Part shown: positions 1 through 64,000 of the stretch, in pieces
Position numbering within the stretch: position 1 is the first letter of the stretch
Layout of the letters: every line of letters begins with the position of its first letter
The notes under the pieces: generated by a model
Databases searched by the model: none
What the model saw: only the letters and a program-made list of their open reading frames with translations
What the model was told of the DNA's origin: nothing
Translations under genes and position numbers: made by a program
NCBI RefSeq assembly: GCF_014642835.1
Contig: NZ_BMJA01000002.1
Span: forward strand, 1,054,867-1,118,866
From: Dyella nitratireducens
GTDB taxonomy: Bacteria; Pseudomonadota; Gammaproteobacteria; Xanthomonadales; Rhodanobacteraceae
Length of the DNA: 64,000 nt
Direction of reading: 5' to 3'

Positions 1-154
1 TGATCTGATCGCGCACCGCGGTAAGTGCAGTCGACAGCGGTGTGAACAGCGGTACGTGACAGATCAGCGTATTGCCGGGGAAACGCAGCACATTGCCGTG
101 CGCGTCGAATTTTTGATCAAGGTGACTGAGTGGCTGGTGATATTTGCTGAGCAT
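1..154 (-). CDS. DUF1868-like protein, N-terminal part (runs off window)
   Basis: An open frame begins at ATG 154 and continues past the window edge, so only about 51 residues are visible. They include FDAHGNVLRFPGNTLICHV, which resembles the opening of DUF1868 proteins, a group related to the 2H phosphodiesterase/2'-5' RNA ligase superfamily. The catalytic H-x-T/S motifs of that fold would lie in the part that is not visible. It is divergent from the GH32-type gene at 500. The family call rests on memory of this N-terminal pattern only. Confidence 0.5.
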   Translation of the reverse strand, partial: MLSKYHQPLSHLDQKFDAHGNVLRFPGNTLICHVPLFTPLSTALTAVRDQI

Positions 155-499
155 GGTTGGCATTCGTAGCGGTGACGCCCTCATCCCCAAAAGGCGAGGG
201 CGGATCACGCCAGATCGAGTGCTTTCCCAAGTTTTGACTCGGGCAAAGGGCCTCGTCGGCGTGAAGCTGGGCGGACAATATCACTCATTATGTGTCATAT
301 CGTTTACAAGGCGAAAAAGTCCCGTCTTGCCTGACTTATGTGCCTGATATGACCTTGATATGTAGGAAATCGGTGCGCTAAGGCGCGCGTGAAGCGATGC
401 TGCAATGGGCTCGATTCGAGCCGTAACGGTAGAAATAATTAACATAGAAGGTAATATTGCCGCCCGCGCATCTCCGCGCGCCGCTTGAGCAGATAACGC
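155..499. other. Intergenic region between divergent genes
   Basis: No gene is seen. It holds a short hairpin, GCCCTC (177-182) with GAGGGC (196-201), then an AT-rich stretch from about 278 that probably carries the promoter of the GH32 gene. No convincing -35/-10 pair could be fixed. Confidence 0.6.
288..350. promoter_or_regulatory. Direct repeat TTATGTG..ATAT upstream of the GH32 gene
   Basis: TTATGTG-tc-ATAT (288-300) recurs as TTATGTG-cctg-ATAT (336-350), 48 bp apart, in the AT-rich upstream region of the GH32-type gene. Two similar boxes could bind a regulator, but no known operator is recognised. Confidence 0.2.
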
Positions 500-1495
500 A
501 TGGCTTTTCGCCTCGACGATCGTTGGGTATGGGATTTCTGGTTTGCGCAGGAGGGCGGGCGTACGCATCTGTTCTTTCTGCAGGCCCCCAAGTCGTTGGG
601 CGATCCCAACAAGCGCCACTGGCACGTATCGATTGGGCACGCCGTATCCGAAGACCTGATGAACTGGGTGGAAGTGGAAGAGGCGCTGCGTCCGGTGGCA
701 TCACCGGCGTGGGACGACTACACCACCTGGACCGGCACGGTCGTGCGGGCGCCGCAAGGACACTGGCTGATGTTCTACACCGGCACCAGCCGCGCAGAAG
801 AAGGATTGGTCCAGCGCATTGGCCTGGCTTCCTCGCCGGATCTGTATCGTTGGGAACGCTCTTCCCGCAATCCCATACTGCAATTGCCGGACAACACGCT
901 TTACGAAACGCTCGACAGAAGCGTGTGGTACGAACAGGCCTGCCGCGATCCGTGGGTATTCCCCGATCCCGATGGCCGTGGCTGGCACATGGTTTTCACG
1001 GCGCGCGAGCCGAACGGGCCGAGCGTCGGCCGCGGTGTCATCGGTCATGCCACGTCGGATGACATGCATCAATGGACGCTGCAACCGCCGCTGTTTCGTT
1101 CGCGCGTGTTTGCACATCTGGAAGTGCCACAGATTTTCGAATGGCAAGGACGCTGGTATTGCCTGTTCTGCACGGCCGCAAATTTGATTGATAGTGACTA
1201 CGCCAGCGCAGCCATGTCGCAGCCTATGACCGGCACGCACTACCTGATGGCGGATCATCCGCTGGGCGAATGGCATTTGATGCCGGGCGATTTTCTGGTG
1301 GGTGATCCGCTGGGGAAACTTTATGCAGGACGCGTAATCCCCGCGCGCGATGGCTCGCTGTGCTTCATGGCGTTTCTGAAGAATGAAGAGCAGGGCGGGT
1401 TCGTGGGTGAGCTTTCCGATCCCTTGCCGATGATCGTGCACGAGGACGGAACGCTGTACGTCGACGCGTCGTCTTATGGCCTATCGGCGGGCTAG
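500..1495 (+). CDS. Glycoside hydrolase family 32/43-like protein
   Basis: A 331-residue five-bladed beta-propeller-type hydrolase. The GH32/GH68 clan landmarks are visible: W-V-W-D-F-W at residues 9-14, where D12 would be the nucleophile; a C-R-D-P box at 148-151, where D150 would be the transition-state stabiliser; and L-E-V-P-Q around E208, the expected general acid. There is no signal peptide, so the enzyme is probably cytoplasmic and acts on short fructosides or similar oligosaccharides after uptake. The first motif departs from the usual WMNDPNG of invertases, so the exact substrate (sucrose, fructan or other) is unknown. Its 3' end overlaps the convergent LysR gene by 4 nt. Confidence 0.8.
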   Translation: MAFRLDDRWVWDFWFAQEGGRTHLFFLQAPKSLGDPNKRHWHVSIGHAVSEDLMNWVEVEEALRPVASPAWDDYTTWTGTVVRAPQGHWLMFYTGTSRAEEGLVQRIGLASSPDLYRWERSSRNPILQLPDNTLYETLDRSVWYEQACRDPWVFPDPDGRGWHMVFTAREPNGPSVGRGVIGHATSDDMHQWTLQPPLFRSRVFAHLEVPQIFEWQGRWYCLFCTAANLIDSDYASAAMSQPMTGTHYLMADHPLGEWHLMPGDFLVGDPLGKLYAGRVIPARDGSLCFMAFLKNEEQGGFVGELSDPLPMIVHEDGTLYVDASSYGLSAG

Positions 1496-2472
1496 CCAGG
1501 TTTGGCCCTGCGGATGTAATCGCGCGCAGCATGCAAATCTTCTTCCACTTCGCTGCACAGCCACTCGCGAAAGCGCGCGATCTTCGGGCGATGTTCCTTC
1601 GCACTGGGAAAGACCATCCAGAACGAGCGGCCATCGGTGGCGACGAAATCGTGGGCGGGCACAAGTCTTCCTGAAGTGATTTCAGCACGGAACAGAATCG
1701 GCGATCCGATCGCGATGCCATGTCCTGCCACCGCGGCGGCAATATCAAGATATTCGGTAGGAAGGCTGGTGCCGAACTCGCCCGGAAGCGTGTCATCAGG
1801 ACAGCCTTGCGCGCGATACCACGCCGCCCACCAATCCGGACGGCCAAGCAGCGGAACATCGAGCTGCGCATGCGGATTGGCGATGTTTTTCGCCGCAGCC
1901 TTCAACCTGGGCGAGCAGAGCGGCATGAAGATGCTCGGAAAGAGCGGCACCGTGCGCAGCCCAGGCCAATGGCCGTGACCGTTGCGAATGGCTGCATCAA
2001 AGCAGCCTTCGGTCAGGTCGTGCGCGGGTACCGAGAGATCGAGCGTGAGAGTGATCTCCGGATGTAGCGAACGAAATTTCCCCAGCCTTGGCGTGAGCCA
2101 GGTGGTGCCGAAGGTAGGTAGCGTGGTCAAGGTCAGGTGCGATTCGTCGGTGTCCAATGCCTTGATGAAGCTGGCGCGCAAGGCGGCGAATGCTTGCGTC
2201 GCCTCGGTCGCCACCAGCTGTCCGGGTACGGTCAATTCAACCTTTTGCGCGTGGCGAAAAAACAACTGCACACCGATCTGTTGTTCGAGACGGCGCACGT
2301 GATAACTCACCGATGCAGACGTGGTGTCCAGTTCAGCGGCTGCCTTGGCGAAGCTGCCCAGGCGTGCGGCGGCTTCGAAGGCGCGGATCGCCGTGAGCGA
2401 TGGCAGACGGACATCCTCGACCCCAAGTCCTGCTTGGCCTCGACGCCGATTCTTGAGTGGTGGAGGGCTCAT
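1492..2472 (-). CDS. LysR-family transcriptional regulator (GcvA-like)
   Basis: A 326-residue regulator with an N-terminal winged helix-turn-helix (PSLTAIRAFEAAARLGSFAK, then SASVSYHVRRLE) followed by a substrate-binding domain. The PSLxAIRAFEAAARxxSFxxAA opening is typical of the GcvA-type LysR group. The open frame continues upstream to 2964, but that part is antisense to the secreted protein at 2530, so I start at ATG 2472; ATG 2508 is an alternative. The 57-nt gap to the divergent start at 2530 suggests that it controls that gene and itself, which is the usual LysR arrangement. Confidence 0.88.
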   Translation of the reverse strand: MSPPPLKNRRRGQAGLGVEDVRLPSLTAIRAFEAAARLGSFAKAAAELDTTSASVSYHVRRLEQQIGVQLFFRHAQKVELTVPGQLVATEATQAFAALRASFIKALDTDESHLTLTTLPTFGTTWLTPRLGKFRSLHPEITLTLDLSVPAHDLTEGCFDAAIRNGHGHWPGLRTVPLFPSIFMPLCSPRLKAAAKNIANPHAQLDVPLLGRPDWWAAWYRAQGCPDDTLPGEFGTSLPTEYLDIAAAVAGHGIAIGSPILFRAEITSGRLVPAHDFVATDGRSFWMVFPSAKEHRPKIARFREWLCSEVEEDLHAARDYIRRAKPG

Positions 2473-2529
2473 GGGGACGGCCAGAATGGTCTCGCCGCAT
2501 CCTCTCATTGCCGACACTGGAGGTCCAGA

Positions 2530-3165
2530 ATGACGCTGTTTACTTGCAAGCCATCTGCCTTTTTGCTGGCCTTGTCGTTCGCCGCGACAGCCGCCGCAGC
2601 TGCGAATGATCCGCCGCAAGCCGACCCCGCAGCGGTGCCTCCGGGTTACTCCACCGTGATCACTGGCACCACGCACGATTTCGATTACTTCATGGGCAGT
2701 GGCTGGCTGGCGACGCAGCACCGTCTCAAAGCGACCGGCGTCGGCAGCAAAGAATGGGACACGTTTTCCGCCACCTTGTGCGCAACGCCTTATCTCGGCG
2801 GCATGGTTACCGTGGATGAAATGGACATGCCCAGCAAAGGCACGTCTGGCCTGACTCTGCGCTCGTTTGATCCGGCCAAGCGCCAGTGGTCGATCTACTG
2901 GATAAGCAGCCGCGATGGTTTGCTGGAAACGCCGGCCATGGTGGGTGGCTTCCATGGCAACCACGGTGAGTTCTATTCCGAGGATCGCGACGCACAGGGG
3001 CGCCCCATCAAGGTGCGATTTCTCTGGAATCTAAACGATCACGATCATGCGAGGTGGGAGCAGGCGTTCTCTTACGACAACCGCACGTGGGAAACGAACT
3101 GGACCGCGGACTTCGTGCGCGGCGATCGCGCCAAGCTGTGTGATGACGGGCGCCCTCGGCGGTAA
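2530..3165 (+). CDS. Secreted DUF1579-like protein
   Basis: 211 residues with an N-terminal signal peptide (hydrophobic LLALSFAATAAAAA, cleavage near residue 23). The mature part opens with H-D-F-D-Y-F-M-G-S-G-W, the motif of a beta-barrel family (DUF1579-type) also seen in the protein at 51347 (HDFDFHLGTW). Both end with a segment of the form (H)xxxW/HFEQAFSxDxxxTWExN. The biochemical role of the family is not established; a small ligand-binding or enzymatic role in the periplasm is possible. The gene is divergent from the LysR gene and is probably its target. The open frame extends further 5', but ATG 2530 gives the signal peptide. Confidence 0.65.
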   Translation: MTLFTCKPSAFLLALSFAATAAAAANDPPQADPAAVPPGYSTVITGTTHDFDYFMGSGWLATQHRLKATGVGSKEWDTFSATLCATPYLGGMVTVDEMDMPSKGTSGLTLRSFDPAKRQWSIYWISSRDGLLETPAMVGGFHGNHGEFYSEDRDAQGRPIKVRFLWNLNDHDHARWEQAFSYDNRTWETNWTADFVRGDRAKLCDDGRPRR

Positions 3166-3240
3166 ATAAGCAACGAGTGGCAACTGGAAAGCCTGGGCTA
3201 TCGGCTCAGGCCATGCAGCTGATTGAAAGCTGCACATTTT

Positions 3241-4134
3241 CTAACGGATCTTTTGAAGATGCGCGGCGAATGCATCCACGAACACCCTGCTTCGACGGGG
3301 AATGTAGCGATTGGATGGGTAGATGGCATGAACGGCCTGCGGCTCGTAATGCCACTCAGGAAGGACGCGCTCAAGAGCGCCACTTTCCATCAGTGGTGGC
3401 AGCAGTACTTGATGGACCAGTCCAACACCCACGCCCGCGATAATCGCCTCGCTTACCATGTGCGAATTATCGGAGCGCAACACAGGATTGACGGTCACCG
3501 CCTGCCGGGATCCATCGGTATGGATAAGCGAGAACGTCTCCGCGCTGTGGACGCTTGAATGCGCCACGTAAGCCATATTCGCCAGTTCCGCGGGAGATGT
3601 CGGCCGCCCCACCTTGTCCAGGTAGGCAGGTGTTGCGGCCAGGCAGCGCTGGATGGTTCCAATATGCCTAGCAATGAGATGGGATTCGTTCACTACGCCT
3701 AGCCTGATCGCTAGATCGAAACCTTCCGCCGCGACATCCACGAAACGATCCGACAGCGAGACATCGAGCCGAACATCCGGATAGGCCTGCACGAATTCGA
3801 ATAGAAAGCCGCCGAGCAAACGCGTACCGAAATTCACCGGCGCACTGATCGCAAGCCTGCCGGACATAGCGTTTCCCTGCTCGGCGACGGACGCATCAGC
3901 TTCCGCGAGTGCTTCGAGCACTAGCTTGATATCGGAGAGATAGCGAACACCCGCCTCCGTCAGTGCAAAGCGCCGGGTGGTCCGATCGATCAAGCGAACG
4001 CCGAGGTGCGCCTCCAGCATGCGTACTTGTTGGCTGATGGCGGACTGGCTGCGGCCGAGATCCCGCGCAGCTTCGGAAAAGCTGCCGCTTTCTGCGACGC
4101 GCACAAAGTAAGAGATGGCGGTGAAGTGGTCCAT
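3241..4134 (-). CDS. LysR-family transcriptional regulator
   Basis: 297 residues: an N-terminal HTH (MDHFTAISYFVRVAESGSFS, then QSAISQQVRMLEAHLGVRL) and a type-2 periplasmic-binding-protein-like effector domain that opens with GRLAISAPVNFGTRLL. This layout matches the CrgA/YafC-type LysR group, which often controls a divergent oxidoreductase or hydrolase. ATG 4134 gives the canonical start; upstream codons to 4173 add unconserved residues. It is divergent from the metallo-beta-lactamase-fold gene at 4252. A perfect GATAT-gag-ATATC inverted repeat lies in the shared 117-nt spacer. Confidence 0.88.
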   Translation of the reverse strand: MDHFTAISYFVRVAESGSFSEAARDLGRSQSAISQQVRMLEAHLGVRLIDRTTRRFALTEAGVRYLSDIKLVLEALAEADASVAEQGNAMSGRLAISAPVNFGTRLLGGFLFEFVQAYPDVRLDVSLSDRFVDVAAEGFDLAIRLGVVNESHLIARHIGTIQRCLAATPAYLDKVGRPTSPAELANMAYVAHSSVHSAETFSLIHTDGSRQAVTVNPVLRSDNSHMVSEAIIAGVGVGLVHQVLLPPLMESGALERVLPEWHYEPQAVHAIYPSNRYIPRRSRVFVDAFAAHLQKIR

Positions 4135-4158
4135 GACGTGCGATTTATAAGCCAAAAC

Positions 4159-4171
4159 GATATGAGATATC
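4159..4171. promoter_or_regulatory. Candidate LysR operator GATAT-N3-ATATC
   Basis: A perfect 5-bp inverted repeat with a 3-nt spacer lies 25 nt from the LysR start and about 80 nt from the divergent hydrolase start. LysR boxes commonly take the form of a short AT-rich dyad between divergent genes. Binding is not shown. Confidence 0.35.
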
Positions 4172-4251
4172 AAAGCGCGGCAATGTCAACAGCATGGTCG
4201 ATATGCAAAGCTCGCTACATCATTTTTTCCGTTCGCCTTGCTGAGCAATGC

Positions 4252-5133
4252 ATGAAAAATCCACCTGATTACCAAGCTCCGGCCATCAACCGCAAGAAGG
4301 TCGGCAAGTTCACCGTGACCATGCTCAGTGATGGTTTTCTGGATGTGAGCTTCGACTTGCTGAGTGGTATCGATAGTGCATCCGCGCAAGTGCTGCTGCA
4401 GAGGCGGGGTGTGCCGGGCCTTCCACGCATGAATGTCAACGTCTACGTGGTGCAAGACGGTACGCGCACGATGCTTATCGATGGCGGCGCCGGCAACATC
4501 CATGGCTGGGGTGGACGTTTGCCCGTCGCACTCGCTGCCGCCGGCATCGATCCGCTTGAGATCGATACCATCTTGTTGACCCATGCTCACCCGGACCATG
4601 TGGGTGGTTTGGCAGGCCCCTTGGCGACGCCGCTCTTCCGCCATGTCGAACGACTATTCGTGCATGAAGCAGAATTGGCGTTCTGGAACAACGAAGCCAT
4701 CCGCATCGCTGCATCACCGGGCTTTCAGCCGTTTTTCGATGTTGCCCGGAATGTTTTCAAGGCCTACGAGTCGAAGCTCGTGCCGTTCTCGAACGAAGAC
4801 GTGCTGCCAGGCATTCAAGCCGTACCGCTGCCAGGCCACACGCCCGGACACACGGGTTATTTGATTGCCGACAACGGACAGTCGCTTTTGGTGTGGGGAG
4901 ATATCGTTCATTTCCCCCATATCCAGGTCGAACGCCCCGAAGTCAGTATTGCCTTCGATAACGCGGCTGACCAGGCCACTGCTACGCGACGCAAGATTCT
5001 CGATCGAGTCAGCCACGATGGCCTGCTCGTTACCGGCATGCACTTCAATATGCCTGCAGGCGCCCGGATTGAGCGCCATGGCAAAGCGTTCGTCATGAAC
5101 TACGAGCTCTGGTCGCCGACGATCGATGGATGA
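4252..5133 (+). CDS. Metallo-beta-lactamase-fold hydrolase
   Basis: A 293-residue MBL-fold protein. The metal site is complete: the T-H-A-H-P-D-H-V-G-G box (HxHxDH), then H of PLPGHTPGHT, the W-G-D aspartate and a C-terminal T-G-M-H-F histidine. Such proteins hydrolyse esters, lactones (including quorum-sensing lactonases) or thioesters, and the sequence does not decide among them. No signal peptide is seen. ATG 4252 is preferred over an in-frame ATG at 4183 because the extra residues are unlike the family. It is divergent from a LysR gene and is followed 80 nt later by a quinone oxidoreductase-like gene, which suggests a detoxification or aldehyde/lactone pathway under LysR control. Confidence 0.85.
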   Translation: MKNPPDYQAPAINRKKVGKFTVTMLSDGFLDVSFDLLSGIDSASAQVLLQRRGVPGLPRMNVNVYVVQDGTRTMLIDGGAGNIHGWGGRLPVALAAAGIDPLEIDTILLTHAHPDHVGGLAGPLATPLFRHVERLFVHEAELAFWNNEAIRIAASPGFQPFFDVARNVFKAYESKLVPFSNEDVLPGIQAVPLPGHTPGHTGYLIADNGQSLLVWGDIVHFPHIQVERPEVSIAFDNAADQATATRRKILDRVSHDGLLVTGMHFNMPAGARIERHGKAFVMNYELWSPTIDG

Positions 5134-5213
5134 CGTCGCCGTGAGGCACTTGCCAAGCCTGAGACGCCGCATTTTTCGCGGCAGCCCATCATCCATCCAG
5201 ACGGAGTAGAGCC

Positions 5214-6203
5214 ATGCCGAAAGTTGTTCGTTTTCATCACGTGGGCGATGCCGATGTCCTGCAGTTTGACGATGTTGCCGTGCCGGAACCCCAGGCGAAC
5301 GAAGTGCAAATCGAGGTCCGGGCGCTTGGCCTCAACCGCGCGGAGATCATGTATCGCACCGGTCGATATGTCATTGAGCCGGTATTTCCTGCCCAGCTTG
5401 GCTACGAAGCGTCGGGTGACGTCGTTGCCATCGGGTCAGCGGTAAGTGAGTTCGCAGTTGGTGATCGGGTCAGCGTGATCCCGGCCTTTTCGTTCCACGA
5501 ATACGGCATGTATGGCGAAGTGGTGAATGCGCCGGTACACGCCGTGGTTAAAAATCCGGATGGCGTCTCCTATGAAGAGGCGGCCGCCACCTGGATGAAG
5601 TTCACCACGGCTTATGGTGCCTTGGTGAACATGGGCGGACTTGCCGAAGGCGACGCCGTATTGCTTGGCGCTGCGTCGAGCAGCCTTGGTTTGGCCGCTA
5701 TCCAGATTGCCCATATGGTCAAGGCGATGCCCATTGCGCTGACCAACAGTGCCGGGAAATTTGATGCATTGCGCGCAGCCGGTGCTGCCCATGTTTTTCT
5801 CGGTGACGATCCTGATCTTGTCGAGCGCATCATGGAGGTCACCGCGGGGAAGGGCGCGCGTATCGCGTTCGATCCGGTAGGGGGTGCCAATGCGCGCCGC
5901 CTGATACAGGCGCTGTCGTTCGAAGGTATTTTCTACCTATACGGTGCGCTCGACTCGCGTGATGTTGCCGTGCCGGTCATGGATGTCCTCTCCAGGCATT
6001 TGACGCTGCGCGGTTACGAGCTGTTCGAAATTACCAAAGACAGCAAGAAGATCGAGGAAGCCAAAGCGTTCATCACCCGCGGCCTGGCCTCGAAGGCGCT
6101 GCGCCCTGTCATCGATCGCGTGTTTGCTTTTGACGAGATGGTCGAAGCCCATCGTTATATGGAAGCGGGCAATCAAATAGGCAAGATCGTTGTTCGTCTC
6201 TGA
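5214..6203 (+). CDS. Zinc-independent quinone oxidoreductase-like dehydrogenase (MDR family)
   Basis: A 329-residue medium-chain dehydrogenase/reductase. It has the N-terminal GroES-like domain (GLNRAEIMYRTGRY, then LGYEASGDVVAIG) and an NADPH-binding Rossmann domain whose usual GxGxxG is replaced by LGAASSSLGLAAIQ. The cysteine set of the structural zinc is absent, as in quinone oxidoreductases (Qor-like). A good ribosome site (CGGAGTAGAG) precedes ATG 5214. It probably reduces quinones or enals with NADPH and is likely co-transcribed with the MBL-fold gene. A repeat element follows 53 nt after the stop. Confidence 0.85.
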   Translation: MPKVVRFHHVGDADVLQFDDVAVPEPQANEVQIEVRALGLNRAEIMYRTGRYVIEPVFPAQLGYEASGDVVAIGSAVSEFAVGDRVSVIPAFSFHEYGMYGEVVNAPVHAVVKNPDGVSYEEAAATWMKFTTAYGALVNMGGLAEGDAVLLGAASSSLGLAAIQIAHMVKAMPIALTNSAGKFDALRAAGAAHVFLGDDPDLVERIMEVTAGKGARIAFDPVGGANARRLIQALSFEGIFYLYGALDSRDVAVPVMDVLSRHLTLRGYELFEITKDSKKIEEAKAFITRGLASKALRPVIDRVFAFDEMVEAHRYMEAGNQIGKIVVRL

Positions 6204-6256
6204 TGTCGAACAAATGAGGAACGTGTTCTCGCTATAGTCTTCAATCTCGCCTTATC

Positions 6257-6513
6257 GTCATTCCGGCCTTCGCCCAGTGCTGTCCGGGGAAGTTTCGTAG
6301 CACCTCACCGTCATTCCGGCGAAGGCCGGAATCCATGCTTCGTACTTGCCATGGATTCCGGCCTTCGCCGGAATGACGGTAAGGCAAGATTGAAGGCTAT
6401 GGTGAACACAAGTTCCTCGCTACATTCCTTCGCAAAAAGCGCCTATAGAACTGCAATTTTCTGAGCTTCGACAAAATCTTCCCCGGACAGCAATGGGCCT
6501 TCGCCGGAATGAC
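6257..6513 (-). repeat. Compound palindromic repeat, 'empty' copy of the GIY-YIG element
   Basis: Read on the minus strand the order is: arm, about 145-bp flank, arm, short loop, inverted arm, right flank with TACGAAACTTCCCCGGACAG. The core inverted repeat is 6310-6377, each arm itself a hairpin (ATTCCGGC-gaa-GGCCGGAAT). This order and the flank sequences match 39784-40332 throughout, except that there the loop holds a complete GIY-YIG nuclease gene. A further half-copy follows at 6514-6552. The region 6204-6576 holds no gene. Confidence 0.85.
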
Positions 6514-6576
6514 GTTAAGGTATTACGAAGCTCCCCCGGACAGCAGTGGGCGAACGAAGCAAAAGAGAGGTCAGCG

Positions 6577-6960
6577 ATGAACGTAAAGGACATTCGGATG
6601 GCCATTGATCAGCACTGGGCTGCATCTGCGGCGGGTGACCTGGTCGCTGAGCACGACATCTATCACGACGATGCCGTGTGCGAGTACCCGCAGTCCGGCG
6701 AAATCATTCGCGGCCGACGTAACCTGCAGGCGCTTCGAAGCCATCATCCCGGCAGACCATCCGGGTTTGTGGTCCGGCGCATCGTGGGAGAAACCAGTCT
6801 CTGGATTACCGAGTACGTCATCTCCTACGAAAGCAAATCCATGCACACCGTCAGCATCATGGAATTTCGGGACGGGAAGGTATCGCATGAAACGCAATAT
6901 TTCGCCGATGCCTTCGATGCGCCTGCGTGGCGTGCGCAATGGGTCGAGCAGAAGGTGTAA
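6577..6960 (+). CDS. SnoaL-like / NTF2-fold protein
   Basis: 127 residues of the NTF2 superfamily type: an N-terminal helix ending AASAAGDLVAEHDIYHDDAV, then YPQSGEIIRGRRNLQALRSHHP, and a beta sheet with HTVSIMEFRDGKVSHETQYFAD. That pattern is common to SnoaL-like proteins, which act as small-molecule isomerases/hydrolases or simply bind ligands. ATG 6577 follows AGAGAGGTCAGCG, a usable ribosome site. It lies directly behind a repeat element, so it is probably transcribed on its own. The substrate is unknown. Confidence 0.75.
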   Translation: MNVKDIRMAIDQHWAASAAGDLVAEHDIYHDDAVCEYPQSGEIIRGRRNLQALRSHHPGRPSGFVVRRIVGETSLWITEYVISYESKSMHTVSIMEFRDGKVSHETQYFADAFDAPAWRAQWVEQKV

Positions 6961-6975
6961 CGCTGTCCATTGAAG

Positions 6976-7063
6976 CAGGTTGGGATGGGGCGTAGCCGAA
7001 CCCAAGATGGCATGCCGGTGCTTGCTGATGTTGGGGTTCGCGTTCCGCTCACCCCAACCTACG
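6976..7063. repeat. GTTGGGGT-type palindromic repeat (family 2)
   Basis: CAGGTTGGGATGGGGCGTAG at the left and CACCCCAACCTACGG at the right form an imperfect inverted repeat with an internal GTTGGGGTTCGCG. The same family appears at 54736-55045 and 62338-62414. It is not related to the GTCATTCCGGCG repeats. Confidence 0.6.
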
Positions 7064-7109
7064 GTCAGTTCGCGCCAATCTGCATAATTAATGCATTGCA
7101 TCATATTTT

Positions 7110-7139
7110 TTGAAATATGGTGTAGAATTTGTCTATAAA
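7110..7139 (+). promoter_or_regulatory. Putative sigma-70 promoter of the glucokinase gene
   Basis: TTGAAA (7110-7115), an 18-nt spacer and TATAAA (7134-7139) lie in a strongly AT-rich stretch (7080-7200), about 120 nt before the glucokinase start. The stretch is much more AT-rich than its surroundings. Confidence 0.45.
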
Positions 7140-7260
7140 TTTCATATTTATCAATTTATTAAAAATCATACTTCCTTTTAATTCTATACGCTGCTTTGCA
7201 AGTTGACACCGGTGACAATGACGCCGCAATCTGATGCCGTTCCCAGTGCGGGGAGGCACA

Positions 7261-8304
7261 GTGAACGCAGTCATCGACCCTCTGGATCGACCAGCGAGTG
7301 TCCCGACGATGCCGTTTTTGGCGGCGGATGTCGGAGGCACGTATGCGCGCGTCGCCTTGATGCAGACCTCGCAAGACGATGGGCGCGAGGTCGATGTGCT
7401 GGCTTATCGCAAGTTCGTGTGCGCGGACTTTCCGGGGCTGGCGGAACTGTTGCAGGCCTTCGTCGACGTCGACGTGCGGACGCCTGTCCGGCATTGCGTC
7501 ATCGCTTGTGCTGGCCAGGTCATCGGCAACGAGGTCTTGAACGACAACTCGGCGTGGCCCATCCACTTGTCGCAACTGCGCCAGGCGATGGCCCTGGACG
7601 ATATTGCCGTTCTGAATGATTTCGAGGCGTTGGGGTACGCCTTCGACAACCACGCTGACAGCGGTGCTCGTCTTCTTTGCGGACCGGACCTGCAAGTCGA
7701 TGGCCCGAGGTTGGTGATTGGACCGGGAACCGGTCTTGGCGTGGCGGTGCGCCTGCCTGATCTCGCCGGTGGCTACGTGATGACGTCGGAAGCCGGCCAG
7801 ATGGATTTCGCGCAGAATTCGATTCGCGAGCGTGAGGTGCTTGCCTACCTGGCACCGGATGGTGGTTACGTGGCGTACGAACGCATCGTGTCGGGCCCCG
7901 GTTTGATGACCTTGTATGCAGCCTTGTGCGCATTGCGGGGCGAGACGCCAAAGCTTTCAACACCTGAGGCCATCACCGCGGCGGCTGCAACACGCAATGA
8001 CGCGCAGGCCGTGGAAGCCGTGGAAATTTTTTGTGCATCGCTGGGAAGTTTCGCCGGCAGCCTTGCCATGACATTCATGAGCGCGGGCGGCGTGTATCTG
8101 GCGGGTGGTTTTTTGTATTCGCTGTTCGCCTTGCTCGAGCACAGCACATTCGAACAACGATTCCTGCACGGGCGCAGTGCGCGTGCATTTCTGTCGCGTG
8201 TTCCGGTGTGGGTCACGGAGCACGGCCGCAAAGGCGTGATGGGGGCGGCCAAGTGGTATCTCAGGCGCGGTCTGTCTGGGGGTGCAAAGCAGGCCATTTT
8301 TTGA
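7261..8304 (+). CDS. glk: Glucokinase
   Basis: A 347-residue hexokinase-fold kinase of the bacterial Glk (PF02685) type. FLAADVGGTYARVALMQ is the phosphate-1 loop, followed by CVIACAGQVIGN, the VLNDFEALGYAF segment with the catalytic Asp, and VIGPGTGLGVAVRLP. It phosphorylates glucose, and possibly glucosamine, with ATP in the cytoplasm. I chose GTG 7261 because GGGGAGG ends four bases before it; an in-frame ATG at 7234 and a later ATG at 7309 are alternatives. It stands upstream of the TonB receptor, permease and GH2 enzyme and probably channels the sugar they release into central metabolism. Confidence 0.9.
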   Translation: MNAVIDPLDRPASVPTMPFLAADVGGTYARVALMQTSQDDGREVDVLAYRKFVCADFPGLAELLQAFVDVDVRTPVRHCVIACAGQVIGNEVLNDNSAWPIHLSQLRQAMALDDIAVLNDFEALGYAFDNHADSGARLLCGPDLQVDGPRLVIGPGTGLGVAVRLPDLAGGYVMTSEAGQMDFAQNSIREREVLAYLAPDGGYVAYERIVSGPGLMTLYAALCALRGETPKLSTPEAITAAAATRNDAQAVEAVEIFCASLGSFAGSLAMTFMSAGGVYLAGGFLYSLFALLEHSTFEQRFLHGRSARAFLSRVPVWVTEHGRKGVMGAAKWYLRRGLSGGAKQAIF

Positions 8305-8424
8305 CGGGAGGGTTGGCTCGATGAACAGCATGAAGACATCGACACAAAACGTTGGGCGGCTCTGGGGAGGGTTGCATCCATGCTTCGAATTCAATGCCTG
8401 CAGACATCTGCTGCAGGGCGAGTC

Positions 8425-8541
8425 GTCATTCCGGCGAACGCCGGAATCCAGTTCAAAATAACGTGCGCAGCACACGACATAAAGGTTTTGTGTGCTTCGC
8501 ATGGCGTATTTCAACTGGATTCCGGCGTTCGCCGGAATGAC
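8425..8541. repeat. Palindromic repeat, long-loop subfamily
   Basis: Arms GTCATTCCGGCGAACGCCGGAATCC and the inverted copy flank a loop of about 65 nt containing GTGCGCAGCACAC and TTGTGTGCTTCGCA. The same loop occurs at 11951-12068 and 27026-27142. The gap 8305-8738 holds only this element and the leader of the TonB receptor gene; no gene is seen. Confidence 0.85.
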
Positions 8542-8738
8542 AACGCGCGCTGAAACCGTGTCGACGCAGATCACGCGCTCGAAAAATAAGTAGTACGCGC
8601 AATACGCATTCAGCTGGGGAAGCACGAAGAGGGAGCGGTCGTGGCACGCAGTGCCATGGTCGGCATAACAACGCCACGCCACACAACAGCCGTCAATTGG
8701 GCATACGCGTTGAAGACATCAACCAAGAGGTAAGGCTC

Positions 8739-11700
8739 ATGTACACGCTACATCGCAAGCACCCCTTGTCATTTGCCATATCGATGTCGTTGCTCGCCGT
8801 GGTGGCGACATCCGCCATGGCATCGCAACCGACGGGTGCTCAAGCGGATACCCAGGCGACACAAGCCGCGGCGTCTCAAAATACAACGGCGACGCCATCG
8901 CCCGATGCAAAGAAAACAACGGGAAAAGACACCAAGGCCGACAAGAACGCGACAACGCTGGCGGCTGTCAACGTCGTCGGCGTACGTGCCTCCCAGATGC
9001 GCGCGATCCAGGTGAAACGCGACGCGCCAAATATCCAGGACAGCATCACGGCGGAGAGCATCGGCCAATTACCCGACGTGACCATCACCGACGCGCTGCA
9101 GCGCGTGACCGGTGTGCAGATCGACCGCGATGCAGGTGTGGGTACCACGGTGGACGTGCGCGGCCTGCCCGAAGTCGGCACCATGTTGAACGGTGAATCG
9201 TTTATCACGGCGGACCAGATCGATTCGCAACAACCCGACTTCACCATGCTGCCCGCCACGCTGTTCCATAGCGTGGACGTCATCAAGTCGCCCACGGCCA
9301 GCACCACCGACGGCGGCATCAGCGGTGCGCTCGATCTGCATACGTATCGGCCCTGGGATTTGCCGAGTGGATTCACCTACAGCTATTCCGCTGATGGGGA
9401 GCGTGGCCGCACCAGCGCCCAAACAGGGCCGGAGGCAAATGGGCTTATCTCCTATAACGATCATGGCCGCTGGGGTTTGCTGGTTTCCGCCGATTATTCC
9501 GATACCACGCGAGTGAACTCGACCGAAGGCCTCGATCAATATGGCGTGGTGCTCAACGGTGAGAACGCGGCCAGTGCAGGCGGCTACAACGGTTTCCTGA
9601 CACCGTGGAATGGCGCGCCGATTCCTTCCAAGATCGTGCAGAACCCCGACGGCAGCGTCGATGTGAATGGTGACGGTAAATCCAACGGCGTGTTCATGGG
9701 CAGCCAGGACATCAGCTTGTACGACGTCACCACCGAACGTAAGCGCAAGTCCGGCAACGCTTCCTTCCAGGCCGATCTTGGCAGCGGACTCACCTTTACC
9801 AGCGATGTCTTCTACGCGCACCAGGCCGAATTCGATCGCAACGTCGGCATTCAATTCAATTCCACCAACTGGCAAGGCGCGACGTATGTGCCGTTGCAGT
9901 CGCGCAACACCGGCAGTTCCATCGCCGGTCAATACGGCACGCCGGAACCGGGTTGGAGCGGCTCGCAGCTGTACACCACCCAGGTCTACGAAAAGTGGCC
10001 GGGTGACGTGGAATCGTTCTCGCAGATCATGCGCAAGGAATCCTATGCGCAGAACTTCAATATGCAGTTGGATTTCGACAATGGCGGGCCGTTCACGGCA
10101 GGCGTGCGCGGTATCCGCGAAACGGCGCGTCAATCCCTCGTCGAGACCGACATCAACATTTCCGACTCCGATGGCGGCCTGTGGCCCAACGTGCTGATGC
10201 CCGGTGTCCCGGCCAACGCGGTGCCGTACGGCACCTTCATCTATCCCAGCCAACTCGGCGGAAACCGCGTTTTCAACGCCAACGGCACTCCTCAAAATAC
10301 GGTGCCGATCATCGCGAATTTCACCGGCCGCGACCTCACGGTCAGCATGCCCGGATCGCTCGCCAGCCAATTCGCCAACACCGACGGCTGGACGATGAAG
10401 ACGCTGGAATCCTCCGGTGACTACGATCGCTCGGTCGGGCTCAATGTGTTGCGCTTCGATGGGCATTACGATTTCGGTGACGGCATCAAGATCGATTTCG
10501 GTGCGCGCAACAGCATCCGCAGTGCCAACAACATCGGGTTCACCTTGGAGACCCCGGTGTACACCGGCATCGGCGCCAGCGACCCGAACGGTTGCCTGGT
10601 GCGTTACGTGGGTGCCGACGTGGTGCTCAATAGCGGTTCGTGTACGGCAGGCAATGCGCTGGGTTATTTCCGCGCCGGTCCCTTGTCGGCGCAGCAGTTG
10701 CCGAACACGCCGGCGCCGCTGGCCAATAACTGGAAGGAATACGCCAACCTGCTCGGATCGGGCATCACCTTCTGGGCCATCGATCCGCATGCGATGGACG
10801 ACCCAGAGAGCTACTGGAAGTCGCTCTATCCCGATACCACGCGGGTGGGCGAGCCAGGCACCACCTGGGCCGTGGGATTGAAAGAGACGTCGGGCTATGT
10901 GCAGGGCGATTTCGAGGGTCTTATCGGAAGCATGCCGTATAGCGGCAACGTCGGTGTACGCGTGATCAGCACCAACCTCGACGTCACTCAGCATTTGACC
11001 GGTGCGCCGGGTGCGTACGGCGACGAGCCGGCCGATGCCGGCACCCAGGTCACGCGGCACGATTACCGTGACATCCTGCCGGCACTCAACTTCGCGCTGG
11101 ATCTCACCGAGGATCTGAAGTTTCGCCTCGCCTATTCGAAGAACATGATGCCGCTCGACCTCAGTCAGTGGGGCGGCGGCCTGCAGCTGAACTACTCGCT
11201 GGTGGAAACCCCGCAAGGTCCGTTGTTCCGCGTATCGACCGGCACGTCGACCGGCAATCCGGACCTCAAGCCGTGGCGCTCCACGAACTTCGGTGCGTCG
11301 CTGGAGTACTACATCAACCCCACCAGCATGATCAGCCTTGCAGGGTTCCGCATCAACGTGGAGAGCTTCATCAAGACCGGCAGCGTCATCAATTGCACGC
11401 TGCCGGACGAGGATGGCGTCGTGCGCGATCACTGCATCACGATTACCGAGCCGGTGCAGGGTACCGGCAACAGCATCCAGGGTGCGGAGTTCGATTATCG
11501 CCAGGGATTCACCTTCCTGCCTGGCTTCCTGTCCAAGACTGGCGTCGAAATCAACGCCACCTATGCACCGAGCAACACGGGGGAAAGGGATTTGTCCGGG
11601 AGCAAGATTCCGTTCCAGGACAATTCGACGCAATCAGGGAATCTCATCCTGTGGTACCAGAATGATCGGTTCCAGGCGCGTATTGCGTACAACTATCGCT

Positions 11701-11939
11701 CGCGGCGCGCGGTGCAGGAAGATGTTGGCGGCATCACCGGCATGGAGATGTATGAGGCGCCGCAGAAATACCTCGATGCATCGGTGTCGTACAAGATCAA
11801 CAAATATGCGGAGGTGTTCGTGGATGGCACCAACCTTACCAACGAGTATCAGCATTATTACCTGGTATGGCCTGATCAGCCGGCGCACTCCAATTTCTCC
11901 GAGCGCATGTTCATGGTTGGGGTGCGGGGGCAGTGGTGA
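8739..11939 (+). CDS. TonB-dependent outer-membrane receptor
   Basis: 1066 residues with a signal peptide (FAISMSLLAVVATSAMA, cleaved near residue 29), a low-complexity Ala/Thr/Gln linker, a plug domain (SITAESIGQLPDVTITDALQ; GVQIDRDAGVGTTVDVRGLP) and a 22-strand beta barrel ending in the aromatic C-terminus VGVRGQW. The plug motifs match the Caulobacter-type TonB receptor group (TIGR01782-like), often used for oligosaccharide uptake in Xanthomonadales. ATG 8739 follows AAGAGGTAAG and starts the signal peptide. Followed by an APC permease and the GH2 gene, it probably imports the oligosaccharide that the GH2 enzyme degrades. Confidence 0.92.
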   Translation: MYTLHRKHPLSFAISMSLLAVVATSAMASQPTGAQADTQATQAAASQNTTATPSPDAKKTTGKDTKADKNATTLAAVNVVGVRASQMRAIQVKRDAPNIQDSITAESIGQLPDVTITDALQRVTGVQIDRDAGVGTTVDVRGLPEVGTMLNGESFITADQIDSQQPDFTMLPATLFHSVDVIKSPTASTTDGGISGALDLHTYRPWDLPSGFTYSYSADGERGRTSAQTGPEANGLISYNDHGRWGLLVSADYSDTTRVNSTEGLDQYGVVLNGENAASAGGYNGFLTPWNGAPIPSKIVQNPDGSVDVNGDGKSNGVFMGSQDISLYDVTTERKRKSGNASFQADLGSGLTFTSDVFYAHQAEFDRNVGIQFNSTNWQGATYVPLQSRNTGSSIAGQYGTPEPGWSGSQLYTTQVYEKWPGDVESFSQIMRKESYAQNFNMQLDFDNGGPFTAGVRGIRETARQSLVETDINISDSDGGLWPNVLMPGVPANAVPYGTFIYPSQLGGNRVFNANGTPQNTVPIIANFTGRDLTVSMPGSLASQFANTDGWTMKTLESSGDYDRSVGLNVLRFDGHYDFGDGIKIDFGARNSIRSANNIGFTLETPVYTGIGASDPNGCLVRYVGADVVLNSGSCTAGNALGYFRAGPLSAQQLPNTPAPLANNWKEYANLLGSGITFWAIDPHAMDDPESYWKSLYPDTTRVGEPGTTWAVGLKETSGYVQGDFEGLIGSMPYSGNVGVRVISTNLDVTQHLTGAPGAYGDEPADAGTQVTRHDYRDILPALNFALDLTEDLKFRLAYSKNMMPLDLSQWGGGLQLNYSLVETPQGPLFRVSTGTSTGNPDLKPWRSTNFGASLEYYINPTSMISLAGFRINVESFIKTGSVINCTLPDEDGVVRDHCITITEPVQGTGNSIQGAEFDYRQGFTFLPGFLSKTGVEINATYAPSNTGERDLSGSKIPFQDNSTQSGNLILWYQNDRFQARIAYNYRSRRAVQEDVGGITGMEMYEAPQKYLDASVSYKINKYAEVFVDGTNLTNEYQHYYLVWPDQPAHSNFSERMFMVGVRGQW

Positions 11940-11950
11940 TTCTCTTTGCC

Positions 11951-12068
11951 GTCATCCCTGCGAAAGCCGGGATCCAGTTCAAATACGTCGTGCGCAGCAC
12001 ACAAAACCCATTATGTAGTGTGCTGCGCACATCATTTTTTACTGGATTCCGGCCTTCGCCGGAATGAC
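11951..12068. repeat. Palindromic repeat, long-loop subfamily
   Basis: It begins 11 nt after the stop codon of the TonB receptor. The left arm is diverged (GTCATCCCTGCGAAAGCCGG), the right arm typical. The loop contains GTGCGCAGCACAC and its inverted partner GTGTGCTGCGCAC, so it can itself form a strong hairpin and may act as a transcription barrier between the receptor and the permease gene. Confidence 0.85.
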
Positions 12069-12144
12069 GGTGAGGTGGTTTTGAAAATCAATGCTAGCCA
12101 TTCGGCGGCTTATCCCAACCGCATCCAACAACACCAAGGCTGAC

Positions 12145-13533
12145 ATGCACGGTCCCCAAACCACACGCGCCACCCGCGACGGCCATTTCCACCGCTCTAT
12201 CGGCTTGTTCTCGGGAACGGCGATCAACATGACCCAGATGTGCGGCATCGGGCCGTTCATCACCATCCCGATCATGGTTGCCACCATGGGCGGCCCGCAG
12301 GCCGTGATTGGGTGGATCGCCGGTGCCATTCTCGCGGTGGCTGACGGCATGGTCTGGGCAGAACTGGGCGCCGCCATGCCAGGCTCCGGCGGCACGTACG
12401 TCTACCTTCGCGAAGCCTTCCAATACCGCACCGGCAAGCTGATGCCGTTCCTGTTTATCTGGACGGTGCTGCTGACGATCCCATTGCTGATGTCGACCGG
12501 CATCATCGGCATGGTCGAGTACCTGGAGTTCTTCTTCCCGCATTTGGGCTGGTGGCCGGTGCACCTCGTCAGCCTGGCATCGACTGCGCTGGTCACCGTG
12601 CTGCTGTACCGGCGCATCGAATCGATCCGCGCGATCACCATCGCGCTATGGGTGATCATGCTGTTGTCGGCTGTCGGCGTTTCGGCGGCGGGCTTCTCGG
12701 ATTTTCATTCAAGCTTCGCATTCGCCTATCCGGCCGGCATGTTCGGCGGCCACTTCTTCGTGGGCCTTGGTGCGGGGCTCATCATCGGCATCTACGACTA
12801 TCTCGGCTATTTCACCACCGCCTACATGGGCGACGAGCTGCGCAACCCGGGCCGGACCATGCCCGGCTCCATCATCATCTCGGTGATCGCGATGATGTTC
12901 GTATACCTCATTCTCAATATCAGCGTGCTCGGCGTAGCGCCGTGGCAGGAAATCGCCCAAAGCCAGTCCGTGGCGTCGCTGGTGGTGGAGCGCAGCTGGG
13001 GGCATGTGGCTGCGTCGGTCATGACGATCCTTATCATCGTCACGGCATTCGCCTCGGTGTTCGCCGGCCTGCTGGGCGGCTCGCGCGTACCGTTTCAAGC
13101 GGCGCACGAAAAGGTGTTCTTGTCGGTATTCGGCAAGCTGCATGCAAAGCATGGTTTTCCGCACGTGGCCCTGCTCACGATGGGTGTCGTAACAGCTATC
13201 GGTACGTTCTTCGATTTGACCGACGTCATCAACATGCTGCTGGCTGCGACCATCATCGTGCAGTCCATCGCGCAGATCGCCGCACTGATGGTATTGCGCA
13301 AGCGGCAACCGACGCTCAGCCGGCCATACAAGCAATGGCTGTATCCGGTGCCGTGCGTGATTGCGCTGCTGGGCTGGATCTATGTGTACGTATCGGCATC
13401 CACGTTGTCGCTCATTTTGTCCGGTGCGTGGATCGTCATCGGCCTTGTGGTATTCGCGATCTGGGCGAGGGTCAATCGATCCTGGCCGTTCGCATCCGTG
13501 GAAGTGCGCGAAGCTTATCTTGGGAGCGATTGA
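12145..13533 (+). CDS. APC-family amino acid/amine permease
   Basis: 462 residues with about 12 hydrophobic segments. The first helix contains SIGLFSGTAINMTQMCGIGPF, the unwound-helix signature region of the amino acid-polyamine-organocation superfamily, and segment 6 carries GAGLIIGIYDYLGYFTTAYMG. It imports amino acids or amino-sugar-like amines across the inner membrane by proton symport. I start at ATG 12145 (weak AAGG upstream); an in-frame ATG at 12091 would add 18 residues. It lies between the TonB receptor and the exo-glucosaminidase-like enzyme, so a role in taking up a breakdown product is plausible but not shown. Confidence 0.85.
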   Translation: MHGPQTTRATRDGHFHRSIGLFSGTAINMTQMCGIGPFITIPIMVATMGGPQAVIGWIAGAILAVADGMVWAELGAAMPGSGGTYVYLREAFQYRTGKLMPFLFIWTVLLTIPLLMSTGIIGMVEYLEFFFPHLGWWPVHLVSLASTALVTVLLYRRIESIRAITIALWVIMLLSAVGVSAAGFSDFHSSFAFAYPAGMFGGHFFVGLGAGLIIGIYDYLGYFTTAYMGDELRNPGRTMPGSIIISVIAMMFVYLILNISVLGVAPWQEIAQSQSVASLVVERSWGHVAASVMTILIIVTAFASVFAGLLGGSRVPFQAAHEKVFLSVFGKLHAKHGFPHVALLTMGVVTAIGTFFDLTDVINMLLAATIIVQSIAQIAALMVLRKRQPTLSRPYKQWLYPVPCVIALLGWIYVYVSASTLSLILSGAWIVIGLVVFAIWARVNRSWPFASVEVREAYLGSD

Positions 13534-13613
13534 CGCCATGCGAATTCTGGCCAAATCTGAGTGGCGCTCATTTGGGCTCCCTTGGACACGAGCAGTTAGG
13601 AGCTCGCTCCGTC

Positions 13614-13681
13614 GTCATTCCGGCGAAGGCCGGAATCCATGCTTCGTACTTGCCATGGATTCCGGCCTTCGCCGGAATGAC
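13614..13681. repeat. Palindromic repeat, short-loop form
   Basis: A perfect pair of GTCATTCCGGCGAAGGCCGG arms with the short loop CATGCTTCGTACTTGCCATGG, the same loop as at 6310-6377. It lies between the permease and the GH2 gene. Spurious reading frames through it encode the recurrent peptide MDSGLRRNDG. Confidence 0.9.
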
Positions 13682-13771
13682 GGCAAGGTACCCAAAGACG
13701 TTTCCGCTAGGCGGATAGCTACCCATTCCATTGGAGAAAAGAGCTCAAGCAAGCACCATTCGGCCAAACGC

Positions 13772-16480
13772 ATGTTCTTGACGATGATGGCCATGGCGGT
13801 ATCGGCGATCATGTCGCTTGCTCACGCCGACGCCACCTACACGTCGACGCAGATACACAGCGGTGCCGGCGCCACCACCGCCATAACCCATTGGCAAATC
13901 CAATCCACCGACAAAGCGCAACAAGGCGGCGCCGAGATTTCCACCGCGGGCTTTTCCACCGACGGTTGGTACCCGGTAAGCAGCCGCGCAACGGTGATGG
14001 CGGGGCTGCTCGATAACGGCGTGTACAAAGATGATGTGTTCTACAGCGACAACCTGCAGGCCGTGCAGGTACCCGATGCCAGCGGCAATCTGTTCGTCAA
14101 TCCCTGGTGGTATCGCACCGAGTTCACGCTTGCCGAAGGTGCACGAGGGCTGCACACGTTGTTGCGCACCAACGGCATGATTGCAAGCGCCGATGTATGG
14201 GTGAACGGGCATCTGGTCGCCGACCACGCAAACGTCGCCGGTGCCTACCCGGTGCACGAATTCGACGTGACGCAGTGGGTGCACGCCGGCAGCAATATCG
14301 TTGCGTTGCGCGTGCATCCCGGCGATCCAAGAAGAAGCCTTTCGATGGGCTGGGTCGACTGGAACCCGACGCCACCCGACAACAACATGGGGCCATGGCG
14401 CGGTGTGGATATCGTGCAGACGGGGCCGGTCCAACTGCGTTTTCCGCAGGTGACGCCGACGCTATCGCTGCCTGATCTCGCGCACGCGGCATTGACCGTG
14501 AAGGTGGAGGCGCGGAACCTTGATGCGGTGGCGCACGAGGCAACGATCACGGGCGAAGTGGCTGGGGTTTCGTTACGGCAGACCATCCACCTTGCACCCG
14601 GACAAACGCAGATCGTGTCGTTTTCACCCAAGACCGATCCAGGCCTCGACCTCAGCCATCCGAAGATCTGGTGGCCGATCGGCATGGGGGCGCATCCGCT
14701 GTATTCGCTGCAAATGTCCGCCGCGGTCGATGGCGCAACCTCCGACAAGGCGAGCGCGACGTTCGGCATACGCAGTGTCAGTTCCAAGTTGACCAAGCAG
14801 GGATATCGCCAGTTCTTCGTCAACGGCAAGCCGATCCTGATTCGCGGCGGCGGCTGGGCGCCGGACATGTTCCTGCGTGACGATCCCAAGCGCATGGAGG
14901 CCGAGTTCAGCTACGTCCGCAACCTCGGGCTCAACACCATCCGCAGCGAAGGCAAGCTGGAAAACGAGCGCTTCTACGAGCTGGCCGATCGTGACGGCAT
15001 CATGATCCTGGCCGGCTGGGAGTGTTGCGACAAATGGGAATCGGCAGCCAAAACGGGTGGTTCGCCGTGGGACGCTGCGGATGACAAGGTGGCTGAAGAC
15101 TCGATGGTCAGCGAAGCGCGCCTGCTGAGGAATCACCCATCGGTGATCGGGTTTCTGATCGGCAGTGACAACGCACCGCCGCCGGCCATTGCGAAGATGT
15201 ATGTCGACACCTTGCATGCCGAAGACTGGCCGACACCGATCGTCGCCGCGGCATCGGATCAGGGCACAGCCGAAACCGGCCCCTCCGGCATGAAGATGGC
15301 CGGACCCTATGCATGGATTCCTCCGGCGTACTGGTACGCCGACAAGCTGGGCGGCGCGTTCGGTTTCGATTCCGAAGTCAGCGCGGGTGCCGACATCCCA
15401 CGGTTGGAAGACGTGATCCGCATGCTTTCGCCGCAGGAGCAGGAGGCGCTGTGGAAGTACCCGCAAGCGCGGCAGTACCACGCCTCCGCCGCCTGGTCGC
15501 CATTTGCGCGTATCGAGGATTTCGACACGGCGCTGGCCGCGCGCTATGGCGCGCCCAAGAATCTTGCGGACTACGTCGCCAAGGCGCAGCTCGAAAACTA
15601 CGACAACGTTCGCGCACAGTTCGAGGCATTCAACGCGCATATGGACGCGGCCAAACCCTCGACCGGTGTGATTTATTGGATGCTCAACAACGCGTGGCCG
15701 TCGCTGCACTGGCATCTGTACGACTACTTTCTTAATCCGGCGGGCGCCTACTTCGGCGCCAAAAAGGCCAACGAGCCGGTGCACATCCAATTCGCCTACG
15801 ACACGCGCGAGATCATGCTGGTCAACCAAACACTCACCAGCGAGCACGGCTTGCAGGTGAGCATCCGCGTGCGCAACCTGGACGGCAGCGTGGCATACCA
15901 GCAACGCCTGCAGCACATCGATCTTGACGGCAATCGCACGACACAGTTGGCGACGCTGCCCGCGCTCACCGGCTTGTCGCGCACGTATTTCATCGAACTT
16001 GAACTGACGTCCGCCGACAGCAAGCCGGTCAGCCGCAACGTGTATTGGCTCTCCACCCAAGCCGACCAGCTCGATTGGGCCCATTCGAACTGGTATCTCA
16101 CGCCAGTGACGCAATACGCAGACCTGACGGCGTTGCAATCCTTGCCGGCCACGGCGAGCGAGGTTCGAGCGACGGTGCTGCAGGAGGGGGCAGAGAACAT
16201 GGTAACCGTCACGCTGACGGTACCCGCATCGTCCAAGGCCATGGCGCTGTTCCAGCACGTCTCGGTCAAGCGCGCCGACGGCAAGCTCGCGCTGCCCATC
16301 GTATGGAGCGACAATGACGTGACGCTGTGGCCGGGCGAATCGATTACCCTGGTCGCGCATTATGCGGAAGAGGGAATGGGGACGCCGGTCATCGAAGTGA
16401 GTGGATGGAACGTTCCAACCCGGAGCGTACCGGCGACAGTCGAGCGCCAGCCGGACGCTTCACAGACAGCGAAGCATTGA
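13772..16480 (+). CDS. Glycoside hydrolase family 2, exo-beta-D-glucosaminidase-like
   Basis: 902 residues, secreted (hydrophobic MMAMAVSAIMSLAHADA). Order: jelly-roll sugar-binding domain (about 60-230), immunoglobulin-like domain (about 230-360), TIM barrel from about 360 (GKPILIRGGGWAPDMFLRDD), and C-terminal beta domains. F-L-I-G-S-D-N-A-P places D466 where the acid/base of exo-beta-D-glucosaminidase (CsxA type, EC 3.2.1.165) lies, and F-D-S-E-V-S-A-G places E535 as the nucleophile; ordinary GH2 enzymes have an N-E pair at the first site. It would release glucosamine from chitosan oligomers. The start is uncertain: ATG 13772 has no good ribosome site and an n-region without positive charge, though KHHSAKR lies directly upstream in frame. 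Confidence 0.85.
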   Translation: MFLTMMAMAVSAIMSLAHADATYTSTQIHSGAGATTAITHWQIQSTDKAQQGGAEISTAGFSTDGWYPVSSRATVMAGLLDNGVYKDDVFYSDNLQAVQVPDASGNLFVNPWWYRTEFTLAEGARGLHTLLRTNGMIASADVWVNGHLVADHANVAGAYPVHEFDVTQWVHAGSNIVALRVHPGDPRRSLSMGWVDWNPTPPDNNMGPWRGVDIVQTGPVQLRFPQVTPTLSLPDLAHAALTVKVEARNLDAVAHEATITGEVAGVSLRQTIHLAPGQTQIVSFSPKTDPGLDLSHPKIWWPIGMGAHPLYSLQMSAAVDGATSDKASATFGIRSVSSKLTKQGYRQFFVNGKPILIRGGGWAPDMFLRDDPKRMEAEFSYVRNLGLNTIRSEGKLENERFYELADRDGIMILAGWECCDKWESAAKTGGSPWDAADDKVAEDSMVSEARLLRNHPSVIGFLIGSDNAPPPAIAKMYVDTLHAEDWPTPIVAAASDQGTAETGPSGMKMAGPYAWIPPAYWYADKLGGAFGFDSEVSAGADIPRLEDVIRMLSPQEQEALWKYPQARQYHASAAWSPFARIEDFDTALAARYGAPKNLADYVAKAQLENYDNVRAQFEAFNAHMDAAKPSTGVIYWMLNNAWPSLHWHLYDYFLNPAGAYFGAKKANEPVHIQFAYDTREIMLVNQTLTSEHGLQVSIRVRNLDGSVAYQQRLQHIDLDGNRTTQLATLPALTGLSRTYFIELELTSADSKPVSRNVYWLSTQADQLDWAHSNWYLTPVTQYADLTALQSLPATASEVRATVLQEGAENMVTVTLTVPASSKAMALFQHVSVKRADGKLALPIVWSDNDVTLWPGESITLVAHYAEEGMGTPVIEVSGWNVPTRSVPATVERQPDASQTAKH

Positions 16481-16511
16481 ATCGGGACTCATTGAATCAG
16501 GCCAGACTTGC

Positions 16512-17525
16512 ATGACGCGTGTGACCATGAGCGACGTCGCCCGCATGGTGGGGACATCGAAAAAGACCATTTCGCGGGTGCTCAACAACGATCCGAACGT
16601 GAGCGAGTCCTTGCGCCAGCGCGTGCAGTCCGCTGTCGAGGCGCTCAACTACCGGCCGCTCACTTCGGCGCGCAGCCTGGCGAGCAATCGCTCCTTCATG
16701 ATCGGCTTGTTGTACGACAACCGTTCGCCCAGCTACATCATGGAAGTACAGGCCGGCGTGCTGGAAGCGTGCGAGGCGCAGCACTACAGCATGATGGTGC
16801 AGCCACTGGTTTCGGCAGCAGCCGATTTCGTCGAACGGGTCGAGGACATTCTCACGCGGCATCAGCCCGACGGGCTGATCCTCACACCGCCGATCACCGA
16901 CCACCCCCCATTGCTGGATTGCCTGCACGAGAACGGCGTGCCGTTCGCCTCGATCGCACCACGCCAACCCGAGAACTGCATTGGCGTCATGCTGCGCGAG
17001 CGCGAAGCGGCCGCGGCGATGGTGGATCACCTGGTGTCGCTTGGCCACCGCCGTATCGCACACATTCTCGGTGACCCGGAGCACGGTGCCGGCATCTGGC
17101 GCCTGGCGGGTTATCGCGATGGCCTTGAACGCGCCGGGCTGAAAGAAGACCCCGCGTACATGGTGCAAGGCCGGTTTTCCTTCGAGTCGGGTGTGGAGGC
17201 CATGCGACAGTTGCTGGCATTGCCGCATCGACCCACCGCTGTTTTTGCGGGCGACGATGACATGGCGGTCGGCGCGATCTGGGCTGCCGCGGAAGCGGGT
17301 GTATCGATCCCCCGCGACATGTCCATCTGCGGCTTTGACGACACGACCATGGCGACACAAGTGTGGCCACCGCTCACTACCATCCATCAGCCGGTGCGCG
17401 AGATGGGCCGTCGTGCCACGCAGGAATTGTTGCTTCGCGTGCTGAACAAGGGAGAGCCCAGGATGGTCGAGGTCGACTACAACATGTGCATCCGCGCTTC
17501 CACGGCGCCACCGTCACAGCGCTGA
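16512..17525 (+). CDS. LacI-family transcriptional regulator
   Basis: 337 residues: an N-terminal LacI HTH (VTMSDVARMVGTSKKTISRV, hinge region LNYRPLTSARSLASNRS) and a periplasmic-binding-protein-like sensor domain (TVFAGDDDMAVGAIWAAAE, then SICGFDDTTMA). It lies 31 nt after the GH2 gene in the same direction, so it is probably co-transcribed and represses this glycan locus until the sugar is present. A LacI protein of this kind is also the best type of candidate to bind the ATCGAT-centred palindromes found elsewhere in the window, but no such site was seen directly upstream of its own cluster. Confidence 0.9.
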   Translation: MTRVTMSDVARMVGTSKKTISRVLNNDPNVSESLRQRVQSAVEALNYRPLTSARSLASNRSFMIGLLYDNRSPSYIMEVQAGVLEACEAQHYSMMVQPLVSAAADFVERVEDILTRHQPDGLILTPPITDHPPLLDCLHENGVPFASIAPRQPENCIGVMLREREAAAAMVDHLVSLGHRRIAHILGDPEHGAGIWRLAGYRDGLERAGLKEDPAYMVQGRFSFESGVEAMRQLLALPHRPTAVFAGDDDMAVGAIWAAAEAGVSIPRDMSICGFDDTTMATQVWPPLTTIHQPVREMGRRATQELLLRVLNKGEPRMVEVDYNMCIRASTAPPSQR

Positions 17526-17572
17526 TCGCATACCATCCGGCAGACGTTATCGAATCAGAGGAGACTGCCCGC

Positions 17573-18418
17573 ATGCCAGCCGTACCCGAAGCCGCAAAGC
17601 TCGCCCGCAAGTTCCACTTCATTTCAGGGCTGCCACGCTCGGGCACGACGCTCCTGGCCGCCATCCTCAACCAGAACCCGCGTTTCCGTGCCGGCATGAC
17701 CAGCCCGCTTGCCGACATCATGGGCGCGGTGATGGCAGAGGCGAGCAGCAAAAACGATTTTTCGTTCGACGTCTCCGATGAGCAGCGCGTTGCCATGCTG
17801 CGTGGTCTCGTCGAGAACTTCTACGAAGGCTATGGCGACGCCAGCCTCGTGTTCGACACCAGCCGGCTATGGTGCAGCCGCATGCAACTGCTCGATACGT
17901 TGTTTCCGCAAGCGAAGGTCATCGCCTGCGTACGCCAATTATCCTGGGTGCTGGATAGCATGGAGCGGCTGGTGCGCAAGCAGCCGGTCAGCGTGAGCAA
18001 GGTATTCCGCTTCGACACCAACACCACGGTGTACTCGCGTATCGAGGCACTAACCGACCCGCGCGGCATGGTCGGCTTCGCCTTCCAGGCCACCAAGGAT
18101 GCGTTCTACGGCCAATACGCCCCGGGCCACTTAATGCTGCTGACCTACGAAACCTTGGTGCGCAATCCGGCAGCCGCCATGCGCGCGGTCTACCAATTCA
18201 TCGGCGAACCCTGGTTCGAACACGACTTCGATCACATCGCCTATAACGCCGACGAATTCGATGCCCGCGTCGGCATGCCCGGCCTGCACACCGTACGGCC
18301 AAAAGTCGAGCCGGTTGAGCGCGTCTCCATCCTGCCGCGTGAAATCTTCGGTCGCTTCGTCAACGAATCGTTCTGGATGGATCCGAAGAACAATATTAGC
18401 CAGGTGCCGATTGTGTAA
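17573..18418 (+). CDS. Sulfotransferase
   Basis: A 281-residue PAPS-dependent sulfotransferase-fold protein. F-H-F-I-S-G-L-P-R-S-G-T-T at about residues 12-25 is the 5'-phosphosulfate-binding loop, and VIACVRQLSWVLDSMERL corresponds to the 3'-phosphate-binding region. It would transfer sulfate to a hydroxyl or amine of a small molecule, peptide or glycan in the cytoplasm. AGAGGAG precedes ATG 17573. It is the last gene of the receptor/permease/GH2/LacI run, which links sulfation to glycan use; a second, TPR-linked sulfotransferase lies beside another TonB receptor at 56186. Confidence 0.85.
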   Translation: MPAVPEAAKLARKFHFISGLPRSGTTLLAAILNQNPRFRAGMTSPLADIMGAVMAEASSKNDFSFDVSDEQRVAMLRGLVENFYEGYGDASLVFDTSRLWCSRMQLLDTLFPQAKVIACVRQLSWVLDSMERLVRKQPVSVSKVFRFDTNTTVYSRIEALTDPRGMVGFAFQATKDAFYGQYAPGHLMLLTYETLVRNPAAAMRAVYQFIGEPWFEHDFDHIAYNADEFDARVGMPGLHTVRPKVEPVERVSILPREIFGRFVNESFWMDPKNNISQVPIV

Positions 18419-18507
18419 GCCTGGCTACAACGTCACCGGCCAATGGTATATTTTTAAGTTCGGAATGCCGCATGGGGCATTTCAATTTAAATTCAACAGG
18501 GGGCACT

Positions 18508-18951
18508 ATGAAATTCAAGGCGACGTTGCTCGCAGCGAGCTTGTTGCTGTTTTCCAATGTGGCAGTGGCGGGCCCATCTTCGGACGCCCTTACAGCCTGC
18601 CTGGTTGGGAAAAGCACCATGGACGATCATGTAGTCCTGGTGCAATGGTTGTTCGCAGCCATGTCAAAGCATCCGGCCATTGCATCGATGGCTATGGTTT
18701 CTGATGACAAAGTGGATGCGGCTAACGCTCGAATGGCCGAAGTGTTTATGCGATTGATGACCGTGACCTGTAAAAATGAGGCCAAAGCCGCCTACAAGAA
18801 TGAAGGCAGTTTCGCGTTCAGTCAGGCTTTTCAGGCGCTCGGCCAGGAAGCCGGAAAAGAGATTTTCATGGATCCCAACGTGATGAAGGACATGGCGACG
18901 ATGTCCAAGTACGTGGACAACAAGAAGCTGGCAGATTTAATGGGTCCGTGA
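18508..18951 (+). CDS. Small secreted protein of unknown function
   Basis: 147 residues with a clear signal peptide (KFKATLLAASLLLFSNVAVA, cleaved after AGP) and an all-helical mature part. Two cysteines, in SDALTACLVGKST and MTVTCKNEAKAAY, could form one disulfide. It has Met-rich helices and the sequence MDPNVMKDMATMSKYVDNKK near the end. ATG 18508 follows CAGGGGGCACT. I do not recognise a family with certainty. It appears to be transcribed alone, convergent with the sigma factor gene. Confidence 0.65.
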   Translation: MKFKATLLAASLLLFSNVAVAGPSSDALTACLVGKSTMDDHVVLVQWLFAAMSKHPAIASMAMVSDDKVDAANARMAEVFMRLMTVTCKNEAKAAYKNEGSFAFSQAFQALGQEAGKEIFMDPNVMKDMATMSKYVDNKKLADLMGP

Positions 18952-18975
18952 ACTGCGCTAATAATCGATGCTGTT

Positions 18976-19998
18976 TCAGAGCGGACCGTCATTCCCGCGG
19001 AAGCGGGAATCCATGTTGGTGAATGTCAACGGAAGTCCAAACGCCCCGAACAGTTGCGGGCCAGCAGGCTTCATAAACAACGTCAAACTCGAAATCGCAT
19101 TGCCTACGAGCGCGAGCACGTGGATCGAGTGTGCCATCCATAATGGATCAGCACGTGCACGGAAATAAGCGGCAAACGCGGGCTGCCGGTTGGCCGCTGT
19201 CGGAACCAGGCGAAAGCCGTCGTAGTGTGTCCAGGCCCATGCAAAGAAAGCATGTACTTCTGCGCGGCCTGCATACCACTGCGAAAACGGCGGCATGGTG
19301 TAAGTGACGTCATCTTTGAGAAGCGCCACGAAGCCATCGAGGTCACGTGCCTCCCATGCACGCACATAGCGGCTGAGAAGCTCCTGTTCGGCAGGGTTCG
19401 ACGAGGGTGTTGTCGATGGCAGGCCGTCCGGATAGCGCTGCGCGAGTGTTTCCCGCGCACGCTGCCTGGCGCTGTTGACCGCAGCGGGTGAGCTGCCGAG
19501 CAGTTCGGCGGTTTCCTGGGTGGACCAGCCAAGCACATCGCACAACAGCAACACCGCGCGTTGACGTGGCGGTAATTGCTGGATAATGGCGACGAACGCC
19601 AGTCGCACCACTTCACTGCCCGCATAGAGGGCCTCCGGTCCCGCCGATTCGTCGGCAATGCTTTCAAGATAGGCATCCGGATAAGGCTCCAGCCACGCCA
19701 CATCGGTTCGCGCTACGCCGTCGGGCATGTCTGTAGCTGCAGGGGACCATTGATCTGGCAACAAGCGCTGCTTGCTCTTGCGGCTGGCAAGCGCATTGAG
19801 ACACGCATGGGTAGCGATCTGATAAAGCCATGCGCGGAACGTTCCGCGCCCTTCGAAGCGGTCAAAGCTGCGCCAGGCGCGCAGGTAGGTTTCCTGGACG
19901 AGATCCTCGGCTTCATGCACTGAACCAAGCATGCAGTAGCAATGCCGCTTGAGTTCCTGGCGAAAGGGCTCGGCAAGCTGTTCAAACGTCGCGTTCAT
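18976..19998 (-). CDS. ECF RNA polymerase sigma factor with C-terminal SnoaL-like domain
   Basis: 340 residues. Region 2 is at about 10-75 (HCYCMLGSVHEAEDLVQETY) and region 4 at about 155-205 (LPPRQRAVLLLCDVLGWSTQ, then SSPAAVNSARQRARETL). An NTF2/SnoaL-like C-terminal domain (about 215-330) replaces a separate anti-sigma factor, as in the SigG/SigJ-like ECF groups. The C-terminus is odd: the last 12 residues (MDSRFRGNDGPL) are encoded by a palindromic repeat half-copy, so the native stop codon seems to have been replaced. It follows the SDR gene by 52 nt on the same strand. ATG 19998 fits the domain start. Confidence 0.85.
   Translation of the reverse strand: MNATFEQLAEPFRQELKRHCYCMLGSVHEAEDLVQETYLRAWRSFDRFEGRGTFRAWLYQIATHACLNALASRKSKQRLLPDQWSPAATDMPDGVARTDVAWLEPYPDAYLESIADESAGPEALYAGSEVVRLAFVAIIQQLPPRQRAVLLLCDVLGWSTQETAELLGSSPAAVNSARQRARETLAQRYPDGLPSTTPSSNPAEQELLSRYVRAWEARDLDGFVALLKDDVTYTMPPFSQWYAGRAEVHAFFAWAWTHYDGFRLVPTAANRQPAFAAYFRARADPLWMAHSIHVLALVGNAISSLTLFMKPAGPQLFGAFGLPLTFTNMDSRFRGNDGPL
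18988..19015. repeat. Half-copy of palindromic repeat inside the sigma-factor 3' end
   Basis: GTCATTCCCGCGGAAGCGGG followed by AATCCATG is one arm of the GTCATTCC repeat with the flank TGTTTCAGAGCGGACC seen also at 54863. It supplies the stop codon and last residues of the sigma factor. Confidence 0.8.
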
Positions 19999-20050
19999 GC
20001 GCCTCCGCCTGACACGTGATGGGATGTGCGGGTATTCATGCTGCTTGTTT

Positions 20051-20797
20051 TCAGGGTATGGCTTCCAGCCCTGCGCCGGAAACGATAAACGCATTGCCTT
20101 TGAGAGAATCCGGGTTCGTCGTCAGCTCGATCACCGCGTTGGCCACGCTGTCAGCGCTGGGGGCAGGCCCCATGCCTTGAATGAAGTCGGTTTCGGGTAT
20201 GCCAAGGTAATGTGAATAGCCTGCGATGGCGTACTTCCCGAGTTCCGTGTCCGGCATGATGCGCGGCGCGAGCGACATGAATCGCACGCCAAGGCCAAGC
20301 CGATCGGATTCCTTCTGGCTGTAGTTGGTGATGAATAGCTGCGTACGCTTGGCGCCGGCATACCCGCCCGAAATCGGCGAGCCGCCGATGGCGGCACCGC
20401 TGGCAATCACGATCACGGCGCTGCTTGCAGGCAAGGGCAGGGATAGCGCTGCCTTGCAGAAGTGGAAGGCCATTTTGACATCGGCTTCCCAATTGACGGC
20501 AAACGCCTGCCAGCTCAGCTCGTGCAGCGGGGCGACAGGTGGGAATGCGCCAGCGCACAAGACGAGGATATCCGGACGAACAACGCCAAATACCTTGGCG
20601 GGAGCGTGTTCATCGGAAGCGTCGAGCGCCAGTACCTCTACGCCCGGGCACTCCTGGCTTAATTGGTGGAGAGGCTGTTCGTGTCGCGCCACGGCAAGTA
20701 CGCGCGCACCACTGCCGAGAGCTGCCTCGACGATGTGCCGTCCCACGCCGCGGCTGCCGCCGATGACTACGATGTTCTTGCCGGTCAAAGTGGACAT
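20051..20797 (-). CDS. Short-chain dehydrogenase/reductase
   Basis: A 248-residue SDR. The NAD(P)-binding G-G-S-R-G-V-G-R lies at about residues 13-20, ILVLCAGAFPPVAP corresponds to the NNAG region, and the active site includes Y-A-G-A-K-R (YxxxK), with a preceding Ser in the ASGAAIGGSP stretch. It would oxidise or reduce a small alcohol/ketone; the substrate is not readable. It is followed by the ECF sigma factor gene, probably as one operon, a pairing that suggests sigma-controlled stress or secondary metabolism. Confidence 0.88.
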   Translation of the reverse strand: MSTLTGKNIVVIGGSRGVGRHIVEAALGSGARVLAVARHEQPLHQLSQECPGVEVLALDASDEHAPAKVFGVVRPDILVLCAGAFPPVAPLHELSWQAFAVNWEADVKMAFHFCKAALSLPLPASSAVIVIASGAAIGGSPISGGYAGAKRTQLFITNYSQKESDRLGLGVRFMSLAPRIMPDTELGKYAIAGYSHYLGIPETDFIQGMGPAPSADSVANAVIELTTNPDSLKGNAFIVSGAGLEAIP

Positions 20798-20893
20798 GCG
20801 ATGTTCCTCCAGGTTGGTCTTCTATGAGATATGACCGGTATGGAGGGAGGAATTCATCGGTGGGGCGAATAGTCGGCGTGTTGAGTGGTGACA

Positions 20894-21670
20894 TCACTCC
20901 ATTTTGCATGGTGGCGTCTCGCCAGGCCGCAGGGTCAGCACACGCACGCCTGTACGGGTGACAGCGACGGTATGCTCGAACTGCGCCGACAGTTTCCCGT
21001 CGCGGGTATATACCGGCCATTGATCGGGATATGAGCGAACCGCCGCCTTTCCCTGATTGAGCATCGGCTCGATCGTGAAAACCATGCCTTCTTTAAGCTC
21101 AAGCCCGGTATGGGGGTGACCGTAGTGCAGGATCTGCGGATCTTCGTGCATCTCGCGGCCGATACCGTGTCCGCAGTACTCCTTGACGACGCTGTAGCCT
21201 TGAGCCCGCGCGTAATGCGCAATGGCATGGCCAATGTCTCCCAGACGCGCACCCGGGCGCACCGCGGCGATGCCTTTCCACATGGCATTGTAAGTGGCCG
21301 ATACCAGTCGCCGCGCTGGATAAGCCACCTCGCCAACCAAATAGGTGGTGCTGGAATCGGCGATGTAACCGTTCTTCTCCAGCGTGATATCGAAGTTGAC
21401 AATCTGGCCGCTGCGCAGCACATCGTTTTCCGAAGGCATGCCATGACAGACCACGTCGTCAATCGAGGCGTTCAGCACATAAGGAAAGTCGTACTGTCCT
21501 TTGCTCGCTGGTCGTGCTTGAAGATCATCGATGATCATGCGCTCAACGAAGTCGTTGATCTCCAGCGTGCTCTGGCCTTCCAGTTTCAGCTGGCCCAGTG
21601 CATGAAACACGTCAGCCAGCAGTGCGCCGGCTTCGGCCATCAACGCAAGCTCGGCGGTACTTTTGATCAC
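20894..21670 (-). CDS. map: Type I methionine aminopeptidase
   Basis: 258 residues with the pita-bread fold signatures: the five metal ligands fall in VNFDITLEKNGYIADSSTTY (D and D), GHGIGREMHEDPQ (H), FTIEPMLNQG (E) and the C-terminal SAQFEHTVAV (E). The segment DDVVCHGMPSE carries the substrate-side His. It removes the initiator Met from new proteins. Its start overlaps the stop of the ParD-like gene by 4 nt, so the two are translationally coupled. It lacks the N-terminal zinc-finger extension and is probably a second Map besides a housekeeping copy. Confidence 0.93.
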   Translation of the reverse strand: MIKSTAELALMAEAGALLADVFHALGQLKLEGQSTLEINDFVERMIIDDLQARPASKGQYDFPYVLNASIDDVVCHGMPSENDVLRSGQIVNFDITLEKNGYIADSSTTYLVGEVAYPARRLVSATYNAMWKGIAAVRPGARLGDIGHAIAHYARAQGYSVVKEYCGHGIGREMHEDPQILHYGHPHTGLELKEGMVFTIEPMLNQGKAAVRSYPDQWPVYTRDGKLSAQFEHTVAVTRTGVRVLTLRPGETPPCKME

Positions 21671-21879
21671 ACACGTCCCGATCGCAATGGCTTCGGCTTC
21701 ACACCGGCCGCGCGCAATTCTTTGGCGACGATTTCCTGGAAGCTAAGCTCCGGGTTCATCTCGCAAAGCATGCCGACCTTGATCCAGAAGTTGGCTTGCG
21801 CATTGATGGATCGGCTGGTCACGGTGCAGGCGCGCCGTAGCTGATCGTGCAGGTCGTCGTCGATGTTGATGATGCCCAT
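21667..21879 (-). CDS. ParD-like antitoxin-family protein
   Basis: 70 residues: MGIINIDDDLHDQLRRACTV followed by SRSINAQANFWIKVGMLCEM looks like a ribbon-helix-helix DNA-binding domain of the ParD-like family (PF11903/DUF3423). The stop overlaps the map start (ATGA). Map downstream of a ParD-like protein is unusual for a housekeeping gene. It suggests an autoregulated two-gene unit in which the RHH protein binds its own promoter. No ParE-type toxin is present. Confidence 0.75.
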   Translation of the reverse strand: MGIINIDDDLHDQLRRACTVTSRSINAQANFWIKVGMLCEMNPELSFQEIVAKELRAAGVKPKPLRSGRV

Positions 21880-22009
21880 GGGATCACTCGATATGATTCA
21901 TATACGAAATATATATGCTTCATATGTGCCGCACAAGCGTCCCTGATAAATCTTCAATTTTGGGTTTCCGAAGCGCCGCTTGACGCGAAAAAGCCTGCCT
22001 TGCCTCAAC

Positions 22010-22375
22010 GTCATTCCGGCGAAGGCTCATTGCTGTCCTGGGAAAATTCGCCGCACTCTAGACAGGCATCTGCCACTCAACCGAAGCCTCTATGTTTGCT
22101 AGCCCATTCAACGCTACCGATTCGTCGCCCCGGCGAACGCCGGGGCCCAGTGTGTTTGACGATCTGCAAGTCGCTGGGTGATTCGCTTCGCTCACCCCTT
22201 CGGGGCCGTCCATTCGGACGTTCTCCGCGCTTCGCGCTACGTCCGGCGTTCACCGGGACGACGAGTCTTTTAGCCAAGTCGCTAGAACAAGCAAAATTTT
22301 CCCCGGACAGCAGTGGGCGAAGGCCGGAATCCATGCTTCGTATTGGCGATGGATTCCGGCCTTCGCCGGAATGAC
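22010..22375. repeat. Cluster of palindromic repeat units
   Basis: Three pieces: a half-unit GTCATTCCGGCGAAGGC + TCATTGCTGTCCTGGGAAAA at 22010-22060; a diverged palindrome from GTCGCCCCGGCGAACGCCGG (22128) to GTTCACCGGGACGACG (22265) with its own long loop; and a full short-loop copy at 22322-22375 preceded by CCCCGGACAGCAGTGGGC. The whole gap 21880-22478 shows no gene. Confidence 0.8.
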
Positions 22376-22436
22376 GACTCGCTCTGAAACACTATCAACG
22401 CGGGATTTGATTCTTGCCGGAAGTGGGGACGCCTCA

Positions 22437-22468
22437 GCCTCCGTCCTCGCATATCCAAGGACGGAGGC
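22437..22468 (-). terminator. Strong hairpin after the GH76 gene
   Basis: GCCTCCGTCCT (22437-22447) and AGGACGGAGGC (22458-22468) form a perfect 11-bp stem with a 10-nt loop, 10 nt beyond the stop codon of the GH76 gene. There is no U-run after it on the minus strand, so it may be a weak terminator or an mRNA-stabilising hairpin. Confidence 0.5.
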
Positions 22469-22478
22469 ACCGACAGAA

Positions 22479-24392
22479 CTATTCGACGATATTCGCCGTC
22501 ACGTGATACACGCGCCCACCCCAGCCTTCACTGGGGAAGGAATCTGACACTTTCAGGTAAATCGGCTTTGATCCATTGCTGGCGTTGCCGAGATACGGTG
22601 TCAGGTCGATGGTGCGGGCGGCCTTGTTCGAGCCGTCGTGGACATGCTGGTCTTCTTCCAGCACGGTCGTCCAGGTCTCGTTGTCGGTGCTGACTTGCAC
22701 CAGGAATTGGTTGTCGATCGTCAGGGTGACTTGCGCCGAGGTGGTATCGACGGGGAAGGGGAATAGATAGGTGAAGTGAGTGGTGCCATCGGCGAAACGG
22801 TTTTGCACACCGTTGCTTTGCGAGCCGTCGGGATCGAACAGCCACGGAGTTTCGTCGACGGTGCCGGTGTCGAAGTCGATCTTGTGCGCGATCAGTACGT
22901 CAGCCTGGGTGGTGAAGTTCATTCCGGCCGCCGTCACGTTCGCGGTGACCATGTAATGCCCATCCGTCGCCGAGCTCGGCACGGTGACTTGTAGCGGAGT
23001 GGTACTGCTTACTGGATTAGCGATGCCGTGCGGCTGCAAGCGCACCTGAGTGGTTTGCGGAGAAGTGCTCCAACCCGAGGGTGCATCGATGGAGGCGCGT
23101 GCTTGCAGCGGGAAAAACCCGGTTGCCGAGACGCCAAGATCGATAGCGATGGACGTGTCGCCCGATGCGGGCGGCATGATCACCGGTTGCGCCGGGGACA
23201 TGGTGGCGGCCAGCGATTCCCACGGCGTCAACTTGGGCACGTCGCCGATCAATGCACTGAGCGCGCTCGCCTGCGTGTGCCAGTCGAATACATTGGGGTT
23301 GTTGTCGTTGGTGGCGCCGGACCAGCGGGTACCGAGCCGGCCGGCGGCGTCGCGATCGTTGTTCCAGATGCTTTCGGCCTGCTGCTCGAGAAAGGCCGCG
23401 TACCGAGGATCGTGTGTGGTGTCGACAAGATCGGTCCAGTAGCGCATGAAAATGCCCTTGAACTGCTTGCCGTTGTCATCGCAGGTCTGGTTGGTGGCAT
23501 CACAGCTTTCGGTCAGGATGCCATCGGTTACCAGTGCGTTCGGACCGATCGCAGCGTCGGCCAGGCGCCGCACACTCGCCAGAATCTGCGGATCTCGCGT
23601 AGCACGCCACAATTCCAGGCCGGCACCTATCGCCATGCCCTGGTTGTAGGTCCACACGGTCTGGCCGTTGTTGGTGCAGGCGTTGGTGAGGCCGTCGTTG
23701 ACCAGGCCGTTGGCGTTGATCATGCCGCTGCCCTGAAACCATGCCCAGGCGGTGCTGGATCGGGACAGCCACAGCGTGTCGCCCGGAATCCGGTTGTGCA
23801 ATTCGGCGGTGAGCCGTATCCACAACCCGTTGGTGACGGCGTTCTTGTAGGTGCGCTGGGCATTCCACCAGACGCCACCGCCGCAGGTGCTGGTGTCCCA
23901 GTAGCCATACACGTAATTGGCGATGGTGACCGCCATGTTGAGGTACTTCGGGTTGCCGGTCAGGTCATAGGCCTCTACCCAGGTCAGGCCCCACCATTCG
24001 GTGTCATCGATAGCCTGGCTGGTGAAGTTGCCCAGCAACGGGTCACCCGACAACACGCCGGCCGGAAACACGCCTTGGTCTTTTTCGAAGGTGTTGTCCA
24101 ATTGGCCGAGATAGCGGCGGTCACCGGTGCGTTGCATGTAATCGCCGATCGTTTGCAGGGCGACTGCCGAGTTCCACCAACTCGAAGGAAACCAGGCCTT
24201 ATCGGGGTCGTAGGAACTCATCAAGACGTCTGCGGCAACCCGGGCACGGGCGACGGCAGTCGGGCCGTCGGTGTGTGGGTTGGCGGGGTACGTTCGTTCG
24301 GCTGCTATCGAAGGGAAGGCGGCGGTCAGAACCGTCAGGCTGGCAGCGGCCAGCAGTGTCTGAACTCGTATGCGTAATGCGTCGAGATTCAT
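22479..24392 (-). CDS. Secreted glycoside hydrolase family 76 (endo-alpha-1,6-mannanase-like)
   Basis: 637 residues with a signal peptide (LLAAASLTVLTAAFPSIAAE). Residues about 45-420 form an (alpha/alpha)6 barrel with the GH76 catalytic pair in A-I-D-D-T-E-W-W-G (D129, D130) and GGGVWWNAQRTYKNAVTNGL. After that come a NEW3-like beta domain (about 430-525) and a C-terminal F5/8-type or carbohydrate-binding beta sandwich (about 535-637). GH76 enzymes cut alpha-1,6-mannan such as the backbone of fungal cell walls. GAGAGGAG lies about 11 nt before ATG 24392. It is divergent from a GH2 gene with an operator-like palindrome between them. Confidence 0.88.
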   Translation of the reverse strand: MNLDALRIRVQTLLAAASLTVLTAAFPSIAAERTYPANPHTDGPTAVARARVAADVLMSSYDPDKAWFPSSWWNSAVALQTIGDYMQRTGDRRYLGQLDNTFEKDQGVFPAGVLSGDPLLGNFTSQAIDDTEWWGLTWVEAYDLTGNPKYLNMAVTIANYVYGYWDTSTCGGGVWWNAQRTYKNAVTNGLWIRLTAELHNRIPGDTLWLSRSSTAWAWFQGSGMINANGLVNDGLTNACTNNGQTVWTYNQGMAIGAGLELWRATRDPQILASVRRLADAAIGPNALVTDGILTESCDATNQTCDDNGKQFKGIFMRYWTDLVDTTHDPRYAAFLEQQAESIWNNDRDAAGRLGTRWSGATNDNNPNVFDWHTQASALSALIGDVPKLTPWESLAATMSPAQPVIMPPASGDTSIAIDLGVSATGFFPLQARASIDAPSGWSTSPQTTQVRLQPHGIANPVSSTTPLQVTVPSSATDGHYMVTANVTAAGMNFTTQADVLIAHKIDFDTGTVDETPWLFDPDGSQSNGVQNRFADGTTHFTYLFPFPVDTTSAQVTLTIDNQFLVQVSTDNETWTTVLEEDQHVHDGSNKAARTIDLTPYLGNASNGSKPIYLKVSDSFPSEGWGGRVYHVTANIVE

Positions 24393-25057
24393 GATCAGAA
24401 GCGCTCCTCTCTCGGATGCCCACGAAGGGGGTGGCGGCGACGTCTGCCTCCACCCATCCACGGCCGGACGTGGGCGGTGATCCGGCTTGGAAACCTGCGC
24501 GCCTGGATCGTTTAGCCGTTTATGCGGCTATATCCAGGTGCGCCTGCACAGGCCCCCTTGACGGGTCGAACCCGCCCCACATGCCCGAAACCTTGCCCTG
24601 CGTCAGAAAGCTCTTTTCGTCGTAGCGCGTGCCGCCTTGTGCCGACGTCATCGCCGTTATGGACATCCCGCACGCCAGCGCCTGATCCATGCGCGGCACT
24701 TACCAACAAGCACTGCCCATGGCACTGCGCTCCCCAGTTGCCTTGTTGCAGCTTGTGCTTTGGATCGATCTAAATCCGAGGTTTTAAAAAAAGCGACGAC
24801 GCGATGCTCAGCGATCGTTGCCTGCGCCGAACTGTAACGCGCTTTGGCTGCAGGATGCTTGTTGCATTGCGGAAGGGCGGAAATTGCATGCGCGGAATCG
24901 GCGCTCATCAAGACCCAAGACGTCTTCACTAAAACTCGACACACCATCCACATTCGAGGATGACGATCGGACTATGACATTTGTCGGACAATTAGCCATT
25001 CTACGGGATGGCAGTGCACGGCACTGCTTCCAACAAGAGCAAATAAGGGAAGGGCGG
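24393..25057. other. Long divergent spacer between GH76 and GH2 genes
   Basis: Holds an ATCGAT-centred operator (24759-24774) and a 59-codon minus-strand open frame (24520-24699, GTG start) that ends in GKVSGMWGGFDPSRGPVQAH. Its composition looks protein-like, but I cannot name it; it may be the remnant of a deleted gene's 3' end. Nothing else is seen. Confidence 0.5.
24759..24774. promoter_or_regulatory. ATCGAT-centred operator, TTTGGATCGATCTAAA
   Basis: A 16-bp near-perfect palindrome (TTTnGATCGATCnAAA) between the divergent GH76 and GH2 genes. It matches the operators at 54473, 55943 and 61328, which supports a common LacI-type regulator. No TTGACA box stands next to this copy. Confidence 0.6.
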
Positions 25058-26926
25058 ATGACGAACAACATCAAGGTACGACGCGCGAGCGCCTGGATAA
25101 GCATGGCCTTGGCCATGGGTTTTGCATCCATGGCGATCGCAGCACCGGATCAAACGACTATCTGGAACGGCAAAGTAGCGCCATTGGCCACGCCGTGGAC
25201 GGCCGAAGTGTCACCCAGCGACGCGTTGCCCGACTATCCGCGCCCCCAATTGGCGCGCCCATCGCTGGAGCATCCGCAATGGCTAAGCCTCAACGGACTG
25301 TGGCAGTACGCGCCGAGCGACGGACAGGGCGCGCCGCCGTTCGGGCACACGCTGAAAGACCAGGTGCTGGTGCCGTATCCGATCGAATCGGTGCTCTCTG
25401 GCGTGCAAAAGCATTCGGATGACATGTTTTACCGACGTTTGATGAACATACCGGCTGCCTTCACCGCGCATGGCCAGCACGTGCGCCTGAACTTCGGCGC
25501 GGTGGACTACGACGCCACGGTGTACGTCAACGGTACGCAGGTGGCGCACCATTTGGGCGGCTATACGTCTTTCAGCGCGGACATCACGTCGGCACTTCGT
25601 CCGCAAGGTCCGCAGGAGATCATCGTCGCCGTACATGCGCCGGTGGACAGCATCAATGTGATGGTCGGCAAGCAGCGGCTGAAACCCGACGGCATCTTCT
25701 ACACCGCAGCTTCGGGCATCTGGCAATCGGTTTGGCTGGAGCCAGTGCCGGCTACCAGCCTGGCGCAACTGACCTTCACACCAGCCAGCAGCCTGGACGC
25801 CTTCGCCGTCACGTCGAAACTGCAAGGCCCCAGCGAGAACGCCACACTGCATGTCACCGCTTACGCGGATGGCAAGGCAGTGGGCGAGGCGAACGGGCCA
25901 GCCGGCCAACCGTTGCACCTGGCCATTGCGCATCCCCATCTCTGGAGCCCGCAAGATCCCTTCCTATACACCTTCAAGGCCACGCTCACGCAGGGCGATC
26001 AACGCGACGACGTCACCAGCTATGCCGGCCTGCGCACCATCGCCATTGAGAAGGTAGGCGGACGTAACCGCATCGTGTTGAACGGCAAGCCGACCTTCTT
26101 GCTGGCCACGCTTGACCAAGGCTACTGGCCAGACGGCATCTACACCGCACCCACCGACGCGGCGCTCAAGTTCGACATCCAGAAGACCAAGGACCTCGGC
26201 TTCAACACCATCCGCAAGCACATCAAGGTGGAACCCGCGCGCTGGTACTACTGGGCCGACCGCATCGGCCTGATGGTGTGGCAAGACATGCCGGCGATGC
26301 CGACCGGCAGCAACGACAAACTCAGTGACGCCGACAAGGCCACCTTCCGCGCCGATGTCACCGCCATCGTCGAACAACTCAAGGGCGAAACCTCGATCAT
26401 CGGCTGGATTCCGTTCAACGAAGGCTGGGGCCAATGGAGCATTCCCGCCGCCGCCGAGCTGGCTGCACAGATCAAACAACTCGACCCTTCGCGCCTGGTC
26501 GATGCACGCAGCGGCGCCAACTGCTGCGACACCAAGGGCGACCCGCACGCCGGCGACGTCTACGACGTGCATGACTACCAAGGCCCCGGCTTGCCCAGCC
26601 CGGATGCAGAACGTGCTGCCATCGATGGCGAGCATGGCGGCTTGACCTTGGGCATTCCTGGCCATGTTTGGCCCAACACGCCGATCAATCCCTATGGCGC
26701 AGTCAAGGATCGTGATGCGCTGAATGCCGGCTACGTCGCCAATACCGCTGTGCTGCGCGACAAGGGTGTGCTCAAGGGGATGTCCGGCAGCGTGTATACG
26801 CAGATCACCGATGTTGAGGGTGAGCACAATGGCTTGTTTACTTACGACCGCAAGGTTGAAAAGGTGGATGAGGCTAAGGTGCGGGCGATTAATGAGGCGG
26901 TGATACGGGCAGGTGGGCAGCCTTGA
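25058..26926 (+). CDS. Secreted glycoside hydrolase family 2
   Basis: 622 residues with a signal peptide (AWISMALAMGFASMAIA). N-terminal sugar-binding jelly roll (about 50-215; SLNGLWQYAPSDGQG), immunoglobulin-like domain (about 215-310) and TIM barrel (about 315-622). The acid/base lies in I-P-F-N-E-G-W-G-Q-W (E455), and the nucleophile is probably E525 in D-G-E-H-G-G-L, where related GH2 proteins have GEFGG. This subgroup includes beta-galactosidase/beta-glucuronidase-like exo-enzymes; the sugar is not readable. GGGAAGGGCGG precedes ATG 25058. It is divergent from the GH76 mannanase-like gene and may share its operator. Confidence 0.88.
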   Translation: MTNNIKVRRASAWISMALAMGFASMAIAAPDQTTIWNGKVAPLATPWTAEVSPSDALPDYPRPQLARPSLEHPQWLSLNGLWQYAPSDGQGAPPFGHTLKDQVLVPYPIESVLSGVQKHSDDMFYRRLMNIPAAFTAHGQHVRLNFGAVDYDATVYVNGTQVAHHLGGYTSFSADITSALRPQGPQEIIVAVHAPVDSINVMVGKQRLKPDGIFYTAASGIWQSVWLEPVPATSLAQLTFTPASSLDAFAVTSKLQGPSENATLHVTAYADGKAVGEANGPAGQPLHLAIAHPHLWSPQDPFLYTFKATLTQGDQRDDVTSYAGLRTIAIEKVGGRNRIVLNGKPTFLLATLDQGYWPDGIYTAPTDAALKFDIQKTKDLGFNTIRKHIKVEPARWYYWADRIGLMVWQDMPAMPTGSNDKLSDADKATFRADVTAIVEQLKGETSIIGWIPFNEGWGQWSIPAAAELAAQIKQLDPSRLVDARSGANCCDTKGDPHAGDVYDVHDYQGPGLPSPDAERAAIDGEHGGLTLGIPGHVWPNTPINPYGAVKDRDALNAGYVANTAVLRDKGVLKGMSGSVYTQITDVEGEHNGLFTYDRKVEKVDEAKVRAINEAVIRAGGQP

Positions 26927-27025
26927 GACTTGCAGGCCGGTGTTTTCGGTTATTTAGGAGTAGAGCGGGAATAGGCGCGATGCCCCGAACTTAAAGGCGT
27001 CTCAATCGCCAGAAACTTCCCACCC

Positions 27026-27142
27026 GTCATTCCGGCGAACGCCGGAATCCAGTCAAAAATGGCGTGCGCAGCACACGATATAAAGGGTTTGTGTGCTTCG
27101 CACGACGTATTCAAACTGGATTCCGGCCTCCGCCGGAATGAC
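27026..27142. repeat. Palindromic repeat, long-loop subfamily
   Basis: Arms GTCATTCCGGCGAACGCCGG and the inverted copy with the loop GTGCGCAGCACAC...TTGTGTGCTTCGCAC, nearly identical to 8425-8541. It marks the boundary between the glycan genes and the accessory region. The gap 26927-27295 holds no gene. Confidence 0.88.
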
Positions 27143-27295
27143 GAGTGCAGGATTTCCGGCAGCTGAAAAATCCGAAGCTCCGAGCGTTGCCCAGAGCCCC
27201 GGCATAGTAATGCGCAAAAGGTCCCGACATAGCCAAACCAGAAATAAGCACAAATTTCGGCTACTGTAGGAGCAGGGCAGGGACAGGGGACCCGT

Positions 27296-27997
27296 ATGGA
27301 TGGGCTCGCGCAGCCGACTGAAGAGGCATTGCGGCCGTTTAGCTTTAAATGGCTGGAAGAGCGCGTTGCCGAATACGCGCAAGACGCAGACGATGCGGTT
27401 ATGACGCCGTTCGAGCGCTACGCAATGATCGGTGTGGTCGTCATAGGCGGCTTGAGCATACTCACCAATTTGTTGCTACATAATCAACTGGGTCTGCGGA
27501 TTATGCAGATTGATGCGCTATTGCAGTGGGCCTTCGTACTGGCGTTCCTTATGCGAATCAGTTATCGCGCTTGGCGTGCATATAGGCGCCAATATATGGA
27601 TATTGCGACGGAGCTTGACAGTTTTTATGTGCGTTATCAGCACGTCGTCGATGACCTGAGGACATATCCTGCATCAGAGGTCGCCAAGCACCTGCGCTAT
27701 ATTCGCGATCGAAAAGCATCGCTGATTTATCGGCATGCCCTGCTGAGCGGCGGCATGGAAAAAATTGGCATTCTGCCATTGCTGGCGCTGCTGTATTTCC
27801 AGCTCAAGGATTGGTCGTTCGGTGATTGGAAAGGTCTGCTTGAGCACGTTCATTTGGTTGGCTGCCTATTGCTGTGGGTACTCTTAATCACCTATGGCAT
27901 TGCCTGGTGGGTTGTTCGTGCTAAAGGGCGTCTTGATGTTTATGAGGCATTGCTGACGGAAGCCGGTGTTTTGGAAGCAGAAGATGGCGGCGCTTGA
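27296..27997 (+). CDS. Membrane protein of unknown function
   Basis: 233 residues. Two hydrophobic segments lie near 43-60 (MIGVVVIGGLSILTNLLL) and 70-86, then a cytoplasmic helical part (YRRQYMDIATELDSFYVRYQ), and two more segments near 155-170 and 185-207 (VGCLLLWVLLITYGIAWWVV). No known domain is recognised. It is the first gene after a repeat element and precedes several small orphan genes on the same strand. ATG 27296 follows CAGGGGACCCGT. Confidence 0.65.
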   Translation: MDGLAQPTEEALRPFSFKWLEERVAEYAQDADDAVMTPFERYAMIGVVVIGGLSILTNLLLHNQLGLRIMQIDALLQWAFVLAFLMRISYRAWRAYRRQYMDIATELDSFYVRYQHVVDDLRTYPASEVAKHLRYIRDRKASLIYRHALLSGGMEKIGILPLLALLYFQLKDWSFGDWKGLLEHVHLVGCLLLWVLLITYGIAWWVVRAKGRLDVYEALLTEAGVLEAEDGGA

Positions 27998-28159
27998 TTG
28001 CACAGGCTCATCTACGATAAACCCAATTTATGGCGATCGGGGACGTTATGGAGTTAGAAGTGGGGCTGCGTACTAATTGTGGTGCACGTTGCCTTTCATT
28101 GCTCGCTTGTGGCTTGGAGAGACGTTTAGTCGGATACTGTGACAAGCAGGGGAGGGAGC

Positions 28160-28537
28160 ATGCTCAAAACCATCACGGGCTATCTTCAAAAGGCTTTGCA
28201 GACAAAGCACACGGGAAGCGCCATGTCGCCGTTGATATGGCTCAACGGTACCGTGGGCGTTCTTTGCTTGTTGCTGGGGGCTTTTATTTCGTGGCCTAAG
28301 GGAATTGTATTTATTGTGATTGCCACAATACTCATCTTCTTTACAATGGCTGAGTACAGACGATTTGCTCGAGTTAACCCGAGAGTGCTGCAATCTGAAG
28401 CTCATCAGATTGACTTGGCAAAGCTCGATCTGATTGCGTCTAAAGGAGATGGTTTGGTATTCGATCCCGTAAGAATTGAATTAGGGCCTGAGCCAAGGCA
28501 GCTTGAGCACGACTTTGGTGCGGAGGGCTCGGAGTGA
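28160..28537 (+). CDS. Small membrane protein of unknown function
   Basis: 125 residues with two adjacent hydrophobic segments (LIWLNGTVGVLCLLLGAFIS and GIVFIVIATILIFFTMA) and a charged C-terminal tail. GGGGAGGGAGC gives a strong ribosome site for ATG 28160. Its stop overlaps the GTG start of the next gene (GTGA), so the two are translationally coupled and probably work together. No family recognised. Confidence 0.7.
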   Translation: MLKTITGYLQKALQTKHTGSAMSPLIWLNGTVGVLCLLLGAFISWPKGIVFIVIATILIFFTMAEYRRFARVNPRVLQSEAHQIDLAKLDLIASKGDGLVFDPVRIELGPEPRQLEHDFGAEGSE

Positions 28538-28809
28538 AAAACGCCTATCTATATGCCTACAGTTTGAAGAACGTCAGTCAAGACGAAATTTCCGATTTTT
28601 TCGACAAGATAGAAGGTATCGATGACTGGTTTTATTGCATCCCCAACACCATCTTTCTTGTCGGTTCCGTGCCGGCACGTATGTTATCTCAATTGGTATT
28701 ACAGCAATTTGGTAGCCACAGGCACTTCATTACGCTGATTTCAAAAAAAGCACGTGCCGGCTGGTTGCCTAAGGAATATTGGCCGAGGATTCCGAGTAAA
28801 TCCGAGTGA
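28534..28809 (+). CDS. Small soluble protein of unknown function, coupled to upstream membrane protein
   Basis: 91 residues starting at GTG 28534 within the stop codon of the upstream gene. The sequence alternates beta and helix (YLYAYSLKN, QDEISDFFDKIEG, WFYCIPNTIFLVGS, RHFITLISKKARAGWLPKEY), a pattern suggestive of a single ferredoxin-like domain. The GWLPKEYW ending is seen in uncharacterised enterobacterial proteins as I remember them. Function unknown. Confidence 0.65.
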   Translation: MKNAYLYAYSLKNVSQDEISDFFDKIEGIDDWFYCIPNTIFLVGSVPARMLSQLVLQQFGSHRHFITLISKKARAGWLPKEYWPRIPSKSE

Positions 28810-28870
28810 TTGTTCGTAGCCGGACGTGCGCGTCCGGCTAGTCAGTAGTTAGATGGCAATGGAGGCAATC

Positions 28871-29161
28871 ATGCGCAACGAAATTATTGCGGCAATCCAA
28901 GGGCGCCGCTTAATTACATTTACATACGATGGCATCGTACGAGAGGCTCAACCTTGTGCAGTTGGTATCTCACGCGCGGGTAACGAGGTTATGCGCTGCT
29001 ATCAAGTTCGAGGTGGCCACGTTACACCTGGCCACGAATGGGATTTCTGTGAGCTTTCCAAGATCCGTAGTCTCGTCATAACTGAAGACATTTTCCACAA
29101 TGACCCTCCCGGTTACCGTCGAGGTGATCGTGGCATGACAAAAATATTTGCGGAGCTTTAG
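28871..29161 (+). CDS. WYL-domain-like small protein
   Basis: 96 residues. R-R-L-I-T-F-T-Y-D-G-I-V-R-E near the N-terminus, the following CAVGISRAGNEVMRCYQVRG and the late F-C-E-L-S-K-I-R-S-L match a minimal WYL-type fold, as found in regulators that sense nucleic acids or small ligands. No HTH is attached. ATGGAGGCAATC provides a ribosome site for ATG 28871; ATG 28853 is an alternative. It lies just upstream of, and convergent with, the OLD/DUF2130 operon. Confidence 0.55.
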   Translation: MRNEIIAAIQGRRLITFTYDGIVREAQPCAVGISRAGNEVMRCYQVRGGHVTPGHEWDFCELSKIRSLVITEDIFHNDPPGYRRGDRGMTKIFAEL

Positions 29162-29293
29162 TGGCGAGCTGCTTTCAGCCCTAAACGGCGGTACCGCACG
29201 GCTGTATGAATGACCAAATTTGGGCGGGAGCTAGCGCCCTGCACTGTATAGGTCCGCGTATCAAAGACGCGTTTCGGACATGGATAATTTGAT

Positions 29294-30910
29294 TCACTCC
29301 GCATCGGAAGGACTTTCATTCTTGAGTTCGGCGAATTTGGCCGCCATCGTCGGATTGCCACGAGTCAGCTTCTTGATCGTGACGTCCTGAGCCTTGTCGT
29401 TCGCAAGGCGGAGGTTGCGGTCTGCGCCAAGCAGGGCATCCTTGGTCTTCTGTAGATGGTCGATCGACTTATCTATCTCATCGATCGCTGTTTGAAAGCG
29501 CCTGGAGGCGATGTCATAATTCTTAGCAAATGCCCCTTTGAACGATTCAAGTTCAGTCTCGAAGTTTGTGATGTCTATGTTCTGCGCCTTAACGAGTGCC
29601 AGCTCCGACTTGTACTTGAGCGAGTTCATCGCCGCATTGCGCAGAAGGGTGATGATTGGAAGAAAGAATTGCGGTCGGACGACGTACATTTTTGGGTAGC
29701 GGTGGAATACGTCAACGATTCCAGTATTGTAGAGCTCACTGTCGGGTTCTAGCAGGGAGACAAGTACTGCATACTCGCACCCCTTTTCGGTGCGATCCTT
29801 GTCGAGCTCCTTCAGGAAGTCTTCGTTTTTGTTCTTTGTCGCGGTGTGATCATTCTCGTTCTTCATTTCGAACATGATTGAGACGATCTCAGTGCCAGTC
29901 TCATCCGAGTCGCGAAAGATGTAGTCACCTTTGCTGCCAGTCCTCGCGTCATTGTCTTTCTCGAAATATGCTCTTGGAAACGCCGTCGCTCGAATGCGGT
30001 TGAATTCGGTCTCGCAGTGCTGTTCGAGGGTTTCGCCAACCATCTTGGTCGACAGGCGAGCTTTCATGTCCCGGAGGCGCTCGATCATGTCATCGCGATC
30101 CTTGATCTGCGTCTCGTATTTGTCCTTAAGCGACTTCTCGGCAAGCTGCTTCTCAAGCTCTGACCGCTCAAGGCCGCCCTTTAGTTCGTCGCGCTCTTTC
30201 TCGACCTTATTAACTGCCTCGGTGATCGCGAGCTTCTGCGCAACCTCGATAGCATCGAGCTTGGCTTTTAGCCCTTGGATCTCGGTGTTCTTTATAGCAG
30301 CAGCTCTCTGAAGTTCGTGCACAAGTTTCGCCTCTGCTAGCTCGGAAGCGGCTTGCCTTTCTTGCTTCGTCTGCTCGAGTTCGTTAGCGAGTGCATCACG
30401 CTCCTTTTCCACAACACCCAGCGCTTCGTTTACCGCGAGCTTCCGCTCGACTTCACTCGCATCGAGCTTAGCCTTCAATTCCTGGATCTCAGCATCCTTC
30501 GTAGTCGTAGCCCTCTGTAGTTCGTTCGCAAGTTTCGCCTCTGCTAGCTCGGAAGCGGCTTGTTTTTCTTGTTTCGTCTGCTTGAGTTCGTTGGCGAGTG
30601 TGTCACGCTCCTTTTCCACGACACCCAGAGCCTCGCTTACGGCAAGCTTCCGCTCAACTTCACCGGCATCGAGCTTGGCCTTCAGCTCCTGGATCTCGGC
30701 ATCCTTGACCGCGGCGGCATTTTGTAATTCGCTGGTGACTTTGGTCTTGGCTAGCTCGATGGCATTCCGCTTGTCCTGCTCGGCAAGCTCAAGTCGCTCG
30801 TGCAGTTGCCGCTCGAACTCGCTGTCGTGAACCTGTTTCAGGATATCCGCGTATCCGGCCTCGTCAATCTTGAATGCTTTCCCGCAGTGCGGGCAGATGA
30901 TTTCATGCAT
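29294..30910 (-). CDS. DUF2130 family protein with long coiled coil
   Basis: 538 residues. The N-terminal zinc-ribbon-like [10 protein letters not shown] is followed by a coiled coil (about 30-280) containing three tandem 69-residue repeats (residues 70-138, 139-207, 208 to about 262), each opening with [11 protein letters not shown]. The C-terminal DUF2130 domain (about 290-490) shows G-D-Y-I-F-R-D (D329) and F-E-M-K-N-E (E348, K350), a pattern compatible with a PD-(D/E)xK nuclease core; that reading is my inference. It starts 2 nt after the stop codon of the OLD-family gene and is translationally coupled to it. Together they could form a DNA-targeting defence pair. Confidence 0.85.
30125..30703 (-). 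repeat. Three tandem 207-bp coding repeats in the DUF2130 gene
   Basis: Copies lie at 30703-30497, 30496-30290 and (partial, diverged) 30289 to about 30125. The first two differ by only a few residues, so this coiled-coil segment is recently duplicated and may vary in length between strains. Confidence 0.8.
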
Positions 30911-30912
30911 GA

Positions 30913-32793
30913 CTATTTACCCTCCGCTTTGGCCAATATCTGCAGGAGCACTTCTGGTACCGCACCTTCTGCCTTGAGTGTTGCGGTCCGGTACGCGAGT
31001 TGATTCTTCGAGAGACTGATACCTGCAGCAGTCTCGACGTTGTTACAGGACGTTGTCCATTCGGTCCAGTTCGCGGAGAGAAACGCTTCAAGGTTATCCT
31101 CAAAGATCGCAACCTTGTCAGCAACGATGGCAGAGGGAAAATCTTCTTCGGTTCGACCGAAGTACCTCAAGGCTATGCGATTTGATGCTACATGGCTGTG
31201 CCGCTCTACATTAATCTTGTCTTGCGACTTCCCAGCAGCCTTAGCACGCGCTTCAAACCCGCCATCCGCATCGAAGAGCGCATAGACCGGAATGCCAATC
31301 AACGACAGGATCGCGTGTGCAAGTGGTATGGATGTCTTGCCTCCTACCGGAACGATGGATACGCCAGCTGCTTCAAGCGAGCCGAGAGAGGTCTTGTCAC
31401 CAATGCCGTAAAACACTGAGGACTCTGTTGTGCCCTCCACCAGGAAAGCGCGATGCGCGAAGAGCGCTACAGCAAGCTGATTCGCCACGATGGCATCGAG
31501 CTGGCGATCAACTGTATCGGCACTCAGTATCCCATTTAGCTTAGTCTTCACATCAGCAGCCGTGGCGAGGTGGACAGTAACCGTAGGCGTCGCGCCAGAC
31601 GACCTTGTCAGCCTTCTGACTTGGTCGAAATGTCGTGCTTCAAGAAAATAGGGACTATGGGTCGCATAAGTCACTTGGATGCGCTTGCTTGCGTCCTCGG
31701 CGAGTGATCGGAGCACCTTCGCGAAGGTCTGAGCTTGAATCGGGTGCTGAAAGAGTTCCGGTTCTTCGATCGCCAGACAGATGACGCCCTCTGCTGAAGC
31801 TGCTCCCGACTGCGCCAAGAGCTGGAGAGCCGAAATCAGAAGCGTGCGCTGAAAGCCATGCCCCTGTCGCTCCACAGCGGTCTCGGTTGTGCCATCCAAC
31901 ACGGCTACATCGAAGGTCGTGCGAGGTGCCTTGAGTTGTACTTCGGCAGGAGTAATCGTGACTGCCCTGCCGGGAGAGTAGGATGTGACGACCTCGTTGA
32001 GTTGTGTCGTCATGGTCTTGAGCTGCGCCTCGAATTTCTCCTCGTAGACTTTCTGTTGTCTCACGCGCGACTCCTCGACGATCTTCGCGATCTCCTCATC
32101 AGCAGCAGCACGGTCAACTGAACGCTCAAGAATCCGACCGATGATGCTTGACTTCCCGTCTATCGACTCCTCGCTCGCTCGAAGATCGGCAGTGACCAGC
32201 ACATAGTCAAAAAGGCCACTCATCTTACCGCCACTGTTGAAGCCGAAGAAGTTGGTCTGCAAGGACTCCGGAGCTTCGACTAGCTTGTCGGTATGGGCCG
32301 CCTCCCAGGTCGTCATTGCTTGATTGACGGCATCGACATTGCTCCAGGTGGGGAGACCAAGCGACGAATCTGAGGTCCGTAGATCGTTGTAAGCAGCCTT
32401 CTTATCGGCAGCCGATCCTTTGCCGCGGATGGCGTTGAATGGCGCGTAGCTCTTCGAGTTTGCAGATAGGCTTTCAGACCCATCTTGGCCGCGACGCTTC
32501 CACGCGGTGAAGGTCGTGACTCCTACTGGAGCGTACTTGCCAAGCTCATTTCGATCCTTTTCGGTGAGATCAGCGAATGTGACCTGAACCTCGATGTCTT
32601 CATCAGTCGCCCCAAAGGAGCAGTCCTTTTCTGTCAGCGAACCAAGCTTGCCGTTAAAGTACCAGTCGAGCGCACGAAGCACAGTGGACTTGCCGGCACC
32701 GTTCGGTCCAATGAATGTCGTGACGGAATCAAAGGGGATCGTCACGTCTTTCAACGTGCGGAAGTTCTTGATGCGAACGGATTGGATTTTCAT
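30913..32793 (-). CDS. OLD-family ATP-dependent endonuclease (AAA ATPase + TOPRIM)
   Basis: 626 residues. N-terminal ABC-type ATPase with Walker [11 protein letters not shown] (G29-S36) and Walker [12 protein letters not shown] near 280; [12 protein letters not shown] is the adjacent helix. A C-terminal TOPRIM domain has A-F-L-V-E-G-T-T-E and Y-A-L-F-D-A-D-G-G, the metal-binding acidic residues of OLD nucleases. Members of this superfamily act in phage exclusion (P2 Old) and in Gabija (GajA). No UvrD-like helicase (GajB) is next to it, so it is not a standard Gabija pair. The 2-nt gap to the DUF2130 gene indicates one operon. Confidence 0.88.
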
Positions 32794-33020
32794 TGCAGGT
32801 TCCGGCTCCTTGTGCGTTTTGCCGACGTCACCGCGCGGCTCGCTTCGCGCTAACCCTTTGGTGCTTTTTCATCGAGCACCTCCGTGCGAGGATTGTCCTT
32901 GCTTTTAGGCATCCGTTAAATCAGATGTGGCCCAAGTTAGCCCCACCTTTCACACGCGCCGCAAATGACTGGAAGCCCAAGCTGAATCACTATCTGTCAC
33001 CAAAGAGATAAGGAAAACCA

Positions 33021-34346
33021 ATGTTGAAGCGATGGCTCGCGCTCGCCGCGATCAGCATGGCACTCGGTGTAGCGTACACCGAGCAAGCCGCCGCTAACGA
33101 CGCACCACACCGACAACTAGCTGAGGAAACCTGCAGCGCCCTGAAGCAGGCTGCTACGGCGATTCCCGGCAATGGCCCGATGATCCTGCCTAGCTATCCC
33201 GACATGCAAGGCGACGCCCCTGCCGCACGGGCCTTGCAGAACGTGGGCTTTGTCTACGACAACGCTTTGGCTGGCATCGCGCTCAGTGCTTGCGGTGCGC
33301 CCGAGCAGGCACGCCGTATCGCGGATGCCTTGCTGTTGGCGCCGGCCAGCGATGTGACTTACAAGGATGGGCGCCTGCGCAATGCCTATCGAAGCGGCGC
33401 GGTGCAGAACGACAAGGTGGTGTTGCCCGGCTATTGGCAAAAGCAGGGCAACTATTGGAGCCAGGACCCATACCAGACCGGCAGTGCCTCGGGGAACCTG
33501 GCCTGGGCTGCATTGCTGCTGTTGACGGTCTACGACAACACGCACGACACGCGTTACCTCGACGGTGCGGTGGTGCAGTTGAAATGGATTGCCGCGCACA
33601 CCGCCAACTCCGTAGTACCCGCAGGCTACGAAGGCGGCGTGTTTGGCTATGACAACAAACAGATCGTTCAGCACTGGAAGTCGACAGAGCATCACATCGA
33701 CATCTACGCCGCTGCGACCTGGGCCAATCGCGAACGTGCCGACCCCGCGATAGCGCGGCAGGCGCAGATCGCACGCGCCTTCGTCACAGCGATGTGGGAC
33801 GGTCGCCAGCAGCGCTTCTTCGTCGGCACCGGCGAGGATGGCAAGACCATTGAGCGCCACAAGTCCGGGCTGGATCAAGAAATCTGGCCGCTGCTTGCTT
33901 TCCAGCTGTATCCGCCGGCATGGAATTCGGTATGGGCCTTTGTCGATGCCAACCATCGCAGCGGTGACGGCTACGGCTTTGAGCGCCAGCCCGACGGCAT
34001 GTGGACCGAAGGCACCAGCCAGGTCGCGGCCGCGTTGCAGGCCAGCGGCAAGCCGGTGCCGGACAGCCTTTGGTTGGCGATCCGTGCGCAGCGAGGTGCC
34101 AACGGCATGCTGTACGCGACGCCGCAGCAGCGCATCACCACCTCCTTTGCGATCGGCCCTACCTCCACCTACGATGATTTTTTCTACTACCATGACCCGC
34201 ACCTGGGCGCGACCGCTTGGGCCGCACTGGCCGCCAAAGGTTGGAACCCATTCGTTGGTCAACCTATCGGGTACCCGAATCAGCGCGACCCGAACGCCCG
34301 TGCGCCGCACGCACAGAGGCAGGGCGTTACTGATCCGGCTCAGTAA
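33021..34346 (+). CDS. Secreted six-hairpin glycosidase-like protein
   Basis: 441 residues with a signal peptide (KRWLALAAISMALGVAYTEQ, cleavage near AAA-ND). The body is helical with repeated W/Y-rich turns (YDNALAGIALSACG, SASGNLAWAALLLLTVYDNT, HHIDIYAAATWAN, GYGFERQPDGMWTEGTSQVA), as in (alpha/alpha)6-barrel enzymes such as GH88/GH105 or GH8-like proteins. The exact family and substrate are not clear. AAGGAAAACCA precedes ATG 33021. It is divergent from the OLD operon and followed by an unrelated zinc-ribbon membrane protein. Confidence 0.65.
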   Translation: MLKRWLALAAISMALGVAYTEQAAANDAPHRQLAEETCSALKQAATAIPGNGPMILPSYPDMQGDAPAARALQNVGFVYDNALAGIALSACGAPEQARRIADALLLAPASDVTYKDGRLRNAYRSGAVQNDKVVLPGYWQKQGNYWSQDPYQTGSASGNLAWAALLLLTVYDNTHDTRYLDGAVVQLKWIAAHTANSVVPAGYEGGVFGYDNKQIVQHWKSTEHHIDIYAAATWANRERADPAIARQAQIARAFVTAMWDGRQQRFFVGTGEDGKTIERHKSGLDQEIWPLLAFQLYPPAWNSVWAFVDANHRSGDGYGFERQPDGMWTEGTSQVAAALQASGKPVPDSLWLAIRAQRGANGMLYATPQQRITTSFAIGPTSTYDDFFYYHDPHLGATAWAALAAKGWNPFVGQPIGYPNQRDPNARAPHAQRQGVTDPAQ

Positions 34347-34416
34347 TTTAAAATCGTCATCTTTAAAAGCGGAAAATCCCAATCAGAGCAATTCAATCGA
34401 AACAGGGGAAGGGGAG

Positions 34417-35367
34417 ATGGGAACCATATGTGAAGCTTGTGGTTACGAAAGAAAACCAACGGATCAGGCACCTGATTGGGAATGTCCCTCTTGCGGCAAG
34501 GCTTATGTAAAAACCTCGCATGAACCGCACGGTTCGCTTTCGGGCTCAGCTCCAGGTTTTCCCTCTGAGTCAGGTCATCGACTGGACGGAGGGCTTGCCT
34601 ACCAGCAAGTGCAGAGCGGATCTGCTTTTAACGAGCCAGGGAAATCTAATAGTAGGTATGGATGGATACTTGGCGTTATTTTCGCAGCCATATTTATTTG
34701 GGGTATCCCGATTCTTAGCAACCCGTCATCGGCCTCCGCCATTTTGTTGCACGGCACGCTTGGACTCGTGTGCATTGTGTGCATCGCCCTCTGGGGAATA
34801 GTTATTGTCGCAAGGCGCTTAGGTGCAAATGTCGACCCCAATAGCCCATCGTCGCGATTTGCATTTCTTGCAAAATTTTTTGCGCTGTTTTGTTCAGTAT
34901 TTTTTATCCTTTCGGCAATTTGGCTGCGAAGCCAAGAGCATGCCGAGATCAAAATCCAGACCAATGGTCAACGGGTGATGGCGGATGTCGTCCGTATTTA
35001 TACAGGGTCCTGCGGCAAACACTCTTGCAGCATAAACGTGGAATATACGTTTACGCCGACGTCTGGAACCGGAGGATCGCAACTTATACATGGTTATGCT
35101 GACCTCGGGACAAGCAACCGTCCGAATGACCCAAATCTCGTCTACGCCCGAACAAATCAGCGCGTCCCCATTGCCTATGAAGTTGACCATCCTCAAGTAT
35201 CGGCACTGAACTTCAATGACGATGTTTTTCGTCTCGATCATTCTGAAAGCTACCATCGAACCGTAGGTTTAACGGGCGCAATTTTCCTAGGAATTTTTTT
35301 GATAGGCCTTGCGATATCAGGGCTTAGCGTTTGGTCGAATTCTGGCAGGCAATCAAACCTGGATTGA
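34417..35367 (+). CDS. Zinc-ribbon membrane protein with DUF3592-like domain
   Basis: 316 residues. N-terminal zinc ribbon (C-E-A-C-G ... C-P-S-C-G), a Ser/Gly-rich linker, transmembrane segments near 88-105, 114-133 and 155-172, an extracytoplasmic beta domain (QRVMADVVRIYTGSC, then CSINVEYTFTP) resembling DUF3592, and a last transmembrane helix near 288-307. Two cysteines in GSCGKHSC could pair. AGGGGAAGGGGAG is a strong ribosome site for ATG 34417. Function unknown. Confidence 0.65.
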   Translation: MGTICEACGYERKPTDQAPDWECPSCGKAYVKTSHEPHGSLSGSAPGFPSESGHRLDGGLAYQQVQSGSAFNEPGKSNSRYGWILGVIFAAIFIWGIPILSNPSSASAILLHGTLGLVCIVCIALWGIVIVARRLGANVDPNSPSSRFAFLAKFFALFCSVFFILSAIWLRSQEHAEIKIQTNGQRVMADVVRIYTGSCGKHSCSINVEYTFTPTSGTGGSQLIHGYADLGTSNRPNDPNLVYARTNQRVPIAYEVDHPQVSALNFNDDVFRLDHSESYHRTVGLTGAIFLGIFLIGLAISGLSVWSNSGRQSNLD

Positions 35368-35449
35368 GGGGATTTCGCGGACGGTGATCAATCCGTCCAT
35401 AACGGTTCAATTCCAACCTGAAACGAACATTCGCCAGGACGCGTAGCCA

Positions 35450-35937
35450 ATGCATCGAACAACTCTCCACTACAACAAGCCGCTCCTTCGCCAAGCCGTG
35501 CGCGGCTTCTGGTGGCGCGTCGTTGGTTTTCGCCTTCTCATCGCTTTTGCTGTGGTCGCCTTTGGCCTCGTCGATTTAATTCACGAAGGTGACACTTCCT
35601 GGTTCACGGGGGTGTTGGGTAGCGTCTTCGTTTTCGGAATCTGCTTCCTAATCGCGCTGTACGCTGTCCATTACCGCAACGCGGTTCAAAAGCTAAGGGC
35701 CATGGGCGTTCCTCAAGGAACGCTTGAGGCTCTGATAACACTTTGTCGCTATCTTCCGGCGCCGGTACAGCATCAATCCCGTGGTCAGCCATTACGGAGA
35801 TATGGCAATTCAAAACATGCTGGCTGCTCCTGCTTTCCAAATCGCAGTTCGTCACTCTTCCGCTCGCAGACGTGAGGCCGGAGTTGGCAGCTTTTATTCT
35901 TGAACGGGTCCAGGCTTCAGGCGGTAAAGTCAGCTAA
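35450..35937 (+). pseudogene. YcxB-like membrane protein gene, frameshifted
   Basis: The 5' part (from ATG 35450) encodes a basic N-terminus and two hydrophobic segments (FRLLIAFAVVAFGLVDLI; GSVFVFGICFLIALYAVHYR) and stays on family pattern to KLRAMGVPQGTLEA. The expected continuation SDNTLSLSSGAGTASIPWSA and the end ITEIWQFKTCWLLLLSKSQF, LPLADVRPELAAFILERV lie in the next frame. A single-base deletion near 35731 explains both. The full-length product resembles YcxB-like proteins. Either this is a real pseudogene or a sequencing error. Confidence 0.7.
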
Positions 35938-36166
35938 TTGGATTAGCGTCCGGCCTGGTTATGCTGAATCAATTTCCAATCAGTAATTTTCAAATTAGCC
36001 ATGGAAGCGTCATATAGGCGGGGTAGGGTTCCTGACGCTGAGATGGGAATTTGTTCGATCGTAGTAATGAGTTTTTTTGGGTTTTATCGGCAAGCGCAGA
36101 CATACCGTGTCTTGCGGTGTTTTGCATTTGTCAGTTCATCCTTTCCCTAGGACACAGGAGTGTGAC

Positions 36167-37537
36167 ATGGCAAGCAAGTTTGATTTGAAGTTCTTCTCCA
36201 AGCGGAGCCAGCATTTCTTCGCCGCTCTTTTGTTATCGATGCCGCTGGCGTCTTATGCCTCGATCAATATCACGGCACCACCTTATTTGGCGGTGGGCGA
36301 TGGCAAGACGGACGATACTGCTGCATTTAAAAGTGCGCTGGCCGCTACGGGTGCCGCTGGCGGCGGCGTGATCTATGTCCCAGCGGGCCAATACGTCATC
36401 AGCGGCATCCTTGCGCTTCCGCATGGAACAACGCTGGAGGGCGATGGGGAAGGGGCGACGACAATCGAATCGACGCTGCAAGGTAGTCCAACGCTGATTC
36501 TTCAGGGCGACTACACCAAAGTCAAAAACATGAGCGTTCATTTCGCCGGTTCGACTGCGGCAACCGACGGCACGCTCGGCATCTATACAGCCACGGGACC
36601 GGCAGCCCAGGGTTATGCAGCCAACAACATCGAACTAAGTCACCTCGAAGTTTCCAACTTCAGCCACAACATTTATATCGATGGATCCGTCAATGGCATC
36701 CTGTCGGACATCAGTTCGCATAATGCCGTACATACCGGCCTCGTTGGTCTTTCAGCCCAAGGTTACTGGAGCAATATCCTTGTCGTCGCCAATCAGGCGG
36801 ATGGCATCTACTTAAGCACTTCACACAATGCAGGCGGCGTCGCGCCGTTCATGACGGGCATTCAAACCTTTTCGAATGGCGGATGGGGTATTGATACGAC
36901 CATGGGCATCACCCTTGGTGGCATGCCCAGTTTTCTCAATAACGATTCGCAAGGGGAACTGCTGATTGAAGGGGGCTCGGGGGCAGATTCCGGTCATGTC
37001 GCGAATGTAGATATTCAATTTGCCGGTCAAAATGCCTTTTATCCTACGCCGGGTTACCCGAATGTAAGCAATGCTCCAGGCATCGAGGTAACCTCCGCCT
37101 CGGGGCCGGTGCGGTTTACCGATGTGAGCATGTTCAATAACAATGGAACAGGTATGTTGCTCAATGTTGGAAGCGTGCAAGTTTCCAATGTCCGAATCCT
37201 GGGGTCCGGCGCCGGTGGATCGGGATATTGCATTTCCAGCAATGGATCGAACAGCATATTCACCAACGTTGTCTGCAATACGCCATCGCAGATTTCGGGC
37301 AACACAACGATCGTGAGGGATAGCCAGTTTAGTGCAAACTCCAACACGCTTGCGATACTGCAAATTCCGTCCGGCCAAAACCTGCTCATTGGCGATAACG
37401 TTATCTACAATGGTGGCACTGCGCCTGCGCTGTCGATTTCTGCGGGCGTAACGGTCGCCAACTCATCGAACACCGTTATCGGCACTGTGAGCAATTCAGG
37501 CTCCGCTTCCGGGTATTACACGCCAATGTTTCATTGA
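36167..37537 (+). CDS. Secreted right-handed beta-helix protein (pectate lyase superfamily-like)
   Basis: 456 residues with a signal peptide (FFAALLLSMPLASYA). The N-terminus Y-L-A-V-G-D-G-K-T-D-D-T-A-A-F is the opening motif of Pectate_lyase_3/GH28-type beta helices, followed by GGGVIYVPAGQYVISGILAL and many Asn/Gly-rich coils (HNAVHTGLVGLSAQGYWSNI). It probably cleaves or binds an acidic polysaccharide outside the cell. The N/S/G-rich composition and lower GC differ from the core genes. CAGGAG precedes ATG 36167. Confidence 0.78.
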   Translation: MASKFDLKFFSKRSQHFFAALLLSMPLASYASINITAPPYLAVGDGKTDDTAAFKSALAATGAAGGGVIYVPAGQYVISGILALPHGTTLEGDGEGATTIESTLQGSPTLILQGDYTKVKNMSVHFAGSTAATDGTLGIYTATGPAAQGYAANNIELSHLEVSNFSHNIYIDGSVNGILSDISSHNAVHTGLVGLSAQGYWSNILVVANQADGIYLSTSHNAGGVAPFMTGIQTFSNGGWGIDTTMGITLGGMPSFLNNDSQGELLIEGGSGADSGHVANVDIQFAGQNAFYPTPGYPNVSNAPGIEVTSASGPVRFTDVSMFNNNGTGMLLNVGSVQVSNVRILGSGAGGSGYCISSNGSNSIFTNVVCNTPSQISGNTTIVRDSQFSANSNTLAILQIPSGQNLLIGDNVIYNGGTAPALSISAGVTVANSSNTVIGTVSNSGSASGYYTPMFH

Positions 37538-37617
37538 TCGAGAGTTGTAGACTGTGAAGGAGATCGGGCTGCTTTTTTGGGGTGGCCCGGTTTATTTTAC
37601 GTAAGCGGGAATTAGAA

Positions 37618-38610
37618 ATGTTCGACAGGAAGTCAAAGACAAAGGGCTTTTCCTGGATGCCGGGAAGTGGGCCGGATGTGGATGCTGTTCTCCGGCTGAC
37701 AAGGCAGTTTCGGGCGCCTAACCAGCCAATGGGCGAGGCTTGGTTCATGGGAACCAAACGCCGGATGTTCAACGAATTAATGACGAATCCCCCCGATCAT
37801 TGGACTCCGGATTTGCTTAGGCAGCCTCTTTACGAGCTCGCTTCCGGACCTGGATGTTTTGGCTACCTCCCGGAGTGGACAAGCTGGACACATTTTCTTC
37901 TGGCACAGTTACCGACTCGAATCGATGGTTCATCCTGGACATCTATCTACGAGTGCCTGGTTAGCGCTTTTATGGCGCACTATCCTGATGAACACGTGGC
38001 TGGTCCCTACGAAGGTTTTTACTCTGACGTGTTGGCCACAGTTGGAAGGGTTCCCATGTCGGCGGGCAGCTGGCCTGGCGGCAGGCTTTCTGAAAAAGGT
38101 GTCATTTCATCCATTGAGGAAACACCAAATGGGCCATTCATTTCTTGTGGAGGAGCCTTCTCAGCCGCGCTTTTCCTGCATCTAAAATACCTAGGTCAAG
38201 CCGACATCGGCGGTTGGCTATCTTCCGTCTTTGCGATTCGCCATTACATCTGGCGCATCAAACTTGTTTTATGGATGGAAGCCGCTTCACCCGTTCTGAC
38301 TGGGTCAGGCCAGCCCAGTGACCTGGAGTTCGAATCCAGTGACGGCTCGGGATGGGAGGCAAGTTGGTGTTTGAAGGGTAATAGTCCTTGCAAGGATGTG
38401 GATCCAACGCAAATTGAAATACCTTTCATCGACGAAAAGCGTCGGGAAATATTTCGTGGTGCGGTAAAAGCCAGTATGAGCGTTGCAGACTTGGATGCTC
38501 TGAATGCGTACCTGGGTGCGCTGGATGTGCGATACCCTGGCATGGATCAAATCTGCGGCCAGTTTCGGCGTGCTGCGAGGGTCATAGTTAAGGACTATGG
38601 TTTGGCGTGA
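37618..38610 (+). CDS. Conserved-looking hypothetical protein
   Basis: 330 residues, no signal peptide or membrane segment, rich in Trp and aromatic residues (EAWFMGTKRRMFNELMTN, PEWTSWTHFLLAQLPTRIDG, HYPDEHVAGPYEGFYSDVLA). It does not match a family I recognise. Base use resembles the accessory region. A weak hairpin with T-rich tail (about 37564-37600) lies between it and the beta-helix gene, so it may have its own promoter. Confidence 0.55.
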   Translation: MFDRKSKTKGFSWMPGSGPDVDAVLRLTRQFRAPNQPMGEAWFMGTKRRMFNELMTNPPDHWTPDLLRQPLYELASGPGCFGYLPEWTSWTHFLLAQLPTRIDGSSWTSIYECLVSAFMAHYPDEHVAGPYEGFYSDVLATVGRVPMSAGSWPGGRLSEKGVISSIEETPNGPFISCGGAFSAALFLHLKYLGQADIGGWLSSVFAIRHYIWRIKLVLWMEAASPVLTGSGQPSDLEFESSDGSGWEASWCLKGNSPCKDVDPTQIEIPFIDEKRREIFRGAVKASMSVADLDALNAYLGALDVRYPGMDQICGQFRRAARVIVKDYGLA

Positions 38611-38782
38611 TCGGGCAGGGCGCAAACATTTGCGCCCGGGTTTGGAAGTCTCGTGCATGGATGGTTGCCGGGATAGGCTTGGATCGGCAGTGGTGGGCTG
38701 GCCTGAATCGCAGGCACACTCTTTAAGCTGTCAAAAGGCGCTGCTAGGTTATGCGGCGATAGTCTGTACTCAGGGGGAAAAG

Positions 38783-39769
38783 ATGTACCTACGGGCAGGG
38801 GCGGAGGTTGATGGCGTCCAAACGGCGGCAGAGCGGCGGACGTCTCGGCGTGCTCCCATCGACTATCGCGCCAATGTGGCGCTGCTTGGGCTTGTCGCGA
38901 CGGCATTGGCAATGCAGCTCTTCGCATGGCCGTTCATGTTGCGGCAGTGGGGCGCGTCCGCGCTGTGGGTGGCGGTGCCGTTGGTGGTGCTGACCCCGAC
39001 GCACTGGGGGCTGATCCATGAATCCATTCATGGGCAGCTATCGCCCCAGCGCCGACTCAATGAATGGCTGGGGCGGGCATTGGCCATCGCGTTTGTGTTG
39101 CCGTTCGACGCCGTGCGCTTCGGTCACTTGATGCATCACCGCTTTACACGCGAGGCACATGATCGACCGGACGTGCATGATGGCGCGACGCATCCCGTAC
39201 TTGCGCGCATCAGCTATTACGCGCATCTGCTGGGTGGTCTGTATCTGGGGGAACTTGCGCTGCCCTTGGTCACCTTTCTGCCGACCAGCTGGGTGTGCCG
39301 GCTTGTCGCGCATAAGCTTCGCAGCGAGGAGCCGGTAGGCCAGGATATCCAGCGTCTGTTTGTTGGCTTTGCGGGAAATCAGGAACGGTGCATGCGTATG
39401 CGGCGTGACTGGGTGTTGTCGGTGGCGTTGCATGGCTGCGCCTTTTACCTCTACGGCGCGTGGTGGCCTGCACTTGCCATCACGATGTTTCTGCGCGGCG
39501 TGTGGCTCTCAGTGGCGGATAACCTGCCGCACTACGATGTCACGCTCGACGAACAACAGCGGGCTCGCAACTTTCGTGCGCCGGCTATCTGGCGCCCCGT
39601 GTTGATGAATCATCACCTTCACCGTTTGCATCACCAATATCCAACACTGCCGTGGACGGCACTTCCGGCGCTCGCGCGTGTTGATACCGCAGCTTCCGGT
39701 GCCCATGTCGATGCGGGTTATTTCAGAGCAGCGCTCCGGCAGTTTCGCGGGTTTGGCAAAGTGCGCTAA
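38783..39769 (+). CDS. Fatty acid desaturase family membrane protein
   Basis: 328 residues with several membrane segments and the three histidine boxes of the membrane di-iron desaturases/hydroxylases: H-E-S-I-H (H79, H83), H-L-M-H-H (H115, H118, H119) and H-H-L-H-R-L-H-H (277-284). It would introduce a double bond or hydroxyl group into a lipid acyl chain or carotenoid-like substrate, using oxygen and ferredoxin or cytochrome electrons. CAGGGGGAAAAG precedes ATG 38783. It is followed directly by the repeat element with the GIY-YIG gene. Confidence 0.85.
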   Translation: MYLRAGAEVDGVQTAAERRTSRRAPIDYRANVALLGLVATALAMQLFAWPFMLRQWGASALWVAVPLVVLTPTHWGLIHESIHGQLSPQRRLNEWLGRALAIAFVLPFDAVRFGHLMHHRFTREAHDRPDVHDGATHPVLARISYYAHLLGGLYLGELALPLVTFLPTSWVCRLVAHKLRSEEPVGQDIQRLFVGFAGNQERCMRMRRDWVLSVALHGCAFYLYGAWWPALAITMFLRGVWLSVADNLPHYDVTLDEQQRARNFRAPAIWRPVLMNHHLHRLHHQYPTLPWTALPALARVDTAASGAHVDAGYFRAALRQFRGFGKVR

Positions 39770-39783
39770 AGGAGACGTAGCTC

Positions 39784-40332
39784 GTCATTCCGGCGAAAGC
39801 CCACTGCTGTCCGTGGAAAATTTTGCCGAGCTCAGAAAACTGTCCTTCTATGGGCGGTTTTTGCAAAGGAATGCGGCGAGGGATTTGTTCTCAACATCGT
39901 CTTCAATCTTGCCTTATCGTCATTCCGGCGAAGGCCGGAATCCATGTAGAGTCTGGCCATGGACCGGCGATTACCTTGCACCTACATACTTGCCAGCCGC
40001 CGAAGACGCACGTTGTACGTTGGCGTTACCAGCAACCTGATCCAACGCATATGGCAGCATAAAAACGACGTCACAGTCGGCTTTACAAACCGATATGACG
40101 TCCATCTGCTGGTCTGGTTTGAACGTCATGAAACGATGGAATCCGCCATTCTTCGAGAAAAAACGATCAAGGGCTGGAAACGAGACTGGAAAGTCCGGCT
40201 GATCGAAGAGGAGAATCCTCATTGGATCGACTTGTACCCCGCATTGATATAGATGGATTCCGGCCTTCGCCGGAATGACGGTGAGGTACTACGAAACTTC
40301 CCCGGACAGCAGTGGGCCTTCGCTGGAATGAA
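39784..40332 (+). mobile_element. Repeat element carrying a GIY-YIG nuclease gene ('filled' copy)
   Basis: Order: arm (39784), about 145-bp flank, arm (39919-39945), GIY-YIG gene (39959-40252), inverted arm (40253-40279), right flank ending GGAATGAAGG near 40332. The stop codon TAG abuts the right arm. Both flanks and both arms match the minus strand of 6257-6513 in order, where a loop of about 22 nt replaces the gene. The element therefore looks like the complete parent of the widespread short-loop palindromes. Terminal direct repeats from insertion could not be defined. Confidence 0.75.
39959..40252 (+). CDS. GIY-YIG nuclease family protein
   Basis: 97 residues, a single compact domain. 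T-Y-I-L-A-S followed by L-Y-V-G-V-T-S-N-L is the GIY/YIG pair, R-I-W-Q-H supplies the conserved Arg and His, and E in H-E-T-M-E-S-A-I-L-R-E is the metal-binding glutamate. GWKRDWKVRLIEEENPHWID is the usual ending of the UPF0213/YhbQ-like branch. It would nick or cut DNA with Mg2+. It lies inside the palindromic repeat, its start 14 nt after the left arm and its stop touching the right arm, which points to a role in the repeat's spread. Confidence 0.88.
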   Translation: MDRRLPCTYILASRRRRTLYVGVTSNLIQRIWQHKNDVTVGFTNRYDVHLLVWFERHETMESAILREKTIKGWKRDWKVRLIEEENPHWIDLYPALI

Positions 40333-40366
40333 GGTGAGGTGCTACGAAACATGCTCTAAGCGTGTT

Positions 40367-41620
40367 TCACTCCGTGCGAATCGCGACCACGGGCGGCACC
40401 TTGGCGGCATATCGCGCCGGCCCCCACACGGCCACCTGACCGAGCAGCCACAGCAACAGCGCACCAAGTGGCAGTACGTAAGGAGGCATGCGTGGCAACT
40501 CATAGACATGCATCAGGCCGAGATTCGCCAAGAACGCAAGCAACACCCCGAGTACGATGCCGCCGCCGACAATCAGGAAATTCTCGGCGTGGAAATAGCG
40601 CAGAATGTCGCCCGTTGTTGCGCCGAGCGAACGGCGGATGCCGATCTGTTTGCGCCGCTGGCTGACCCAGAAACTGCTCAACCCCACGATACCGCCCGCG
40701 GTAGCCATCAGCAGCAATCCGCTGAGGATGCTCATCAGCAACGCCACGCTGCGATCGGTCGCATAATCGCGTTCGCGCGCCTGGAGCAAGGTAATAACGC
40801 CTTCTTTCGGATCGATAAGGCGGACCGCGCCGCGTTCTTGTAGCGCTTTCAGTGCTGCGGCGATCACGGGTTTCATGGCGGTGGCGTCGGTACGCACCAG
40901 ATACACGACACCCTCGGGATCGAGATAACGTGCGGGAATCAGCACGCTATCCTCGTCGATGGATCGTACCGAGCTGTCAGCATATGAACCTTGCAGGCTG
41001 GCGAGGATGCCGATGATGGTGGCAGGCCCAGCGGGCAGGTAAACCGTTCTGCCCAGGGCCGAACCATCGGGAAACAACTTGTTGGCAGCGCTGCGCGTGA
41101 TGATGATGCCCGGCGGAGACATCTTGTCGTAGGGGCCGATGGCGGTGATTTCCTCGGGACGAAAGTTGCGCCCGGCAGCTAGCGAAATGCCAAGCGTATC
41201 GATCGCATGCTCGTCGGCAGCGTAGGCGATGGAAAGTTTCGGGCGTGTCTTCTGGTCCGGTTTGAGTTTCAGTCCCAGCGGTATTCCGCCGCCGCCTTCC
41301 AGCGGATAAGCCTCGCTGGAAAACGCGTCGCGCACGCCCGGCACCTGGCGCAGGGCAGCGAGGTCAGTGCGAATATTGGTGTCGATCTGGGCGGCGTTCT
41401 GACCATTCTTCCACTCGTTGCGGATGATGAATATATGAGCTTCATCCGTGCCAGTGGGGCGAGACAAATGGATAAAGCGCGTTGCCACGATAAAGAGTGC
41501 GTTGGAGGCCACCGCCAGCGTCAACGCCACCTGCAGCACGATGAGCACGGTAGCTACCTTGTGTCGGCCCAGCGCAGCGACGATCGGGCGCAGCTGCATC
41601 CATGTCCTGATGAGTGCCAT
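40367..41620 (-). CDS. ABC transporter permease (MacB/FtsX type)
   Basis: 417 residues: an N-terminal membrane helix (TVLIVLQVALTLAVASNALF), a periplasmic MacB-like core (about 45-270), then three helices with the FtsX signature (MSILSGLLLMATAGGIVGLS; RKQIGIRRSLGATTGDILRY; LPLGALLLWLLGQVAVWGPA). It begins 10 nt after the stop of the similar permease upstream. Such pairs export peptides, lipids or antibiotics, or transmit signals, together with a LolD/MacB-like ATPase. No ATPase gene lies beside them here. Confidence 0.87.
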   Translation of the reverse strand: MALIRTWMQLRPIVAALGRHKVATVLIVLQVALTLAVASNALFIVATRFIHLSRPTGTDEAHIFIIRNEWKNGQNAAQIDTNIRTDLAALRQVPGVRDAFSSEAYPLEGGGGIPLGLKLKPDQKTRPKLSIAYAADEHAIDTLGISLAAGRNFRPEEITAIGPYDKMSPPGIIITRSAANKLFPDGSALGRTVYLPAGPATIIGILASLQGSYADSSVRSIDEDSVLIPARYLDPEGVVYLVRTDATAMKPVIAAALKALQERGAVRLIDPKEGVITLLQARERDYATDRSVALLMSILSGLLLMATAGGIVGLSSFWVSQRRKQIGIRRSLGATTGDILRYFHAENFLIVGGGIVLGVLLAFLANLGLMHVYELPRMPPYVLPLGALLLWLLGQVAVWGPARYAAKVPPVVAIRTE

Positions 41621-41630
41621 GACGGTAACC

Positions 41631-42962
41631 TCAACTATTGATCTTGATTTGCCAGGCAGGCTGGATTTTCGCCGCGCGCCAGGTCGGGTACAGGGCGGAA
41701 ATCACTGTGGCGGCCATCGCAAGCAGCACGGTCAGTACGATCAGCGAGGCGTCGGCGTGCACGATACGCGCAATGCTCGGCTCAAAAAGCGCCCCGGCGC
41801 CACGCAGGCCGAGCAGCGTCAGCGCCACGCCGAGTATGCCGCCGACGCAACCCAAGGCGGCCCCCTCGATCAGGAGTTGCCGGTAGACGGCGGCTCGCGA
41901 AGCCCCCAGCGCTCGGCGTATACCGATTTCCGGTGCGCGCCGCATGAATCGGGCAAGCATGAGCCCGACGACGTTGACCATCACAATCAGCAAAAAGCTG
42001 GCAGACACCAACATGGACAAGTTGGATGCCTTGGGCGTGACGTGTTCGTGCGCCATCCACGCCATCAAGTTGCGCAGTCGTATATTGGGAGCCCATGAAA
42101 AGCGACCGTTGCGTCGCTGTTCCTCGGCATAATTGCGCAGGAATTCACGGTAACGCTCTACGTCGCTTGGCGTCACAAGCTCCACCCAGGCATCGATCCA
42201 TACACATTCGCTGCGCAGGTATTTATCCCAGTCGGAAATGCCAAGGTCCGTGGAATACGAAGGGCAGAGATCGTATTTGGTGCCCTTCTTCATATCGATC
42301 GCACGGGTGAACGGTATATAGATATCCCCCGTGTCACTGAAGATTCCCGGGATATCAAGGCTGGCGATATCAAAGAAGCGAGGCTTCGGGTTCCAGTCGT
42401 CCAGCACGCCGCCGATGCGAAAAATCTTCCCATCCAGCCGGATCTCCAGCCCAACGCTGTTTTGTCCGCCAAACAGCTTGTCGTTCAAGCGCCGGCTGAT
42501 GACTACCACGCTGGCGTGCTGTGTATCGTCAGTCGGCGTCCACCCGCCGCCAAAACGAAAAGGCACATCGAACATGGGAAAAAAATCGGCGGTTACCGCA
42601 TCGCCACTGAGCGGCATGGCCGGAATCAATCGATTATCCGATTCCATTTGCCATGTTGCGGGATAGAGCAGTGTTTGCCGGCTTGCCTTCCGCGCCTGGT
42701 ACAGCGCGATCGCATCCGTATAGCTCAACACCGGAGATGGCTCGCTCCCGTTCCAGTTGATGGTGGGGCCAAAACTGTCGATCTGCGGCACGTAAAGCCG
42801 GGAAGACTTGGCGGGGATGGGGTCGCTCGTTGTGGCACGGAACACGGCATAGGACACCATGCAGGCCGACACGCCGAAAGCCAGCAGTGCGATCACCAGC
42901 GCCGTCAAAGCCTTGCTTCGTGCGCTGCTTCGCCATGCCAATGCAACGTAATACCCCCACAT
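41631..42962 (-). CDS. ABC transporter permease (MacB/FtsX type)
   Basis: 443 residues with the same design as the downstream permease: first helix LTALVIALLAFGVSACMVSY, a periplasmic core, and a C-terminal FtsX part (MLVSASFLLIVMVNVVGLML; RRAPEIGIRRALGASRAAVY; AALGCVGGILGVALTLLGLR). It is the first gene of a two-gene operon. The usual third member, an ATP-binding subunit, and any membrane-fusion protein are absent on both sides, so they must be encoded elsewhere or have been lost. Confidence 0.87.
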   Translation of the reverse strand: MWGYYVALAWRSSARSKALTALVIALLAFGVSACMVSYAVFRATTSDPIPAKSSRLYVPQIDSFGPTINWNGSEPSPVLSYTDAIALYQARKASRQTLLYPATWQMESDNRLIPAMPLSGDAVTADFFPMFDVPFRFGGGWTPTDDTQHASVVVISRRLNDKLFGGQNSVGLEIRLDGKIFRIGGVLDDWNPKPRFFDIASLDIPGIFSDTGDIYIPFTRAIDMKKGTKYDLCPSYSTDLGISDWDKYLRSECVWIDAWVELVTPSDVERYREFLRNYAEEQRRNGRFSWAPNIRLRNLMAWMAHEHVTPKASNLSMLVSASFLLIVMVNVVGLMLARFMRRAPEIGIRRALGASRAAVYRQLLIEGAALGCVGGILGVALTLLGLRGAGALFEPSIARIVHADASLIVLTVLLAMAATVISALYPTWRAAKIQPAWQIKINS

Positions 42963-43158
42963 AAGGCCCCCTGAGGCGTCATCCGGTGATCGGGAATCGC
43001 TTGGTCTGTCGGCCCGAACAATACCTAATAACGCTTTCGATCGGCCATAAAAATTATCGATGCATGTTGGCGCTTACACCGGCACCCCGGGAATTGGCGT
43101 CACGGATTTGGCCCGTATGAGTGCGAATGGCATAAGTGATGGCTCATACGGTGCTAGG

Positions 43159-44094
43159 TCACGTTGACGCTGCCCGCAAATCCGCCAGCTCCTTGCGCAG
43201 CGCTGCGTTTTCTTCTTGGAGCTCGGCCACCTGCCTGCGCAACTGCGTCAGTTCATCTACGGCTTCATCGACGTCTGTCTCTAGCGGAGGCGTGACCGGC
43301 TCCTTGGCCGCCACTTCCCGCGGTTTGCGCTTGGCATCGCGCACTCGCTTGGCGACTTCCTTCAATTCCTTGCTGCCCGCCAAGGCGGCCTCTCTCTGTT
43401 CCTCTTCCGGCAGGCTCGACACCGTTGCCGCGGCATTGATGGAGATCTTGCCCGAGCGTACGGCCGCAATGACCTCAGGCGCTGCCTGTTTCTGGATCTT
43501 TTCGATCAGGGCCACTTGATTGCCACTGAGCTTGGCTTCGCGCGCGAGCGCCTCGCGGCTGGGTGGCCGCTCAGCGGGGGCTGTGGCCGGGGCGGGGGAT
43601 GTATCGGCGGCGTCTGCCTCGCTCTCGTGCTCGGTGATGGGTACAGGGCCTGTCGGGGTTTGGGTGGCCGATCGTTGCGCGAGAATCTCGCGCTTGCGCA
43701 GCGCCAGAATGCCACGCTGGAAATCCGACACACTGCGTCGGCCTAGGTGCTGGTCGATCATCCATAGGTGTACGTCCTCGATCGACTGGAAGCGGGGGTT
43801 TTGCACCGTCTGAAATGGCAGGCCGTGCTTCTGGCAAATGCCATAGCGATTGTGGCCATCGACCAACACGCTACCCCACAACACCAGGGCATCGCGGCAG
43901 CCTTCTGCAAGAAGGCTGCGCTCCAGCGACTCGTGTTCCTCCGGCGTCAGAGGATCAATGTAAGCCTTGAGTTCTTCGTTGACGACGATGTCCAAGTCCG
44001 CTTCGCCCGGTATCAGAAGAAAAGGGCGCGCATTGTAGTGTGCTTGACTGGGATGGGAATACCGCCCCGGCGAGCGGGGAGGCTCGGCGCCCAT
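43159..44094 (-). CDS. ParB-like partition/nuclease domain protein
   Basis: 311 residues. The N-terminal half contains a ParB/Srx-like fold (EEHESLERSLLAEGCRDALV, then V-L-V-D-G-H-N-R-Y-G-I-C, where DGHNR is the diagnostic box). The middle region has an HTH-like part (REALAREAKLSGNQVALIEK), and the C-terminus is a coiled coil (LRRQVAELQEENAALRKELA). It is not next to a ParA gene, so it is not a partition operon; it may be a regulator left by an integrated plasmid or island. Pro/Ala-rich linker at about 180-200. Confidence 0.75.
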   Translation of the reverse strand: MGAEPPRSPGRYSHPSQAHYNARPFLLIPGEADLDIVVNEELKAYIDPLTPEEHESLERSLLAEGCRDALVLWGSVLVDGHNRYGICQKHGLPFQTVQNPRFQSIEDVHLWMIDQHLGRRSVSDFQRGILALRKREILAQRSATQTPTGPVPITEHESEADAADTSPAPATAPAERPPSREALAREAKLSGNQVALIEKIQKQAAPEVIAAVRSGKISINAAATVSSLPEEEQREAALAGSKELKEVAKRVRDAKRKPREVAAKEPVTPPLETDVDEAVDELTQLRRQVAELQEENAALRKELADLRAAST

Positions 44095-44112
44095 CAGGAA
44101 ATGCCTGCTCGT

Positions 44113-44385
44113 TTACTGCAACGGCTTACTTCGCACTCCAAGCCAATTCTCATTACCTAGACCGTCAAGCACATCATCAAGCTGTACGTTGACGGCCTGA
44201 AAGATAAAGAAAAGCTCCGCGCGGCCAATCGTTATCGTGGCGTCGCAGTCCTCAGCATGTTCTTCGTTGTAGGTGATGTGTGCCATCAAATCCAGCATGT
44301 CTTGAAGACGTTTGAGGGTTTCGTAGCCGTCTCGGGACAATAGATAGAGTTGCGGTCCGCAGCGGCCGCCTTGCATGTCTTCCAT
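44113..44385 (-). CDS. Small protein, possibly XAC0095-like
   Basis: 90 residues: Y-L-L-S-R-D-G-Y-E-T-L-K-R-L-Q-D-M-L then helices ending RAELFFIFQAVNVQLDDVLD. The pattern recalls the small XAC0095-like proteins of Xanthomonadaceae, whose function is unknown; this match is from memory. It begins a run of small minus-strand genes. The open frame continues upstream to 44565, but ATG 44385 fits the family length. Confidence 0.5.
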   Translation of the reverse strand: MEDMQGGRCGPQLYLLSRDGYETLKRLQDMLDLMAHITYNEEHAEDCDATITIGRAELFFIFQAVNVQLDDVLDGLGNENWLGVRSKPLQ

Positions 44386-44470
44386 TTGTGTTCTCCGCAC
44401 GCTTAGGTCACGCCGCGTATTGCACGCGGCGTGAAGGGCTTCAGGAAAAATCCTGCCTGTTTTGTCGGAA

Positions 44471-44602
44471 TCAGCTGCTTCCGTTTCGACAAGTGCCCAC
44501 TTCGGCTCGACGTCGCGCAGCCTGCGCGGCGGAGAAGTAGGGGAAATGCACCAAGGTGGGAGCACGAAAGTGTGCCGGTGCCGTATGATCGAGGATAACC
44601 AT
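44471..44602 (-). CDS. Very small protein of unknown function
   Basis: 43 residues starting at ATG 44602, directly behind the strong ribosome site AAAGGAGAGTTGACC; an in-frame upstream start at 44731 would add 43 residues but lacks such a site. The product has an aromatic stretch (TLVHFPYFSAAQAARRR) and a basic C-terminus. No family recognised. Confidence 0.4.
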   Translation of the reverse strand: MVILDHTAPAHFRAPTLVHFPYFSAAQAARRRAEVGTCRNGSS

Positions 44603-44890
44603 GGTCAACTCTCCTTTAGTTGGTTGTGGCCAGCGGATCGTTTGGGTTGCAGCCCAGGCGATCCGCGCTACTTCTCTCATGTCGGGCGTGTCGTAGTCAT
44701 CGTTTCGGATGGGCACGCCCGACAGCCGCACCTTCGCATGAAATGCATCTCGGCATCTGTCGGGCTCGAATGATTCGCTGTGTTAGCGAATGCCTACTTG
44801 ATACAGAGATTGGATGACGTCGATAAGTGCAGATGCTTATTCGCTTCGCTGCTGAGAATGGGGCGATGCCGCGGCCAGGTCAGCCGTCTA

Positions 44891-45310
44891 TCAGTTCATC
44901 GGCGAACCCTGGGTGTCTGAATCACAGTCTCGAATGTATAAGAGCTCCCCAACTTGGGGAAATTGCGCTTTAAGGTCCGGAGCGATTTTTGAAACCAGCC
45001 AATCTTTCCAAAATCTTGCTGTCCTCGCCCCAAACAGCCGAATGCGCAATTCAGCGCCAGCTTCTTCTACTTCAGGGATGGCAAGGAATTCATCGCTATA
45101 ACTGAGCACCTCATCTCTCTTTGTCGCCAAATTTGGACCTGACGCCCAAGTACGAGTCCACGTTTTATTTCGACTTATCCAATCATCGTTGAACCATGAT
45201 TGGATACGGGCAGCAATGTCCGGCGTGGAATCATCCAGGTGGATTCGAAGCCCAACTTCCACGCAAAACGAACCATCGTGCTTGCGAGTAGGAAATTTTG
45301 GATGAGTCAT
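44891..45310 (-). CDS. Hypothetical protein
   Basis: 139 residues, soluble, alternating sheet and helix (CVEVGLRIHLDDSTPDIAAR; AGAELRIRLFGARTARFWKD). The size, lack of export signal and setting among small genes resemble immunity proteins, but no family is recognised. ATG 45310 is chosen over the longer open frame from 45466, whose extra residues are low-complexity and lack a ribosome site. Confidence 0.5.
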   Translation of the reverse strand: MTHPKFPTRKHDGSFCVEVGLRIHLDDSTPDIAARIQSWFNDDWISRNKTWTRTWASGPNLATKRDEVLSYSDEFLAIPEVEEAGAELRIRLFGARTARFWKDWLVSKIAPDLKAQFPQVGELLYIRDCDSDTQGSPMN

Positions 45311-45478
45311 CACGGCACCAGTTGAAAGGTTGCGTTTTGATTTCGCGAATTGATAGTGGTCTCCAGGAGCCGCCAGGGAGGGACGAGTGCCGTTGCATGT
45401 GTTATGAAAACGGCTGCTACACAGTTCGCGTGACAGCGGCAGCGAAGTGATGAGTAGGATTGCCATCGACCGTGAAGC

Positions 45479-45748
45479 TCATCTTTTGCTATTGGACTTA
45501 CTTTTTAATAAAGGTCGCGTCAACGTGGCCCAAATCATTACGCCATACAAGACTCCTCCTATCGCGCATCCACCTATGAGCTGAAAACAGCGTGCTGCCG
45601 TCAAAATTCCTTGCTTTTGACTCAGGTAGGCAAACATAAGAAAAAGCGGAAGCCCTACAAAAATCTCGCCCACTGCGATGTTTCCTACCAGGGTTCTGGC
45701 GGCCCAAGTGGCGGGTCCCGACTTTATGACGCGCCTTAGTTTGCTCAT
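45479..45748 (-). CDS. Two-helix small membrane protein, paralogue 1
   Basis: 89 residues with two membrane segments (IAVGEIFVGLPLFLMFAYLS and FQLIGGCAIGGVLYGVMIWA) and a Lys-rich C-terminus. It resembles the product at 46571 over its whole length (GNxxxxxIxxGLPxFxxFxY, QGIL, then GxVLxGVxIWxTxxxP). AAGG lies 8 nt before ATG 45748. Function unknown; one of three such genes within 2.6 kb. Confidence 0.65.
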   Translation of the reverse strand: MSKLRRVIKSGPATWAARTLVGNIAVGEIFVGLPLFLMFAYLSQKQGILTAARCFQLIGGCAIGGVLYGVMIWATLTRPLLKSKSNSKR

Positions 45749-45886
45749 CAGGATTACCTTGCCTTGCTCACGACTATGGGTTTGACGTTTGATTCGGCCA
45801 GTACTGTTGACCCAAAGATGCATCATACGTAGGAATAGGAGGGTCCCGATGCTGCCCGCGCTCCTTATTCAACTTGTTGATGTGTC

Positions 45887-46381
45887 TTAAAGTTCACGCA
45901 CACTGATGCGATGCTTGGCGACGCAGGCTTGCAGTTGCGCCAACAATTCGTTCATTTCGCCAGGCCGCTCTTGAAAAATAATCAATCGTGAAAATACCGG
46001 GGCATCCTTTGAGCCCCTTAGTGCAAAAGAACGCACCTTACGGCCGGTCTCGAGGTTGGTGGATCTTGTAATGGTCAGATGCGCAACGTCAGCCCATTGC
46101 AAACTTTGCCAAGTCCATCGCTGCACTCTGCGAGTGATTCCCCTGTTTGAAATGCACACGTCAGCCAGACTATGGAAAAGGAGCCACGTTGCAAGTAGAG
46201 CGAAGGCTATCCCTATAGCCAGAATAATCAAGCCATCTTGCCACCCAGTCCGTCGGCTGGCCACCATTGCCAGGACGGCGGTCAGCATCACAATGAACGG
46301 CAGCCAAAAAAATGGCATGGAGCGCCATTTATATCGGTAAACAATCTCAAACTGGCCAGCTTCGTTGATCATTGTATTCAT
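45887..46381 (-). CDS. Membrane protein with PH-like domain pattern
   Basis: 164 residues: a short cytoplasmic start (FEIVYRYKWRSMPFFWLPF), two helices near 25-42 and 49-68 (IVMLTAVLAMVAS; LIILAIGIAFALLATWLLFH), then a beta-rich part (ICISNRGITRRVQRWTWQSL and similar) as in bacterial PH-domain or YcxB-like membrane proteins. Function unknown. Confidence 0.6.
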   Translation of the reverse strand: MNTMINEAGQFEIVYRYKWRSMPFFWLPFIVMLTAVLAMVASRRTGWQDGLIILAIGIAFALLATWLLFHSLADVCISNRGITRRVQRWTWQSLQWADVAHLTITRSTNLETGRKVRSFALRGSKDAPVFSRLIIFQERPGEMNELLAQLQACVAKHRISVREL

Positions 46382-46570
46382 GGGCAGTTGAGGGGCGGGA
46401 TCGTCGGCGAAAGCGATAGTTGACCAGGAGATACTTGGATTGGAAAGCTTTCAGCAGTAAACGTTATTGTTCAAGCCAATCCCAACGCCAGGCATGGTCG
46501 AGAAAAAAAGGAGCGTAGTAAGCAAGGATTTTTGACTACTTTCGCTCCCGTTTTTCCGAAGATAGACGAT

Positions 46571-46834
46571 TTACCTCTTCGACTTTCTATCCATTGCTGG
46601 CTTGGCAACCGTTATCCAAATGCAGACTCCCAATACGACAGATCCTAGAGCTGCAAGCAAAAAAAGGTAGGCGACGCGATCAGGTGACAGTATTCCTTGC
46701 ACATAACTCTTGTAGGAGAAGACAAAAAATATTGGAAGACCAAATACAATTCCAGAAAGAACCATATTGCCCAACGGGGACCTGCTCAACCATGTCAACT
46801 GCTTCGATCTAACAATCTGCCTTAACGTGATCAT
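46571..46834 (-). CDS. Two-helix small membrane protein, paralogue 2
   Basis: 87 residues, closest to the protein at 45479: S-P-L-G-N-M-V-L-S-G-I-V-F-G-L-P-I-F-F, then Q-G-I-L-S and V-V-L-G-V-C-I-W-I-T-V-A-K-P, with a basic end. The repeated occurrence with unrelated small genes between is typical of immunity-gene arrays. Confidence 0.65.
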   Translation of the reverse strand: MITLRQIVRSKQLTWLSRSPLGNMVLSGIVFGLPIFFVFSYKSYVQGILSPDRVAYLFLLAALGSVVLGVCIWITVAKPAMDRKSKR

Positions 46835-46909
46835 ATTGATGACATTATTTAAGATGAAGTTGCTGGTATACGCATATGGAAAGAGTGTGGTCAGATAGGC
46901 AAAACTTAT

Positions 46910-47566
46910 TCAATCCGACAAGGCTTCCTCTATATCTTCGAAGGGAGCGTCCCTATCTATAGGCATGACTTTGGCCAGCTCCTTTTGTCGCAATAGACCT
47001 GCGTCCTTATAGCGCCAAAATCGCATATATAAGTTCCTTTTGTCTTTTAGTCCGGCAGTAATAAGCATGCCACATTTTATTGAAAGCACAACGAAAACTG
47101 GCAACGAAAAAATATATAGATATTTCCTTATTTTTCGGTATCTAAGCCTTGCTAATAGCATCGCAGAAGGAATGTGCCCTGCCTTCGCTGCTTTCTCTAA
47201 CATTTTTCGGGCCATCGGATGGTCTTGAAAAACATCTAATCGTGCAATCATAAACGCCCCCATAAATGGGGAAATTTTGTTTGCTTTTGCAAAATAGCGC
47301 ATGCCAAGTCTCGTATCGCGCGCCAATCTCTTCCCCTGAAACACCGCTTCACCTGCAGCAACAAGGACCTCTGGGTCAGTCGACCGCATGCCGAAATTCA
47401 AAAAGAATTCGTATTCGGAGTTCAATCCTTTGCGCTGTGCAATTGATGGGAATTTATGGATAAGCATGGCTGCAGCAATGGCTTCTTTAGGATCCCCCGC
47501 CCGCGCAGAAGCGACCTTATCCAAAAGTAGGATGGTGTTACTTTCTTCTGATTTGATCGTGGACAT
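46910..47566 (-). CDS. Sel1-like/TPR-type protein with one membrane segment
   Basis: 218 residues. The N-terminal half is built of helix pairs (AGEAVFQGKRLARDTRLGMR, MLEKAAKAGHIPSAMLLARL) resembling Sel1-like repeats, followed by a membrane helix near 152-172 (YLYIFSLPVFVVLSIKCGML) and a cytoplasmic tail. Low GC relative to the core genes. Such repeat proteins often accompany secretion or effector loci; the role here is unknown. Confidence 0.6.
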   Translation of the reverse strand: MSTIKSEESNTILLLDKVASARAGDPKEAIAAAMLIHKFPSIAQRKGLNSEYEFFLNFGMRSTDPEVLVAAGEAVFQGKRLARDTRLGMRYFAKANKISPFMGAFMIARLDVFQDHPMARKMLEKAAKAGHIPSAMLLARLRYRKIRKYLYIFSLPVFVVLSIKCGMLITAGLKDKRNLYMRFWRYKDAGLLRQKELAKVMPIDRDAPFEDIEEALSD

Positions 47567-47753
47567 GTATTCTGAGTGCCTGGCACCGCCAGCGGTGTGG
47601 TTGCGAGAGTCGTTGGAGCTAGATGGTTCGGCGGAGCAGGGGAAAGCGGAGGTGGTTAAAGCTACTTAACTATTCCCGCCCGATTTTCAAATCCTGCCCT
47701 ATTTCACAGACGAAGCGAACATCAATAGCCCTTTTCCTTGACTCGTGTCGCTA

Positions 47754-48011
47754 TCATCGAAATCCTCTAGCCCTTCGCATCGGCTCGATAAACACAACCC
47801 ACATAATAACCGCAAATGCTATCCCAGCAGCGATGCATATAGCAGCGACGATGAGCGCTATATGCAATGTAAACGGACCCCGTTTAGGCTGCTCTACGCA
47901 AAAAAACAAAAAAAATGGCAAAGATAAAAAAAGTTGAGACGTCCACATCGCGTAAACGAAGCTGGACCACTTTGTAGCCATACGCTTAGGGTCTATAAGT
48001 TTCAGACTCAT
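47754..48011 (-). CDS. Two-helix small membrane protein, paralogue 3
   Basis: 85 residues with segments W-T-S-Q-L-F-L-S-L-P-F-F-L-F-F and IALIVAAICIAAGIAFAVIM, ending VVFIEPMRRARGFR. Size, topology and the LPxFxxF/IMW..EP marks place it with the proteins at 45479 and 46571, though it is more diverged. GGAGTGGGG lies just upstream of ATG 48011. Confidence 0.55.
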   Translation of the reverse strand: MSLKLIDPKRMATKWSSFVYAMWTSQLFLSLPFFLFFCVEQPKRGPFTLHIALIVAAICIAAGIAFAVIMWVVFIEPMRRARGFR

Positions 48012-48015
48012 GGCA

Positions 48016-48240
48016 TCACCCCACTCCAAATGCAGTAGAAATTTGTCCCTTGGAGATGGAATAGTAGTGCCGTGGCCAAGATACAGCACCACTACCGCCT
48101 TGACTGTTAGAGCTTGGGTTATTGGTTTGAGGTGGTACATCAGACGTGACATTGCCTATAGCTCCAAGGCCGCCAACGACGCTAGTGAAAGCGGGGCGTC
48201 GGTGCTTGGGTGAGGCGTCTTTCAAAAGGCTACTAAGTTT
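48016..48240 (-). pseudogene. Possible 3' fragment of a lost gene
   Basis: An open frame ending 4 nt before the ATG at 48011 encodes a Gly/Ser/Asn-rich stretch (VVGGLGAIGNVTSDVPPQTN, then GGSGAVSWPRHYYSISKG). It looks like the C-terminal end of a larger protein, perhaps a secreted effector or toxin. Further upstream this frame only shadows the gene at 48233. No start codon with a ribosome site was found. Low confidence. Confidence 0.28.
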
Positions 48241-48517
48241 TTGGCTTGTTCCGTACAACAATAACGGAATATCTACGAGGTAAAAAGCCGAAATACTTGA
48301 TCCTTTCAAGATACTTAATAACCCTAGGGAGGATGCGATCTTTTTCCTCTTCATTCAGTTCATGCACCTCATAATGTTCTCCTCTGGAGCAAGGTAAATA
48401 AAGCCTCCAGGCTCGATCGACGAGTTCTACATGAAAACGATATACGTCAGTATCGTCCACATACTTGATGCCCTCATTGCGAGCGACAAGACGTATGGCA
48501 TAGCGATTATCGCTCAT
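48233..48517 (-). CDS. Hypothetical small protein
   Basis: 94 residues, soluble, charged: YRFHVELVDRAWRLYLPCSR, then E-E-K-D-R-I-L-P-R-V-I-K-Y-L-E-R-I-K-Y and a strongly basic end. The mixed beta-alpha pattern and size fit an immunity-type protein. No family recognised. It follows 3 nt after the gene at 48521. Confidence 0.6.
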   Translation of the reverse strand: MSDNRYAIRLVARNEGIKYVDDTDVYRFHVELVDRAWRLYLPCSRGEHYEVHELNEEEKDRILPRVIKYLERIKYFGFLPRRYSVIVVRNKPKT

Positions 48518-48520
48518 CTA

Positions 48521-48955
48521 TCAGGACCATCGGACGACGATTGAGCATGATTCATTTCGAACGTCGACCTCTGAGCTTATTTCACCCCATGGATATCGAT
48601 AAATTGTGCAGTGCGATTTCACTTCGTTAGGCGGTCCGAGCTCATTCGAAAGAAATTTATCATGACTTTTTCGGACAACTTCAAGATTTTGCTCAAGCTC
48701 ATGGCTGATCGAAAAACTTACGACCTTGAGACTTTGATCATTAAATTTGAACAACAAAGTAATTCTCTTTCCGTCCAAAAATAGCGGTGAAGCTTGCTTA
48801 AGAAGCCAGCCATTTTGCATGTCGAAATCACGAATAAAGGTGACTCCATGCTTTTCGAGATCTACAGCTGACATATCAGCCATCGCGACTATGTGAGCAC
48901 CAATACGGACAAGGCCGTGGGAGATATCGAAACGAACGGGCATGGTTGAGGTCAT
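48521..48955 (-). CDS. Hypothetical protein
   Basis: 144 residues. The C-terminal part (SNELGPPNEVKSHCTIYRYP, then W-G-E-I-S-S-E-V-D-V-R-N) has the form of a periplasmic or immunity beta domain, but no export signal is seen. Its ATG overlaps the stop of the upstream DUF4304-like gene (ATGA), so the two are translationally coupled. Confidence 0.6.
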   Translation of the reverse strand: MTSTMPVRFDISHGLVRIGAHIVAMADMSAVDLEKHGVTFIRDFDMQNGWLLKQASPLFLDGKRITLLFKFNDQSLKVVSFSISHELEQNLEVVRKSHDKFLSNELGPPNEVKSHCTIYRYPWGEISSEVDVRNESCSIVVRWS

Positions 48956-49611
48956 GTGACAGGCAATGTCTTAAGCGAATTCGCTAGTGCCTCGAAGCGC
49001 TTCATATAAAAACCTTTATTGTCCTTCGTCATCATGCCTGTGTGGAACGAAACAAGATCTTCATAGTTTGGCCTTTCAACAAGTTTGGCTACAATGATCC
49101 CAGTAGAGCAGCGAAACCAAGCAGGGCCACCCCGAACATATGACACCTTCACTGATGGTTTTTCGTTAATTGCAGCATCAATACTTTTAAGTGTTGCCTA
49201 GCGATCGAAGTACGGAGCTGCGGCCTCTACATATAAATTAAGCAATTCATTTGCTACTTCGTCCAATTGTGACAATGATTCGAGGATATACTCGTAGGCG
49301 CGATTCGTTCCGACAACAATGGCTTCAACGGACGCTCCGACGGTGCTCGTATCCTTTTGATATTTCTGTTCGAAGCCGGAAGTTTGGTGGAAAATGTTTT
49401 CCACTCGTTCATGACGTACCCCAACATGTGGTCGAACACGCCAGCCGGAATTATGTTCTAAGAAAACGAGCTGAAAAACATCTGTTCTTCCTTCATGCTC
49501 TCGTATGTAAGCATCTTTACGCGGGTGCGCCTTGAATCCTTTCTCCCTCATCAAGGGAGAAAGAGCTTTGTGCAAAGCTTCTTTTAGCTTTTTTCTGTTA
49601 TCCGAGCGCAT
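48952..49611 (-). pseudogene. DUF4304-like gene interrupted by an in-frame TAG
   Basis: From ATG 49611, 137 codons encode a DUF4304-like start (LKEALHKALSPLMREKGFKA, DVFQLVFLEHNSGWRVRPHV) that ends ...EAAAPYFDR at TAG 49200-49198. The same frame continues without another stop to 48952 as ATLKSIDAAINEKPSVKVSY ... KRFEALANSLKTLPVT. Such proteins normally run through a Phe-Asp/Glu-Arg-aromatic-x-Thr-Leu segment here, so TAG most likely replaces a Tyr codon. Either the gene is broken or two pieces are made: a 137-residue protein and a piece restarting at GTG 49152. The 3' piece overlaps the next gene's start. Confidence 0.65.
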
Positions 49612-49720
49612 GTATCTATCTTAATATGAAAACAGTGGGTGGACCTACGACGTTCACTGGTGTAGGTGGAATCACTGTGCCTGCGGCAAAAGCCGAGGGC
49701 GATTTTCTAGGTTTCCAAAG

Positions 49721-49750
49721 CCACTGGGTCCCGGCTTTCTCCGGGACGAC
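49721..49750. repeat. Single diverged arm of a palindromic repeat
   Basis: CTGGGTCCCGGCTTTCTCCG followed by GGACGACG resembles the CGCCGGGGCCCAGTG-type units at 22128-22265. It lies in the short gap between the accessory block and the MocR gene. Confidence 0.45.
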
Positions 49751-49788
49751 GAATATTGAATTAATCTGAGGTGTGTTCAGTTCGGGCT

Positions 49789-51243
49789 TTAGCGGTGCAC
49801 CGCTAAAGCCGCAGCTACCAGCTGCTCAACTCCAGCGCGGATAGCAGGCATGCCGAGTCCACCAAAACGCAGCAGTAAACCATCGCCATCGGCAGGTTCA
49901 TGCCGATAAGAACTCAATAAATGAAGTGCCAGTCCGCTGGCCTCTGCCGTACGTTGCACTTCGTGCGCATCCGGGTGGCGCAACAGGATTTGCACGCCTG
50001 CCGTGCCTTCTTCCCAGGTCCAGCCGTGGTCGGCCAGTGGCCTCAGGCCTTCCGTCAGGATGGCGGCTTTCTCGGCATACACGTTGCGCATATGCCGTAC
50101 ATGGGTGGAAAAATGGCCTTCATCCATGAATCGGCTCATGGCCAGTTGAATCAATGGGGCACTGAAAGCATCGAGCTGGGTGCGGATGTTGGCGAGCTGT
50201 TCGACCATGGCTTCCGGTACCACGGCAAAGGCGAGTCTCAGCGATACGAACATGGATTTGCTGAGTGTGCCGAGATAAAGCACGCGTGCATGACGATCAA
50301 GCGCATGCAGTGGTGTTGCCGGTTGGCGCGCGTGGCCGAACTCGCCGTCATAGTCGTCTTCCAATATCCAGGCATCGTGTTTCTGCGCCCATTCCAATAG
50401 CGCGATACGGCGCTGCATGCTCATGGTGAAGCCGCTGGGGAACTGGTGCGATGGTGTTACGCACGCCAGTCGAGCATGCGATGCGCGTCGCAGCCCTTCT
50501 TCGACCTGCAAGCCATGTTGATCGACAGGTACAGGTACAACGGTGGTCTCAGCAAGTTCCAGTGCGGCGCGCGCACCGGGATAGCCGGGATCTTCCACCC
50601 ATGCGGCATCACCTGGGTTCGTAAGCAGCAGCGCCAGCAGGTACGTGGCTTGCTGAATGCTGTTGAAGATGATCACCTGATCCGGTACGCAGCGAATCCC
50701 GCGCAGTTGCGCAAGATGGTGTGCGAGCGAGCGGCGCAGCGCCGGAACACCGCGCGCGTCGGTGAAGTTCATGTCGGCGCGCCGCAGGTCACGCACTGCG
50801 CGCGCCTGGATGCGTTGCCATATCTGCCAGGGAAACGCCGTCGTGTCCGCCACGCCAGCGTTGAAAGGCTTGAACTCGCGCATGATGCGGCAGGCGAGGT
50901 TGCCTGCAAGCTTGCGCCCGCGTGTCGACACGGATGACACGTGCTGCACGGCTTCCTCATGCCGGGCTGGATCTGTTCGCTTCGTTGCGCGTTGGGCAAT
51001 GAATGTGCCGCGCCCAATGACGCGCTCCAGCAGACCTTCCTCTACCAGCTGGCTATACACCTCCTCCATCAAACCACGTGACACGCCATAGTCGGTCGCC
51101 GCCTTGCGGCTGGATGGCATGTGCTCGCCGGCTGCAAGCGTTCCTTGCAGCACGGCATCGCGCAGGGCCAGGTAGACATCGGCGCGTCGTGGACGGTTGC
51201 CGGCTACTGGCGGCAGCAATACACCTCGGGAGCTGCGTGGCAT
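49789..51243 (-). CDS. MocR-type regulator (GntR HTH fused to PLP-dependent aminotransferase)
   Basis: 484 residues: a GntR winged helix at about 20-85 (DVYLALRDAVLQGTLAAGEH, SRKAATDYGVSRGLMEEVYS) and an aspartate aminotransferase fold-I domain (about 120-484). D-D-Y-D-G-E-F carries the PLP-pyridine Asp/Tyr and Y-L-G-T-L-S-K-S-M the PLP-binding lysine. The group includes PdxR and GabR, which sense PLP or amino compounds. It is divergent from the secreted DUF1579-like gene at 51347, which is its probable target. Confidence 0.9.
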   Translation of the reverse strand: MPRSSRGVLLPPVAGNRPRRADVYLALRDAVLQGTLAAGEHMPSSRKAATDYGVSRGLMEEVYSQLVEEGLLERVIGRGTFIAQRATKRTDPARHEEAVQHVSSVSTRGRKLAGNLACRIMREFKPFNAGVADTTAFPWQIWQRIQARAVRDLRRADMNFTDARGVPALRRSLAHHLAQLRGIRCVPDQVIIFNSIQQATYLLALLLTNPGDAAWVEDPGYPGARAALELAETTVVPVPVDQHGLQVEEGLRRASHARLACVTPSHQFPSGFTMSMQRRIALLEWAQKHDAWILEDDYDGEFGHARQPATPLHALDRHARVLYLGTLSKSMFVSLRLAFAVVPEAMVEQLANIRTQLDAFSAPLIQLAMSRFMDEGHFSTHVRHMRNVYAEKAAILTEGLRPLADHGWTWEEGTAGVQILLRHPDAHEVQRTAEASGLALHLLSSYRHEPADGDGLLLRFGGLGMPAIRAGVEQLVAAALAVHR

Positions 51244-51346
51244 AAGTCCCCTGATATCGGTCCGATTTAGCCGTTCAATACGGTACTGGAATGCGGTTCA
51301 CGCCACAGTAGCATGGCATCGATTCTCTACTCCCACGAGGTGCCGA

Positions 51347-51919
51347 ATGTCTTTCAAAACGTCTGCTGCATGCACGCTGGCTTTGGTAGTGATGTGCGGT
51401 GCGATTGTTGCCCTGCAACCGCTTCGGGCGAGTGCCGACACGTCTGCAGCGCATGATGGGCAGCACGATTTCGACTTCCATCTGGGTACCTGGAAAAGCG
51501 ATATCTCAAAGCTCCAGCATCCGCTGACAGGCTCCACGACGTGGATTGCGTGCCAAGGCAAGATTGTGGCGCGCAAGATTTGGGATGGACGTGCCCAAAT
51601 GGAAGAGCTGGAAGCCGATTGCCCGGCGGGTCACATGGAGGACATGCTGGTTTTTCTCTACAACCCAGACACGCATCAGTGGAGCCTCAACGCGGCAGCC
51701 GTCGGTGACGGTGTCATCGGCAAGCCCATGTTCGGTGAATTCAAGAACGGACTCGGCGAGTTTTATGACCAGGAGACCTACAAGGGCCGAACCATCCTGG
51801 TTCGACAGGTCTGGTCGGACATCACGCCGACGTCACATCATTTTGAACAAGCGTTCTCGGATGACGGCGGCAAGACGTGGGAGCCCAATTTCAGGGCAAC
51901 GCTTACACGGATGCAGTGA
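51347..51919 (+). CDS. Secreted DUF1579-like protein
   Basis: 190 residues with a signal peptide (TLALVVMCGAIVALQPLRAS, cleaved near ASA). The mature part starts Q-H-D-F-D-F-H-L-G-T-W and ends H-H-F-E-Q-A-F-S-D-D-G-G-K-T-W-E-P-N-F. It parallels the protein at 2530 in layout, motif and setting, though the sequences differ widely. The role is unknown; a periplasmic beta-barrel binding protein is likely. ATG 51347 starts the signal peptide and is preceded by ACGAGGTGCCGA. Confidence 0.7.
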   Translation: MSFKTSAACTLALVVMCGAIVALQPLRASADTSAAHDGQHDFDFHLGTWKSDISKLQHPLTGSTTWIACQGKIVARKIWDGRAQMEELEADCPAGHMEDMLVFLYNPDTHQWSLNAAAVGDGVIGKPMFGEFKNGLGEFYDQETYKGRTILVRQVWSDITPTSHHFEQAFSDDGGKTWEPNFRATLTRMQ

Positions 51920-52070
51920 GCGCGTGACGGTCGTCGAGTGGCCCAGTGGTGTCACTGGGCCTTGCGGGATGCGTGTCAAAGGAAATGGGGCTGATCACTT
52001 GCTGTATGCGTTAGCAACTTGTCCGACCAGCTTCGCCCAATCCATATCGCTATTTAAAGCAAACGCCCCC

Positions 52071-52101
52071 AAAAAAAGACCAGCGAAGAAACCTTCGCTG
52101 G
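52071..52101 (-). terminator. Rho-independent terminator of the GH18-like gene
   Basis: On the minus strand CCAGCGAAG (52101-52093) and CTTCGCTGG (52088-52080) form a perfect 9-bp stem with a 4-nt loop, followed by TCTTTTTTT. It ends transcription from 54174. Confidence 0.88.
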
Positions 52102-52148
52102 TTCACCTCTAGGGTGAATTACCGGGGAACTCGTAACGGCAGGGACTG

Positions 52149-52189
52149 CCATGCACGGGGAGTCGTTTGATGGCGCTCCCCATGCATGG
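52149..52189. other. Hairpin beside the GH18-like gene stop
   Basis: CCATGCACGGGGAG (52149-52162) and CTCCCCATGCATGG (52176-52189) pair over 14 bp with one mismatch, just 8 nt after the stop codon at 52198. Together with the terminator further on it makes a double hairpin 3' end. Confidence 0.5.
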
Positions 52190-52197
52190 TCGTCGGG

Positions 52198-54174
52198 TTA
52201 CTGCACCAGCGTCATGGCCATGATCTGTACATGGGCATTGTTCGGCAGCTGGATGCTCTGAACCGTCTTGGTATGGTCCAGATTGAATCGGTAGTTATAG
52301 AGATAGGAAGCGCTGCTGTTGCGGCCACCGACGGGTAGTTTGGCGGCCTGCAATTCACCGGCATAGCTCTGTGGACTGAGCCAGTCGCTGAGGCTTTGCG
52401 TAAAGGTCGACTTGGTGCCATCGGTGTACGTGACCGTGAAGGTTTGCGAGGTCTGGTGACCGTTCACGGCGGCCGCCAGCAACTGCAGGCCGGAGAACTG
52501 GCCGGATGGCAGGTTGATCGTCTGTCCTGATGCGCTTACGGCATTGGCAGCATTGGCCTTGCCGAAGCGATACAGCACATCATTGAACTCCAGCGATGAT
52601 CCCAGCAGCTGCGCCGGATAGGCATCGCCTTTGCCATCGGCGCCGCCGGCGGCAGCGGAGGTGGTTCCACCGTTGCTGATGGCACTCTTGTTGAAAGACG
52701 ATGCAAGACTGACCTGCGTGGCATTCGTGGCCGGATTGCTTAATGCATAAGACAATACTGCCACGTTGCGGTTGCTCGGCAGCAGCACGCTCTTGACGGT
52801 CTTGGTGCTGTCGATCGAGAACGAGTAGCCGTACAAGTAGAACGTCCGGTTGTCCTTGCTGCCGCTGCTGCTGTCGCGATACGCCATCGTGACGGCCTCG
52901 GATTCGCCAGGGTAGCTTTGCGGCGTGAACCAATCGCTCAGGCTTTGACTGATGACCGTGCTGCTGCCGTCGGTGTAGTTGACCGTGAAGGTCTGCGACG
53001 GCTGGTTGCCATTGAGGCCGGTCGCAAGGATGTTGAGTTCGCTGTACTGGCCTTGCGTAAGATTGATGGTGCCACTGCTATAGGCATTGGTGGTGTTGGC
53101 GGCACCAAAGCTGAAAGTATTGCCATTCCAGCTCTTCGAGCTGCCGAGCAGGTTGGACGAGTAGGCGTAACCGTCGCCATCCAGGCCACCCGTGGTGAAC
53201 GTCGTGCCATCGCTGTAGATGCCATACACGCTAGGCCCTGTGGTGCTCGTTCCACCCAGTCCAGCATTGATGGCGCTGGCGTATGCGGCCGTTTCGTTCT
53301 GGCCGTTGTAAGTCTTGCCGGCAATGTCGTCATACAACCACAGGAAGGCGCCAGTAATGCCGCACTGCGAATGCCAGCTGCTTATGGCACTTTGCGCTTG
53401 CGGGGGCGTGTCGTCGGCATCCCACACGCCGGGATAAACCGGCACGCTGCCGAAATTCCAGCCGGAGCAAGGACTGTTGCCTGAGCCACCGGAATAGGTT
53501 TGCAGATGTACCCCGTCGACCGTGCCGGGACTTTGGCTATTGATCTGCGAGACCACGGACGTCCAATAGGAAGCGTTGGTGTACGGATCCACTTCCACGT
53601 GGTAGCCAAGGCTGCCGAGCATGACGGCGAAGGCAACGGTCGACGCCGAGTCGTAGCTGTTCTCGTCATCGAAGTCGACGGCGTCGACGGAGGGCAGGGC
53701 CTGTTTAAGCGCCTGGAAATCCTTGTAGAGGATGCTGCTTGGACCGGTTCCTTGCGCGTTGACCAAGGCCTTGATGTCTTGCCAGTCACCGACGTTCGAC
53801 GAGCCGACGCTGAAAGTGATGCGCTTGGGTGTTCCTTGTTTCATGGTGACGAGGTCGGCAGCGAACGACGGCCAGGTGTTGTTGCCGACGTAGGTGCCAC
53901 CGGATGTCAGCGGGAATTCGCCATTGAAGTTCAGGTCGCCGGCGGAATTGACCTCGACACTCCAGACCACGACTTCGGTGAAGCCGGAGTTTTCGATCTC
54001 CGAGATGTTGCTGGCCACGTGCTTGTACATCGGGCCGCCGCCGAAGATGCCGGTATAGCCCGTGCTTTGGGCGTTCGCGCTGCCGCATGCAAATGCAAGC
54101 GCCGAAGCCAAAAGCAGCAACGCCGGTTTGCGACGCCACGGCGAATGCTGAGCCTTCGTATGTTTCATGGACAT
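52198..54174 (-). CDS. Secreted GH18-like protein with two tandem C-terminal modules
   Basis: 658 residues with a signal peptide (PALLLLASALAFACGSANA). The first domain (about 38-310) has V-D-A-V-D-F-D-D-E-N, the DxxDxDxE active-site strand of GH18 (D164, D167, D169, E171), and a barrel with SGFTEVVVWSVEV and GAFLWLYDD. Two copies of a module of about 150 residues follow (about 325-485 and 500-658), each with LLGSS, TVxYTDG, SQSLSDW.SPQSY.GE and a closing KTV.S..LP; they are probably carbohydrate-binding. The target may be chitin-like or another glycan. AGAGGAGACAC precedes ATG 54174. It has a terminator at 52071 and an ATCGAT-operator promoter about 270 nt upstream. Confidence 0.75.
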   Translation of the reverse strand: MSMKHTKAQHSPWRRKPALLLLASALAFACGSANAQSTGYTGIFGGGPMYKHVASNISEIENSGFTEVVVWSVEVNSAGDLNFNGEFPLTSGGTYVGNNTWPSFAADLVTMKQGTPKRITFSVGSSNVGDWQDIKALVNAQGTGPSSILYKDFQALKQALPSVDAVDFDDENSYDSASTVAFAVMLGSLGYHVEVDPYTNASYWTSVVSQINSQSPGTVDGVHLQTYSGGSGNSPCSGWNFGSVPVYPGVWDADDTPPQAQSAISSWHSQCGITGAFLWLYDDIAGKTYNGQNETAAYASAINAGLGGTSTTGPSVYGIYSDGTTFTTGGLDGDGYAYSSNLLGSSKSWNGNTFSFGAANTTNAYSSGTINLTQGQYSELNILATGLNGNQPSQTFTVNYTDGSSTVISQSLSDWFTPQSYPGESEAVTMAYRDSSSGSKDNRTFYLYGYSFSIDSTKTVKSVLLPSNRNVAVLSYALSNPATNATQVSLASSFNKSAISNGGTTSAAAGGADGKGDAYPAQLLGSSLEFNDVLYRFGKANAANAVSASGQTINLPSGQFSGLQLLAAAVNGHQTSQTFTVTYTDGTKSTFTQSLSDWLSPQSYAGELQAAKLPVGGRNSSASYLYNYRFNLDHTKTVQSIQLPNNAHVQIMAMTLVQ

Positions 54175-54437
54175 GTGTCTCCTCTGCCTTTCGGCGTGTT
54201 AGCTGTTGTCGAGTGCCACGCAGTTTTCTGCGGGCACAAATCCACCTGCGGGCGATGGCTGCTGCCACGCCCCTTCAGCACTGCTTTTCAGAGATACACA
54301 AACGGGTCCAACTACTAATGCTGTTGCAAGCGAGATGACCGCCTCGCCATGCCTCCCCCAGAGTCTTTACGGATGCCGATTTTTGAATCGCTCCGAATGC
54401 TCGTGACAACGTGAGTCAAATGTCGCGAGTGGGCTAA

Positions 54438-54488
54438 TCAATAAGCCAGTCATTAGCGTCTGTCAACAGAAATTTGCATCGATCCAAA
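54438..54488 (-). promoter_or_regulatory. Promoter with ATCGAT operator for the GH18-like gene
   Basis: On the minus strand: operator TTTGGATCGATGCAAA (54488-54473), 6 nt, -35 TTGACA (54466-54461), 17-nt spacer, -10 TATTGA (54443-54438). This order and the 6-nt distance repeat at 55931-55958 and 61316-61343. The leader before ATG 54174 would be about 260 nt. Confidence 0.7.
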
Positions 54489-54561
54489 TTTAGATTTTCT
54501 AAATATATCTGATTGATAGATATGAAATTATTGTGATGATGGTGCTGCGTGACAGCAAAAT

Positions 54562-54579
54562 AATTGAATCGATCTAATT
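54562..54579. promoter_or_regulatory. Second ATCGAT operator, GH18-like promoter
   Basis: AATTGAATCGATCTAATT is a near-perfect 18-bp palindrome 90 bp (centre to centre) upstream of the first operator. A matching second site precedes the TonB receptor gene (61406-61423). Two spaced sites suggest DNA looping by a tetrameric LacI-type regulator. Confidence 0.6.
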
Positions 54580-54735
54580 GCCATCGGATTTAATCGGTGC
54601 TGCATACGCAAAAATGCCTGGGGCATGTGCGTGGAACGCCTTTGATATGTGCGACGAAATGCGCCGTACTTAATGTCTGAGCTGGTGCTGTTTCAGAGCG
54701 ACTCGTCATTCGGACAAAAGCCGGAATTCATATAT

Positions 54736-55045
54736 GTAGGTTGGGGTGAAAACCCCAACATCGTGGCGTATGGGTGCGTGGCAATGTTGGGGTTTGCACC
54801 CTGAGATATCCCCACGTTTTTTGCGTTGTCCAAGCGAAAAAGTTGGAGTTCAGGTCACTGTTGTTTCAGAGCGAACCGTCATTCCGGCGAAGGCCGGAAT
54901 CCATCGCCAGTGCGAAGCATGGATTCCGGCCTTCGCCGGAATGACGACTGGCTTCGAAACAAACTTCATGCAAACCCAGGACTTCTCCGGCATAACGGGC
55001 AAAAAACGTGGGGATATCTCAGGGTTTGCACCCCAACCTACGAGT
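54736..55045. repeat. GTTGGGGT-type repeats around a GTCATTCC palindrome
   Basis: GTAGGTTGGGGTGAAAACCC (54736) and GGGTTTGCACCCTGAGATAT followed by CCCCACG (54795 on) are mirrored by GTGGGGATATCTCAGGGTTT followed by GCACCCCAACCTACG at 55010-55045. In the middle lies a short-loop GTCATTCC copy (54878-54945), and a half-copy is at 54703-54732. The region 54580-55050 holds no gene. Confidence 0.65.
54878..54945. repeat. Palindromic repeat, short-loop form
   Basis: Typical GTCATTCCGGCGAAGGCCGG arms with the loop CATCGCCAGTGCGAAGCATGG; the left flank TGTTTCAGAGCGAACC is shared with 18971-18987. Confidence 0.88.
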
Positions 55046-55050
55046 CTGGC

Positions 55051-55272
55051 TTACATTTCGACCCATGGAAGCCCAAGCACCTGCCGCAACGGATTCAACA
55101 ATCCGCCATGGCGCGGCGCACGCAGTGGTTCCCGCATCTTCGGTGCGTTTCGCGTTTTGTCATAGCGCATGGTGCGGGTGAGAAACAAGTCGAGGTTGTA
55201 GCCGTTGACTCTTACCTGGCCTATCGGCGGCTGGCTTAGTGAAATGCCGCAATCGTTTAATACTCTCTTCAA
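55051..55272 (-). pseudogene. Internally deleted remnant of a TPR-sulfotransferase gene
   Basis: The 73-codon frame reads Y-N-L-D-L-F-L-T-R-T-M-R-Y-D-K-T-R-N-A and then at once K-M-R-E-P-L-R-A-P-R-H-G-G-L-L-N-P-L-R-Q-V-L-G. The first part matches YNLGLFLTRTARFDEARNA from the TPR region of the intact gene at 56186-57760; the second matches its last 30 residues (VREPLRADTARAPRYGELLN). About 350 codons between them are missing, as are the 5' codons. It is therefore a decayed neighbour copy, not a functional gene. Confidence 0.75.
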
Positions 55273-55314
55273 AAAGAAGCATCGCTAAAGCCTGCGAGGC
55301 ACTAGCGACGCTTC
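55271..55314 (-). terminator. Terminator after the small secreted protein gene
   Basis: GAAGC-a-TCGCTA (55276-55287) pairs with TAGCGA-c-GCTTC (55303-55314); on the minus strand it is followed by TTTTTG. It lies 29 nt after the stop of the gene at 55343. Confidence 0.75.
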
Positions 55315-55342
55315 CTTTTCGAGCATATCTTGAGAGAAGAAG

Positions 55343-55798
55343 TTACGGGACAGACGGTTGAGTAATAGTCCCCTCGGCTTCTATGAGCTCATGTAAATTA
55401 GCCCCGCCGCACTGCTGCGATCCTTCAAAATAACCATATAACTCAATAGTGTAAGTACCTGCCGGCAAGAGTATGCCAATGTTCCCCGACACCGGCAAAT
55501 TGGTTATATATGTACCTCTGCTGGTGAATTGTATACTGGCCCCTGCCGGAATACTGTACGGTACGGCGGTCGTATTACTGAGGTAGATTTGTGAAACGAT
55601 TACCTGACGAAGACCTCCTATGTTTTGAATACTCCAACTAAGTAGCCCGGATGACGTCGTATTTCCTCCTGGATAATAGTTATATTCACCTTCAGAAGCG
55701 GGTGGATACCCGCAGGACTGAGCGTAGGAAGCGCTGGATATACCTAAAAGTAAAAGACCAACGAACGAAACAAGGAATCTAGCGAGTGTAAATCTCAT
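55343..55798 (-). CDS. Small secreted beta-rich protein of unknown function
   Basis: 151 residues with a signal peptide (FLVSFVGLLLLGISSASYAQ). The mature part has two cysteines (SCGYPP near the start; QQCGGAN near the end) that could form a disulfide, and beta strands rich in Ser/Thr/Tyr/Gly (GTYITNLPVSGNIGILLPAG). It may be a surface or carbohydrate-binding protein. GGAGTAAATC precedes ATG 55798. It shares the ATCGAT operator promoter with the GH18-like gene and the TonB receptor, so it is probably part of the same glycan response. Confidence 0.7.
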   Translation of the reverse strand: MRFTLARFLVSFVGLLLLGISSASYAQSCGYPPASEGEYNYYPGGNTTSSGLLSWSIQNIGGLRQVIVSQIYLSNTTAVPYSIPAGASIQFTSRGTYITNLPVSGNIGILLPAGTYTIELYGYFEGSQQCGGANLHELIEAEGTITQPSVP

Positions 55799-55907
55799 GA
55801 TTTACTCCTATCCGTGTTGGGTAATGTCATTTTTCGCACTAAGCGAAGGCGGTGGCTTCACTGGTGCTTATGGCCGTAATAGGGTGGGAATGTCGCGGCC
55901 GATTTGA

Positions 55908-55958
55908 TGAATAATGAAATAAAAATCTAATGTCAAGAAAAATTTGCATCGATTAAAA
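55908..55958 (-). promoter_or_regulatory. Promoter with ATCGAT operator for the small secreted protein
   Basis: Minus strand: TTTTAATCGATGCAAA (55958-55943), 6 nt, TTGACA (55936-55931), 17 nt, TATTCA (55913-55908). Beyond the operator the AAATTTTCTAAAT stretch is shared with the GH18-like promoter. The rest of the gap 55799-56185 holds no gene. Confidence 0.7.
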
Positions 55959-56185
55959 TTTAAATTTTCTAAATGGTTTTATTGATGCAAAAAATTATTG
56001 TTACCTACAATGCTTGGAGTTGCGTGTGAAATATTTGGTTAGATTTGGCAAGTATGCGATATTTTCACCTATTTTATACATTCACGCTAAATAGATAAAA
56101 TTTTAGGTGAGGAGCTGACATAAGAGGTCGCGGGGGAGGTGGTGATTTCATCCCCTTTTATTTGTTATTACCGTTTATCCATATT

Positions 56186-57760
56186 TCAATTGCCAACCAG
56201 CGAAAAGCCAAGCGCCTCGCGCAACGGGTTCAATAATTCGCCATAGCGTGGTGCACGCGCCGTATCGGCACGCAGCGGTTCCCGCACTTGCATGGCACTC
56301 GGTGTGCCGATGGCACGCTGCGTTTCATTGAAACGCAGGCATGCATCTTCGAATGGCAGGCCGCAGAAGGCGAGTAGTTCTCGAATGTGTGTCTCGGGAT
56401 CTTTAACCAGATTCTCGTACACGTGCTGGTAAACGTGTGCGGGTTCTTTCTCCGCCCAATGATTCGCCGCCGCGTCGAAGCTGCGCCAGTACGACGCCAA
56501 ATCGGAAAACGCGCGCGTATAGTCATTGCCGGGAAAGAACTGTCGATAACACGAGAAACAGGTTTCCAGCGCATCGCGCCGGCTGATGACGATGCGCGCA
56601 CCCGGCAGCATCGCGCGAATCATGCCGATGTGCATCCAGTTGTTGGGCAGCTTGTCGGTAAATAGGGGACGGCGCTTGCGCCAGTGTGCAGTCCGTTCCA
56701 GATAACGTTGGCCCAATTGCCGCCAATCATCCGCGCCCATGTCTGCAAGCCATCGTGGATAAGGCTTTTTGTGCCGGTTCGATGCTTCGCCAATGATCGA
56801 GGGCAGGTCGGCCAGCTCTGCGGTACCTTCGACCTTGGAATGCGACGCGAGGATTTGTTCGATGAGGGTCGATCCGGAACGCGGCATACCGACGATGAAA
56901 ATGACTTCTGATCCCAGTTCTTGCCCGGCATCGGCGGTGCATCTTGCAGCGTTGATGGACGCGACTGTTGCCTCAAATGCTGGCGCATTCCACGACCGGT
57001 GCCTTCGAGCGATGTCGTTCGCCTCGGCCAATGCCTGCATGGATTCGGCATAACGGCCTTGATCGTCGAATGATTTGGCCAAGGCGAAACCCATGGCAAT
57101 GCGGTCGCCATCGGTAGCGTGCGGGTGCATGAATGCGCGCCGGATGGCATCGCTGTCGGCTGTGTCCATGCGCAAGGTTTTGATTTCCGCCAGACCCCAC
57201 CATGCCATGCCAGCCCATGGTTGTTCGGCAAGCAGCTTTCGATATTCGGCGATGGCTTCGTCGCGGAGATTGTCCATGCGCAACAAGTCGGCAAGCTGCG
57301 CCCGTGCTGCCGTGTAGCCGGGTGCCAATGCCACGGCGCGCCGTAGTGCGTTACGCGCTTCATCGAAGCGTGCAGTACGAGTCAGAAACAAGCCGAGGTT
57401 GTACCAGGCCAAGACAAAGCCTGGTTGCAGTTCGCAGGCGTGGCGCAACCCATCGATTGCCAGATCGAGTTCGCCGGCTTCGGCAAGGAAGAGGGCAAAA
57501 GCGTTGTGGTACAGAGCTTCCTGCGGGCGTTGCTGCAAAGCGCGACGCATGTCGTGCAACGCCGCTTTGTGCTCGCCGCGCAGGCTCAGCAAGCTGGCAC
57601 GCATGCGTAACACTTCGGGATGATCGGGATAGCGCGCTAAAACCGGAGCCAGTTGGCCGGCGCCCTGATCGGGGCGATTCATCTCCAGCGCCTGCGCCGT
57701 GGCAATCACTTGGTTTGCCGCAGCGGGATCCAGGCCTTGCAATAGCGGATTCAAATTCAT
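56186..57760 (-). CDS. TPR-repeat protein with C-terminal sulfotransferase domain
   Basis: 524 residues. The N-terminal half (about 10-250) has tetratricopeptide helix pairs (HPEVLRMRASLLSLRGEHKA, EALYHNAFALFLAEAGELDL, FVLAWYNLGLFLTRTARFDE). The C-terminal half has the PAPS-binding loop I-F-I-V-G-M-P-R-S-G-S-T and RIVISRRDALETCFSCYRQF. This layout resembles tyrosylprotein-sulfotransferase-like bacterial proteins that may sulfate peptides or glycans. I start at ATG 57760; the open frame reaches ATG 57820, but that codon lies in the receptor gene's terminator hairpin. It lies 107 nt downstream of the TonB receptor on the same strand. Confidence 0.87.
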   Translation of the reverse strand: MNLNPLLQGLDPAAANQVIATAQALEMNRPDQGAGQLAPVLARYPDHPEVLRMRASLLSLRGEHKAALHDMRRALQQRPQEALYHNAFALFLAEAGELDLAIDGLRHACELQPGFVLAWYNLGLFLTRTARFDEARNALRRAVALAPGYTAARAQLADLLRMDNLRDEAIAEYRKLLAEQPWAGMAWWGLAEIKTLRMDTADSDAIRRAFMHPHATDGDRIAMGFALAKSFDDQGRYAESMQALAEANDIARRHRSWNAPAFEATVASINAARCTADAGQELGSEVIFIVGMPRSGSTLIEQILASHSKVEGTAELADLPSIIGEASNRHKKPYPRWLADMGADDWRQLGQRYLERTAHWRKRRPLFTDKLPNNWMHIGMIRAMLPGARIVISRRDALETCFSCYRQFFPGNDYTRAFSDLASYWRSFDAAANHWAEKEPAHVYQHVYENLVKDPETHIRELLAFCGLPFEDACLRFNETQRAIGTPSAMQVREPLRADTARAPRYGELLNPLREALGFSLVGN

Positions 57761-57803
57761 CTCCGGAAGCACGGCATACACTTGCATGCAGTCTAGCAAG
57801 CCA

Positions 57804-57843
57804 AACAAAGATGCCTCCAAGCCTTGGCGGACATGGAGGCATC
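57804..57843 (-). terminator. Terminator after the TonB receptor gene
   Basis: GATGCCTCC (57843-57835 on the minus strand) pairs with GGAGGCATC (57818-57810), 16-nt loop, followed by TTTGTTTGG. It separates the receptor from the TPR-sulfotransferase gene and argues against a sulfotransferase start at 57820. Confidence 0.65.
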
Positions 57844-57867
57844 GATGTCAACTACAGCGTCACGCTA

Positions 57868-60800
57868 TTAGTTGTATTGCCAGCGGAATACCAACTGTCC
57901 TGTGCGTCCTGCCTGGAACGTCTCCGGTTGCATGAAGTTGGCATTGAACTGCCCGTTGCCATTGGTTATCTGGTTGACGTACGACGTCACGGTCTGGTTA
58001 TTGAAGAGGTTGAGCACCTTCAAATCCACCGAGAAGGCATTTTTGCCAATAGCCCAGTCGTAGCCAATATCCAGATCCACTTGCTTGGTGGACGGCAGGC
58101 GTGTGTAGCTGCCACGGGTGTACAGGATGCTGGATGACACCGGATTGCCGGCTACTGCATTCTGCAGCGTATTGCAGTAATAGGCGTTGGCATTGTTGAG
58201 CTGATTACTGCCCACTGCCAGGGTCCCGTTCGCCGGATAGGCGGAAAGGCAGTTAACCGGGCCACCTGCGTAGTACGTGAGGGCACCACCTACACGCAGT
58301 CCTCTCAACAGATTGTCCTGATGGACGAACTTGTAATAGCCAAACACCTTGAAGGTGGACGGGATATCGTCGGCCAGATTGCCAGCGGCACCCTGCAAGA
58401 AGCCTGGCGCTGACAACCCACCGTCATAGGCGGTTGCTCCGGTGTTGGCGACGCCCTGTGTGCCCTGCGCACCGGCATAGCTGGTGGTGCCATCGGTGTT
58501 GCCGAATTCATGGCGCCATGTGTACGACGCGCTTAGATAGTACGGCTCGTCGTCCGAATAGGCGTGGTCCATCGTCAGGCTCAGCTGGTAGATCCTGCGC
58601 TTGAGCGACGAGTAGCCGATGTAGCTGTTCGGGAACGTGAACATCGTGAGCGGGCTGTTGGGGCCGTTCAACTGCACGGGGATGGTGATGTCCTTGCCCG
58701 GAGTAATCAGATATTGGCCGAGCAACACTGCATTGGGATAGCCCTTGCTCTTGAGGTAGGCATACATCTGGCCTGGATTTCCAGCACTACCCGTATTGCT
58801 GTCGATATTCGGCAGCCCCGTCAGCTCGCTGGTGAACAGCGAAGCGCCGGCCACCCAGTTGTTGCCGAGCTTTTGCTGCGCGTAAACCTCGAATTGCTTC
58901 AGCTTTGCATTTTGTGCCGAGGTCGCAATGAACTGTCCGGCCGTCAAGTAGTGCAGTCCTGCACCGGCGGCACCTTGCACGGGACCGACTTGCGTCAGGC
59001 CGGTCGGCACGGAACCACCACCCACCCCGGAATAGATATAGGTGGTCTTGGTACTGATGTAACCCTGGCCCGGCGTACCACCGTAGGCGTTGAAGTAAAG
59101 CGGTATGCCCTCGGTGTACTCACCCGCGGTGGCGCCGATCTTCAGGCTTGAATCGCCATGGACGTCCCAGGCCACGCCAACGCGCGGCGTCGCATTCCCT
59201 TTACTGTACATCTTGGTATTGATGTTATCGGTCATGGCGTAATTGTCGTAACGCCCGCCGATATATGCCGTCCAGTTCTCGGCAAAGTGCCAGCTATCGG
59301 CCAGATAGAAGCCGTAGGTGGGCGAGCTGTTGTAGTAGATACGTGGTGCGTAGGCCAAGGTGACGTACGACGTTCCCGGCGCAAAGGGCTGACCGGTCGC
59401 GGGATTAATCGTCTGACCGTTGATGCTGCAAGCCTCGTTCGGACCCAGTGCCGTGCTGCAGTGGTTGTAGGTCCACGAGTTCGGATTTGGAATATTGGAC
59501 TGCGCCATGGTGGGGCTGTATTGCTCCCCGCCGAAGGTGATTTCGTGGTTGTCAGTGACGTCCCAGGTGAAGTCGACGCGGGAACCCATCATGCGGTAGC
59601 GCAAGGAATAGAGGCTGCTCGCGCCGTTGGATACCGTCTGCGTGTTGTTCGAGTTATCAGGGTCAGCCACCTGCACATAGGGCACGTTTATGCCGTACTG
59701 CGGATACGAGAAGAAGTCCTGCTGCGATGTGCCCCACATCGCCGATACCGAGAAGTTGTCGGTGATCTGGCCGTGGTAGTTGGCGACCAGCATGCGATTG
59801 CGCCAGGCGTTGGCACCCGAATATTCCAGTGCGGGTGCCGCGCTGGAAGGATCGTATGGCGTCGACAACGGATACTGGGATTGCGAGAAGTTATTGAGCT
59901 GACGATCGAAGAAAATGTTGAGCGTGTGGCCGGTGGCAATATTCCAGGTGAAGTTGCCGAGAAGCTGCTTGTTCCGGCTTTCGTTGAGGTCCTTGTACTG
60001 ACCATTGTAGGTGGTCGTTGGCGTGGCACCTTGCACGCCCTGGCCATAGTTGTTCGGCTGAATTTCGGCGAGCAGATAGAAGAATGCCTTGTCCTTGACG
60101 ATCGGGCCTGACACCCAATAGTCCTGCAGCACGCTTGGCGACCAGTGGTTCAACTGATTGGCAGAGACCAGGCTGCCGTTGTAGTTGTAAATGTTCTTGC
60201 CGTTTTCATTGAAGAAACCGGTGGGTGGATTGAACTGCAAATCCACGCCGCCTTTGAATTCATTCGAACCTTGCTTGATCGTGCCGGAGACGACACCACC
60301 CAAGGCGCTGCCGTATTTGGCATCCATGCCGCCGTCAACGGTGGAGATGCTGGCAAAGGCTTCGTTCGGGATCTTGTCCGGCGCAGCACCTTGCTGCATG
60401 TCGGTCATGTTGAACTCGTTGATGAAGTACCGGTTCTCGGTACCCGACGCGCCATTGAACTGCGGCGATGCACCGTGCGCGCTCGTGATGCTGGTAACGT
60501 TCGCCTGCATGGAGGCGACGTTGAGAAGATCGGCGTTGACCAGCGGCAGTCGATTGATGTCGGTGGAGTTCCAGGTCTGGATTTGCTGGCTCGTGGTGAC
60601 GTCGATCGCATTGACTGCCGGTTGCGAAGCAGTGACGGTAATCGAGCTCAGCTCCTTCGTGTTGCCGGCCGCCGCGGCACCCGCCGCAGCGCCGAAGATG
60701 GCGGGGCTGTTGGAACCGGCGACCACCACCACGTTGCGCTGGTCGACAACGTTGCCGTCGCGGATCAGTTTGACGACGTAATTGCCGGGCATCAGGCCCG

Positions 60801-61023
60801 TGACTGAGTAATGGCCATTGGCATCGGCATGCACGGTGCTGTCGTAGCCGGTTGCCGGGTTGATCACTTCCGCGGCAATGTCCTTGCCTGCCGGCAAATT
60901 GCCGTAGACACCGCCGGTAATGCCTTGCGCAAACAGCGAGCCGCTGGCCATGGCAGTGGCCCATAGGCCAATGCGTATGCTGGCGCGCAAGCTGCTGCCC
61001 AAACGAAACTGGTACTTGCTCAT
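57868..61023 (-). CDS. TonB-dependent receptor, Oar-like, with carboxypeptidase-regulatory-like domain
   Basis: 1051 residues with a signal peptide (LRASIRIGLWATAMASGSLF, cleaved near AQG). Then comes a small beta-sandwich (about 35-105; SVTGLMPGNYVVKLIRDGNV), a plug (NRLPLVNADLLNVASMQANV; FINEFNMTDMQQGAAPDKIP) and a large barrel ending Q-L-V-F-R-W-Q-Y-N. Oar-like receptors in Xanthomonadales take up large ligands such as peptides or complex glycans. GGGGAGGCAGGA precedes ATG 61023. It has two upstream ATCGAT operators and a downstream terminator; the TPR-sulfotransferase follows. Confidence 0.92.
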   Translation of the reverse strand: MSKYQFRLGSSLRASIRIGLWATAMASGSLFAQGITGGVYGNLPAGKDIAAEVINPATGYDSTVHADANGHYSVTGLMPGNYVVKLIRDGNVVDQRNVVVVAGSNSPAIFGAAAGAAAAGNTKELSSITVTASQPAVNAIDVTTSQQIQTWNSTDINRLPLVNADLLNVASMQANVTSITSAHGASPQFNGASGTENRYFINEFNMTDMQQGAAPDKIPNEAFASISTVDGGMDAKYGSALGGVVSGTIKQGSNEFKGGVDLQFNPPTGFFNENGKNIYNYNGSLVSANQLNHWSPSVLQDYWVSGPIVKDKAFFYLLAEIQPNNYGQGVQGATPTTTYNGQYKDLNESRNKQLLGNFTWNIATGHTLNIFFDRQLNNFSQSQYPLSTPYDPSSAAPALEYSGANAWRNRMLVANYHGQITDNFSVSAMWGTSQQDFFSYPQYGINVPYVQVADPDNSNNTQTVSNGASSLYSLRYRMMGSRVDFTWDVTDNHEITFGGEQYSPTMAQSNIPNPNSWTYNHCSTALGPNEACSINGQTINPATGQPFAPGTSYVTLAYAPRIYYNSSPTYGFYLADSWHFAENWTAYIGGRYDNYAMTDNINTKMYSKGNATPRVGVAWDVHGDSSLKIGATAGEYTEGIPLYFNAYGGTPGQGYISTKTTYIYSGVGGGSVPTGLTQVGPVQGAAGAGLHYLTAGQFIATSAQNAKLKQFEVYAQQKLGNNWVAGASLFTSELTGLPNIDSNTGSAGNPGQMYAYLKSKGYPNAVLLGQYLITPGKDITIPVQLNGPNSPLTMFTFPNSYIGYSSLKRRIYQLSLTMDHAYSDDEPYYLSASYTWRHEFGNTDGTTSYAGAQGTQGVANTGATAYDGGLSAPGFLQGAAGNLADDIPSTFKVFGYYKFVHQDNLLRGLRVGGALTYYAGGPVNCLSAYPANGTLAVGSNQLNNANAYYCNTLQNAVAGNPVSSSILYTRGSYTRLPSTKQVDLDIGYDWAIGKNAFSVDLKVLNLFNNQTVTSYVNQITNGNGQFNANFMQPETFQAGRTGQLVFRWQYN

Positions 61024-61292
61024 TCCTGCCTCCCCTACGTTTTGGTTATTTGCTGTAGTGCCCGCATTCGTGATGTTTTTCGGGACACAAAACCGCCCGT
61101 AAGCCACGGTTGTTTGCCATGGCTTTCCTGCACTGCTTTTCAGAGATATGTCGTCGACGTCCAACCACCGGGGCATGCCACAAGCGAGATCAGCGCCGCG
61201 CCACGCCTTACCTCAAACTCCCCTGGCATTGAACCTTTGATCGATCCAAGCCCTCGTGACAACGTTGGACTGGCCTGTCACGAGCGGGCCAA

Positions 61293-61343
61293 TCATGGGG
61301 ACACTGAAAACAGGATGTCAATAGGAATTTGCATCGATTCAAA
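61293..61343 (-). promoter_or_regulatory. Promoter with ATCGAT operator for the TonB receptor
   Basis: Minus strand: TTTGAATCGATGCAAA (61343-61328), 6 nt, TTGACA (61321-61316), then a weak -10 (CATGAT with an 18-nt spacer). The operator and its distance to TTGACA match the promoters at 54438 and 55908. The leader would be about 270 nt; the gap 61024-61693 holds no gene. Confidence 0.65.
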
Positions 61344-61405
61344 TCTGAATATCTCGTTGATGTGCAAGTAATTCGTCGACCTTCGATATTGCATGACAGC
61401 AAGGC

Positions 61406-61423
61406 AATTAGATCGATTCATAT
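61406..61423. promoter_or_regulatory. Second ATCGAT operator, TonB receptor promoter
   Basis: AATTAGATCGATTCATAT shares its first 15 bases with the complement of the site at 54562-54579. It lies 79 bp (centre to centre) upstream of the first operator. Both second sites are preceded by the word TGACAGCAA. Confidence 0.6.
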
Positions 61424-61693
61424 TTTTTATTGGGTTAGCGCGTGCTGCACCCGCAAAAAAGTCCGGTACGCCACGAATGGGCGAATGCCGCCGTGGCCGA
61501 CTTGCCCTCTGGCGCAAAGGCGCCGGCATGACCGCCAGGACCACCCGTCACGAGCGAGTGCAGCGCGATGCGCGATGCCGCAGAACCTGTCGATTTGCAC
61601 AAACCTGGTTCGTCGCACGGACAGGAGTGGGATCAGGCAGACCGACTTTCCGCGGCATCGCACTCCGTCACCCACTTTCAAGGAGATACAACG

Positions 61694-62056
61694 ATGCGCT
61701 TTCTATCGATGGTACGGATCAACGAGAACTCGGGTTTGTTGCCAAGCCCGCAGCTGATGGCCGATATGGGCAAGCTGATGGAGGAACTGACCCGGGAAGG
61801 AAAACTGATTGACACCGCCGGACTCACGCCCACGGCGCAAGGTACGCGCGTCAGGCTGTCCGGCGGCAAATTGAGCGTGGCTGATGGTCCCTTCACCGAA
61901 GCCAAAGAGGTGATCGGTGGATATGCCTTGCTGGAAACGGCGTCTAAGGAAGAAGCCATCGAGCTCACCAAGCGCTTTCTGCGAGTGCATGGCGACGAAT
62001 GGAACGTCGAATGCGAAGTGCGGCAGTTGATGACACCCGACGAAACCTGCGGGTAA
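61694..62056 (+). CDS. YCII/DGPF-domain protein
   Basis: 120 residues of the YciI-like superfamily: MRFLSMVRINENSGLLPSPQ, R-L-S-G-G-K-L-S-V-A-D-G-P-F-T-E-A-K-E-V-I-G-G-Y (the DGPF box), and a C-terminal V-E-C-E-V-R-Q. Members form dimeric alpha/beta barrels; the catalytic role of DGPF proteins is mostly unknown, and they are often encoded beside ECF sigma factors, which is not the case here. AAGGAGATACAACG is an excellent ribosome site for ATG 61694. Confidence 0.85.
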   Translation: MRFLSMVRINENSGLLPSPQLMADMGKLMEELTREGKLIDTAGLTPTAQGTRVRLSGGKLSVADGPFTEAKEVIGGYALLETASKEEAIELTKRFLRVHGDEWNVECEVRQLMTPDETCG

Positions 62057-62177
62057 GTAATGTCATGGGATGGCGGGAAGCCTTGTGGCAACACCCGTCA
62101 TCCCAGTCTTGCGTTGCCGAAGAAAAACTTGCTTACGCCATACTGGCGAAAACTTGCAGTGTAATTTTTGTTTCAAA

Positions 62178-62193
62178 ATTTAGACGTCTAAAT
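62178..62193. promoter_or_regulatory. Perfect 16-bp palindrome ATTTAGACGTCTAAAT
   Basis: It lies 269 nt upstream of the GH2-type gene at 62462. A central CG and AT-rich arms are typical of LacI-family operators. It differs from the ATCGAT family in the core (GACGTC), so it may be read by another LacI-type regulator. No gene lies in 62057-62461. Confidence 0.55.
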
Positions 62194-62337
62194 GTGTAGT
62201 GCATCGCAGTACACGAATGCTTACCCGAAAGGGTGCGTAAAAAACTTCCTTTCCGCATTGCGGCGATCCTGAACAGCGCGGATGATTCGGCCACCTTCCC
62301 AGGGGTCACTCGGGACAGGTGCGTGGGCACAGGTTCT

Positions 62338-62414
62338 ACGTAGGTTGGGGTGTAAACCCCAACGTCGAATGGTATGTCGGCATAAGTAGGTTGGGGTTCA
62401 CACCTCAACCTACG
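62338..62414. repeat. GTTGGGGT-type palindromic repeat (family 2)
   Basis: GTAGGTTGGGGTGTAAACCC, CAAC, then GTAGGTTGGGGTTCACACCT and CAACCTACG: two units, one ending in an inverted arm. Same family as 6976-7063 and 54736-55045. Confidence 0.65.
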
Positions 62415-62461
62415 CACTCGCTCGCGTGTGTCGGGCATCTGCATGTGCAAAGGGGACGACG

Positions 62462-64000
62462 GTGGGACTGAACACGTATTGGAAGTGGCTATTCGTGGTG
62501 CTGCTGGCCTCGCTGAGCGCCGGTTACGCAGCAGCCCAAGAGGTCGAACCGACGCTGCCCAGCTCGCAGCGACAGACGATCAATCTCGCTGCAGGCATTC
62601 CTCAGTACATCGGAAACGCAAGCGCGACGTCGAATGCACCGCAGAGCAACTGGTGGTTCGAGAACAGCAACAATTCGACCGCCTATTCAACGACGGGCTT
62701 CAACGAGAGCACCGATAGCACCGGCAATTGGATGCAAGTAGGCTTGCCCTACGACGCCAACGTCCCACGCACCTTCATCAACCAGACGTCCGGCGGCGGC
62801 CAAGGCTCGTTGACGGGCAACTTCAACTGGTACCGGCTGCACTTCAAGGTGGATCCGAAGTACGCAGGCCAGAAATTCCTGCTCAAACTTGAAGGTTCGC
62901 ACACCGGTGTGCAGGTCTTTATCAACGGTACGCTGTTGCAGGGCGTCAGTGCGGTCGCTGCCGATTCGCAGGCGACGCACGTGGTGGGTTTCGTCCCGGT
63001 CATCGTCGACCTGACGCCGTACATCACCGCGGATGGCAAGACCGACAACGTCATCGCCATCGACGTGTCGCGTGGCGCTCCGTGGTATGAGCAACCCAAC
63101 TTCTCCGGTGCGTTCCGCTTCGGCCAGGCGATGGCGGGCCTGTTCCGCAATGTGAAGCTGTACGTCACCAACCCGATTCACATTCCGCCGAACGTTTATT
63201 CGAATCAGAAGACCTGGGGTACCTACGTCGGCACGGTATCGGAGGTTCCCGCGGCACAAGGCACGGCGACGGCGGCTTCAGCTGTCGTCGACGTGCAAAC
63301 CAATGTGGTGAACGAGACGTCGACGGCGCAGCAGGTGACGTTGACCACGCAAATCGTGGATGCCAAGGGCAACGTAGTGGTCACCGCGGCGCCGGTGACG
63401 CAGACCGTGCCGGCGATGACGGCCAGCACGTTCCCGTCCGGCGCCACGCCGATGTTCGATCAGAAGATCACGGTGCCCAATCCCACCTTGTGGTATCCGA
63501 ACAACGCGACCTGCGGCACGCCGGCGGTGTTGTGCGGATCGCCGTATCTGTACAAGGTCTACCACATCGTCAGCGTCAACGGCGTCGTGGTCGATTCGAC
63601 CGAGGACACGCTCGGCATTCGCACGATCACGTGGGATGCAAACTTCCCTTACTTCAACGGCCATGCCGTGTACATGTGGGGCGGCTCGGGCCGCTACGAC
63701 TATCCGGGACTTGGTTCGTCGGTGCCTGACGAACAAGTGTGGCGCGACATGGCGCAACTGGCGGCGCAAGGCGGCAACGTCTATCGCCCTGGCCATTCGA
63801 CCAGCAGCGCAGAGTTGGTGGCTGCCGCGGATGCCTACGGCATCATGATCGATCAGCCCAGCGGTGATGGCGAAGGCTACTGGAATGCCAGCTCCAATCC
63901 GACCGCGGACGATCAGCAGCTGAAGCAGGAACTGCATCGCGACATGATCATCCGCGATCGCAGCCATCCGTCCATTCTCGATTGGGAACGTGACAACGGC
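62462..64000 (+). CDS. Secreted glycoside hydrolase family 2-like protein (5' part, runs off window)
   Basis: 513 codons are visible. The signal peptide (WLFVVLLASLSAGYAAAQ) is followed by a sugar-binding jelly roll (about 60-240; GLPYDANVPRTFIN, FNWYRLHFKVDPKYAG, LEGSHTGVQVFINGTLLQG), an immunoglobulin-like domain (about 245-370) and the start of the TIM barrel (GNVYRPGHSTSSAELVAAAD, then DRSHPSILDWERDNG). In this family the acid/base would sit near the last visible residues; D-W-E-R-D-N shows E509 or D511 as candidates. AAAGGGGA precedes the GTG start at 62462. A perfect operator-like palindrome lies upstream. The substrate is unknown. Confidence 0.8.
   Translation, partial: MGLNTYWKWLFVVLLASLSAGYAAAQEVEPTLPSSQRQTINLAAGIPQYIGNASATSNAPQSNWWFENSNNSTAYSTTGFNESTDSTGNWMQVGLPYDANVPRTFINQTSGGGQGSLTGNFNWYRLHFKVDPKYAGQKFLLKLEGSHTGVQVFINGTLLQGVSAVAADSQATHVVGFVPVIVDLTPYITADGKTDNVIAIDVSRGAPWYEQPNFSGAFRFGQAMAGLFRNVKLYVTNPIHIPPNVYSNQKTWGTYVGTVSEVPAAQGTATAASAVVDVQTNVVNETSTAQQVTLTTQIVDAKGNVVVTAAPVTQTVPAMTASTFPSGATPMFDQKITVPNPTLWYPNNATCGTPAVLCGSPYLYKVYHIVSVNGVVVDSTEDTLGIRTITWDANFPYFNGHAVYMWGGSGRYDYPGLGSSVPDEQVWRDMAQLAAQGGNVYRPGHSTSSAELVAAADAYGIMIDQPSGDGEGYWNASSNPTADDQQLKQELHRDMIIRDRSHPSILDWERDNG

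What the first reader, a model, noticed from the sequence alone, without database searches (positions are those of the whole stretch)
39784..40332. GIY-YIG nuclease gene sits inside the palindromic repeat; a collinear copy at 6257-6513 is the 'empty' form
Seen: the minus strand of 6257-6513 and the plus strand of 39784-40332 share, in the same order, an outer arm, about 145 bp of flank (TTTTTGC..AAGGAATG, CTTCAATCTTGCCTTA), an inner arm, an inverted inner arm and a right flank (TACGAAACTTCCCCGGACAG). They differ in that a complete 97-codon GIY-YIG gene occupies the loop in one, and about 22 nt (CATGGCAAGTACGAAGCATG) in the other. Known: REP-type palindromes can be moved by RAYT transposases, and MITEs are deletion derivatives of autonomous elements. 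Inference: a GIY-YIG nuclease could be the mobilising enzyme of this repeat family, with the short-loop palindromes as its non-autonomous derivatives. This may be a transposition or retention system not described before.
Basis: partly seen in the sequence, partly recalled or inferred. Interest (0 to 1): 0.85.

Follow-up and report, generated by a model that had tools for sequence, protein, structure and literature searches.

The report
Nuclease gene nested in genomic hairpins
A small DNA-cutting enzyme gene sits between two copies of a short hairpin repeat that is scattered hundreds of times through this bacterium, and most relatives of this enzyme examined in other bacteria also sit next to such hairpins, so the two look like partners in one selfish or genome-shaping element.

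Summary
A 97-codon GIY-YIG gene (39959-40252) lies between inverted hairpin repeats (39918-39941, 40257-40280). Locus 6257-6513 is a collinear gene-free relative, 212 of 245 aligned bases identical. It is not an empty site but one of 24 distinct loci lacking an intact gene among 30 fetched matches of a composite repeat. The hairpin fits the published CGTC-REP superfamily, reported to lack a dedicated transposase (PMC3733652).

The link is general: strict REPs lie within 300 bp of 77 of 80 named relatives and 52 of 89 phylum-wide relatives, against 0 of 20 other GIY-YIG genes. REP type tracks the nuclease, down to the paralog (29 for, 7 against). The REP-gene-REP unit is present or absent at orthologous sites in Sphingobium and Azospirillum.

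Best reading: an Ssn-type nuclease (literature recalled, not held) and its cognate REP form a two-part unit gained and lost together. Nuclease-driven REP spread is plausible, not shown.

The parts
39918..39941 (+). left CGTC-REP (tag CGTC, 8-bp stem ATTCCGGC, loop GAAG; CCA tail 39942-39944)
   Evidence: 446 matches to its 23-nt core in the genome with up to 2 mismatches, 0 in the reversed control
39959..40252 (+). GIY-YIG nuclease gene, 97 aa; Y9, Y20, G22, R30, E67 and N86 are invariant among the aligned relatives
   Evidence: Pfam PF01541 E 1.1e-13; alignments A1, A2; AlphaFold2 model pLDDT 94.2; dN/dS 0.20-0.45 between own copies
40257..40280 (-). right CGTC-REP, inverted, identical to the left one (27/27 with tail)
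39785..39917 (+). left flank of the composite repeat (half-REP, CCACTGCTGTCC arm, about 100 bp conserved flank)
   Evidence: gene-free copies elsewhere at 78-92% identity
40281..40331 (+). right flank of the composite repeat (GGTGAGGTACTACGAAACTTCCCCGGACAGCAGTGG, then half-REP)
   Evidence: gene-free copies elsewhere at 86-97% identity
6257..6513 (-). gene-free collinear member of the same composite repeat, with 22-nt loop
   Evidence: 212/245 aligned bases identical
6309..6332 (+). CGTC-REP of the gene-free dimer
6355..6378 (-). partner CGTC-REP of the gene-free dimer
13613..13682 (.). short CGTC-REP dimer (same family, no gene); further dimers at 8424-8542, 11950-12069, 27025-27143 and 54877-54946

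Best explanation
The locus is one autonomous-looking copy of a two-part element: a small GIY-YIG nuclease (very probably of the Ssn family) enclosed by, and specific for, a CGTC-type REP hairpin. Shown by sequence: the gene lies between inverted REPs; the association holds across Pseudomonadota and in loci titled as several other phyla; REP variant and nuclease co-vary; the REP-gene-REP unit is present in some records and absent in others at the same site; gene-bearing copies decay into internally deleted copies; the gene is under purifying selection. Inferred: the nuclease recognises and cuts its REP when the hairpin is single-stranded (lagging strand or incoming transforming DNA), and repair or copying of the cut REPs spreads or removes REPs and, rarely, the gene-bearing unit. 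Solo symmetric hairpins (CGTC-stem-loop-stem-GACG) may be the scar of collapse between two REPs. The hundreds of gene-free REPs would then be the non-autonomous majority, as REPINs are to RAYTs, but served by an unrelated enzyme.
For: Own genus: 13 of 16 genomes, the own one included, carry a homologue; 22 of 25 hits, fragments included, have a strict REP within 200 bp, mostly in three recurring layouts with different stem variants. Phylum: strict REP within 300 bp of 52 of 89 high-scoring homologues (33 on both sides; 8.5-fold over the farther flank) against 0 of 20 low-scoring GIY-YIG genes, several from the same genomes. Named genomes: 77 of 80 (76 with a C-starting tail, 47 on both sides; 21-fold density), including loci titled Planctomycetes, Dehalococcoidia, Nitrospinae and Elusimicrobia, most of them MAG contigs. 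Plasmid collection: 12 of 14 loci read, of 33 matching records, have a strict REP within 300 bp; Planktothrix and Spirosoma have only other palindromes. Genome level: at least 10 REPs in 31 of 57 genomes with a high-scoring homologue against 20 of 192 without (p 2e-11, not corrected for phylogeny). Specificity: Mantel r 0.58, 0 of 2000 permutations reach it; paralogs in 17 genomes carry the REP type of their own closest foreign homologue in 29 cases, not in 7, ties 2. Gain/loss: Sphingobium fnrL site, of 12 listed records matching both flanking genes 7 have the unit and 5 do not, two of these with a solo hairpin exactly there; Azospirillum sufB-sufC, unit in A. lipoferum 4B and absent from the 3 relatives read (95-97% identical). 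Decay copies: L060/L065/L074 (one locus), L067, L075, L085. No CGTC-REP within 1.5 kb of the 3 Y1_Tnp hits of the genome.
Against: 37 of 89 high-scoring phylum loci have no strict REP within 300 bp (by eye about eight have similar palindromes on both sides; the rest do not). 20 of 192 genomes without a counted homologue have 10 or more REPs, up to 174. 18 of 57 genomes with one have fewer than 5 pattern matches. In the paralog test 7 cases went the other way. Insertion ends could not be fixed to the base and no target duplication was seen. The common short loop is not gene-derived. A lone GIY-YIG domain has no joining activity that I know of, so copying would rely on host repair. No activity was measured here.
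Confidence: 0.62

Rival explanations
1. Domesticated pair: the nuclease and its REPs serve the host (for instance limiting or shaping natural transformation, as I recall for Ssn/NTS in Neisseria). REPs spread by other means, and the nuclease gene merely hitch-hikes inside them.
For: Purifying selection on the gene (dN/dS 0.03-0.45 in the 9 of 12 chosen pairs where it could be computed). The N. gonorrhoeae homologue (58.7% identical) sits among 11 dRS3-like REPs in 3.3 kb. 18 of 57 nuclease genomes have few REPs.
Against: Patchy presence at orthologous sites, diverged paralogs in one genome each with its own REP type, and an insertion inside the suf operon look like a selfish unit. The two roles are not exclusive.
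Confidence: 0.25
2. Classical homing endonuclease: the gene inserts into a solo REP, which is its cut site, and spreads by repair copying into gene-free REPs.
For: In Sphingobium TomTYG64 a solo symmetric hairpin occupies exactly the place of the REP-gene-REP unit. GIY-YIG is a homing-nuclease fold (established knowledge).
Against: The window copy does not interrupt its target: both flanking REPs are intact (27/27), so an inserted copy would not be protected. Solo hairpins are only 21 sites in this genome and may be deletion scars between 8-bp direct repeats.
Confidence: 0.12
3. CGTC-REPs are moved by a RAYT or other transposase, and the GIY-YIG genes are chance passengers.
For: RAYTs are proposed to move GTAG-REPs (abstract of PMC3733652; PMC3116915 and PMC2817692, listing with start of abstract). 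The genome has 3 Y1_Tnp hits, 2 over the cut-off.
Against: None of the 3 has a CGTC-REP within 1.5 kb. Di Nocera et al. report no transposase flanked by CGTC-REPs apart from a few fortuitous associations. A passenger would not be expected to show paralog-specific REP matching.
Confidence: 0.05

Closest known systems
CGTC-REP superfamily, family CGTC-1 (Di Nocera et al. 2013, PMC3733652; abstract, section 6 and passages read)
   Same: CGTC tag, 8-bp stem beginning AT, 4-nt loop, CCA tail, mostly head-to-head dimers; dRS3 of Neisseria is placed here by that paper.
   Different: That paper reports no dedicated enzyme, and 'GIY' does not occur in its text; here a GIY-YIG nuclease is the frequent neighbour.
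Ssn family of site-specific single-strand nucleases with repeated target NTS in Neisseria (recalled: Chenal et al. 2025, Nature Communications; not held)
   Same: Small single-domain GIY-YIG protein; a Neisseria gonorrhoeae ORF 58.7% identical to the window protein lies among 11 dRS3-like repeats.
   Different: The recalled work concerns ssDNA cutting and transformation.
REPtron / REPIN with RAYT tyrosine transposase (PMC3116915, PMC2817692; listing with start of abstract only)
   Same: Autonomous gene flanked by palindromic REPs; a large gene-free population of inverted REP pairs.
   Different: The enzyme is GIY-YIG, not HUH/Y1; the tag is CGTC, not GTAG.
UPF0213-type GIY-YIG proteins, UvrC N-domain, Slx1
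   Same: Fold: Foldseek top hits Slx1 7cq2 (E 9e-3, probability 1.00), UPF0213 1zg2, UvrC 1yd6, none at E 0.001 or better; profile search 1zg2 4.5e-4 and 1yd6 0.011, below WD-40 repeat proteins that have no single significant stretch.
   Different: Low-scoring GIY-YIG genes have no REPs within 300 bp (0 of 20); no NCBIfam model reaches its cut-off with the window protein.

Membership tests
CGTC-REP (repeat) | CGTC tag, 8-9 bp stem starting AT, loop 4-5, CCA tail | tested here: met
   39918-39944: CGTC ATTCCGGC GAAG GCCGGAAT CCA against the definition in section 6 of PMC3733652
CGTC-REP (repeat) | high copy number, mostly head-to-head dimers | tested here: met
   446 core matches in the genome; 383 by the tailed pattern; dimers in the window
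CGTC-REP (repeat) | not flanking tyrosine transposase genes | tested here: met
   0 of 3 Y1_Tnp loci of this genome with a CGTC-REP in 1.5 kb
Ssn nuclease (recalled) | homology to the Neisseria protein | tested here: inconclusive
   58.7% and 57.6% identity to ORFs in two N. gonorrhoeae records, but that this ORF is Ssn rests on recall
Ssn nuclease (recalled) | site-specific cleavage of single-stranded DNA | not testable with these tools
   needs biochemistry
RAYT/REPtron | HUH/Y1 tyrosine transposase gene between GTAG-REPs | tested here: not met
   only PF01541 matches the gene in Pfam; the tag is CGTC
Homing endonuclease gene | insertion interrupts the recognition site | tested here: not met
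   both flanking REPs intact in the window copy, taking the REP as the recognition site
IS with MITE derivatives | internally deleted derivatives keeping both ends | tested here: met
   L065/L074, L067, L075, L085 keep both gene ends between REPs
IS with MITE derivatives | defined ends and target-site duplication | tested here: inconclusive
   spacers too diverged at the Sphingobium and Azospirillum sites

The most novel reading that the evidence does not exclude
CGTC-REPs, including dRS3 of Neisseria, are the non-autonomous part of a widespread transposon-like system whose enzyme is a GIY-YIG nuclease of about 97 residues: a second, RAYT-independent solution to REP mobility. Cutting at the two hairpins moves or collapses the unit, leaving symmetric solo hairpins as scars, and each nuclease lineage carries its own REP specificity.
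Probability: 0.4. Interest if true: 0.82.

Novelty: new variant of a known kind. Interest (0 to 1): 0.64.

Why it matters
The 2013 survey left open which enzyme, if any, serves CGTC-REPs. A frequent, paralog-specific partner makes that question directly testable. If the nuclease drives REP turnover, a one-domain enzyme of under 100 residues shapes hundreds of sites per genome, and the natural nuclease/REP pairs are a ready collection of matched site-specific nucleases and targets.

Tried and rejected
Segmental duplication of the two window loci: rejected, 24 distinct loci without an intact gene among 30 fetched matches. REP-less composite element in the genome: searched with one exact gapped pattern, only the solo-hairpin copy found. 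Empty site for 39784 in the genus: the upstream gene is not followed by the element in 7 of 7 relatives read; one of them (L093) has a REP dimer of another variant 79 bp downstream. The downstream gene is not syntenic, so the ends stay undefined. The common short loop as a gene remnant: rejected for two of three loops; the window's own loop scored 10, reached by 12 of 500 shuffles, weak after three tests. Phage carriers: no match in 50,697 records at E 1e-5. RAYT link: none in this genome. The first paralog test pooled loci under shared labels such as 'Gamma' and was replaced. REP dimer polymorphism in Sphingobium 49-kb segments: at one site the dimer is missing in 2 of 5, but flanks are too diverged for ends. 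Literature: no held paper joins GIY-YIG with dRS3; one holds both 'GIY-YIG' and 'extragenic palindrom' (PMC9465073, listing only); further searches. RepRanger paper PMC12306157: word search only, no GIY or nuclease.

Rows dropped: of 106 listed rows of at least 60 bits, 89 were analysed; 4 left out are from the own genome and 13 are fragments, lie at contig ends or were not fetched. Of 44 listed lower rows, 20 served as control. Matches beyond the listing were not seen. The 80 named loci are the best of 574; one of the 77 positives, L251, looks spurious. In one search, G126 (a 61-bit fragment) was counted as 'without'. Of 33 plasmid records 14 were read, chosen to avoid near-duplicates; H6-H8 and H26 among others were not read.

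Full report
Observation. The window holds a complete 97-codon GIY-YIG gene (39959-40252). Its start codon lies 17 bp after the stem of a left REP hairpin, and its stop codon 4 bp before an inverted right REP.

What the repeat is. In this 5.68-Mb genome the REP core occurs 225 + 221 times with up to two mismatches, with no reversed-pattern match. Its parts (CGTC tag, stem ATTCCGGC, four-base loop, CCA tail, inverted dimers) meet the definition of CGTC-1 REPs in PMC3733652, where such REPs are said to lack a dedicated transposase and where dRS3 of Neisseria is placed in the same family. Around the window gene the REP pair sits inside a longer composite repeat. The 548-bp query has 172 matches in the genome; of 30 fetched, 3 carry the gene and, after merging rows of one locus, 24 distinct loci lack an intact gene and keep one or both flanks. 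At the centre four states were seen: whole gene, gene with a large internal deletion (L060/L065/L074 as one locus and, inverted, L067, L075, L085), a short loop of about 22 nt, and a collapsed symmetric solo hairpin (L066).

Is the link general? In the genus, 13 of 16 genomes, the own one included, have a homologue. Of 25 hits (fragments included) 22 have a strict REP within 200 bp, mostly in three recurring layouts that go with three kinds of stem. Two own-genome copies that fail the strict test, L049 and L056, have arms carrying a 28-nt insert; L048 has its REP at 318 bp. Over 249 Pseudomonadota genomes, 91 had any match. Of 89 high-scoring loci analysed (of 106 listed), 52 have a strict REP within 300 bp and 33 on both sides; density is 8.5 times that of the farther flank. 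Of 20 low-scoring GIY-YIG genes (of 44 listed) none has one. Of the 37 high-scoring loci without a strict REP, about eight show similar palindromes on both sides by eye (L160, L164, L166, L172, L173, L184, L197, L203); the rest do not. Of the 80 best named loci (of 574), 77 have a strict REP (76 with a C-starting tail, 47 on both sides), with 21-fold density. Record titles include Planctomycetes, Dehalococcoidia, Nitrospinae, Elusimicrobia, Bipolaricaulota and Deltaproteobacteria; most of these are MAG contigs, one is a complete Planctomycetes chromosome (L273). In the plasmid collection 33 records match. Of 14 loci read, 12 have a strict REP within 300 bp: Neisseria gonorrhoeae, Sphingobium, Rhizobiaceae, Azospirillum, Novosphingobium, Aeromonas and Photobacterium. 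Planktothrix and Spirosoma have only other palindromes. No phage record matches.

Genome-level test. The pattern CGTCATNCYN{10,16}RGNATCC was counted in 249 genomes drawn as. Median 11 copies with a high-scoring homologue (57 genomes), 1 without (192); at least 10 copies in 31 of 57 against 20 of 192. The test is not corrected for phylogeny. Exceptions run both ways: REP-rich genomes without a counted nuclease (up to 174 copies) and 18 nuclease genomes with fewer than 5 matches.

Specificity. Protein distance and flanking-REP distance correlate (138 loci, r 0.58, 0 of 2000 permutations). Shared ancestry alone could do that, so paralogs within one genome were compared: in 17 genomes, a gene's REP resembles the REP of its closest foreign homologue more than its sister paralogs' REPs do in 29 cases, less in 7, ties 2. 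This suggests cognate pairs.

Gain and loss. (1) Window site: the upstream gene's orthologues in 7 relatives are not followed by the element. (2) Sphingobium plasmids, fnrL/response-regulator spacer: of 12 listed records that match both genes, 7 carry REP-gene-REP (4 read, 3 identical to one of these by listing) and 5 do not (all read). TomTYG64 has a perfect solo hairpin and TomTYG74 a degenerate one at that very place; TomTYG72, TomTYG65 and S. herbicidovorans have neither, TomTYG65 holding a different palindrome. The solo form could be a deletion between the 8-bp ACCCCGGG repeats or a pre-insertion target; the two most distant relatives lack the unit, which favours gain followed by collapse (inference). 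(3) Azospirillum: in A. lipoferum 4B a REP-dimer/gene/REP-dimer unit of about 510 bp separates sufB from sufC; the three relatives read (95-97% identical) have an 87-129 bp spacer without strict REP or gene, and eight further Azospirillum records show two pieces at a similarly short spacing (listing only). (4) Shinella: three records match the whole stretch with the unit, five others (H167-H171) match in two pieces at shorter spacing (listing only).

The protein. Motif residues are invariant in alignments of 20 and 37 relatives. The AlphaFold2 model (pLDDT 94.2, pTM 0.86) is closest by Foldseek to Slx1, UPF0213 and the UvrC GIY-YIG domain, with no hit at E 0.001 or better. In the profile search of solved structures WD-40 repeat proteins rank above 1zg2 and 1yd6, without any single significant stretch, which I take as an artefact. 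dN/dS is 0.20-0.45 between the three own copies and 0.03-0.17 in six other pairs; three more pairs were saturated.

Mechanism. I commit to a two-part element in which the nuclease acts on its own REP hairpin, most likely as single-stranded DNA, and the REP-bounded unit is gained and lost as a whole. The pairing is shown by sequence statistics only. Cutting is inferred from the GIY-YIG fold and from what I recall of the Ssn family (not held in the library). Nuclease-driven copying is the least certain step. A host role in transformation is the main rival and is compatible.

Novelty. The repeat family is published and a nuclease/repeat pair in Neisseria is, by recall, published. What I did not find in the held library is the identification of this nuclease as the partner of CGTC-REPs at large, the paralog-specific matching, or the presence/absence and decay of REP-gene-REP units; the recalled Ssn paper may hold part of it. 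Hence: new variant of a known kind.

Noticed in passing
L004/L062 (own genome C1:1943330-1943914): Both REP arms around this gene copy carry the same 28-nt insertion, and a sister copy (L063) has it in the left arm only: the two arms may evolve in concert, as if copied through a fold-back.
   Followed up: partly
own genome, 21 sites such as C1:520569-520596 and C2:700422-700449: Symmetric solo hairpins CGTC-stem-loop-stem-GACG, 13 of them exact, possibly scars of collapsed REP dimers.
   Followed up: partly
window 6216-6554 and 39785-40331: The composite repeat has its own arms (CCACTGCTGTCCGGGG) fused to half-REPs, so an outer palindrome seems to have replaced the REP tail; its origin is unexplained.
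   Followed up: no
L354, Planktothrix agardhii plasmid p1: A homologous GIY-YIG gene lies between an MmeI-type restriction gene and DISARM drmA.
   Followed up: no
L322, Sphingobium TomTYG73 plasmid: The gene copy has a 1-bp gap relative to its sisters and no CDS is annotated there: the unit may be decaying in place.
   Followed up: no
plasmid collection hits H2, H3, H5-H9: Records of 2-5 Mb filed as plasmids look like chromosomes (for example N. gonorrhoeae, 2.17 Mb).
   Followed up: no
L166 and L172 (unnamed Pseudomonadota genomes): Two homologues are flanked on both sides by a different palindrome (ACCCGGAATCTCGAGATTCCGGGT type): a possible further REP class paired with this nuclease.
   Followed up: no
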